From a virus, in the IMG/VR virus record IMGVR_UViG_3300028394_000240, positions 1-29,933 of that record: a stretch of DNA of 29,933 bases. The stretch is one strand, 5' to 3'. The translations under genes and the position numbers were made by a program. The notes beneath the pieces are model-generated. The model made no database searches and was not told where the DNA came from. It saw only the letters and a program-made list of their open reading frames with translations. Every line of letters starts with the position of its first letter. The stretch's first letter is position 1. Below are positions 1 through 29,933 of the stretch, piece after piece.

Positions 1-2344
1 TCATTTGAAGACTAGCCTCTTCTGCTCGGCGCGCTAACTCAGCGTTTTGAGCAGCACTAGCCCGAGCGTCCATCATCTCAGGGCTGCGCGAACGGATAGC
101 CGCTTGATCAAGTGCAAGTGATTTTTCACGCGCTTGAACCACCGCGTCTTCAACCCACTTACGATCCATCATGCGGCTAACAATTGCCTTGTCGCTTAAC
201 TTTTCAAAGCCTGGGCTTACTTCAGCAATGTAAAACTTGGTTTTATCAAATGCTACTTTTTCAGCGGCGGTCAAATTAAAGTTTTGTTTTAACGTTACTT
301 TGTCTACTGCCGACCCTAGCGTTGACATATAGTTTTGGAAAGTTTCAGGCGTAGCACCTTTGATTCCTTGGCTTGCGGGAATCAGTTTGCCGCTGATTGG
401 GTCTAAGTCAAACAGCGTACCGCCACCTGCTGGTGTGCGGTTACTAGCTTCAGCAGCAAGACCTTCAGTTTCAGCCATTTGTGCCATACGCGCGCGCCTA
501 GCGTCTTCTGCGCGCAGTCTAGCCGTAACCTCGGGTGCCTCATCTAAACCAAGACGCAAAGCGTTGGTTGATGAAGGTTGACCTTGCATCATTGGCAGTC
601 GCGCGTCAGGTCGGTTTGGATCAAAAGGCACCCGCGTGGTTTCACCAGTTGGGAATATAAAGTTTGGGTTGTTGCGCGGATCAAACGGCACAACATTGGA
701 TTGACCAGGCTCAACAGGACGCAAATTGTTAATGGGTGGTCGATAGTCTTTTGGTACAGCGCGTGACGCCTGAAACTCAGGCGACGTCATTCTATTAGCT
801 GCGACTCGGCGAATAATATCGCTAGTGCCAGCACCAATAACGGCGCCTACCGGCGCACCAATACCGCCAAAAGCGCTGCCGATAATGCCACCAAGAGCGC
901 CGCCTGGCCCCGCACGGGTAAAGCTAGGCAGTAACTTTTTACCCTCTGAAGTTAAAGCGGCAATTTCAGGAAAGTTAGATACGATCTTACCGATGTCGGC
1001 AATCACACCACTTACTGGTTTGCCTTCGGACACAAGTTTGGCAAATGCTTTTGGGTCAACTTGACCTGTGCCAAAGTCAGTTGCGGCTTCAATGTCGTAA
1101 GTTTGCGCCATTTTTTGGCGCGCTTTTACAAAATTATTGCGCGCTCTAAGGTTTGTAATGTTTTCGTCAATCAACTCTTCTAAAACACGCGCGGCATTCA
1201 TCTTGGCGTTGGCTTCTGCGCGCGCCGCGGGCGTTACAGGATTTCCCGCCTTTTCAGTACGGATGACGTTTTGCGCTTCTTGGCGCATTTGTTGAATACT
1301 CTTCAACAATTTGCCACCACTTCCACCTTCAGCCAATTGCGTTTTTAAATTGCTCAAATACGCGTTGGTTGCCGCGGCTTGACCGGTATCACCAAACAAT
1401 GGTGTTACTTGAAGTTCATCTAACTTCTGAAGTGCACCTTCAGGCACACGGATGCTAGGGATGTCTTGCACAACTTTGTAAGGGCCGGAAATATCATCCC
1501 TTGCACGAATATCATCAAAAACTTTTGCATTGTTAAGCGAAACCTCATCACCAAGACCTAAGTCTTTTTTTACAATTTCTGTCCATTTTGGTTTGTTGGC
1601 TTTTGATAAACGATCATCAAGATCAGCGCTGCCAATTAAACCTGTGCGTACACGGTTGCGCGCGCTAGGGTTGGATGCCGCAGGGTCAAGCGCAATGCCA
1701 TATTTTTGAGCAAGGTTTGCAGCTTCAATTTGAGGCGCGCGCGCATAACTTTCGGCAACGCGAGATTCTTGAATCTGCTTAACCAAAGGTATTTCACCCG
1801 CAGCACTTTTTAAATATCCCGCTTCGTTTTTAATTGCACTTGGTAATTGCCGAGCAGCAGCAGGCGCCATTGCAACAGCAGTCGCGCCTTGAGCAAAGGG
1901 AATGGCGTTAAAGTCTACGCCTTGCAGTTTCTCGCCAGCGTATCCAATAATGTCTTTGGCGGTCTGTGTTTGCGGCGTGTAGGTAAGCGCGCTCTCAACA
2001 TTTTTGCCAAACCGTGCGCCCTGGGCGCGGCCTTGTGGTGTATTAACGCCGCCTAGCAATTCACCGGCTACAGCAGCAAAAGGAGCAACTGCCCCTTTAA
2101 GTATTCCTGTGCCTGCTGTAATTGCAGTTTCAGGAATGCCAGCAATGTAATCCAATACCCCGCGGCTAGGCGCGCGCTCAGAGGGCATGGCATCCGGTTG
2201 ACGAATGACTTGACCTTTTGCGTTGAGTTGTGGCACGGCGCTGCCGTATTGGGATGGGGCAACATTTAACCCTTTCGCTAAATAAGCGTCAGGATCGAAT
2301 GCAACAGGTTTGGCTAGATATGCATCAGGATCAAAAGCACCCAT
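1..2344 (-). CDS. large internal virion (ejection) protein, C-terminus cut off by window edge
   Basis: The frame is open from the ATG at 2344 to the left edge (781 codons, no stop), so the true protein is longer. The N-terminus holds two near-identical copies of the decapeptide AFDPDAYLAK (about residues 3-12 and 15-24), followed by a hydrophobic/small-residue stretch. The middle is charged, helical and Lys/Glu/Gln-rich, and a Gly/Ala segment near residues 485-510 (GGALGGIIGSAFGG-like) could insert in a membrane. No lytic transglycosylase or peptidase motif is visible in the part present. It is the last gene of the late operon, where P22 has gp16, and starts 3 bases after the preceding stop. 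I infer a protein ejected with DNA or forming an internal core. The ORF is certain; the role is inferred from position and composition. Confidence 0.8.
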   Translation of the reverse strand, partial: MGAFDPDAYLAKPVAFDPDAYLAKGLNVAPSQYGSAVPQLNAKGQVIRQPDAMPSERAPSRGVLDYIAGIPETAITAGTGILKGAVAPFAAVAGELLGGVNTPQGRAQGARFGKNVESALTYTPQTQTAKDIIGYAGEKLQGVDFNAIPFAQGATAVAMAPAAARQLPSAIKNEAGYLKSAAGEIPLVKQIQESRVAESYARAPQIEAANLAQKYGIALDPAASNPSARNRVRTGLIGSADLDDRLSKANKPKWTEIVKKDLGLGDEVSLNNAKVFDDIRARDDISGPYKVVQDIPSIRVPEGALQKLDELQVTPLFGDTGQAAATNAYLSNLKTQLAEGGSGGKLLKSIQQMRQEAQNVIRTEKAGNPVTPAARAEANAKMNAARVLEELIDENITNLRARNNFVKARQKMAQTYDIEAATDFGTGQVDPKAFAKLVSEGKPVSGVIADIGKIVSNFPEIAALTSEGKKLLPSFTRAGPGGALGGIIGSAFGGIGAPVGAVIGAGTSDIIRRVAANRMTSPEFQASRAVPKDYRPPINNLRPVEPGQSNVVPFDPRNNPNFIFPTGETTRVPFDPNRPDARLPMMQGQPSSTNALRLGLDEAPEVTARLRAEDARRARMAQMAETEGLAAEASNRTPAGGGTLFDLDPISGKLIPASQGIKGATPETFQNYMSTLGSAVDKVTLKQNFNLTAAEKVAFDKTKFYIAEVSPGFEKLSDKAIVSRMMDRKWVEDAVVQAREKSLALDQAAIRSRSPEMMDARASAAQNAELARRAEEASLQM

Positions 2345-2346
2345 TA

Positions 2347-4197
2347 CTAGCCTCCAAGGCGTTGTCTAATTTGCGCTGCGCGAGGGTCTTTAGGATTGGC
2401 ATTTGCCCAATCCATAGCTGCCTTGTCTTCGCCGGTTAACGCAGGCGCGCCACCACTTGTTGACACAGGCTTATGATACTGCGTGTTTCGCCATTGATCG
2501 TTGTACTTTTCAGACGCTAAATTTTCAAGCGCTTCAAATTTTGCCCGTACAGCTTCTAGCACAGCCCTTGCATCCTTAACATCCATTTTTGGGGTAATGG
2601 TTGCAAGCATACTTTCAACAATAGGCCACTCTTTCTCGGTCATTGCGCCAATTGAGCCACCGGCGCGAAACATTTGCAAACCTTTGTTTTTCAAATCGCT
2701 TTTTAATGAATCAAGTTCAGCTTTAACTAAAGCGGTATTGCCGCTAAGTTCTTTTGTTGCGTATGCGGTAAAGCCGCCAAAATTGTTTTCAAACCCTGTT
2801 TTGTTTTTAGGGTCTAATATTTTATCAATTCGTTCTGTGCCCCATTTGGTTGTGGCTTGCGTAGTTTTAAGAGCGCCTAAGTCCTTGCCGTGTTTTGTCT
2901 GTTGCTCAATAAACGCGGCAGAGCCAGGCACTTGCTCAACCATTTGTGTTTTTTCGTTCCAACGCTCATCAGGTTTAAGTCTAACGCCTTCAGGCACTCC
3001 TGTTTGAGGAATTTTAACTTCTTCCCCTTTGTTATTGTACTGATACCCAACGCGCGGCGCAGGGCGCGCCACAGGAAGATTAATGCTAGTGCCGCTAGTA
3101 ATATCAACCGCTCTTGGCATTGCACCTGTTTTAAGAGGTTGTGCAACCCCGTATTGATCAAGTTTACCTTTTACAGTTATATATGTTCCTGGCTTTTCAG
3201 GATTTTCAATCGACATATCAACTAAGTTGCCGCCGTATTCTCGCTCGGCAGATGCCATTAATTGAGTACGTTCTGCATTAAGTTGCTGAACATTTGCCGC
3301 AACTCTAGGGTTAGACATATAGGGTCTAAGGCGCGTAATCTCAGCGTTAATATCTTTTATTTGTTGAAACTGGTCGCCCGTTGGAGCGAAAGCGGGTGCA
3401 GATGCCGGAGCAGTAGCGGGTGTTGCAGCCGGTGCTTGCGCGCCAGGCACCAACATATTTGCAACGGGTGCAGCAGGTGTTGCGCCTACCGTTGCGGGCA
3501 GCGCGTTAGGCACTCCACCGCCCGTTGGTGCGGACATAGGTGCAGCAGAAGGAACACCGCTACCGCCGCCCATAGGAATGGCGGGCGTTCCTGTGGTTGT
3601 AGGTTTACCAAATAACCGATCGGCTTCAGCCCGTTCTTTTTGTTCCATAGCTAATCGAGCATACGCAGGGCCGGTAGCTGTTGCCGCATTAGCACGCGAC
3701 GTTTCATCCTTAAAAAAACTGTCAAGACCCATTGCCGATTTTTTAAGTACGGTGTTAAATCCTGACTTTGCAATTTCTGTATCTAAGTTTGCAAGCGCAA
3801 TTTCAGGCGTTAATCCTCGCGCTTTGAGCGCAGGCCCCATTACAGGGTCACTAAACTGGCTAATTGTATATTCGCGTAAACTTTCAGGCGAGTTAACCAT
3901 CGTAAGGGCTTCGCGTGAATTTTTATACGCTGCACCCAACAATTCGCTTTGTGTCTTTTGTCCGGCTAGGTATTTAGCCTCAATGTCTAACGCCATTTTA
4001 GGGTTAGCTGCGCGCAAACGCTGAACAAACGCAGGGTCACTTAAACTGCCGCCTGATGCAAAAGCATCGCGCAATGCGTTTTGTCCTTCATACTCTTGTT
4101 GAGCGCTTCGCAACTGCATCATCTGCCCCATTTGGGCAAGCATATTGGGCTGCTCTATAGGGCGTATGCCCATTGCAATATTTGGGTCGATTGCCAT
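2347..4197 (-). CDS. internal virion / ejection protein, 616 aa
   Basis: The start MAIDPNIAMGIRP is at 4197, ten bases after the upstream stop. Residues 1-190 are Gln/Ala/Met-rich and probably helical. Residues 200-275 are a low-complexity Ala/Pro/Gly linker. The rest is mixed and ends in WANANPKDPRAAQIRQRLGG, a C-terminal pattern I have seen in other phage structural proteins. It is the second of three long consecutive genes at the end of the late operon, matching the P22 gp7-gp20-gp16 ejection block by position. I cannot assign an enzymatic activity. The coding call is very safe; the ejection role is inference. Confidence 0.8.
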   Translation of the reverse strand: MAIDPNIAMGIRPIEQPNMLAQMGQMMQLRSAQQEYEGQNALRDAFASGGSLSDPAFVQRLRAANPKMALDIEAKYLAGQKTQSELLGAAYKNSREALTMVNSPESLREYTISQFSDPVMGPALKARGLTPEIALANLDTEIAKSGFNTVLKKSAMGLDSFFKDETSRANAATATGPAYARLAMEQKERAEADRLFGKPTTTGTPAIPMGGGSGVPSAAPMSAPTGGGVPNALPATVGATPAAPVANMLVPGAQAPAATPATAPASAPAFAPTGDQFQQIKDINAEITRLRPYMSNPRVAANVQQLNAERTQLMASAEREYGGNLVDMSIENPEKPGTYITVKGKLDQYGVAQPLKTGAMPRAVDITSGTSINLPVARPAPRVGYQYNNKGEEVKIPQTGVPEGVRLKPDERWNEKTQMVEQVPGSAAFIEQQTKHGKDLGALKTTQATTKWGTERIDKILDPKNKTGFENNFGGFTAYATKELSGNTALVKAELDSLKSDLKNKGLQMFRAGGSIGAMTEKEWPIVESMLATITPKMDVKDARAVLEAVRAKFEALENLASEKYNDQWRNTQYHKPVSTSGGAPALTGEDKAAMDWANANPKDPRAAQIRQRLGG

Positions 4198-4207
4198 GAT
4201 TTATTCC

Positions 4208-5497
4208 TTAAACAACAGGGATTGAATAGATGTTAGAGCCACCTGCGGCAGTCTGTTTATCTCTAAACATATTTAACAATTGATTTTGATAATACGCATT
4301 GCTAATCCCACTAATACCCTGATTAAAGGCGTTAGCTTGACCGATATAACCTGACGCAGTAGCGTTACCCGCGCCTGTTGTTAAGTTAGATGCGTTGTTG
4401 CCATAGCCTGTCAATGCGCCTGTCAAACCGTTAATGTAATTGCTATACGCTTGTTGCTCTTGCGTACCTTTTGCACCGTAGATGTTAGATACATTGCTGC
4501 CGTAAGTGCCCGCCACATTGGCTGTATTTGTGCCGTAAGACCCTGCTGCGCCGCCCGCCGCCGAGCCATAGCCACCAATTGCACCAATGGTTTGACCGCC
4601 CGATGTACCGATTGCGCCTGCGCCAATGTTGCCGTAATTGGCTAACGCATTAAACCCTGTTTGGCCATATTGTCCGTATGAGTTTGCAAGACCAGTTGCC
4701 GCGTTAAAACCAGTACCTTGCAAACTTTGATAAGGGCTAAGAGTGCCCGCCCGCGCGGTCTGAAACCGATTAAATGCGTTTTGATATTCTTGTGACGCCA
4801 AATTACTAGAATAACTTGCGGCTCCTTTTAACGCGTTACCGGAAAGTAAACCACCACTAGCGGCAGCTTTGCGGTCAATTGCTTTTAAACCTTCACTAAT
4901 GCGAAAACCGTAGCCTGGGTCTTGGTTGTTAAGAAACGCTTGGGGTGTAAATTCAGCCGTGGCGTATTTGCCGTAATCAGTTGCTCTTGCGTCGCCCCCA
5001 ACGCCGAGGTACTCAAGCAAACGATTTTGACCGGCTAAACCTGCTTGGTTGTACGGTTGGTATGTACCTACTTGATTATTTAAAACGCCTTGAGCAAGAG
5101 CAAGTTGCGCGTCTTTATTAGCTGTTGCAAAATCAAATTGCTCGCCTCTAGTAGCTTGCGCGGCGGCAATTTGTTGGTCGCGCGTTTGCGCGGCAATGTT
5201 GGTTTGCTCTTTATAGGCATTAGTTAACGCTAGTTTTTGCTGCTCAAGCGCATCAAATTGCGTTTTAAGCTGCGAATCCATAATGCCTTGCTGCGCCCTA
5301 AGTTGCTTATTCAGGATATCTTGTTGCGCTTCAATAGCTGTTTGCGCCATTGCTAATTGATTAGCTTGCGCTTCGGCTGAAGCATTGCGCTGGGCGCCAG
5401 CAGCTTTGCCCGCTGCGTTAGCGCTAATAGCTGCACCGCCTACAGTCGCGGCTGCGCCGATCAATGTAGCCGTAGTCGCTGAGATTCCAAAAGTCAT
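4208..5497 (-). CDS. internal virion / DNA-transfer protein, 429 aa
   Basis: The N-terminus (about residues 8-32) is a small-residue hydrophobic segment of Ala/Gly/Thr/Val that could be membrane-active. Residues 35-125 are a long Gln/Ala-rich coiled coil. Residues 245-380 are Gly/Asn/Tyr/Ala-rich with repeated GTYGS, SYGTN and GNIGA-like elements. Hydrophobic helix plus coiled coil plus Gly-rich tail is common for podoviral proteins that leave the capsid with the DNA. The start ATG overlaps the stop of the cupin gene in an ATGA, suggesting translational coupling. Its position corresponds to P22 gp7. It could alternatively be a tail-needle-like component; the coiled coil alone does not decide this. 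Confidence 0.78.
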   Translation of the reverse strand: MTFGISATTATLIGAAATVGGAAISANAAGKAAGAQRNASAEAQANQLAMAQTAIEAQQDILNKQLRAQQGIMDSQLKTQFDALEQQKLALTNAYKEQTNIAAQTRDQQIAAAQATRGEQFDFATANKDAQLALAQGVLNNQVGTYQPYNQAGLAGQNRLLEYLGVGGDARATDYGKYATAEFTPQAFLNNQDPGYGFRISEGLKAIDRKAAASGGLLSGNALKGAASYSSNLASQEYQNAFNRFQTARAGTLSPYQSLQGTGFNAATGLANSYGQYGQTGFNALANYGNIGAGAIGTSGGQTIGAIGGYGSAAGGAAGSYGTNTANVAGTYGSNVSNIYGAKGTQEQQAYSNYINGLTGALTGYGNNASNLTTGAGNATASGYIGQANAFNQGISGISNAYYQNQLLNMFRDKQTAAGGSNIYSIPVV

Positions 5498-6018
5498 GTT
5501 ATTTCCTTATTGCCAAATGAAGCAATTAAGCCTAAGTCATTGTAACTAGGTGCTATTACTTCGGTTTCCATTTTGTCAAGATTCTCTTCTCCAACGTGTT
5601 CGGTCAAGTGAACCGTTGTCCAAAGCGTATCTTCCTCGGCGTACACAGCACGTTTAAGCCCAACTTCAGAAATAAACGTACATGGTGCTACAAGTTTTTT
5701 TTCACCAAACTCGGTAAAGACAGTAACTTTGCCCTTAGAGATAAAATTCAGATGCTGGTGGCGGTGAATTTTACCAATGATCAGCGTTCCTTTTGGGATT
5801 AGCATCTCGCGGGCGTAGGTACAACATCCGTACTTTTCATCTTTAGGCGTAAAGTAATGTTTAAGCGTACAGTCTTCTAGCGTTGAAGGAATCGCACCTT
5901 CGGCAATTAACTTTTCCATGCCTTCTTGCACAGTCATAATGTCTTGCCTAAATTTAATTTTGGCGGGCGTATTCTGAAACAGCGCGGGATCGTAGGTTAC
6001 TTTCATACCAGCACCCAT
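5494..6018 (-). CDS. cupin-fold protein
   Basis: With the ATG at 6018 the protein has 174 residues. A cupin-type metal site is visible: GKIHRHQHLNFISKGKVTVF, with His85, His87 and His89 in the first motif and a later candidate His137 in VHLTEH. A glycine and proline pair (IPKGTLIIG) precedes it as in beta-barrel cupins. Cupin proteins occur sporadically in phage tail regions, and their role is not settled. A longer frame opens at 6063, but its extra residues overlap the end of the upstream gene and look like shadow sequence. A start at 6006 (MKVTYD) is also possible. None of the three has a convincing Shine-Dalgarno. The frame overlaps the next gene by ATGA. Confidence 0.8.
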   Translation of the reverse strand: MGAGMKVTYDPALFQNTPAKIKFRQDIMTVQEGMEKLIAEGAIPSTLEDCTLKHYFTPKDEKYGCCTYAREMLIPKGTLIIGKIHRHQHLNFISKGKVTVFTEFGEKKLVAPCTFISEVGLKRAVYAEEDTLWTTVHLTEHVGEENLDKMETEVIAPSYNDLGLIASFGNKEIT

Positions 6019-6032
6019 AATTGTTGGTACAT

Positions 6033-6989
6033 TTAGGCAACGTAAGTGCCGGAAGAAGTCCACTTCACAATTGTAAACGCGCCCGAAGTTGTGACAGTAG
6101 GTGATCCAGTTACGGTGCCGGTGTACAACGATGTTTGGATTTGCATAATTGCAACGCCCGAACCGCCTGAACTTCCCGCAACAGCTTGTCCGCCGCTTGT
6201 GCTGTTTGAGCCACCACCGCCTCCTCCACCGCCTAAGTTAGCCGTGCCGGCCGACCCGCTAGTAGGCGTGTTGCTACCGCCTGCGCCGCCCCCGCCCGAG
6301 CCACCCGCACCACCCGCACCTGTATAACCGCCACCACCGCCACCACCGCCATACGTCACGCTTGAGCCGGTGATGCTACTTGCCGAACCCGCCCCGCCGT
6401 CGCCCGCAGTTGTATTCTGTACTGAGTTGCCGCCCACAGCACTAGCACCGCCGCCGCCACTTGCAGGGCGCGCGTTATTGCCGTTAACTGTGTTGATGCC
6501 GCCGTCAAAACCTTGAACTGGCGTAGTTGCTGGTGTGTTGCCTGTGCCTTTTGCTGAGGTTGCAACAGCGGTACTACCGCCCGCGCCACCACCTGAACCG
6601 CCGTTTAGCCCCGAGCCTCTAGACGGATTAGCATCCGCATAGCCCGAGCCACCGCCACCACCACCTGCTGCGCTTAAAGATGAGAATGAAGTGTTTGATC
6701 CTGATGAACCTTGAGCCGTTACAATACCCGCAGCACCACCCGCACCAACCGTCACGGTGTAAAGTTGACCCGAGATAAGCGGAATTGCAGTCAATGACCG
6801 AAAGCCCCCTGCGCCGCCCCCTGCGCCCGACGATCCCGACAATGTCGCATCCGCGCCACCACCGCCACCACCGCCACCAATAAGTAATAACGCAACGGCA
6901 ATAGAATTATATTGTTGCAAGTCGCGCATCGTCCAAATACCGCTTGTACCTGTGATGCGGTATGGCCCCATAATTCTGCCGTTGCTCAT
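6033..6989 (-). CDS. glycine-rich tail fibre-like protein, 318 aa
   Basis: After an N-terminal unit (residues 1-30, MSNGRIMGPYRITG, then WTMRDLQQYNSIAVALLLIG) the protein is dominated by poly-Gly, Gly-Ser and Gly-Ala runs up to about residue 285. The pattern (YTVTVGAGGAAG, SAAGGGGGG) is typical of the glycine-rich domain of phage tail fibre or adhesin tips, where polyglycine helices pack into a sandwich. The last 30 residues (TGTVTGSPTVTTSG..., ending SSGTYVA) form a beta module also found at the end of the glycine-rich protein at 13521-15167. The start overlaps the upstream stop as TAATG. Likely role: receptor contact or fibre tip, by family analogy. Confidence 0.85.
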   Translation of the reverse strand: MSNGRIMGPYRITGTSGIWTMRDLQQYNSIAVALLLIGGGGGGGGADATLSGSSGAGGGAGGFRSLTAIPLISGQLYTVTVGAGGAAGIVTAQGSSGSNTSFSSLSAAGGGGGGSGYADANPSRGSGLNGGSGGGAGGSTAVATSAKGTGNTPATTPVQGFDGGINTVNGNNARPASGGGGASAVGGNSVQNTTAGDGGAGSASSITGSSVTYGGGGGGGGYTGAGGAGGSGGGGAGGSNTPTSGSAGTANLGGGGGGGGSNSTSGGQAVAGSSGGSGVAIMQIQTSLYTGTVTGSPTVTTSGAFTIVKWTSSGTYVA

Positions 6990-7363
6990 TACGAAATGTC
7001 CTCATAAGAGCAAACCACTTTAAGTTTGCTTGCGGTTCCGGCGGTTGCGCCGATTGACATATTTTCTTCAAGATAGATCATGTTGGTTTTATCAATCACG
7101 ATCAAACTTGAGGCAGCAGGGATCGAAATGGTGGACGCAATAGGCGTTGCCGTGCCGCCAAGTGCCGCCGCCGAGTATTGCGCCACCGTGACGGTCACGG
7201 CGTTAGCTGAGTCGGTGTTGGCAACCACAAGCGAATCCAATTTAAACACTTTGCCGCTTGACGCAGCATTGCTTAGAACGGACGTTGCCGCAGTTGTTGT
7301 TAAATCGGCAGTCACGACTTTGCCGTAGATTGCGCTGACGTTGACAATGTTAGGTGCGGCCAT
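6989..7363 (-). CDS. small beta-rich virion protein, 124 aa
   Basis: Residues are mostly Val, Thr, Ala and Ser in alternating hydrophobic patterns (TVTVAQYSAA, STISIPAASSLIVID), predicting a beta-sandwich with no cysteine except near the end. There is no signal peptide or membrane helix. The composition resembles small fibre, decoration or head-associated proteins of aquatic podoviruses. It sits between two fibre-like genes and shares a TAATG junction with the glycine-rich gene. The precise function is unknown; the virion role is inferred from operon and fold type. Confidence 0.8.
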   Translation of the reverse strand: MAAPNIVNVSAIYGKVVTADLTTTAATSVLSNAASSGKVFKLDSLVVANTDSANAVTVTVAQYSAAALGGTATPIASTISIPAASSLIVIDKTNMIYLEENMSIGATAGTASKLKVVCSYEDIS

Positions 7364-7366
7364 GAT

Positions 7367-7981
7367 TTATAGTCCAAAAATGATTGAAAAAGCGATTGCT
7401 TTGCCAGCGGAAATGCCAGCCGCAACCATTTGAAATCGCGTACCGTCGTACTCAATTAAAATTATTGCCCCTGCTTTAATATCACCCGCCACCAAAGGGG
7501 TTGTACCAAATTTGGTAATTGATTTAGCGCCCAACGTGTCAATATCAAGGGTCACTGCACCGGTGTTGGTATTCTGAGCAATAAAGCTGTATTGCGCGCC
7601 CGCAGTATATCCACCCAAAGTAGGTGTGGCCAAACCGGTCAATGTATTTGTACCGGCAACTGTAATCAAGTTGTTAACGCCAGTTGTGTCGTTAATTGCG
7701 GGAATACTGTCGTATGACCCAATCTGAACGTATGTTGAAGACTTGAGCAAAAACTTGTATAGCACCCCGCCGTCTAGCCAAATTTCAGCCGGTGTGCGCC
7801 CCGCTGCGTCCAACACAATTGGGTTGGTGTTATTAGTTGTACCGTCGCGTGTGGTATAAGTCGTAACTGGCGTGGTGGTGCCCGACAGATAGCTGTACAG
7901 CAAGCCGCCTGTGAGCGGGTCACCATTGCTGTCAAAGAACTGCGAGCCCGCACCGGCAAAGGCTGAGAGATTGATGGACAT
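7367..7981 (-). CDS. tail fibre / tailspike N-terminal-type protein
   Basis: The N-terminal 80 residues carry a motif very common at the head-binding end of phage tail fibres and spikes: QFFDSNGDPLTGGLLYSYL, then GTTTPVTTYT, then NPIVLDAAGRTPAEIWLDGG and YKFLL. The remaining about 110 residues are a beta-rich region with NTLTG, GAVTLDIDTLG and a terminal Phe-Gly-Leu. At 204 residues it is far too short to be a full spike, so it may act as an adaptor carrying the fibre-like neighbours. It starts on a TAATG junction with the preceding 67-residue gene. Confidence 0.85.
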   Translation of the reverse strand: MSINLSAFAGAGSQFFDSNGDPLTGGLLYSYLSGTTTPVTTYTTRDGTTNNTNPIVLDAAGRTPAEIWLDGGVLYKFLLKSSTYVQIGSYDSIPAINDTTGVNNLITVAGTNTLTGLATPTLGGYTAGAQYSFIAQNTNTGAVTLDIDTLGAKSITKFGTTPLVAGDIKAGAIILIEYDGTRFQMVAAGISAGKAIAFSIIFGL

Positions 7982-8184
7982 TAGACTATCCCTGTAATAA
8001 TGCCGTTGACGACCGTCACGGTTTTAAAGTCGGTTGTTGTAAAAGTGCCTGAAGCCCCGCCCGCACCGCCGCCCAATTGCTCATACAACGCGTTAAAAAA
8101 CCTAAACCATTCGCGCGACATAAGCCCCGTAGCAGGGTCAATAACAGGCACCCGAGGCGCGGGGATTTGAGTAATGTTGCTCAT
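7981..8184 (-). CDS. small conserved phage structural protein, 67 aa
   Basis: It has the recurrent phage sequence PAPRVPVIDPATGLMSREW followed by FRFFNALYEQLGGG, then a Gly/Ser/Thr tail ending in VTVVNGIITGIV. Short proteins with the PRVP-hDP-TGhhSREW pattern are widespread beside tail-fibre genes of podoviruses and siphoviruses. The C-terminal strand GTFTTTDFKTVTVVNG resembles trimerising fibre ends. It overlaps its upstream neighbour by ATGA and its downstream neighbour by TAATG. No biochemical function is known to me. Confidence 0.82.
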   Translation of the reverse strand: MSNITQIPAPRVPVIDPATGLMSREWFRFFNALYEQLGGGAGGASGTFTTTDFKTVTVVNGIITGIV

Positions 8185-9707
8185 GCTGCGGTTGCCACAA
8201 CATTAAGTTCAGCCGCCATGATGGCAATCTTGACCGGATCGGTGCCTGAAATCTCATACACCCGATCACGCAACTTTTCAGTCATACCAAGACGACGCCA
8301 AATAACACGGGTGCCATACTCGCCTATACCGCCCATTGATCTCCAATGCTCGTTTGACCAAGTGTGACCGCCATCGTCTGACCAACGCAACATTACCAAA
8401 GGCTGTACATAATCGTCTACAGACATGATAATTTCAATCTGATCCACAATGCCAATTGAACCTGATACGATCATGGGGCTCAAATACACGCGCCCTGGTA
8501 TTTCGGTGCGGCCTTGCAGACCCACGCCGGATTCGCAATTTAATTGCAAAGAATGTTGGACGGTACGTTTAAAGTTATTGGTGCCGGTGGGCAACGCCCG
8601 CCATGAACGCAACCATTTTTGAGTGCGGGGGCCATCTGCGTAGACTTCTAAATCAAAAGCGTACAAGTTGCCGTTTTGAAAATCGCCTACAATAACTTCG
8701 TTGTTAAAAAACATTTGGCAATTGCTGCGGTGACGACTAAAGTCGCCGTTACTAAAACTTGCCCGCTCATGCCATGCTTGCGAGGCCACGTCATACACCC
8801 AAGTTGCTTGCGCGGTGGGGAAGGTCAGAACATAAAACGAATGACCGTCTTGCTGATAAGTGTAGGCAATTGCGTCTGAAATGTCGCCGTACTGCTGAAT
8901 CTGCCACTCAATGGCGTGGGTGCTGATACGCACACCGGTGTAGCCTTGCGAGCGGTAAACAATACCTTGCCCACGATTATCTGCGCCTAACCAAAACAAA
9001 CCGTTGTCTAGTTTGGCAACCGAAAAAGTTGCCGCGCAACCAATTTCGTTAAACGCACCTTGAATGCGCGCTAAAGGAAAGCCTGCGCCTGGTGCTGCGT
9101 CGTACCAAACCTCAACCGAGGTTGTGCCAAATAGCCAAACCTCAGAATGGTCGGTAATAGATGACACTAAACCGTCGGGGCTACCCTCGGCGCTTGCGAA
9201 ATCAAGAGGGTCAACTAGCAATGGGTCGAGCAATTCTGTCACCCATACGCGCTGGCTATCGGGTTCGATAAATACAAAATAACCGTCAAGGTACGACACC
9301 GTTAATGCGCCAGGGAAGTCTACATCCGTAATCTGTGCAAACACGGTAGTCGTGGCGTTGTAAATAAAACTTGGGCCATTACACGCTACAAACAAATGAT
9401 TGCCATTATCTGCCATTGACACGGGGCCATCGTTGGCGACCACGCCAAGCGTGGTGATGGCGTATTGGTTATCGATGCGATAAAGCGTATTGCCTGACAC
9501 GACATAGCCGTAACCACCGTATTGCCAAAGCCCACGCACGGGGCCTGTGCCCACGGCAACTAATAGTTGAAGCCCTGGAGCCCTGTTTAAAAACGCAGGT
9601 TCCAAGCCGCCCTCGGGGATCACCTCGGGAAACAAATTGACCATGCGATTGTTGGCCGCGTTAATGCTGCGCGTCACATAGGCTGAACCAAGGATGGGCG
9701 ACTTCAT
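8181..9707 (-). CDS. packaged-DNA stabilisation protein, P22 gp10-like (tail hub)
   Basis: The N-terminus SAYVTRSINAANNRMVNLFPE, followed by LEPAFLNRAPGLQLL, matches what I recall of P22 gp10-type stabilisation proteins (Phage_stabilise family). In P22, gp10 forms the lower neck and tail hub that closes the portal after packaging and anchors spikes and needle. The rest shows repeated beta-propeller-like strands with Trp/Tyr (VRGLWQYGGYGYVVSG, HLFVACNGPSF, VWLFGTTSVEVWYD). The length of 508 is close to the P22 protein. The neighbour upstream is gp4-like, the P22 order. It overlaps both neighbours (TAATG and ATGA). Confidence 0.9.
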   Translation of the reverse strand: MKSPILGSAYVTRSINAANNRMVNLFPEVIPEGGLEPAFLNRAPGLQLLVAVGTGPVRGLWQYGGYGYVVSGNTLYRIDNQYAITTLGVVANDGPVSMADNGNHLFVACNGPSFIYNATTTVFAQITDVDFPGALTVSYLDGYFVFIEPDSQRVWVTELLDPLLVDPLDFASAEGSPDGLVSSITDHSEVWLFGTTSVEVWYDAAPGAGFPLARIQGAFNEIGCAATFSVAKLDNGLFWLGADNRGQGIVYRSQGYTGVRISTHAIEWQIQQYGDISDAIAYTYQQDGHSFYVLTFPTAQATWVYDVASQAWHERASFSNGDFSRHRSNCQMFFNNEVIVGDFQNGNLYAFDLEVYADGPRTQKWLRSWRALPTGTNNFKRTVQHSLQLNCESGVGLQGRTEIPGRVYLSPMIVSGSIGIVDQIEIIMSVDDYVQPLVMLRWSDDGGHTWSNEHWRSMGGIGEYGTRVIWRRLGMTEKLRDRVYEISGTDPVKIAIMAAELNVVATAA

Positions 9708-10423
9708 TAATAGTTGCCCGCAAAGATGTTGAAGCGTTGACGCGTTGCAACAATTGAATACGGCAGCGACATAATATCGTCGGGGTTGTTGATGCGTTTT
9801 AAGTTGCGCTTAGAGTACATGGCAATGCGCGACACTTGGGGTGAGGGTTCAACACCAAACTCAGGTGCAATCTCACAGGCCAAGTTGTAACGGAATGCCC
9901 GAAGATAGCCTGGGGGGAACGTCAAGGGCGTAGACAACAACGCAGCAGTAGTCAATTCTTCGACCGATATAATATGCCATTCCAACACCTTGGTAGGCAC
10001 CGGATAGACGGTCATCGTAATGTCGGGGTAATTCATGTTAACAAACATAACTTGCGGGTAGGTGGACGTCACGGTCTTAACCGCAATGCCGTCATACTGC
10101 TGCTGATTGATTAGCTTAATGCCAAACGAAATGCCCGAAGACGCATCGCGGAAGTAAGTCGAGTCATCTATCAGAATAGGGCGGTTGCCTACAAAGTCGC
10201 CCGTGGGGCCAAGCGTACGGGTAGCAAAGTTTGGTAACCAAGAGAAGACTTGGTCTTGCGTTGAAAACACCGACAAGCGCTCGGTGTTCCATGAGTCAAT
10301 CATCTGATTGAGTGCCATTAACGCGTCATTAGCGGTCGCAGCCGACGGTTCTTCACCTTCAGCCAGTTGACCGATTAGGCGTAACGCCCCATTGATTTGA
10401 TCACCGGCTGTGGTTGTGGTCAT
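9707..10423 (-). CDS. head-to-tail adaptor, P22 gp4-like tail accessory factor
   Basis: The N-terminal helix-rich part (GDQINGALRLIGQLAEGEEP, then ALMALNQMIDSWNTERL) and the later FPPGYLRAFRYNLACEIAPE segment are typical of P22 gp4-type tail accessory factors, which dock under the portal ring and start tail assembly after DNA packaging. The protein has 238 residues against about 166 in P22, so there is an extra central region. It stands directly before the gp10-like gene, with stop and start sharing TAATG. The assignment rests on pattern and order and is strong. Confidence 0.87.
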   Translation of the reverse strand: MTTTTAGDQINGALRLIGQLAEGEEPSAATANDALMALNQMIDSWNTERLSVFSTQDQVFSWLPNFATRTLGPTGDFVGNRPILIDDSTYFRDASSGISFGIKLINQQQYDGIAVKTVTSTYPQVMFVNMNYPDITMTVYPVPTKVLEWHIISVEELTTAALLSTPLTFPPGYLRAFRYNLACEIAPEFGVEPSPQVSRIAMYSKRNLKRINNPDDIMSLPYSIVATRQRFNIFAGNY

Positions 10424-10425
10424 AC

Positions 10426-10590
10426 TTACTCCGTTTTACGACGTCGTTTTAGCTCATTCACAGGCGCAACCTCTTCGGCCGGCGCGTCTAAATTATATAC
10501 TTCCCACCCGTTTTTAACGTCATTTTCGGCTTCCAAATTGGAAATTGCCACTTTGTTGCCGTGTACGGGGTGCTTGAGGTAAATGTGCAT
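10426..10590 (-). CDS. small conserved phage protein, 54 aa
   Basis: ATG at 10590 is preceded by AGGATTCTAA, a usable Shine-Dalgarno. The 54-residue product begins MHIYLKHPVHGNKVAISNLE, continues AENDVKNGWEVYNL and ends in basic KRRRKTE. Small proteins with this pattern (HPxHGxKVA, NGW, basic tail) lie near capsid and adaptor genes in many podoviruses. It is two bases upstream of the gp4-like start. The function is unknown; the acidic middle and basic tail could be a binding arm. Confidence 0.8.
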   Translation of the reverse strand: MHIYLKHPVHGNKVAISNLEAENDVKNGWEVYNLDAPAEEVAPVNELKRRRKTE

Positions 10591-10605
10591 TTAGAATCCT
10601 AGTGC

Positions 10606-10630
10606 GAGGGGCGAGGATCGCCCGCCCCTC
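10606..10630 (-). other. hairpin between virion genes
   Basis: On the minus strand GAGGGGCG pairs perfectly with CGCCCCTC over 8 bp across a 9-base loop. No T-run follows, so it is not a standard terminator. It lies between the 131-residue and 54-residue genes and could protect or process the late mRNA or partly attenuate transcription. Confidence 0.5.
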
Positions 10631-10636
10631 TACGCA

Positions 10637-11032
10637 TTAACCTGCAACGCGGTAAGCGACGTAAGTTGCGTCAGCGGTCTTGCGAACACGCCAATTAGCT
10701 GATGTTGCAGCCGAAACAGCAGCAGTACCAACCAAGGTAACGCCGGTGTTTGCGGTTACGGTTGCAGCGTTAGTTGCGCCCGTGTTGATAATGAAAAAGT
10801 CAAACGAACTGTTGACTTTCATGCTACCGAAAGCTGCGTCAAGATCAGTACCCAAGGGCATGGTCAAGGCCACGGCTGCGCCGGTGTAAGTGATGATACC
10901 GGTTGCTAATTCAGCAGCGGTCAGAGTGGCCGCTGCTGTTTTAGCTGTAGGTGTTGATTGAGTTCCGAGGATAACCTCGGTAAGATTACCGTCGCCAAGC
11001 TGATAGCCGCCTGCGCCATTTGGAAGTGCCAT
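10637..11032 (-). CDS. candidate head decoration / minor capsid protein, 131 aa
   Basis: The protein starts MALPNGAGGYQLGDGNLTEV and is rich in Ala, Thr, Val and Gly, with alternating beta patterns (ALTMPLGTDLDA, FDFFIINTGATNAATVTAN) and an Arg-containing end (WRVRKTADATYVAYRVAG). Its place directly after the coat gene and its beta-rich composition fit a capsid decoration or head-fibre protein. AAGGAA about 8 bases before the ATG gives a good ribosome site. A terminator-like hairpin separates it from the coat gene, so its expression may be lower than coat. The specific role is inferred. Confidence 0.75.
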   Translation of the reverse strand: MALPNGAGGYQLGDGNLTEVILGTQSTPTAKTAAATLTAAELATGIITYTGAAVALTMPLGTDLDAAFGSMKVNSSFDFFIINTGATNAATVTANTGVTLVGTAAVSAATSANWRVRKTADATYVAYRVAG

Positions 11033-11045
11033 GATGAAATTCCTT

Positions 11046-11077
11046 TAAAAAGTTTAGAAGAAGGGGCTTACGCCCCC
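11046..11077 (-). terminator. terminator-like hairpin after the coat gene
   Basis: On the minus strand GGGGC-GTAA-GCCCC (11063-11076) forms a compact stem with a GNRA-like tetraloop. It is followed by TTCTTCTAAACTTTTT, an interrupted T-tract. The stem is only 5 bp, so it is probably a partial terminator that thins transcription beyond scaffold and coat, or a 3-prime end that stabilises coat mRNA. Confidence 0.5.
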
Positions 11078-11084
11078 ACTCTGT

Positions 11085-12293
11085 TTAGCCCCACAAACGC
11101 ACGGCGGTAACCGGACGAATGGCTGCAAAACCGTACAAGACGTCCACACGGCAAGGCATACGGTCGTTGTTAATATCGTACTGACGCACGATACGCAACG
11201 AAATACCGTTATGCACTTGGCGTGAAGCCATGTCAACACCCTGTGGCAACAGCAAGTCAGCAGTCGCTAACGTGATCGCATCTTTGTGATAGATCAAGTT
11301 TTGCGGGTAAGCTGTTGCCGATCCACCCAAGAACGTCAACACAGCGCTGGCGGCAGGGAACGAATCCACAGTAGCCAAAGCGTTAGTAGACGTATAAATA
11401 GGTGGTTGAATTGACAGCGTTGCTGTAGTTGTTGACGAAACAGTTACGTCAGCAGTTACGACAAATTGCTGCAAAGAGCCAGTTGTTTGACGGGTTTGTG
11501 GGTTGACTGCATACACGCTAGCAATGGTGAACACGTCACCAATCTTGAACGTGGGTGAGCCGCTAGTAAAACTGATGGCAAGCGAGGTTGCGCCTTGAGT
11601 AGACACCGCAGTTGCTACGATTGGCGCAGTTGGTGTAACACCAGTTGTGTGCTGAACAATCGACTGCGACATATTGATCTCATCTAAGCCCAATACGCCT
11701 TCGCCCATCATACCGTTTTTGAACTGACGGCTGATAGTACCAGTTGGGTTAAACAGACCTTTCAAGCCCTCGACCAAACCGGCGTTGGCGGCTGGGTTAA
11801 CAGTCGCATAACGTGGGCTCATGGGGGTAGCAAACTCGTTGAGTTTCTGTTGTGCTGCAAGCAGAACAGCAGAAGTCGAAGGAGTCGTGCCAGGAGTGCC
11901 AACTGCGTTGTAAATGCTTTTGTAGACAGAAGCTACGTCAGCGTCAACGCTTGATGCCAATTGCGATACGCGAGGCTTGAGAACACGTTCTGCAAAATCA
12001 TCCAATTGCATGGTGAGTTCGGCAGAGGTGAAGTTCACGCCGATGTGCTTTTGACTTGCAACAGCCAAAGTTGTGTATTGCTCGTTGTCGTCTTGCACTT
12101 GCAAGGCGGCACCGTCGGTCACCAACGCGCGGTCAGGTAAACGAATACGCAGAGTTGAACCGATTTTTGCGCCTTCAATGGCGAAGGAATCGTCGTACTG
12201 ACGATTGACGTTGCGACTGATCACCAAGTTGTTCTCAAGAATTTCGAGGCACTTCCGTGTGATCATATCGATGGTTAGAATGCTATTTGCCAT
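11085..12293 (-). CDS. major capsid (coat) protein, P22 gp5-like
   Basis: The 402-residue product begins MANSILTIDMITRKCLEILE and shows the HK97-fold N-arm and E-loop features of the P22 coat family: RQYDDSFAIEGAKIGSTLRI, then FTSAELTMQLDDFAERVLKP. Residues about 220-325 (TVTPTAPI... to AVLTFLGG) form an inserted beta-rich block in the same place as the P22 I-domain (about 223-345 there). The P-domain resumes with ATADLLLPQGVDMASRQVHN. It follows the scaffold gene, with AGGAA before the ATG. The product assembles with scaffold into the procapsid. Confidence is high from order, length and sequence pattern. Confidence 0.92.
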   Translation of the reverse strand: MANSILTIDMITRKCLEILENNLVISRNVNRQYDDSFAIEGAKIGSTLRIRLPDRALVTDGAALQVQDDNEQYTTLAVASQKHIGVNFTSAELTMQLDDFAERVLKPRVSQLASSVDADVASVYKSIYNAVGTPGTTPSTSAVLLAAQQKLNEFATPMSPRYATVNPAANAGLVEGLKGLFNPTGTISRQFKNGMMGEGVLGLDEINMSQSIVQHTTGVTPTAPIVATAVSTQGATSLAISFTSGSPTFKIGDVFTIASVYAVNPQTRQTTGSLQQFVVTADVTVSSTTTATLSIQPPIYTSTNALATVDSFPAASAVLTFLGGSATAYPQNLIYHKDAITLATADLLLPQGVDMASRQVHNGISLRIVRQYDINNDRMPCRVDVLYGFAAIRPVTAVRLWG

Positions 12294-12312
12294 GATAATT
12301 TCCTAAAATAAG

Positions 12313-13065
12313 TTAGCGGAGGTTACGCGCTTCGTGCTTCCTTACCTGTCTTGCTCTTTCTGCCTCAATCCACTCGGAAGTAGACATTGACTTAATAGAG
12401 CGTGGATCAGTCGTATCGTATGCCGGTGAACCGGTCGTACGGGCTGAAACAGGTGAAATAGGCGCTGGCGCGTTTGAAGTCTTTTTAATCGGTGGGTTTG
12501 CGGTTAACTGAGCCTCAATCTTTCCGATCTCTTTGGCTTGCATGATAGGCGAAAGACGTGAAATCCGTTCCGCTTCTCGGGGGTTTGCACCTAAGTGGTA
12601 AGCCACTTCGGGGCCATTGTCCGAGGCCTGAATAGATTGGGCCATCACGGTAGTAATTGGCAAATTCGGATTGTAGGCGACTTGTTCAAAGTCATCATAC
12701 TTCGCACGAACTTCCTCTTCCTTGTCGTGATAGGTTTCAAGTATTTCAGCTTGTTGTCTGCGCTGTTCTCGCTCGGCAATCTTTTGCTCCGCACGTTGAT
12801 CAGCCAAGGCTTCGACATAATCTTCGTTTGAAGCAAATTGCTCGGGCGTAACCGGTGCTTGCTGCACAACAGGTTGAACTCGTTCCCTTTCCCACTTTCG
12901 CTGCTCGCGTGCGAGCCGCTTGCCGATGGCTGCGTCTAATTCCTCTTGTGAGAAGGTCTTAGGTGCTGCTTCGGGTACTTCCGGCGCAGATACTTCAACA
13001 ACCGGTTCTGCCGTAACTTCCGGTGTCGGCGCGGGCACTTCCGCTTGGCTTACTTCGTCTGACAT
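12313..13065 (-). CDS. scaffolding protein, P22 gp8-like by position
   Basis: The N-terminal 45 residues are Pro/Glu/Val-rich and acidic. Residues 40-160 are strongly charged and helical (EELDAAIGKRLAREQRKWER, AEQKIAEREQRRQQAEILE), as in scaffold proteins. The C-terminus is basic (ERARQVRKHEARNLR), matching the basic helix-turn-helix that in P22 scaffold binds the coat N-arm. It lies immediately upstream of coat, the usual order. Its ribosome site GGAG lies inside a small hairpin (see the leader entry). The 250-residue length is close to the roughly 300 of P22. Confidence 0.88.
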   Translation of the reverse strand: MSDEVSQAEVPAPTPEVTAEPVVEVSAPEVPEAAPKTFSQEELDAAIGKRLAREQRKWERERVQPVVQQAPVTPEQFASNEDYVEALADQRAEQKIAEREQRRQQAEILETYHDKEEEVRAKYDDFEQVAYNPNLPITTVMAQSIQASDNGPEVAYHLGANPREAERISRLSPIMQAKEIGKIEAQLTANPPIKKTSNAPAPISPVSARTTGSPAYDTTDPRSIKSMSTSEWIEAERARQVRKHEARNLR

Positions 13066-13070
13066 TTGTA

Positions 13071-13100
13071 ACTCCGAGGAGTCCTGGTGGTTCGCACCAG
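13071..13100 (-). promoter_or_regulatory. structured leader before scaffold/coat, overlapping the ribosome site
   Basis: On the minus strand two adjacent inverted repeats lie in the scaffold 5-prime leader. CTGGTG and CACCAG (6 bp, loop of 5; 13084-13100) is the first. ACTC(C)/(G)GAGT (13071-13082) contains the GGAG ribosome-binding sequence placed 6-7 bases before the ATG. The second stem would partly hide the site, so translation may be tuned. No experimental evidence is available here. Confidence 0.5.
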
Positions 13101-13107
13101 TACGATT

Positions 13108-13136
13108 AGTATATTACTTAGCTGGGGGCGGCACAA
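13108..13136 (-). promoter_or_regulatory. candidate sigma-70-type promoter for scaffold and coat
   Basis: The minus strand reads TTGTGC (13136-13131), a 17-base spacer, then TATACT (13113-13108). The -10 matches the consensus at 5 of 6 positions and the spacer is ideal; the -35 matches 3 of 6. It overlaps the stop codon of the upstream gene and would give a transcript starting about 35 bases before the scaffold ATG. An extra promoter here would boost the most abundant virion proteins. Confidence 0.5.
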
Positions 13137-13524
13137 GTACCCATGATTGAGTTGCTTCATCCCAAGTGTATGGGCCACCGGTTGAAGGGTAGGGTACAGG
13201 TGCTTCCCAATAGTATGTTTGCGTGTTCAAAACCCATGATGGGTAAGGTTGTGGCGCGTAAAACACACCGACCACACCATCTTGCACAACAGTCGTATCA
13301 AGCGTGTAGCCAATACCGGCGTAATTTGCGCGTAACGCAATACCACCATCAGGCTGACCGTCTTGACCGTAATGCACGTTGCCTCGGGTGTTGTATGAGG
13401 TTTGCCACCACATACTTGGCCCACCTTCGGCACCGGAGTCAATAAAGTCTTGTGATGCAGCAATGACATTATCAACAATGCCTTTGCCATCTGTAAGTGT
13501 AGGTACTCTTGCAAAATAACTCAT
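13114..13524 (-). CDS. conserved phage structural protein rich in Trp/Tyr, 136 aa
   Basis: It starts MSYFARVPTLTDGKGIVDNV and carries the pattern WWQTSYNTRGNVHYG, QPDGG, ALRANYAGIGYT, then PYPSWVLN and YYWEAPVPYP. It ends with TWDEATQSWV. I recognise this pattern from many cyanophage, pelagiphage and freshwater phage proteins encoded among structural genes, usually annotated hypothetical. The N-terminal -IVDNVIAA-QDFI- part recurs there too. It is coupled to the upstream glycine-rich gene by ATGA. It may be a small beta protein on the virion; the biochemical role is unknown. Confidence 0.82.
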   Translation of the reverse strand: MSYFARVPTLTDGKGIVDNVIAASQDFIDSGAEGGPSMWWQTSYNTRGNVHYGQDGQPDGGIALRANYAGIGYTLDTTVVQDGVVGVFYAPQPYPSWVLNTQTYYWEAPVPYPSTGGPYTWDEATQSWVLVPPPAK

Positions 13525-15167
13525 GCTGTATAACTCCCTGATGCCGTATAAGTCAATATTGTGTTTGAACCGCTAGTTGTAACTGTGGGCGAGCCTGTCG
13601 TTGTGCCGGTGTATTTGGCAGTTGGGATAGACAGGATGACTACGCCTGAACCACCGGCACCGGACGCAAATGTTGAAGTGTATCCACCAACACCTCCTCC
13701 GCCGCCGCCCGTGTTAACTGTTCCTGCTGTGGGGGCTAAATTTGTACTTGTTGTATCTGTTCCGCCTGTACCGCCACCACCTGTACCACCAACTAAACCT
13801 GCACTTGAGCCACTTCCGCCTCCTCCGCCGCCTGCATAATTAACAGAAGAACCCGTAATTGATGAAGCTAAACCTGCCCCGCCCGTTCCAGTAAAAGGTG
13901 CAGATACGCTTCCATTGTTTCCAACTGCACCTGCTCCACCACCACCACCGCCGTTTGCTGCACCAGCGGATACCCCACCATTTCCTCCGGTATTGCCTTG
14001 CCCTGAAGTTCCTGCGCCCCCCGTACCAGCAGGCGCAACATCAACACCACCACCAGCGCCGCCAGAACCACCAGTTCCGCCATTAGAAGCAGAGGGAACT
14101 CCATTGCCGCCAAAACCGCCGCCACTTGCCGTTACACCTATAGAAGAAATGCTTGAGTTTGAACCTACGCTTCCTGACGCACCGCTATTTGCAGGAGATG
14201 CTGCTCCACCTGCGCCCACCGTAATTGTATAAACGGTTAATGGTACAAGTACGGTTGTAGAAGTAAGTAAACCACCAGCACCGCCTCCACCGCCTCCGTT
14301 TCTACCGCCGCCTGATCCACCACCGGCAATAGCTAAATACGAAACGACATAGCCAGACGCAAGAGTACCTGACGAAGTAAACGTATGGATGGTATTTCCA
14401 CCTGATGTCGTAACCGTGCCGCCTGCAAATACTTGCGATCCGGCATACGAAATAATGACTACGCCTGAGCCGCCCGAGCCTCCGCCATAACAAGTTCCTA
14501 CGTTATCTTGGTGACCGCCGCCTCCGCCTCCGCCTCGGTTTGCGGTTCCTGCGGTAGCAACGCCATTTACTGACGACCCTCCACCACCTCCGCCTGCCCC
14601 GCCTGCGCCCGCCGTACCAGCATCAAATGTTCCCCCACCGCCACCACCGGCATAAGTTACGGAAGAACCTGATATGGATGAAGCAGTACCCGCACCGCCT
14701 GTGCCGCCGACTGTACTAGAGCCATTTCCACCTACCGCACTTGCACCACCACCAGCACCGCCACCGTAATAAAGCGTAGTAGATTGAACGCCGCCTGCAA
14801 AGCCTTGACCGGATGTTCCTGCGCCTGCTGTGCCACCGCCACCACCTGAACCTCCAGCACCTCCAGCGCCATTACTAAAGCAACCAAAACCGCCGCCCGT
14901 TGCAGTAGCAACGCCTGAAATAACAGAGTTGCTACCCGTTGTTCCTGACGCAGTTGATGGGGTTACGCCGCCCGCTGCTCCCCCCGCGCCCACAGTAATT
15001 GTGTAGGAAGATGTTGTAAGTAAAGTTGTTGTAGAAGTAAGCAACCCACCTGCACCGCCCGCATTAGGCCATGAACTGCCCCCACCTCCGCCCGCCACAA
15101 CGAGATACGTTGCGGTAACCGACGCAGAGCCAAACATGGCTTGAAAGAGGGTGTGGTAAGCAAACAT
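13521..15167 (-). CDS. glycine-rich tail fibre-like protein with two tandem halves, 548 aa
   Basis: Two glycine-rich units follow each other: residues about 20-270 (ATYLVVAGGGGG to HTFTSSGTLASG) and about 276-548 (VSYLAIAGGGSG to LTYTASGSYTA). Each has the same order: YLxxAGGG, GGLLTSTT, YTITVGAGGAA, poly-Gly segments, GGGxGGSGVVIxS, and a terminal Thr/Ser beta module. This looks like an internal duplication. The fold expected is the phage glycine-rich domain of receptor-binding fibre tips. It begins at a TAATG junction with the upstream repeat protein. A start at residue 11 (15137) is also possible. Confidence 0.85.
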   Translation of the reverse strand: MFAYHTLFQAMFGSASVTATYLVVAGGGGGSSWPNAGGAGGLLTSTTTLLTTSSYTITVGAGGAAGGVTPSTASGTTGSNSVISGVATATGGGFGCFSNGAGGAGGSGGGGGTAGAGTSGQGFAGGVQSTTLYYGGGAGGGASAVGGNGSSTVGGTGGAGTASSISGSSVTYAGGGGGGTFDAGTAGAGGAGGGGGGSSVNGVATAGTANRGGGGGGGHQDNVGTCYGGGSGGSGVVIISYAGSQVFAGGTVTTSGGNTIHTFTSSGTLASGYVVSYLAIAGGGSGGGRNGGGGGGAGGLLTSTTVLVPLTVYTITVGAGGAASPANSGASGSVGSNSSISSIGVTASGGGFGGNGVPSASNGGTGGSGGAGGGVDVAPAGTGGAGTSGQGNTGGNGGVSAGAANGGGGGGAGAVGNNGSVSAPFTGTGGAGLASSITGSSVNYAGGGGGGSGSSAGLVGGTGGGGTGGTDTTSTNLAPTAGTVNTGGGGGGVGGYTSTFASGAGGSGVVILSIPTAKYTGTTTGSPTVTTSGSNTILTYTASGSYTA

Positions 15168-16363
15168 TAGTAGGTGTACCCTTGTGAAGCTGTGCCGTAC
15201 CAGTTTGTGCCGTCGGCAACAAAGGCAAGGATATCCAACTTACCAAGCGTGGCAGTAATAGTTGGTGCGCCGCTTGAGTTCCACTTAACGCTTGTAAAGG
15301 TTGCCGTTGTAGCCGAGCCCGCTGCGGGTTGCTTGAGCAACAAGGTAAACGACTTACCGGCGGTAGCTGTTGGCATTGTGAACGTACAAGGTGTGGCAGA
15401 AGTCAACGTAGCCGTCAAGATCGTACCGGCTGTAATCGCCAAGGTGGCAGACGCACCAACCGTGCCGCTTGCAACAACAGTTTCGGTGTAAGCCGTGGGC
15501 GTAAAGCTAGTCGATGACGTGAGGGTTGTGAATGCGCCTGTGCCAGGCGTTGTCGCCCCCACCGTGCCGTTAATGTTGATACTTGCTGTGCCGGTCAAGT
15601 TGGTGACTGTACCGCTAGATGGTGTGCCTAATGCGCCGTTAAAGGTAATCAAAGCACCGGCTGAACCGACGTTAACGCCGAGCGCCGTCACAACGCCTGT
15701 GCCGGTAGTAATAGTAGAAGGTGCAACACCTGCGCCGCCGCCAATGACCAAAGCGTTAGCTGCCAAAGCCGCCGAAGTTGCCCACGTTGTAGCACTTGAG
15801 AAGTAAGGTACGCCGCCTGAAGTACCGGCAATGGTTAAGGCGGGTGTGGTGGTTGCGGTAGCAACCGAAACTACACCGCCGGTAAAGCTAACAGACGTGA
15901 CCGTACCGGTCGTAGGTGTTGCCCAAGAAGGAATACCGGCAGTCACGGTCAACACTTGACCAGCGGTGCCAATAGTTAACTTAGACAAGGCAGTTGTGGA
16001 TGAAGCGTATAAAACATCGCCCACCACATACGAACTTTGACCCGTACCACCATTGACCGCTATTAACGTGCCGCCAAGGGTCAACGTGCCGCTTACAGTA
16101 ATCGGGCCACCCGTTAAGGTCAGACCCGTAGTGCCGCCCGAACCGTTAATTGATGTGACCGTACCCGTACCGGCTAGGTATGCCCAAGTGGGCGCAGCGG
16201 TGGCGTTAGACGTTAATACTTGGTTAGCAAGCCCGACAGTTGCGGGGATAAGCATAGTGCCTGTTACAGCGGGCACATCAATTGTAAAGTTGCCAACTGC
16301 ATCTTCAGACGACAACGTAGTCGTGCCGCCTAATGTATTGGCATCAAAAATTAAGCGGCTCAT
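15167..16363 (-). CDS. repeat-rich fibre-like protein, 398 aa
   Basis: GAGGATTGCC before the ATG at 16363 is a good ribosome site. The sequence is Thr/Gly/Val/Ser-rich, with tail-fibre motifs such as VNGGTGQSSYVVGDVLYASS followed by TTALSKLTIGTAGQVLTV, TGTVTSVSFTGG and a later TPGTGAFTTLTSS. VNGGTGQSSY-type units are frequent in phage fibres from aquatic metagenomes, where they probably form triple beta-helices. The last 110 residues (TLLLKQPAAGSATTATFTSV to WYGTASQGYTY) look like a globular beta C-terminal domain. There is no catalytic motif. Confidence 0.85.
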   Translation of the reverse strand: MSRLIFDANTLGGTTTLSSEDAVGNFTIDVPAVTGTMLIPATVGLANQVLTSNATAAPTWAYLAGTGTVTSINGSGGTTGLTLTGGPITVSGTLTLGGTLIAVNGGTGQSSYVVGDVLYASSTTALSKLTIGTAGQVLTVTAGIPSWATPTTGTVTSVSFTGGVVSVATATTTPALTIAGTSGGVPYFSSATTWATSAALAANALVIGGGAGVAPSTITTGTGVVTALGVNVGSAGALITFNGALGTPSSGTVTNLTGTASININGTVGATTPGTGAFTTLTSSTSFTPTAYTETVVASGTVGASATLAITAGTILTATLTSATPCTFTMPTATAGKSFTLLLKQPAAGSATTATFTSVKWNSSGAPTITATLGKLDILAFVADGTNWYGTASQGYTY

Positions 16364-16372
16364 GGCAATCCT

Positions 16373-16639
16373 CTATTCGTAGATGACAGTTGCAGCAACC
16401 GTACCGCTAATCACCACGTTTAAGCCGTTATTAAAAAAGGCTCCGTCGTATTGACCAAAAGGGTAGTAGGTAGCCGCAACTGGCGTAAACACACCGACCA
16501 TTGTGGTGGTGGTGCCGGTCTGCACGTCATAAATAGTGATTGTAGGCGTGGCCGAGGCAGAACTGACAAAGATGCCTTTAAGTTTGCCTTGACCAACTTT
16601 GATCTGTTTAGACGCCGTGATGTAGGTGTAATTTGCCAT
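16373..16639 (-). CDS. small beta-strand virion protein, 88 aa
   Basis: The product MANYTYITASKQIKVGQGKL continues GIFVSSASATPTITIYD, then VFTPVAATYYPFG and ends VVISGTVAATVIYE. This alternating pattern suggests one small beta-barrel. Similar short proteins appear next to fibre genes of other podoviruses (from memory, no search). It is the counterpart in position and size to the 124-residue protein at 6989-7363, but they are not clearly homologous by eye. Confidence 0.8.
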   Translation of the reverse strand: MANYTYITASKQIKVGQGKLKGIFVSSASATPTITIYDVQTGTTTTMVGVFTPVAATYYPFGQYDGAFFNNGLNVVISGTVAATVIYE

Positions 16640-16647
16640 GATATGCC

Positions 16648-17022
16648 TTACGAAAGGAATTTAAGTCGGTAGAGGGTGGAGAGATAAAGTTCAACAATTC
16701 CGTCAATTAAATTCTGCAAAGCTGAATCATCTTTGCCGCAAATTTCGTAACGATATTTTTCAATATCATCAAGTTGATCTTCCAAGAACTCGGTTACATT
16801 AGCCGTCTTCTTAGACGATTGCAAAGTAATTGCACCGATCAAACCGTGCCGACCTTGATAGGCTTCAGCAAACGAATCAGCCAAATCAATGATGTTCTCA
16901 TAGAACTTTTGCAACGCTTTGTGCTTGGAATAGCTGCGTGTGTTTAGATGTACGCTATGAACAACATCGCGCGCTAAGAAAAACATACCTATAAATTCTG
17001 CGCATTTAACCATGATTTGCAT
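16648..17022 (-). CDS. helical HxxH phage protein, DUF5856-like
   Basis: The 124-residue helical protein contains FFLARDVVHSVHLNTRSYSK then HKALQKFYENIIDLADSFAE, with closely spaced His (VHSVHL) and later acidic residues. This resembles, from memory, a ferritin/Dps-like helical family found in phages (DUF5856). The spacing could make a di-metal site, but I cannot confirm the bundle. The start is uncertain: ATG 17022 overlaps the end of the HNH gene by 17 bases, and ATG 17013 (MVKCAEF) also works. It probably followed the portal gene directly before the HNH gene entered. Confidence 0.72.
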   Translation of the reverse strand: MQIMVKCAEFIGMFFLARDVVHSVHLNTRSYSKHKALQKFYENIIDLADSFAEAYQGRHGLIGAITLQSSKKTANVTEFLEDQLDDIEKYRYEICGKDDSALQNLIDGIVELYLSTLYRLKFLS

Positions 17023-17491
17023 ACGTCCCGTGGTATTTCTCTCTTGCCATAATAGAAACTAATTCAGCCAATTCTAAATCATCAAAACCGCCAATATTTT
17101 TTTGTTTATTGTTAGATTTTATAAAAACAGTCCATTTGTTTCGTGCTTTTGACCAAGAAACATTTTTTATGCCAGATTTGCTATTGCTTTGCGCGGGTCT
17201 ATTAGAACCATTTTGACTGCGCGAACAAACGCGTAAATTTTCTATTTTGTTGTTTGTTCTATCAGTATCAATATGGTCAATTTCAACAGGCAAAAAACCA
17301 TGATGCATTAAAAAAATTAATCTGTGCAAATAATACCGTTTTCTTTCGTAATGTATAGTTGTGTATCCTCTTGCTAAATCAAAATAACCAGCCTTTGACC
17401 CAATAGGATCGCGGCGGCAAGATTTTATTTTCCAATAAAGTTCGCCGTTGCGATACTCAAACAATTCATGCGCTAATTCTTGCGTAATCAT
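17006..17491 (-). CDS. HNH endonuclease with AP2-type DNA-binding domain (homing type)
   Basis: Residues about 55-99 form an HNH_3-type core: LHRLIFLMHH, then VEIDHIDTDRTNNKIENLRV, with His56, Asp72-His73 and Asn85 as the likely catalytic and metal residues. Residues about 105-160 match the AP2-like domain (SGIKNVSWSKARNKWTVFI, then GGFDDLELAE and KYHGTYANHG). HNH-AP2 pairs are typical free-standing homing endonucleases of phages. The gene is visibly more AT-rich than the portal gene. It overlaps the portal stop by ATGA and the next gene by 17 bases, suggesting insertion between two genes without breaking either. Confidence 0.9.
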   Translation of the reverse strand: MITQELAHELFEYRNGELYWKIKSCRRDPIGSKAGYFDLARGYTTIHYERKRYYLHRLIFLMHHGFLPVEIDHIDTDRTNNKIENLRVCSRSQNGSNRPAQSNSKSGIKNVSWSKARNKWTVFIKSNNKQKNIGGFDDLELAELVSIMAREKYHGTYANHG

Positions 17492-19644
17492 TGTGGTTGC
17501 TCCATCATTGGGGGCTGCATCTGATCGGGTGGCATCATCTCTTCAGGCGGCATCATGCCTTGGTCAGGCGGCATCTCAAACTGCTGACGCTGTGGGGCGC
17601 CACCAATCAGATCACCCGTATCCATTGCGGCTGCAACCGTACCCATCACAATGTCTTGGATTTGCTCAAAAGTCATACCGGCTTGAACGGCTGAGATACG
17701 CTTGGTTTCAGCGTCGAACGCTTTGATCTGCGCCTCATAGTCTTTGCGCTCAGACTCTTGGACTTCCATAGACTTAGACACGTTTTGCAGCATGGTGTGC
17801 ATCTGCTCCATCTCTTTAGCCATTGCTTGCATCTGTTGCTCGGCGGCTTGCAAGGCTGGGTCTTTGTCACCGTCGTCCATCAACTTAGGATCAATGGTCT
17901 TGGCAAAGCGTTTAGCCATTTCTTGAGCACCAGGCCAATCCATGTTCTTAATGAACAGATCGCCCGCAACCGACCACAATTGTGGGTTGCCTTGCAGCAA
18001 TTGACCCATAGATTCCAACGCCTCTTGGCGTTTGGTCATGTAGCTTGGGCCGGTCGTGACCATCACGTCGTAAGTGCCGACACTAGGGTTGTAAATCTTG
18101 TCTATTTCTATACCGTTTTGGTCAACTATTTTCTTAACCGGCTCTTGCTGATTAGGGTCGATCTTGGCTGAATCAGGTTCGCCATCCTCACCCATGATGC
18201 GCGCCACGCGCTGCGTGTCGTAAATCTTAGGCACTAAGCCAATAATTTGGCGCGTTATGTGGCGTACCGCGCGCGCCAAGTTATCAACGTAGTGATAAGT
18301 GCCGGTGTCAGCCTGACGCTCACGCGCCATGATAGCCTTGCCAGAACGCTCATTGGACGTTTGCCCAAGGCTAGAGTCATATTGCCCTGTTGTTGACTTA
18401 ATATCGTCGCTAGCACCCGCTTTGGCTTGCAGCAAGCCACTTGACGCCATAGGGGGTTGCGCGCGTTGTGGCAAGGGGAGCGTACCGCCCGCACCGTCCG
18501 TTACATCAGGGTTAACTTCAAGGTAAGGCCAGTTAGTCGTGTTGGCTGTTTTCCATTGAGTTTCATAACCCTCAAACTGTCCGCCGTAGCCGATAAACGG
18601 TGCTTTGGGTGCCAAAGCGAGCATCTCAGCCTCTTGGCTTACCCAATAGTTGTACATCCGCTGTGCATCTTTGGCATTACGCACAATGCCCGACACATGA
18701 ATGCGCCCGTCGATCTCAAATTCGTTGCCAACCACACGCACAACCGGAATCCAATCGCCCGCCCAATCGTTGCTTTCTAGCACCTCAAAGCCGTTAATCT
18801 TGCAATGTTTGACCTTTTTAATGTCAACCGCGCGGCTTTTGATTGGTTTCATGCCCATCTGAACCATCTGTTGGTCTTCAGGTGAGCCCTTCATGGCACT
18901 AACATTTCCGTAGTACAAGTTTAGTGTAGCTTTCTCATGCTCAACGTAGTAATAGTCAGCAATCCGAATGGTGTCTACGCTTAACCACGGTGCGTAGGAT
19001 TCGTTGCCCACGCTTTGCGCTTGTAAGGACGACACAGGTTGTGCGTCCGGAAACATACGCTCAAAGTCTTCAAGCATGAGGTCTTCAGTTACAAAACACC
19101 ATTGGGCGTCTGACCCACAAGGGTCTTGGATCGTTGGATCCATGTAGACTGAAAAAGAGTTGCGAATACGCCCGATCTTGATGTTCTGATCAAACGAATT
19201 GGCACTCTCATACTCGGTGAGTAACCGGATATAGCCTTCGCCATACGCCACTTGGTTCTCACAAGCGGTGTCGTATGCAACGTCTGCGTCAGACATATAC
19301 TCAATGTGACGCACCATGCCGTTAAAAATCTCAGCCACCTCAACATCCGCCTTATCGTCAGCGGGGATTACTTTCCCACTTGGTCGATTTTGGCGTTGGT
19401 CGTTGGTGACTTGTCTGACGTGCTGGGGAAGTTTGTTGATGGTAAGGCAAGGTCGAGCGTTAATGGTTTGGCCTTGAACTGAGCCTCGCGTTGCAAGTAC
19501 GTCAGCGGGCCATTGGAATTGGTTGTCTGGGCTTGCTGCATAGAATCGAAGGTCATCTAGTTCATCCTCACGGCTGTCAGAATAGGCGGCAATCGCCATT
19601 GTCATGCGATGCAGTGCGGTTTCTATGATGTCTTTATCGCTCAT
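17488..19644 (-). CDS. portal protein, P22 gp1-like
   Basis: At 718 residues it matches the P22 portal length (725). It has the P22-portal pattern: RPCLTINKLPQHVRQVTNDQ, then FNGMVRHIEY with DADVAYDTACENQVAYGEGY, and later QMVQMGMKPIKSRAVDIKK. The region STTGQYDSSLGQTSNERSGK is the typical SNExSG motif of podoviral portals. The C-terminal 130 residues contain a coiled coil (AEQQMQAMAKEMEQMHTML) and a Met/Pro/Gln-rich tail. Twelve copies would form the DNA channel that the terminase docks on. It overlaps the GroES-like gene by ATGA. Confidence 0.92.
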   Translation of the reverse strand: MSDKDIIETALHRMTMAIAAYSDSREDELDDLRFYAASPDNQFQWPADVLATRGSVQGQTINARPCLTINKLPQHVRQVTNDQRQNRPSGKVIPADDKADVEVAEIFNGMVRHIEYMSDADVAYDTACENQVAYGEGYIRLLTEYESANSFDQNIKIGRIRNSFSVYMDPTIQDPCGSDAQWCFVTEDLMLEDFERMFPDAQPVSSLQAQSVGNESYAPWLSVDTIRIADYYYVEHEKATLNLYYGNVSAMKGSPEDQQMVQMGMKPIKSRAVDIKKVKHCKINGFEVLESNDWAGDWIPVVRVVGNEFEIDGRIHVSGIVRNAKDAQRMYNYWVSQEAEMLALAPKAPFIGYGGQFEGYETQWKTANTTNWPYLEVNPDVTDGAGGTLPLPQRAQPPMASSGLLQAKAGASDDIKSTTGQYDSSLGQTSNERSGKAIMARERQADTGTYHYVDNLARAVRHITRQIIGLVPKIYDTQRVARIMGEDGEPDSAKIDPNQQEPVKKIVDQNGIEIDKIYNPSVGTYDVMVTTGPSYMTKRQEALESMGQLLQGNPQLWSVAGDLFIKNMDWPGAQEMAKRFAKTIDPKLMDDGDKDPALQAAEQQMQAMAKEMEQMHTMLQNVSKSMEVQESERKDYEAQIKAFDAETKRISAVQAGMTFEQIQDIVMGTVAAAMDTGDLIGGAPQRQQFEMPPDQGMMPPEEMMPPDQMQPPMMEQPQ

Positions 19645-19886
19645 ACAAGCCCGATTACGTCCTTGTCTTTCATTAAAATCAAATCTTCGTACTTGCGATC
19701 AATCGTGCCGCTGTACATGACATGATCGCCCACGCTCACCATTAAGGGTCGCTTGGAGTCTTTCTTGCCTGGCCCAACTGCCACAACCACGCCTGTGCGG
19801 GTGTCTTCCTCGGGCATAATAATCAGCCCGCTTTGAACAAACGGGTCAGGACGTACCGCAATATTGTCGTGTAGAGGTTGGATCAT
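19641..19886 (-). CDS. GroES-like co-chaperonin
   Basis: The 81-residue product MIQPLHDNIAVRPDPFVQSG, then LIIMPEEDTRTGVVVAVGPG, and VSVGDHVMYSG with DLILMKDKDVIGLV, follows the GroES (Cpn10) layout from end to end. Residues 15-31 hold the mobile loop with hydrophobic LII, equivalent to the IVL that contacts GroEL. The family is usually 95-100 residues, so the roof loop is shortened. It overlaps the portal start by ATGA, so it is likely made with capsid proteins to help the host GroEL fold coat or other proteins, as T4 gp31 does. This role is inferred. Confidence 0.85.
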   Translation of the reverse strand: MIQPLHDNIAVRPDPFVQSGLIIMPEEDTRTGVVVAVGPGKKDSKRPLMVSVGDHVMYSGTIDRKYEDLILMKDKDVIGLV

Positions 19887-20032
19887 TTCTTCTTTGCAGT
19901 TTTGGCTGATTGTTTAAAATCTTTGGCAGTCGGGGCGTTTTTTGACCCGACTTTGTTCATCTTCTCGCCCGAGCCTTCTTTAATGCGCTCGCGTTTTGCG
20001 TGAATATTTGCGTACAAACCAGTTTTCAACAT
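19883..20032 (-). CDS. small basic conserved phage protein, 49 aa
   Basis: ATG at 20032, TGA overlapping the GroES-like start in ATGA. The product begins MLKTGLYANIHAKRERIKEG, continues SGEKMNKVGSKNAPTAKDFK and ends QSAKTAKKK. Many podoviruses carry this short Lys-rich pattern (GLYANI-AKR-RI--GSGEKM-KPGSKGAPT) between portal and terminase; the function is unknown. High positive charge suggests nucleic-acid contact. Confidence 0.8.
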   Translation of the reverse strand: MLKTGLYANIHAKRERIKEGSGEKMNKVGSKNAPTAKDFKQSAKTAKKK

Positions 20033-20286
20033 TTCCACCGTTTAAGAGATGCCTTTGCACGTTCGCCATCCTTGGCATGGGCTGCAACCGCGCCCATTCT
20101 TGCACAAAAAGACGCCTTGCGCCCCTTATCTGCTTCGGTCTTAGGATTGGGGGCGGGTGCTTTTAAGTTGCTACCCGTAGCGGCGTTGTATTTCTCACGC
20201 CCTTTGGCAGTTAACCCTGCGCCCTCTTTGACAGATAGCTTTTCGCCTCGCCCTACAGATAACGACACAGATTTCTTAGCCATCAT
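20026..20286 (-). CDS. basic conserved phage protein, DUF6321-like, 86 aa
   Basis: The product is Lys/Arg/Ala-rich: GAGLTAKGREKYNAATGSNL, then KAPAPNP, and KASFCARMGAVAAHAKDG with the final ASLKRWKC. The order GLTAKGRxKYNxATGSNLKAP, SFCARM, KRW-C is characteristic of a small phage protein family (DUF6321 as I recall), function unknown. A TTG at 20292 could extend it; I prefer ATG 20286, which makes ATGA with the upstream stop (ATG 20283 is also possible). It overlaps the next gene by 7 bases. Confidence 0.8.
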   Translation of the reverse strand: MMAKKSVSLSVGRGEKLSVKEGAGLTAKGREKYNAATGSNLKAPAPNPKTEADKGRKASFCARMGAVAAHAKDGERAKASLKRWKC

Positions 20287-20741
20287 GCACAATGAATAAT
20301 TGCAAAGTTAAGAACAACGGCTTCAGCAAGTGCGCCTGCACTAATGTTACGCAAGGTAATGGTAGCAGAACCGGCGCCCATGCTAGACACCCAAGCGTTG
20401 TACGCGCCTGACGTGCCGTTGGTGACGTTTAGAATCAGTACGTCTTTAGCCGACAACAAGCTGTTTGTCAGCGTAAAAGTGACGTTGGTGGTTGCAGCCA
20501 ATGAAGCTGCGTCCATTGTGATCTGACCGGCTGACTTGTTAAGTGTTACGCCAGTAGATTTTGAAGTTGCTTGAGTGACCGTGCCTTGGGCGCCCGAGGC
20601 GTAACCAATTTCGGTAGAGGCGTACACCGTGGTAGCGGCTACAGTACTAGGTGTAGTTGCACCAATAGGTGTGTTGTCTACGGTACCGCCAGAGATAATT
20701 TGATCGGCAAACGCTACACCGATTGCTTGTGAATTTGGCAT
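20283..20741 (-). CDS. beta-rich virion-type protein, 152 aa
   Basis: The start at 20741 is preceded by GGGAGCTTAAAA, a good ribosome site, and leaves a 2-base gap after terminase; the longer frame from 20759 would overlap terminase and adds only six residues. The product MPNSQAIGVAFADQIISGGT is followed by Thr/Ser/Ala-rich strands (VTFTLTNSLLSAKDVLILNV, GSATITLRNISAGALAEAVV) and ends AIIHCA. It looks like a small beta-sandwich structural protein of a kind often found in aquatic phages. Its position between terminase and portal is unusual for a structural protein. Function unknown. Confidence 0.78.
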   Translation of the reverse strand: MPNSQAIGVAFADQIISGGTVDNTPIGATTPSTVAATTVYASTEIGYASGAQGTVTQATSKSTGVTLNKSAGQITMDAASLAATTNVTFTLTNSLLSAKDVLILNVTNGTSGAYNAWVSSMGAGSATITLRNISAGALAEAVVLNFAIIHCA

Positions 20742-20743
20742 TT

Positions 20744-22264
20744 TTAAGCTCCCATCCAAGAAGTTTGTGCGCCTTGCGGCGAATAGTTGCGACTTTTAGG
20801 TTCTACGTACTCACGGTGCGCGACGGGGAATGCAAACGTCACGCATATAGCATCTGCGGCGTCCGGAGAAGCCAACCCCCTCGCCCGCATATCCTTTTTA
20901 GACTCCAAAAAGATAGTTCCTTTTGAATCCGGTTTCATTACAGGTGATATTAAATCAGTTTTAAGTATTCTGTCACTAGGAATCGACGCAGTTTTTAACC
21001 ATTGGCGCATATCGCCCCACATTTGTGCCCTTAAATTACCATACATGAGCGGATTTTTGGACTTATTGCCAAAATTCACGCCCCGAATCTTGTAGCGTTG
21101 CTCTTTCAGTCGGTCAACTACCCCACCGCCCACACCACCTTCGTCAATCACCACCAACGCGGGCTTATATTCCTCAATACACTCAATAACGTGCCCGACA
21201 ACGGTCATCGTGTCGTCGCCCTTAAAGCGTTTGATGCCAATGATGTCACGCCCTTGGCGGATTGCGATCACGGTTGAGTCAGAACCAAACCGTGCAGGGT
21301 CAACGCCCACAATAATGGGGGCGGACAGGTCTTTGAGGCGGGCTCTACGCATGGCTTCGTCCACGATTGATGACGATATAAACTGATCATCACCCGCTGA
21401 TGGAAAGTCACCGTAGACTTCAACCGCAGCTTGTGATGAATCCGCACCATATTCGTCGATGATTTGCTGGTAAACGGCTTTATCTGTGCCCTCGACCGTT
21501 CTTGCGTCCACAATCTTGGTGTTCCAAAAGTCACGCTTAGAGTTGTGGCATTCGTAGAAGTAACCGGTGTTGCGGCGCGGGTTCGAGAACGCCAACCAAA
21601 AGCGGTTAGGCGTGTTCTCGGTAAAAAAGCCAGCGGTCACCGCCCAAATGGCGTCGTCAATACCGGAGGCCTCATCAAAGATCACCATCACGCCGTCGTA
21701 GTTGTGGACGCCCGCGTACGCATCAGGGTTCTCGCTTGACCAAAGCCTGCCTTCCACCGACCAATAGCGTGTGCCTTTCTTTAGGTCACGCTCAACCAAC
21801 TCAGTCATCCACTTAGCGGGCATGAGCCGTGTGGCGCTGACTTCAAACCAATGGCTGTTAAGTGACATGGCCAACCACTTGGTAATCTCTGCCCAAGTGA
21901 CTGATCGTAATTGGCTTTCGCTGTTGGCCGAGATAATGGTTGTTGAGCCAATCCGTGTAGAGAGCATCCACAGGGTCAACCAACTGACGAGCGCCGACTT
22001 GCCAATCCCGCGACCGGATGACGTCGCCATCCTAAACGTGTCAAAGTCAACCTTGCCGTTGTTCTGCTTAATGTGCGCGGTCAGGTCTGACAACACTTCG
22101 CGCTGCCATTTGCGTGGGCCGGTGAAGCTTTCTAACGGTGTGCCTTTTTGACCCCAAGGGAACGCGTACAAGACAAAGGAGAGTGGATCGTCTTTTATCT
22201 TAGGCGCCCATAGACGACTCATGAGAGCCATCTCTTCTTCGGGGGAGTAGAGGGGGGTTTGCAT
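20744..22264 (-). CDS. terminase large subunit (ATPase-nuclease)
   Basis: Both halves are complete in 506 residues. Walker A SSGRGIGKS lies at 82-90, Walker B GVMVIFDEAS at 191-200 with Asp197 and Glu198, and LAFSNPR (225-231) fits the coupling motif. The C-terminal RNase H-like nuclease has GVDPARFGSD (320-329, Asp322), VVIDEGGVGGG (371-381, Asp374) and ASPDAADAICV (465-475). The protein cuts concatemeric DNA and pumps it through the portal. It is the first gene of the late operon. The small subunit is not beside it but on the other strand at 23906-24466. No Shine-Dalgarno is obvious at the ATG. Confidence 0.94.
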   Translation of the reverse strand: MQTPLYSPEEEMALMSRLWAPKIKDDPLSFVLYAFPWGQKGTPLESFTGPRKWQREVLSDLTAHIKQNNGKVDFDTFRMATSSGRGIGKSALVSWLTLWMLSTRIGSTTIISANSESQLRSVTWAEITKWLAMSLNSHWFEVSATRLMPAKWMTELVERDLKKGTRYWSVEGRLWSSENPDAYAGVHNYDGVMVIFDEASGIDDAIWAVTAGFFTENTPNRFWLAFSNPRRNTGYFYECHNSKRDFWNTKIVDARTVEGTDKAVYQQIIDEYGADSSQAAVEVYGDFPSAGDDQFISSSIVDEAMRRARLKDLSAPIIVGVDPARFGSDSTVIAIRQGRDIIGIKRFKGDDTMTVVGHVIECIEEYKPALVVIDEGGVGGGVVDRLKEQRYKIRGVNFGNKSKNPLMYGNLRAQMWGDMRQWLKTASIPSDRILKTDLISPVMKPDSKGTIFLESKKDMRARGLASPDAADAICVTFAFPVAHREYVEPKSRNYSPQGAQTSWMGA

Positions 22265-22289
22265 GAGGCTGATTGTAAATGAAGAAATA

Positions 22290-22317
22290 ATAATAAAAAA
22301 TAAATTTTTGGGGTGAA
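22290..22317 (-). promoter_or_regulatory. candidate promoter for the late (virion) operon
   Basis: Upstream of terminase the minus strand reads TTCACC (22317-22312), 16 bases, TATTAT (22295-22290). The -10 fits 5 of 6 and the -35 4 of 6. The surrounding A/T-rich stretch fits an open promoter. It is the only plausible start for the long operon that I find, but many AT-rich sequences look like this. Confidence 0.4.
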
Positions 22318-22370
22318 CCCTCCGCTAGCTAGGGCTCCTCGGCAGGGCTCCCCCCCCCTACCCCCTCGGC

Positions 22371-22559
22371 TGTTGCGTTGCAGCATTGCTGCGCTGCGGC
22401 ACGGCTATGCTGCGCTGCACTAGCTGCGCTGCAACATGTCTTTATGCTGCAATGCGGCATTGTGCTGCGCTGCAACATATTGCAATGCAACATTGTGCAA
22501 TGCAACATGGCATAATGCGCTGCAACATTCACAGCTCGAGCATTGTGCAATGCAACATC
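22371..22559. repeat. array of TGC-rich 13-15 bp direct repeats (array A)
   Basis: Within a 400-base stretch without a gene (22265-22666) about ten copies of TGC(A/G)(A/C)TGCAACAT or close variants occur. Best copies start at 22423, 22463, 22480, 22495, 22515 and 22545; those before 22460 are more degenerate (AGCAT, GGCA). Several are head-to-tail every 15 bases (22480 and 22495). All point the same way. Reading frames through here on both strands are low-complexity artefacts. The array lies between the divergent terminase and gp88-like genes and may bind a protein that controls one or both, or act in replication or partition. Confidence 0.75.
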
Positions 22560-22614
22560 GATATATTGATTTATTGTGAGCATTTGAGAGGATTATATGT
22601 AAACGTGGGCAAAA

Positions 22615-22654
22615 GTGTGATATTGTGTTGTTTCCCTAACTTGATTTATCACAC
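22615..22654 (+). promoter_or_regulatory. inverted repeat before the gp88-like gene
   Basis: GTGTGATA (22615-22622) and TATCACAC (22647-22654) are perfect 8 bp inverted arms 24 bases apart, ending just before the AGGAG ribosome site of the gp88-like gene. A possible promoter, TTATTG, 17 bases, TATATG, precedes it (22572-22600). The arms could be paired operator half-sites or form an mRNA hairpin close to the ribosome site. Confidence 0.4.
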
Positions 22655-22666
22655 CAGGAGCACGAC

Positions 22667-23404
22667 ATGTTATCAATTAGCTCAGACGCAAAAACAGTAA
22701 AAGGCCTCAAGCTTGGTTTTCTTACCGGCATACTGTATCTAACACCTAGCGATCTCTCAGGCCAACAGGTTTGCCCTATGGCCAAGTTTGCAGAATGCGA
22801 GGCGCCATGCTTGTTTAGTGCTGGCCGTGGCGCGTTCACTAGCGTACAGATTGCACGCCTATCAAAAACAGACTGGTTTTTTAATAGTCGCGACACATTC
22901 ATGCTCGAATTAATTGATAGCGTGTTTGCTTTAATCCGGCAAGCCATGCGGCAAGATTTGACACCAGTTGTGCGATTAAACGGCACCAGCGATATTAGAT
23001 GGGAAAATATACCGGTTACATATAAAGGTGTGACTTATACCAGTATTTTTGCCCTATTTCCCCAAGTACAGTTTTACGATTACACCAAGCTTGCAAACCG
23101 TAAAAACGTACCGGCTAATTACGATTTGACGTTTTCCTATAGTGGCGCGCTAGCATACCAAAAGTATGTACAGCAAGCCATTGCTGCAAAAATGCGAATT
23201 GCTGTAGTGTTTAGAACCGTGGCCGATATCCCCAAAAGCTTTTTGGGTTTGCGCGTTATACCTGGCGACAATAGCGACATCCGCCATGTTGAGCCCAAAA
23301 ACCGCATTGTGGCTTTGTATGCCAAAGGCCAAGCCAAAAAGGATACAGGCCCCTTTGTAGTCGATACCATCCGCAAAATTATCCCCATCAAGCTTGCAGC
23401 ATAA
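22667..23404 (+). CDS. gp88-like protein with cysteine cluster (TIM-barrel-like)
   Basis: AGGAG lies 6 bases before the ATG. The 245 residues follow a pattern I recall as phage gene product 88 (PF17338-type): KLGFLTGILYLTPSDLSG, VCPMAKFAECEAPCLFSAG, RGAFTSVQIARL, LTPVVRLNGTSDI, VQFYDYTK, NYDLTFSYS, and VIPGDNSDIR. Cys36, Cys44 and Cys48 (C-x7-C-x3-C) could hold a metal or Fe-S cluster. The alternating strand and helix series suggests an alpha/beta barrel. The activity is unknown to me; I do not claim radical-SAM chemistry. It is the first plus-strand gene after repeat array A. Confidence 0.82.
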   Translation: MLSISSDAKTVKGLKLGFLTGILYLTPSDLSGQQVCPMAKFAECEAPCLFSAGRGAFTSVQIARLSKTDWFFNSRDTFMLELIDSVFALIRQAMRQDLTPVVRLNGTSDIRWENIPVTYKGVTYTSIFALFPQVQFYDYTKLANRKNVPANYDLTFSYSGALAYQKYVQQAIAAKMRIAVVFRTVADIPKSFLGLRVIPGDNSDIRHVEPKNRIVALYAKGQAKKDTGPFVVDTIRKIIPIKLAA

Positions 23405-23446
23405 CCCCCACGGCCACGCAAGTGGCTATTATCCAAAGGATTAACC

Positions 23447-23521
23447 ATGTTAGAAAAGATCCACGCAGCAATCGCAGCGTTACTCATGTGCTGCGCTTTT
23501 TTACTTTCACTCTATCTCTAG
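23447..23521 (+). CDS. predicted tiny membrane peptide, 24 aa
   Basis: AAAGGA lies 6 bases before the ATG. MLEKIHAAIAALLMCCAFLL, then SLYL, is a single hydrophobic helix. It lies between the gp88-like gene and a 64-residue gene on the same strand. Short length means it may not be translated, but the ribosome site is good. Holin-like or membrane-signalling roles are possible; none is shown. Confidence 0.45.
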   Translation: MLEKIHAAIAALLMCCAFLLSLYL

Positions 23522-23529
23522 GCTCAACT

Positions 23530-23724
23530 ATGACCAACATTCAATCATTCACTTCTTATGTCATAAATTTTTATGGGCCGAAAGGTCTGTACCCTATTAC
23601 AGGCGTCACAAGAGCAAAAATAGGGAAATTGGCCATTGTTTTAAAGCTTCAACATTTTGATAGTGTTGATCGTGAAATGATCCGTGATGTTTTACTTGAA
23701 AATCCAAACACAAGGTTTATGTAA
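23530..23724 (+). CDS. small uncharacterised protein, 64 aa
   Basis: ATG 23530 follows AGG about 6 bases upstream. The product MTNIQSFTSYVINFYGPKGL, then YPITGVTRAKIGKLAIVLKL, and QHFDSVDREMIRDVLLENPN, looks like a compact alpha/beta domain. I do not recognise it. A longer frame from a GTG at 23422 would swallow the tiny peptide in another frame and is unlikely. The last stop overlaps the ATG of another tiny membrane peptide. Confidence 0.7.
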   Translation: MTNIQSFTSYVINFYGPKGLYPITGVTRAKIGKLAIVLKLQHFDSVDREMIRDVLLENPNTRFM

Positions 23725-23786
23725 TGACCATTTCACTCGTTGCCGCGGCATTAGTCATACTGCTAATACTAGTATTCGACCTATGA
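23724..23786 (+). CDS. predicted tiny membrane peptide, 20 aa
   Basis: The ATG overlaps the previous stop as TAATG, a coupling pattern seen many times in this phage. MTISLVAAALVILLILVFDL is one membrane helix. It is followed by an intrinsic terminator after 28 bases. Existence is plausible but unproven. Confidence 0.4.
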   Translation: MTISLVAAALVILLILVFDL

Positions 23787-23813
23787 CCTAAAACATACCC
23801 CTACAATCGATTT

Positions 23814-23837
23814 AAAGCGCCTTAGGGCGCTTTTTTT
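23814..23837 (+). terminator. strong intrinsic terminator
   Basis: AAAGCGCC (23814-23821), loop TTAG, GGCGCTTT (23826-23833) forms a perfect 8 bp stem running straight into seven T. It ends the gp88-like operon and insulates the terminase small-subunit gene 70 bases downstream. Confidence 0.9.
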
Positions 23838-23905
23838 ATTGTGCCCTGTACTCTGACTAACGTATTGATTTAAACTCGCTGTAATCTTACTTTAGAGATG
23901 CGATT

Positions 23906-24466
23906 ATGACAATCGAGCACAATTCAACACAATTATCACCACAAACCCCTATTTCACCACAAGACGCAAAGCTTGCTGTTTTAGATAAGCGAGATGACTG
24001 GGGGTTATTTCAACCAGTCTATGACTGGGCATCAATCTGGCCTGTAGTGTTAAAAGAGATCGGAAACGGGTCAAGCTTGATCTCTGCGATTAAAAAGCCA
24101 GGTTACCCAACATACGACGCGGTACAGCGCCATATGCGTGCGAGACCTGATGTTAGGCGCCAGTATGACGAAGCAATCGAGATCCGTGCTGACTACCTTG
24201 CAGAGACCTTAATCGACATATCGGATGAACCGATACCGGAAGGGTTAGACGGGCCATATCTCAGCGCATGGATCAATCAATTAAAAATTAAGATTGAAAC
24301 TCGCAAGTGGACGGCTGCAAAGCTTCGTCCCAAACAATGGGGCGACAAAATCGATGTGAGTGTTACACACACACAAATATCCATTGTGCAAGCTTTGGAG
24401 CAGGCCGAGGCAAGGTTAATCGATGTAACCGATATCACCCCAAACGAGCCTAAAACTCTAGATTAG
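23906..24466 (+). CDS. terminase small subunit
   Basis: The 186-residue protein has SLISAIKKPGYPTYDAVQRH, then MRARPDVRRQYDEAIEIRAD and YLAETLIDISDEPI, followed by a helical ISAWINQLKIKIETRKWTAA-like region and KLRPKQWGDKIDV. A helix-turn-helix recognition region with YxxVxRHMRxxPxxRxxYxxAxExR is the hallmark of Bbp25-like terminase small subunits. It would recognise pac or cos DNA and pass it to the large subunit. The gene is convergent with primase and separate from the large subunit, which lies on the other strand. Its stop TAG is part of the first repeat of array B. Confidence 0.88.
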   Translation: MTIEHNSTQLSPQTPISPQDAKLAVLDKRDDWGLFQPVYDWASIWPVVLKEIGNGSSLISAIKKPGYPTYDAVQRHMRARPDVRRQYDEAIEIRADYLAETLIDISDEPIPEGLDGPYLSAWINQLKIKIETRKWTAAKLRPKQWGDKIDVSVTHTQISIVQALEQAEARLIDVTDITPNEPKTLD

Positions 24467-24664
24467 CGGTACAGCGGTACACAGCGGTACATAGCGGTAC
24501 AAGTGAAATCTGTATATGTACTGCTAACCCCCCAAGGTTAGCGGTACAGGGTATGTATCCTTAAGGAGTACCAGTACCGCAGTACTGCTAATTTTGCTCA
24601 CTTTTTGATCATATTTTAAGGGTTAACCCCAATAACCCACAATTAGCGGTACATTAACGGTACA
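24463..24664. repeat. iteron-like array TTAGCGGTACA (array B), candidate replication origin
   Basis: Full or nearly full copies of TTAGCGGTACA lie at 24463, 24538, 24643 and 24654 (the last has TTAACGGTACA); AGCGGTACA cores start at 24473, 24483 and 24493. Inverted copies are TGTACTGCTAA (24517-24527), AGTACTGCTAA (24581-24591) and AGTACCGC (24573-24580). Between them 24591-24619 is AT-rich (TTTTTGATCATATTTTAAG), followed by the palindrome GGGTTAACCC (24620-24629). This fills the gap between the convergent small terminase and primase-helicase genes, so it is not a normal promoter region. Iterons plus AT-rich DNA next to the replication gene fit an origin; a terminase packaging site or a terminator region is possible. 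Confidence 0.75.
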
Positions 24665-24671
24665 AATATTA

Positions 24672-26648
24672 TTACTCCCCATCCGACTCTTTTTTGTACG
24701 ATTTCGGCATGACATACCCTACCTCATGTCGCCCTAGGCGCTTCTCAATTGGGGCTTCAAATGGCGTATAAATGGCGTTAATCATGCCACGCGCAACCAT
24801 CGCATCGATCACTTCAAGGGCTTGATTTTTGTTGCCACCGATACGCTCGGCGAGTTCAGTTTTAGTGCGGTATTCAGTTTTATTAAGTAAATTCAGCGCC
24901 GATATAACCGCCTCCTCCTTTTGTTTTAACAATAATTGTCGGGCTGCTAGATCGGCATCCTTTCGGTTCTTTTCCTTGACCTTTGCTATCTCACTCTTGC
25001 CACCAGCCTCAACAATCTCAGGGATACCGTGTATTAATTTCTCGCGTACAGGGTTGCCAAGCATATCGTGGGTGTTAATGGTGTTGTATGCCGCACCAAA
25101 CAGAATCCCGTCAGCGCGCGCCATAAACCTATGCTTGGCTGATTCAATCTCAAGCCAGCGCTTACCATCATCTTCTTTAATAATGTATAAAACTTGGTTA
25201 GCGTCAGCTTCCCAGGCACCTGCGCCACGGGCGCTGAAATCGGCTACGTCAGCACGCTTGAGTGCTTTGGCAAGGTGCGCCACTAACCACAATGGCATAC
25301 TATGAAATCGAACCTTGAGTGTGGCCATAGCACGCCCGACCTCACTGTTATCGCTTTCATTCTCAAGGTCAAAGCTTGCATTGGTGGTATCAAACACAAC
25401 CAAGGGGTTAGTTTCATACACTACGCCGTCTTCGCTTATGTTGTTGACTGCCATTGCTTCATATACAGGCGCGACTTGGGCGACTATTTGAGGGGCTAGG
25501 CGCGCAGCGGATACGATCTTGAACCATTCTGACACTTCAGCGTCAGGCTTGCCACCTAAGTGCCCTGACTCGCGCATTGAGCGCAAAATACGCATCACTT
25601 GGCGGGGATCCTCTGATACCCATATAATCTTGCGGCGCAATAAAGGTTTGAGTGCATCGTCAGGTTCGCAAAGGTGTGCGACACGGGTGGCAATTGGCAC
25701 CAACTGGGTGGTCTTGCCTGCCCCTGCCGATCCTGCAATCAACACCACGCCAGACTGAATCAAACCGTCAAGCACATACTCTTGTGCGGGAATATGCCCC
25801 ATGTCATAGTCAACAAATACCGCCAATGGGTGTTTAGGTTGATCGCTTAATATTAATTCGGCGGCTGCATCCCCAAGTGCTGCGGAGGCGCCTATATCAT
25901 GCTCGGGGGCGTAACGGGCAATACTCTCGGCAATACGCTTAACATCGGACGCGGGAAGCGGGATATCGCACCGCTCAGAATTCGCGGCACTTATGGCTGC
26001 AAATATCTCGCTGCTCGAGAAGCCATTACGACGCATAGAACCGGCAAGTGAGGCTAAGCCGGCATTACGGTTGCCGGTGATCAGCGCACCATCGGTGGCG
26101 GTCACAATGACTTTTCGCACCGCCATAGCAGATAACCACGACTCAGGTATGACAAAGGGGCTAATACCGTCTATCGGATCGCCGGACGCCTCCCATGTGT
26201 ACTCACGGTCGTTCACAATCGATGGGGTAATAACAAAGTACCGACCATTTGCCAAGAAATCCACGCCAGGGCGCAACTCACAACTTTTTAAACCCTCGCG
26301 CAACTGTGCAATGTAATGTTGCCCGCCTCCCGCGGTCAGTTGGCATATGCCGTCAGGCACCCCGCCATGCTCTGCCGTGAAATCATCCCAAGAATCAGTC
26401 CCGCCATTGCGTGGGTCGATGTCAAACACCACAATACCGCTCTTTTCACCCGCGGCAATACCGATATTAAAACTAGGGTTCTGCGCCCACCAAGCTTTGA
26501 TTTGCTCCGGATCAATGCTTGCATCATGCACCCCATGCGCTGAGGCTGGGCGCTTATCGTTTGGGATCAACGGTAAGACGTGCCAGCCCCATGATGCATA
26601 AGTGAGTGCGGCCTCTAACTTTGTTGTTGTTGTCATGGGGAGGCTCAT
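24672..26648 (-). CDS. bifunctional primase-polymerase / RecA-fold helicase
   Basis: The 658-residue protein joins three parts. Residues 8-175 are a prim-pol domain: ASWGWHVLPLIPNDKRP, VVFDIDPRNGG with Asp76 and Asp78, GGGQHYI with His111, ANGRYFVITPS. Residues 290-520 are a RepA/RecA-like ATPase with Walker A GSAGAGKTT (306-314) and Walker B PLVVFDTTN (415-423). Residues 585-630 look like a winged-helix (TEYRTKTELAERIGGNKNQA). Such proteins prime and unwind phage or plasmid DNA. The start overlaps the stop of the Cro-like regulator in ATGA. The downstream flank is repeat array B. A later start at 26636 (MTTTTK) is possible. Confidence 0.9.
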   Translation of the reverse strand: MSLPMTTTTKLEAALTYASWGWHVLPLIPNDKRPASAHGVHDASIDPEQIKAWWAQNPSFNIGIAAGEKSGIVVFDIDPRNGGTDSWDDFTAEHGGVPDGICQLTAGGGQHYIAQLREGLKSCELRPGVDFLANGRYFVITPSIVNDREYTWEASGDPIDGISPFVIPESWLSAMAVRKVIVTATDGALITGNRNAGLASLAGSMRRNGFSSSEIFAAISAANSERCDIPLPASDVKRIAESIARYAPEHDIGASAALGDAAAELILSDQPKHPLAVFVDYDMGHIPAQEYVLDGLIQSGVVLIAGSAGAGKTTQLVPIATRVAHLCEPDDALKPLLRRKIIWVSEDPRQVMRILRSMRESGHLGGKPDAEVSEWFKIVSAARLAPQIVAQVAPVYEAMAVNNISEDGVVYETNPLVVFDTTNASFDLENESDNSEVGRAMATLKVRFHSMPLWLVAHLAKALKRADVADFSARGAGAWEADANQVLYIIKEDDGKRWLEIESAKHRFMARADGILFGAAYNTINTHDMLGNPVREKLIHGIPEIVEAGGKSEIAKVKEKNRKDADLAARQLLLKQKEEAVISALNLLNKTEYRTKTELAERIGGNKNQALEVIDAMVARGMINAIYTPFEAPIEKRLGRHEVGYVMPKSYKKESDGE

Positions 26649-26818
26649 GGTTTGGGATCAAAATACTCAGACAACTTTTTAATCACTTCATAGGAAGGAT
26701 TCTTGTTTGCACCGTTTTTGATGTTCAGCAAGGTGTTGTAATGCACCCCCGCCAACTCCGCAACAATAGGCACCGACCTGTCGTGCATCAACTCCCGAAT
26801 CTGTTCAATCGTCAACAT
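26645..26818 (-). CDS. small XRE/Cro-like HTH regulator, 57 aa
   Basis: ATG 26816-26818, TGA overlapping the primase start as ATGA. The product begins MLTIEQIRELMHDRSVPIVA, continues ELAGVHYNTLLNIKNGANKN and ends PSYEVIKKLSEYFDPKP. The AELAGVHYNTLLNIKNG stretch is a classic XRE-family helix-turn-helix with its recognition helix. It lies at a divergent promoter region with an inverted repeat, as expected for an autoregulated repressor. It could control both the primase operon and the recombination operon; this is inference. Confidence 0.85.
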   Translation of the reverse strand: MLTIEQIRELMHDRSVPIVAELAGVHYNTLLNIKNGANKNPSYEVIKKLSEYFDPKP

Positions 26819-26839
26819 TTTTGCACCTTTTTAAATTAA

Positions 26840-26888
26840 ATTGAATTATCTTGTTGACACAATAACATTGATCGTGCAATAATTCAAT
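26840..26888. promoter_or_regulatory. operator candidate: inverted repeat ATTGAATTAT / ATAATTCAAT
   Basis: Two perfect 10 bp inverted arms (26840-26849 and 26879-26888) are separated by 29 bases between the divergent regulator and recombination operons. The right arm covers most of the -10 element of the plus-strand promoter. The arms match a pair of half-sites for a dimeric repressor such as the adjacent XRE protein. Binding is inferred, not shown. Confidence 0.55.
26854..26883 (+). promoter_or_regulatory. strong sigma-70-type early promoter
   Basis: TTGACA (26854-26859, full consensus), an 18-base spacer, AATAAT (26878-26883, 5 of 6) preceded by TG one base before (extended -10, 26875-26876). 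It drives the plus-strand recombination operon starting at 26936, whose AGGAG ribosome site is 7 bases before the ATG. It is the closest match to consensus in the window. Confidence 0.75.
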
Positions 26889-26935
26889 CAATCGCTAAAC
26901 GGAGCCCCGACAAGCGATCAACTTAGGAGAGCCAC

Positions 26936-27607
26936 ATGGCTATCAATCTACGCAGTACCAAAGGTTTACACGCTAATGGTGTGAAGCTTTTAGTTTACGC
27001 ACAAGCAGGTGCAGGTAAGACCTCGCTTATACCTACTTTACCTAATCCTGTTGTGTTATCGGCTGAAGGTGGATTGTTGTCGATTGTTGATGCAGATTTG
27101 CCTTTTGTAGAGGTGTCATCTTACGACACGTTGATGGAAGCGTATCGTTGGTTGATTGAATCAGACGAAGCAAAACAGTTTGAGTCGATCGCACTTGATT
27201 CAATCTCAGAGATTGCCGAGGTGGTGTTAAACCATGAGAAGAAGATTGCAAAGGATCCTCGCCAAGCTTATGGTGCCATGCAAGAGCAAATGTATGACAT
27301 TATTCGCGCGTTTCGCGATATACCTGGCAAGCATATATATTTCACGGCGAAGTGTGAGAAGACTGCTGATGAGTCGGGGCGCATTCTCTACGCGCCGTCC
27401 ATGCCAGGCAACAAAACTGGTCAGGCGCTGCCGTACTTTTTTGACGAAGTGTTGGCACTACGCGTTGAGAAAGATGCTGAGGGCGTGGCACAACGTGCGT
27501 TGATGTGTGATTCGGATGGGATTTGGCAAGCCAAAGATCGTAGCGGCAAGCTTGACACTTGGGAAGCGCCGGACTTGGGTGCCATCATTTCTAAGATTGG
27601 GGGTTGA
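26936..27607 (+). CDS. Sak4-like RecA-fold ATPase (recombination)
   Basis: Walker A YAQAGAGKTSL lies at 21-31 and a Walker B-like SIALDSIS at 84-91 with Asp88. Late residues KHIYFTAKCEK and GILYAPSMPGNKTGQALPYF-like sequence, with FFDEVLALR, complete the AAA_24/Sak4-type core. These single-strand annealing ATPases of 220-250 residues are often followed by an SSB-like protein, as here. They promote homologous recombination of phage DNA. Its start has AGGAGAGCCAC before the ATG. The protein has the usual length. Confidence 0.88.
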   Translation: MAINLRSTKGLHANGVKLLVYAQAGAGKTSLIPTLPNPVVLSAEGGLLSIVDADLPFVEVSSYDTLMEAYRWLIESDEAKQFESIALDSISEIAEVVLNHEKKIAKDPRQAYGAMQEQMYDIIRAFRDIPGKHIYFTAKCEKTADESGRILYAPSMPGNKTGQALPYFFDEVLALRVEKDAEGVAQRALMCDSDGIWQAKDRSGKLDTWEAPDLGAIISKIGG

Positions 27608-27609
27608 TT

Positions 27610-27981
27610 GTGAGACTCTACCAACAATGGCTTGACGCCAAAGCAGCAGAAAAAGCAGCGATGGATGATCGCCGCACGATTGAAGACCAATTAGTCAAAG
27701 CCTTGAACATCTCCAAAAACCTTGACGGCACTCAAAATGTTCAGGACGAGGGCTACAAGATCAAGATTGTTGGTCGCCTTGACCGCAAGGTGAACGCTGA
27801 CAAACTGCAAGACTTAGCCGCTGAGTATGGCTTGACTGAACACTTATCTTCTTTATTCAGGTGGAAACCTGAGATCAATGCCTCGGCATGGAAATCAGCA
27901 GACACCCGCATTACCGCACCACTTCTTGAAGCAATAACGACCAGTAACAATCGCCCCTCTTTCACAATCACTAAGGAATAA
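27610..27981 (+). CDS. conserved phage protein of the recombination operon, 123 aa
   Basis: I chose GTG 27610 (MRLYQQWLDAKAAEKAAMDD) because it has GGGGGT before it, though TTG 27604 overlaps the upstream stop. Residues 1-50 are a helical coil. The rest (GYKIKIVGRLDRKVNADKLQ, LTEHLSSLFRWKPEINASAW, ITAPLLEAITTSNNRPSF) has a pattern I have seen adjacent to Sak4 and SSB genes in other phages, but I cannot name the family with certainty. It could modulate annealing or nuclease activity. Position in the operon is conserved with recombination genes. Confidence 0.8.
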   Translation: MRLYQQWLDAKAAEKAAMDDRRTIEDQLVKALNISKNLDGTQNVQDEGYKIKIVGRLDRKVNADKLQDLAAEYGLTEHLSSLFRWKPEINASAWKSADTRITAPLLEAITTSNNRPSFTITKE

Positions 27982-27986
27982 ACATC

Positions 27987-28457
27987 ATGGCACAACTAGA
28001 CGAAACTTTCAGCGTTGATTCGCTCCCCGTATCCGATCGTAATTTTGAACCTTTGCCCGCCGGTTGGTACACCGCGGTGGTCAACGGTGCAGAAGTCAAA
28101 GTTACTAAGGCTGGCACAGGCAAGTACATCGCCGTCAGGTACGACATCACCGGCCCCACGCATCAAGGCAGGGTTATCTTTGGCAATCTCAACATTAAGA
28201 ACCCTAACCCTACGGCTGAAAAGATTGGACGCGAGCAGTTAGGCGAGATTATGCGCGCCATTGGGTTAGCCACGGTTCAAGATACGGATCAGCTAATTGG
28301 CGGTCAATTGCAGATCAAGCTTGACGTGCGCGAGAGCGAGCAGTACGGCGCATCGAACGACGTGAAAGGATTTAAATCAAATGGTTCGGCGCCACCCAAA
28401 GCCGCACCAGTAGCAGCAGCAAGCACCAAAGCAGCACCACCTTGGGTTAAAAAATAA
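27987..28457 (+). CDS. ssDNA-binding protein, DUF669-type
   Basis: AAGGA lies 9 bases before the ATG. Pattern: LDETFSVDSLPVSDRNFEPL, PAGWYTAVVNGAEVKVTKAG, TGKYIAVRYDITGPTHQGRV, IFGNLNIKNPNPTAEKIGRE, QLGEIMRAIGLATVQDTDQL. This order is typical of DUF669 proteins that serve as phage SSBs. The OB-like core ends near residue 125. The C-terminal 25 residues are Ala/Pro/Lys-rich and end basic (PPWVKK), not acidic as in bacterial SSB. It lies between the small conserved protein and the nuclease gene. Confidence 0.87.
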   Translation: MAQLDETFSVDSLPVSDRNFEPLPAGWYTAVVNGAEVKVTKAGTGKYIAVRYDITGPTHQGRVIFGNLNIKNPNPTAEKIGREQLGEIMRAIGLATVQDTDQLIGGQLQIKLDVRESEQYGASNDVKGFKSNGSAPPKAAPVAAASTKAAPPWVKK

Positions 28458-28469
28458 GGAGTAGTAAAC

Positions 28470-28604
28470 GTGATTGATTTAAATCTAACCGTAGCAGAAG
28501 TTAACGCAATTATGGCAATGTTGGGCCGTCAACCTTACGAACAGGTCGAAGGCCTGATTGCTAAGATTCGCGCGCAAGCGTTGCCGCAGTTGCCAAAAGA
28601 GTAA
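28470..28604 (+). CDS. small helical protein, 44 aa
   Basis: GTG 28470 follows AAGGAG at 7 bases. The product begins MIDLNLTVAEVNAIMAMLGR, continues QPYEQVEGLIAKIRAQALPQ and ends LPKE. Similar short helical LTVxEVNxILxxLGxxPYxxVxxLIxKI proteins are frequent in phage operons; function unknown. The spacing and ribosome site are good. Confidence 0.7.
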   Translation: MIDLNLTVAEVNAIMAMLGRQPYEQVEGLIAKIRAQALPQLPKE

Positions 28605-28610
28605 AAAAAA

Positions 28611-28636
28611 TGCCCCTGACCTTGCGGTTGGGGGCA
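28611..28636 (+). other. strong mRNA hairpin before the nuclease gene
   Basis: TGCCCCTGACC (28611-28621), loop TTGC, GGTTGGGGGCA (28626-28636) pair over 11 bp including two G-U pairs. On the plus strand no T-run follows, so it is not a terminator there; on the minus strand it is followed by T-rich DNA, and could stop transcripts entering from the right. It lies 20 bases before the ATG of the nuclease gene and may protect or tune its mRNA. Confidence 0.55.
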
Positions 28637-28656
28637 CAAAACTAAGGAGAGGTACC

Positions 28657-29667
28657 ATGAAGATACCAGAGTCAGAGTATACCATTTCAGCCCTAATTGA
28701 CAAGCACCATGAGTCAATTCAGAGTGAGCCACGACCCCACATGGGGGCTAGCGTCCTTGGCCATGTCTGCGACAGATGGCTATGGCTATCGTTTCGCATG
28801 GCTGTGGTCGAAAGATTCCCTGGGCGCATCCTGCGTCTGTTTAGGCGTGGTCAAGACGAAGAGGCACAGGTTGTGTCCGACCTGCGCGCAATCGGCATGG
28901 ACGTACAACGCACGGGTGAAAACCAAAGCAGGGTGGACTTTGGTTGCCACGTTGGTGGCAGCGTAGACGGAGTCATTGAGTCAGGGGTGCCTGAAGCGCC
29001 CAAAACGCGCCATGTCTTGGAGATCAAGACCCACGGTAAGAAGTCGTTTGATGATCTTGAGAAGAGCGGGGTTGAGAAGTCAAAACCTCAACACTTTGTG
29101 CAAATGCAAGCGTACATGATGGGGCTCAAGCTTGACCGCGCTCTGTACTACGCTATTTGCAAAGATGATGATCGTATCTACACCGAGCGAGTCAAGCTAG
29201 ACAAGGCCGTGGCACAGAAGGCTGTTGACCGTGGCCATCGCTTGGTCAAAACCGACCGTATGCCGCCACCCATTAGCACCGACTCGACTTGGTTTGAGTG
29301 CCGGTTCTGCGCGGCGCACGAGTTTTGCCACAAGACACAACTGACTAAAGAAGTGAACTGCCGCACTTGTACCGCTAGTACCGCTCGAGAAGATGGCACT
29401 TGGCATTGTGAGCAATACGACGTGCCGTTGAGTTTTGACGAACAGTTAAACGGTTGCTCGGCGCACGTTTTGCACCCCGACTTAGTGCCTTGGCAACATA
29501 AGGTTCAGGACAAAGCAATCATTTGGATTACACCCGAAGGTGACATTGAAAACAGCCAAGTTGGGTTTCTTTCAAGCGAGATTGTGGCCAATCACAAGGC
29601 GTGTGCTACTGGTGATAAGTTTGTAAACGACACTTTTGAGATATTTGGTGCGAAGGTAATTGGATAA
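28657..29667 (+). CDS. Cas4/RecB-type exonuclease with extra cysteine pairs
   Basis: The ATG at 28657 follows AAGGAGAGG. With this start the protein has 336 residues (a longer frame is only the run-in). PD-(D/E)XK motifs: GSVDGV with Asp104, LEIKT with Glu122 and Lys124, and FVQMQAY. Cys38 in the N-terminus plus Cys215, Cys218 and Cys224 (ECRFCAAHEFC) give the four-cysteine layout of a Cas4/AddB iron-sulphur cluster. Cys235, Cys238, Cys251 and Cys267 make a second putative zinc-binding group. It probably supplies resected ssDNA for the Sak4-like ATPase. The stop overlaps the methyltransferase ATG as TAATG. Confidence 0.85.
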   Translation: MKIPESEYTISALIDKHHESIQSEPRPHMGASVLGHVCDRWLWLSFRMAVVERFPGRILRLFRRGQDEEAQVVSDLRAIGMDVQRTGENQSRVDFGCHVGGSVDGVIESGVPEAPKTRHVLEIKTHGKKSFDDLEKSGVEKSKPQHFVQMQAYMMGLKLDRALYYAICKDDDRIYTERVKLDKAVAQKAVDRGHRLVKTDRMPPPISTDSTWFECRFCAAHEFCHKTQLTKEVNCRTCTASTAREDGTWHCEQYDVPLSFDEQLNGCSAHVLHPDLVPWQHKVQDKAIIWITPEGDIENSQVGFLSSEIVANHKACATGDKFVNDTFEIFGAKVIG

Positions 29668-29933
29668 TGGAGAATTTAAATGAGTTGGCTCTTTTCGCAG
29701 GCGCTGGTGGAGGAATACTCGGAGGACATTTGCTTGGATGGCGAACCGTCTGCGCCGTTGAGTGGGAACAATACCCAGCAAGCGTATTGTGCGCCCGACA
29801 AAATGACAAAATTCTTCCGCCTTTCCCGATTTGGGATGACGTACAAACCTTTGACGGAAGACCTTGGCAAGGAATTGTTGACGTTGTATCTGGCGGATTT
29901 CCATGCCAAGACATCTCAGTTGCGGGGGGGGGG
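29667..29933 (+). CDS. C5-cytosine DNA methyltransferase, N-terminal fragment cut by the window
   Basis: The first 89 codons are present. Motif I LALFAGAGGGILGG (7-20) binds S-adenosylmethionine; VEWEQYPA (31-38) resembles motif II; motif IV GGFPCQDIS (77-84) carries the catalytic Cys80. The target domain and later motifs lie beyond base 29933. Methylation would protect phage DNA from host restriction. The run of ten G at the end reads AlaGlyGlyGly where I would expect AGKG or AGRG, so the last few codons may be an artefact. Confidence 0.88.
   Translation, partial: MENLNELALFAGAGGGILGGHLLGWRTVCAVEWEQYPASVLCARQNDKILPPFPIWDDVQTFDGRPWQGIVDVVSGGFPCQDISVAGGG

Follow-up and report, generated by a model that had tools for sequence, protein, structure and literature searches.

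A phage GP88 protein with a predicted partial barrel and a possible radical-SAM-like function at the onset of infection

The radical-SAM superfamily (PF04055) contains enzymes as diverse as QueE, the PFL-activating enzyme, viperin, RlmN and spore photoproduct lyase. In the conflict between viruses and their hosts, this type of chemistry is more familiar as a means of defence, through viperin. The canonical Cys motif of the superfamily is CX3CX2C, while ThiC and PhnJ have non-canonical motifs. Dph1-Dph2 likewise has a non-canonical motif (PMC11048331). Three-Cys motifs are also found in two phage families discussed below, Gp37/Gp68 (DUF5131, PF07505) and DUF7227 (PF23872). Polyvalent proteins are large multidomain proteins of phages and conjugative elements that travel into the cell with the DNA, described in a paper that names neither gp88 nor radical SAM (PMC5512222). 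Here, we compare these systems with a GP88 protein encoded by a virus, whose predicted barrel and three-Cys loop after strand 1 are reminiscent of radical-SAM enzymes.

The window, by which we mean the whole stretch of DNA analysed (29,933 nt, IMG/VR virus record IMGVR_UViG_3300028394_000240), is a 29.9-kb virus record encoding portal, major head, terminase, prim-pol, Sak4, SSB and Cas4-type exonuclease proteins, and is probably a fragment. An ORF check of the window found the reading frame, strand and coordinates of the gene under study to be exact, with an ATG at 22667 and a TAA ending at 23404 (245 aa). Its features are as follows:

22656..22660 (+), Shine-Dalgarno-like AGGAG, 6 nt 5′ of the ATG, read from the sequence
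22667..23404 (+), GP88-family (PF17338) protein, 245 aa, predicted partial beta/alpha barrel (HMM match and AlphaFold model)
22772..22774 (+), codon of Cys36, first Cys of CX7CX3C, in the loop after strand 1 of the model (121/121 sequences)
22796..22798 (+), codon of Cys44 (120/121)
22808..22810 (+), codon of Cys48 (121/121)
22973..22996 (+), RLNGTSDI, residues 103-110, end of predicted strand 99-103 plus loop (alignment, model)
23072..23089 (+), FYDYTK, residues 136-141, in predicted strand 135-140 (alignment, model)
23255..23284 (+), VIPGDNSDIR, residues 197-206, predicted strand 195-199 plus loop, D204 invariant (alignment, model)

An earlier note, made from the DNA letters alone, had called this protein gp88-like, and profile searches bear this out. 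It matches Pfam GP88 (PF17338) with an E value of 3e-35 and 122.4 bits against a cut-off of 24.4, over positions 17-224 of the 230 in the profile, and phrog_1617 over its full length (E 1e-60). Both entries are without an assigned function, in line with the note's remark that the family has no established role. Literature searches did not find PF17338, 'gene product 88' together with 'phage', or an experiment on any GP88 protein, and gp88 goes unmentioned in two mycobacteriophage overexpression screens. Judged by its sequence, the window protein is an ordinary member of the family and carries all GP88 invariant residues: the three Cys, RxN...D, YDY, NY, S and D.

Conservation was counted over 121 non-redundant GP88 sequences, numbered as the window protein. 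The motifs that had been picked out by eye (C-x7-C-x3-C, RLNGTSDI, FYDYTK and VIPGDNSDIR) all prove to be conserved parts of the family. C36 and C48 are present in all 121 sequences and C44 in 120, and in 53 of them these three are the only Cys. Their spacing varies between CX7CX3C (79 sequences), CX6CX3C (32) and CX5CX3C (5). R103, N105, D109, Y137, D138, Y139, Y152, S157 and D204 are each invariant (121/121), and K141, D201, R206 and K220 nearly so. The PGD of the window protein is a local variant of the consensus DGD. The family is also as widespread as had been supposed: relatives are encoded in 265 phage-collection records, at least about 590 were confirmed in a scan of viral contigs, and further ones occur in one plasmid record and at 38 loci in bacterial or archaeal genomes. 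GP88 is thus a common protein, without annotation, in marine, freshwater and mycobacterial phages.

Structure prediction and a structural search, the route proposed in the earlier note, point towards the radical-SAM superfamily. An AlphaFold model of the window protein, built on a 28-sequence alignment, has a pLDDT of 90 and a pTM of 0.87, and another, for a relative from Bacteroides that shares 35% identity with the window protein, has a pLDDT of 91.5. Each forms a partial barrel whose Cys lie in the loop that follows strand 1, as they do in radical-SAM enzymes; this agrees with the barrel-like strands that had been noticed before. In the window-protein model, Cys36, Cys44 and Cys48 sit between strand 18-22 and two long helices, in a loop with a pLDDT of just about 73-90. 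The later strands (99-103, 135-140, 152-157, 177-182, 195-199 and 214-218) bear the conserved GP88 motifs at their ends. The earlier suggestion of a barrel bearing an active site is partly supported, by three invariant Cys and a set of invariant polar residues at predicted strand ends.

Structural Z values were obtained by realigning Foldseek's candidates. For the window-protein model, the top 10 matches are all radical-SAM entries (QueE 6.2, NifB and viperin 5.7, spore photoproduct lyase 5.4), followed by glycosidase-type barrels at 4.7 and below. For the model of the Bacteroides relative, the top 19 are all radical-SAM entries (QueE 6.3, PFL-activating enzyme 6.2, SuiB 5.6, viperin and RlmN 5.5), with the first other barrel at 4.5. 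A glycosidase-type identity was set aside, since such barrels, present in the match lists, rank below the radical-SAM enzymes. The best matches are thus radical-SAM enzymes (Z 6.2-6.3), a likeness that is suggestive and short of proof, because Z values below 8 may reflect a common arrangement and because Foldseek alone gave no significant PDB match for either model. Searching the PDB by sequence or profile with GP88 returned nothing relevant.

Sequence comparisons with the superfamily give a mixed picture. None of the Pfam or NCBIfam radical-SAM models scores above its cut-off for GP88; with the PF04055 HMM, the window protein has no match up to E 10, and 28 GP88 members have none at E 1. The canonical CX3CX2C is absent, the window protein having CX7CX3C and the family CX5-7CX3C, and there is no GGE motif. 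Because the canonical motif and the HMM tests fail, we assign the protein to GP88 and do not classify it as a radical-SAM enzyme. Against a profile of 14 canonical radical-SAM proteins, GP88 scores 32.2, a value reached by 0/100 shuffled-block controls in each of two sets (means 15.1, sd 2.5, and 20.0, sd 3.6). In this alignment, C36 falls on the first and C44 on the third Cys of CX3CX2C, and VRLNGTS falls on the strand that carries xxTNG. Random halves of the 14-protein set score 22-32 with the alignment mostly unchanged; a relaxed set of 35 radical-SAM sequences gives a weak signal, and a QueE-type profile gives none. Fold, Cys position and profile evidence together suggest that GP88 works like a radical-SAM enzyme, a step beyond what had been noticed in the DNA letters.

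Our preferred reading, to which we give a probability of roughly 0.5, is that GP88 is a radical-SAM-like enzyme, divergent and probably Fe-S-binding, which phages employ as infection starts. Cys36, Cys44 and Cys48 would hold an iron-sulfur cluster in the loop after strand 1. This cluster would face the invariant polar residues at the strand ends (R103, N105 and D109; Y137-D138-Y139; S157; D204), along with the nearly invariant K141, D201, R206 and K220. SAM or a similar ligand could be bound at the cluster, and the enzyme's target when infection begins would be a small molecule or a nucleic acid, in the service of host takeover or counter-defence. We infer cluster binding, SAM binding, catalysis and the role in host conflict alike from models, alignments and gene context.

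A first alternative keeps the TIM-like barrel and dispenses with SAM chemistry: the three Cys and one other residue would bind zinc, in a structural or hydrolytic site, and the likeness to radical-SAM enzymes would be that of any generic partial barrel. The non-canonical Cys spacing, the missing radical-SAM HMM match and the structural Z below 8 are all compatible with this, with D138 or D204 as a possible further metal ligand. However, radical-SAM structures specifically outrank the many other barrels compared, for both models, and the profile alignment sets Cys motif on Cys motif at a score above controls. We regard a zinc site as somewhat unlikely.

Gene context suggests a role in host conflict. 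Gene 87 of mycobacteriophage Kampy is a GP88 gene, and genes 82-88 account for most Kampy expression at 5 minutes (PMC4626039). In 14 of 24 phage records, the GP88 gene lies close to the upstream record end (within 6%) and points into the record; this count is not independent, because some (circular) records start arbitrarily and many of the phages listed are related. In the Tunturiibacter jumbo phage Tunturi_5, gp272 joins a polyvalent-type InPase domain to GP88 and adjoins a 1489-aa protein with NUDIX, ART-PolyVal and GNAT domains; the pair (4401-10280 of the Tunturi_5 record) carries the annotations 'minor head protein' and 'MutT/NUDIX hydrolase'. In a 1319-aa phage protein, the GP88 domain lies mid-protein, together with the repeated stretch VDLKTGKKINATKKRV (2331-6290 of its record). 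These fusions liken GP88 to polyvalent proteins, from which the window protein differs in being a single domain of 245 aa, and only some of its relatives are fused.

A radical-SAM-like or Fe-S protein could also serve metabolism or nucleic-acid modification, of the phage genome or of tRNA, as phage QueE does, instead of host takeover. The best structural matches include QueE, RlmN and spore photoproduct lyase, and the mycobacteriophage GP88 gene shares its early arm with DNA methylases, both of which fit such a role. Against it, no conserved partner gene was found (no neighbour cluster occurs at more than 16 of 197 loci, or at more than 8 once redundant loci are removed), GP88 is among the earliest Kampy genes, and in Tunturi_5 it is joined to a domain characteristic of polyvalent proteins in phages. 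We consider this role unlikely. A non-catalytic early protein that binds or inhibits a host protein, with barrel and Cys purely structural, would suit the many early phage proteins that are inhibitors, but is quite improbable given the polar character of the invariant residues and their location at barrel strand ends, a pattern typical of an active site.

The reading of GP88 as a radical-SAM-like enzyme of early infection makes it a plausible tool to take over or disarm the host, because of its likeness to Fe-S radical enzymes, its frequent first-gene placement and its fusions in two cases. The earlier suggestion of an undescribed enzyme or host-takeover factor agrees with early expression in one phage and a polyvalent-type fusion in another. 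The hypothesis on fold and cofactor makes GP88 testable at the bench, and would tie phage host takeover to radical-SAM-type chemistry.

Beyond the window, DUF7227 is a probable sister family of GP88, going by profile comparison; no member of it is encoded in the window. The two profiles align co-linearly over 202 columns (probability 64.5%, E 6e-5, score 38.8). The trimmed score of 29.6 is reached by 0/100 shuffles with blocks of 1, 5 or 10 and by 7/100 with blocks of 20, and the signal is weaker without context pseudocounts. Both families share the order N-x-KT, three Cys, (R)..GD in DUF7227 and R.N.TSD in GP88, YTH and YTK, NLS and TFS, VVVV and AVVF, GFxAHG and GLxAKG. Unlike GP88, this phage family has its own CX3CX6C-type motif and an extra C-terminal CPA...CxxCxLC. 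A search with a guessed HVAGDLPG DNA pattern gave nothing useful. More speculatively, and with the odds clearly against the full proposal, GP88 and DUF7227 could together make up a new, non-canonical branch of the radical-SAM superfamily. Phages would spread it as a weapon against defence, immediate-early or injected, with host metabolites, nucleic acid or SAM itself as its target. If true, this would be a radical-SAM family serving host conflict from the virus side.

Gp37/Gp68 was compared in the same way. It has its own three-Cys motif (CX6CX2C), its NSMSD and LTKRxxR look like the NGTSD and YTKxxxR of GP88 by eye, and some GP88 proteins bear the Gp37/Gp68 name in annotation. The profile score of 14.2 is reached by 98/150 block shuffles, which leaves kinship unsupported.

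Around the GP88 gene, the window contains the following:

20744-22264 (-), terminase large subunit gene, beyond the TGC-repeat array and opposite to the GP88 gene
about 22370..22560 (no strand assigned), imperfect TGC-rich repeat array (GCTGCGCTGCA / GCAATGCAACAT), between the divergent terminase large subunit (-) and GP88 (+) genes
23447..23521 (+), 24-aa ORF with a terminator-like hairpin at 23473-23495, directly 3′ of GP88
23530..23724 (+), 64-aa ORF matching phrog_7799 (function not assigned)
23814..23833 (+), intrinsic-terminator-like hairpin and T-run, closing a short operon of the GP88 gene and three small ORFs

The gene does follow a repeat array, as had been noted. Six of the window's seven TGCAACAT sites lie inside this array, against a whole-window expectation of 2.4, and its single-strand fold is unexceptional (z -1.36). 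The array may be an operator, an origin or a packaging region. The + strand immediately 5′ of the GP88 gene showed no sigma-70-like site. That the gene has its own terminator-ended operon is largely right, with the terminator-like site after three small ORFs and a second terminator-like hairpin nearer the GP88 gene, at 23473-23495. The phrog_7799 ORF is likely co-transcribed with the GP88 gene, and was not seen beside GP88 genes in relatives. The 24-aa ORF may be a leader, an attenuation element or a chance occurrence. No tRNA or Rfam RNA was found in the window. An Sf6-type terminase small subunit gene (23906-24466, +) is separated by GP88 from the large subunit gene, which runs in the opposite direction. 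In the structural module, an 81-aa protein (19641-19886) shows a weak match to a GroES-type co-chaperonin (phrog_3188, E 6e-8).
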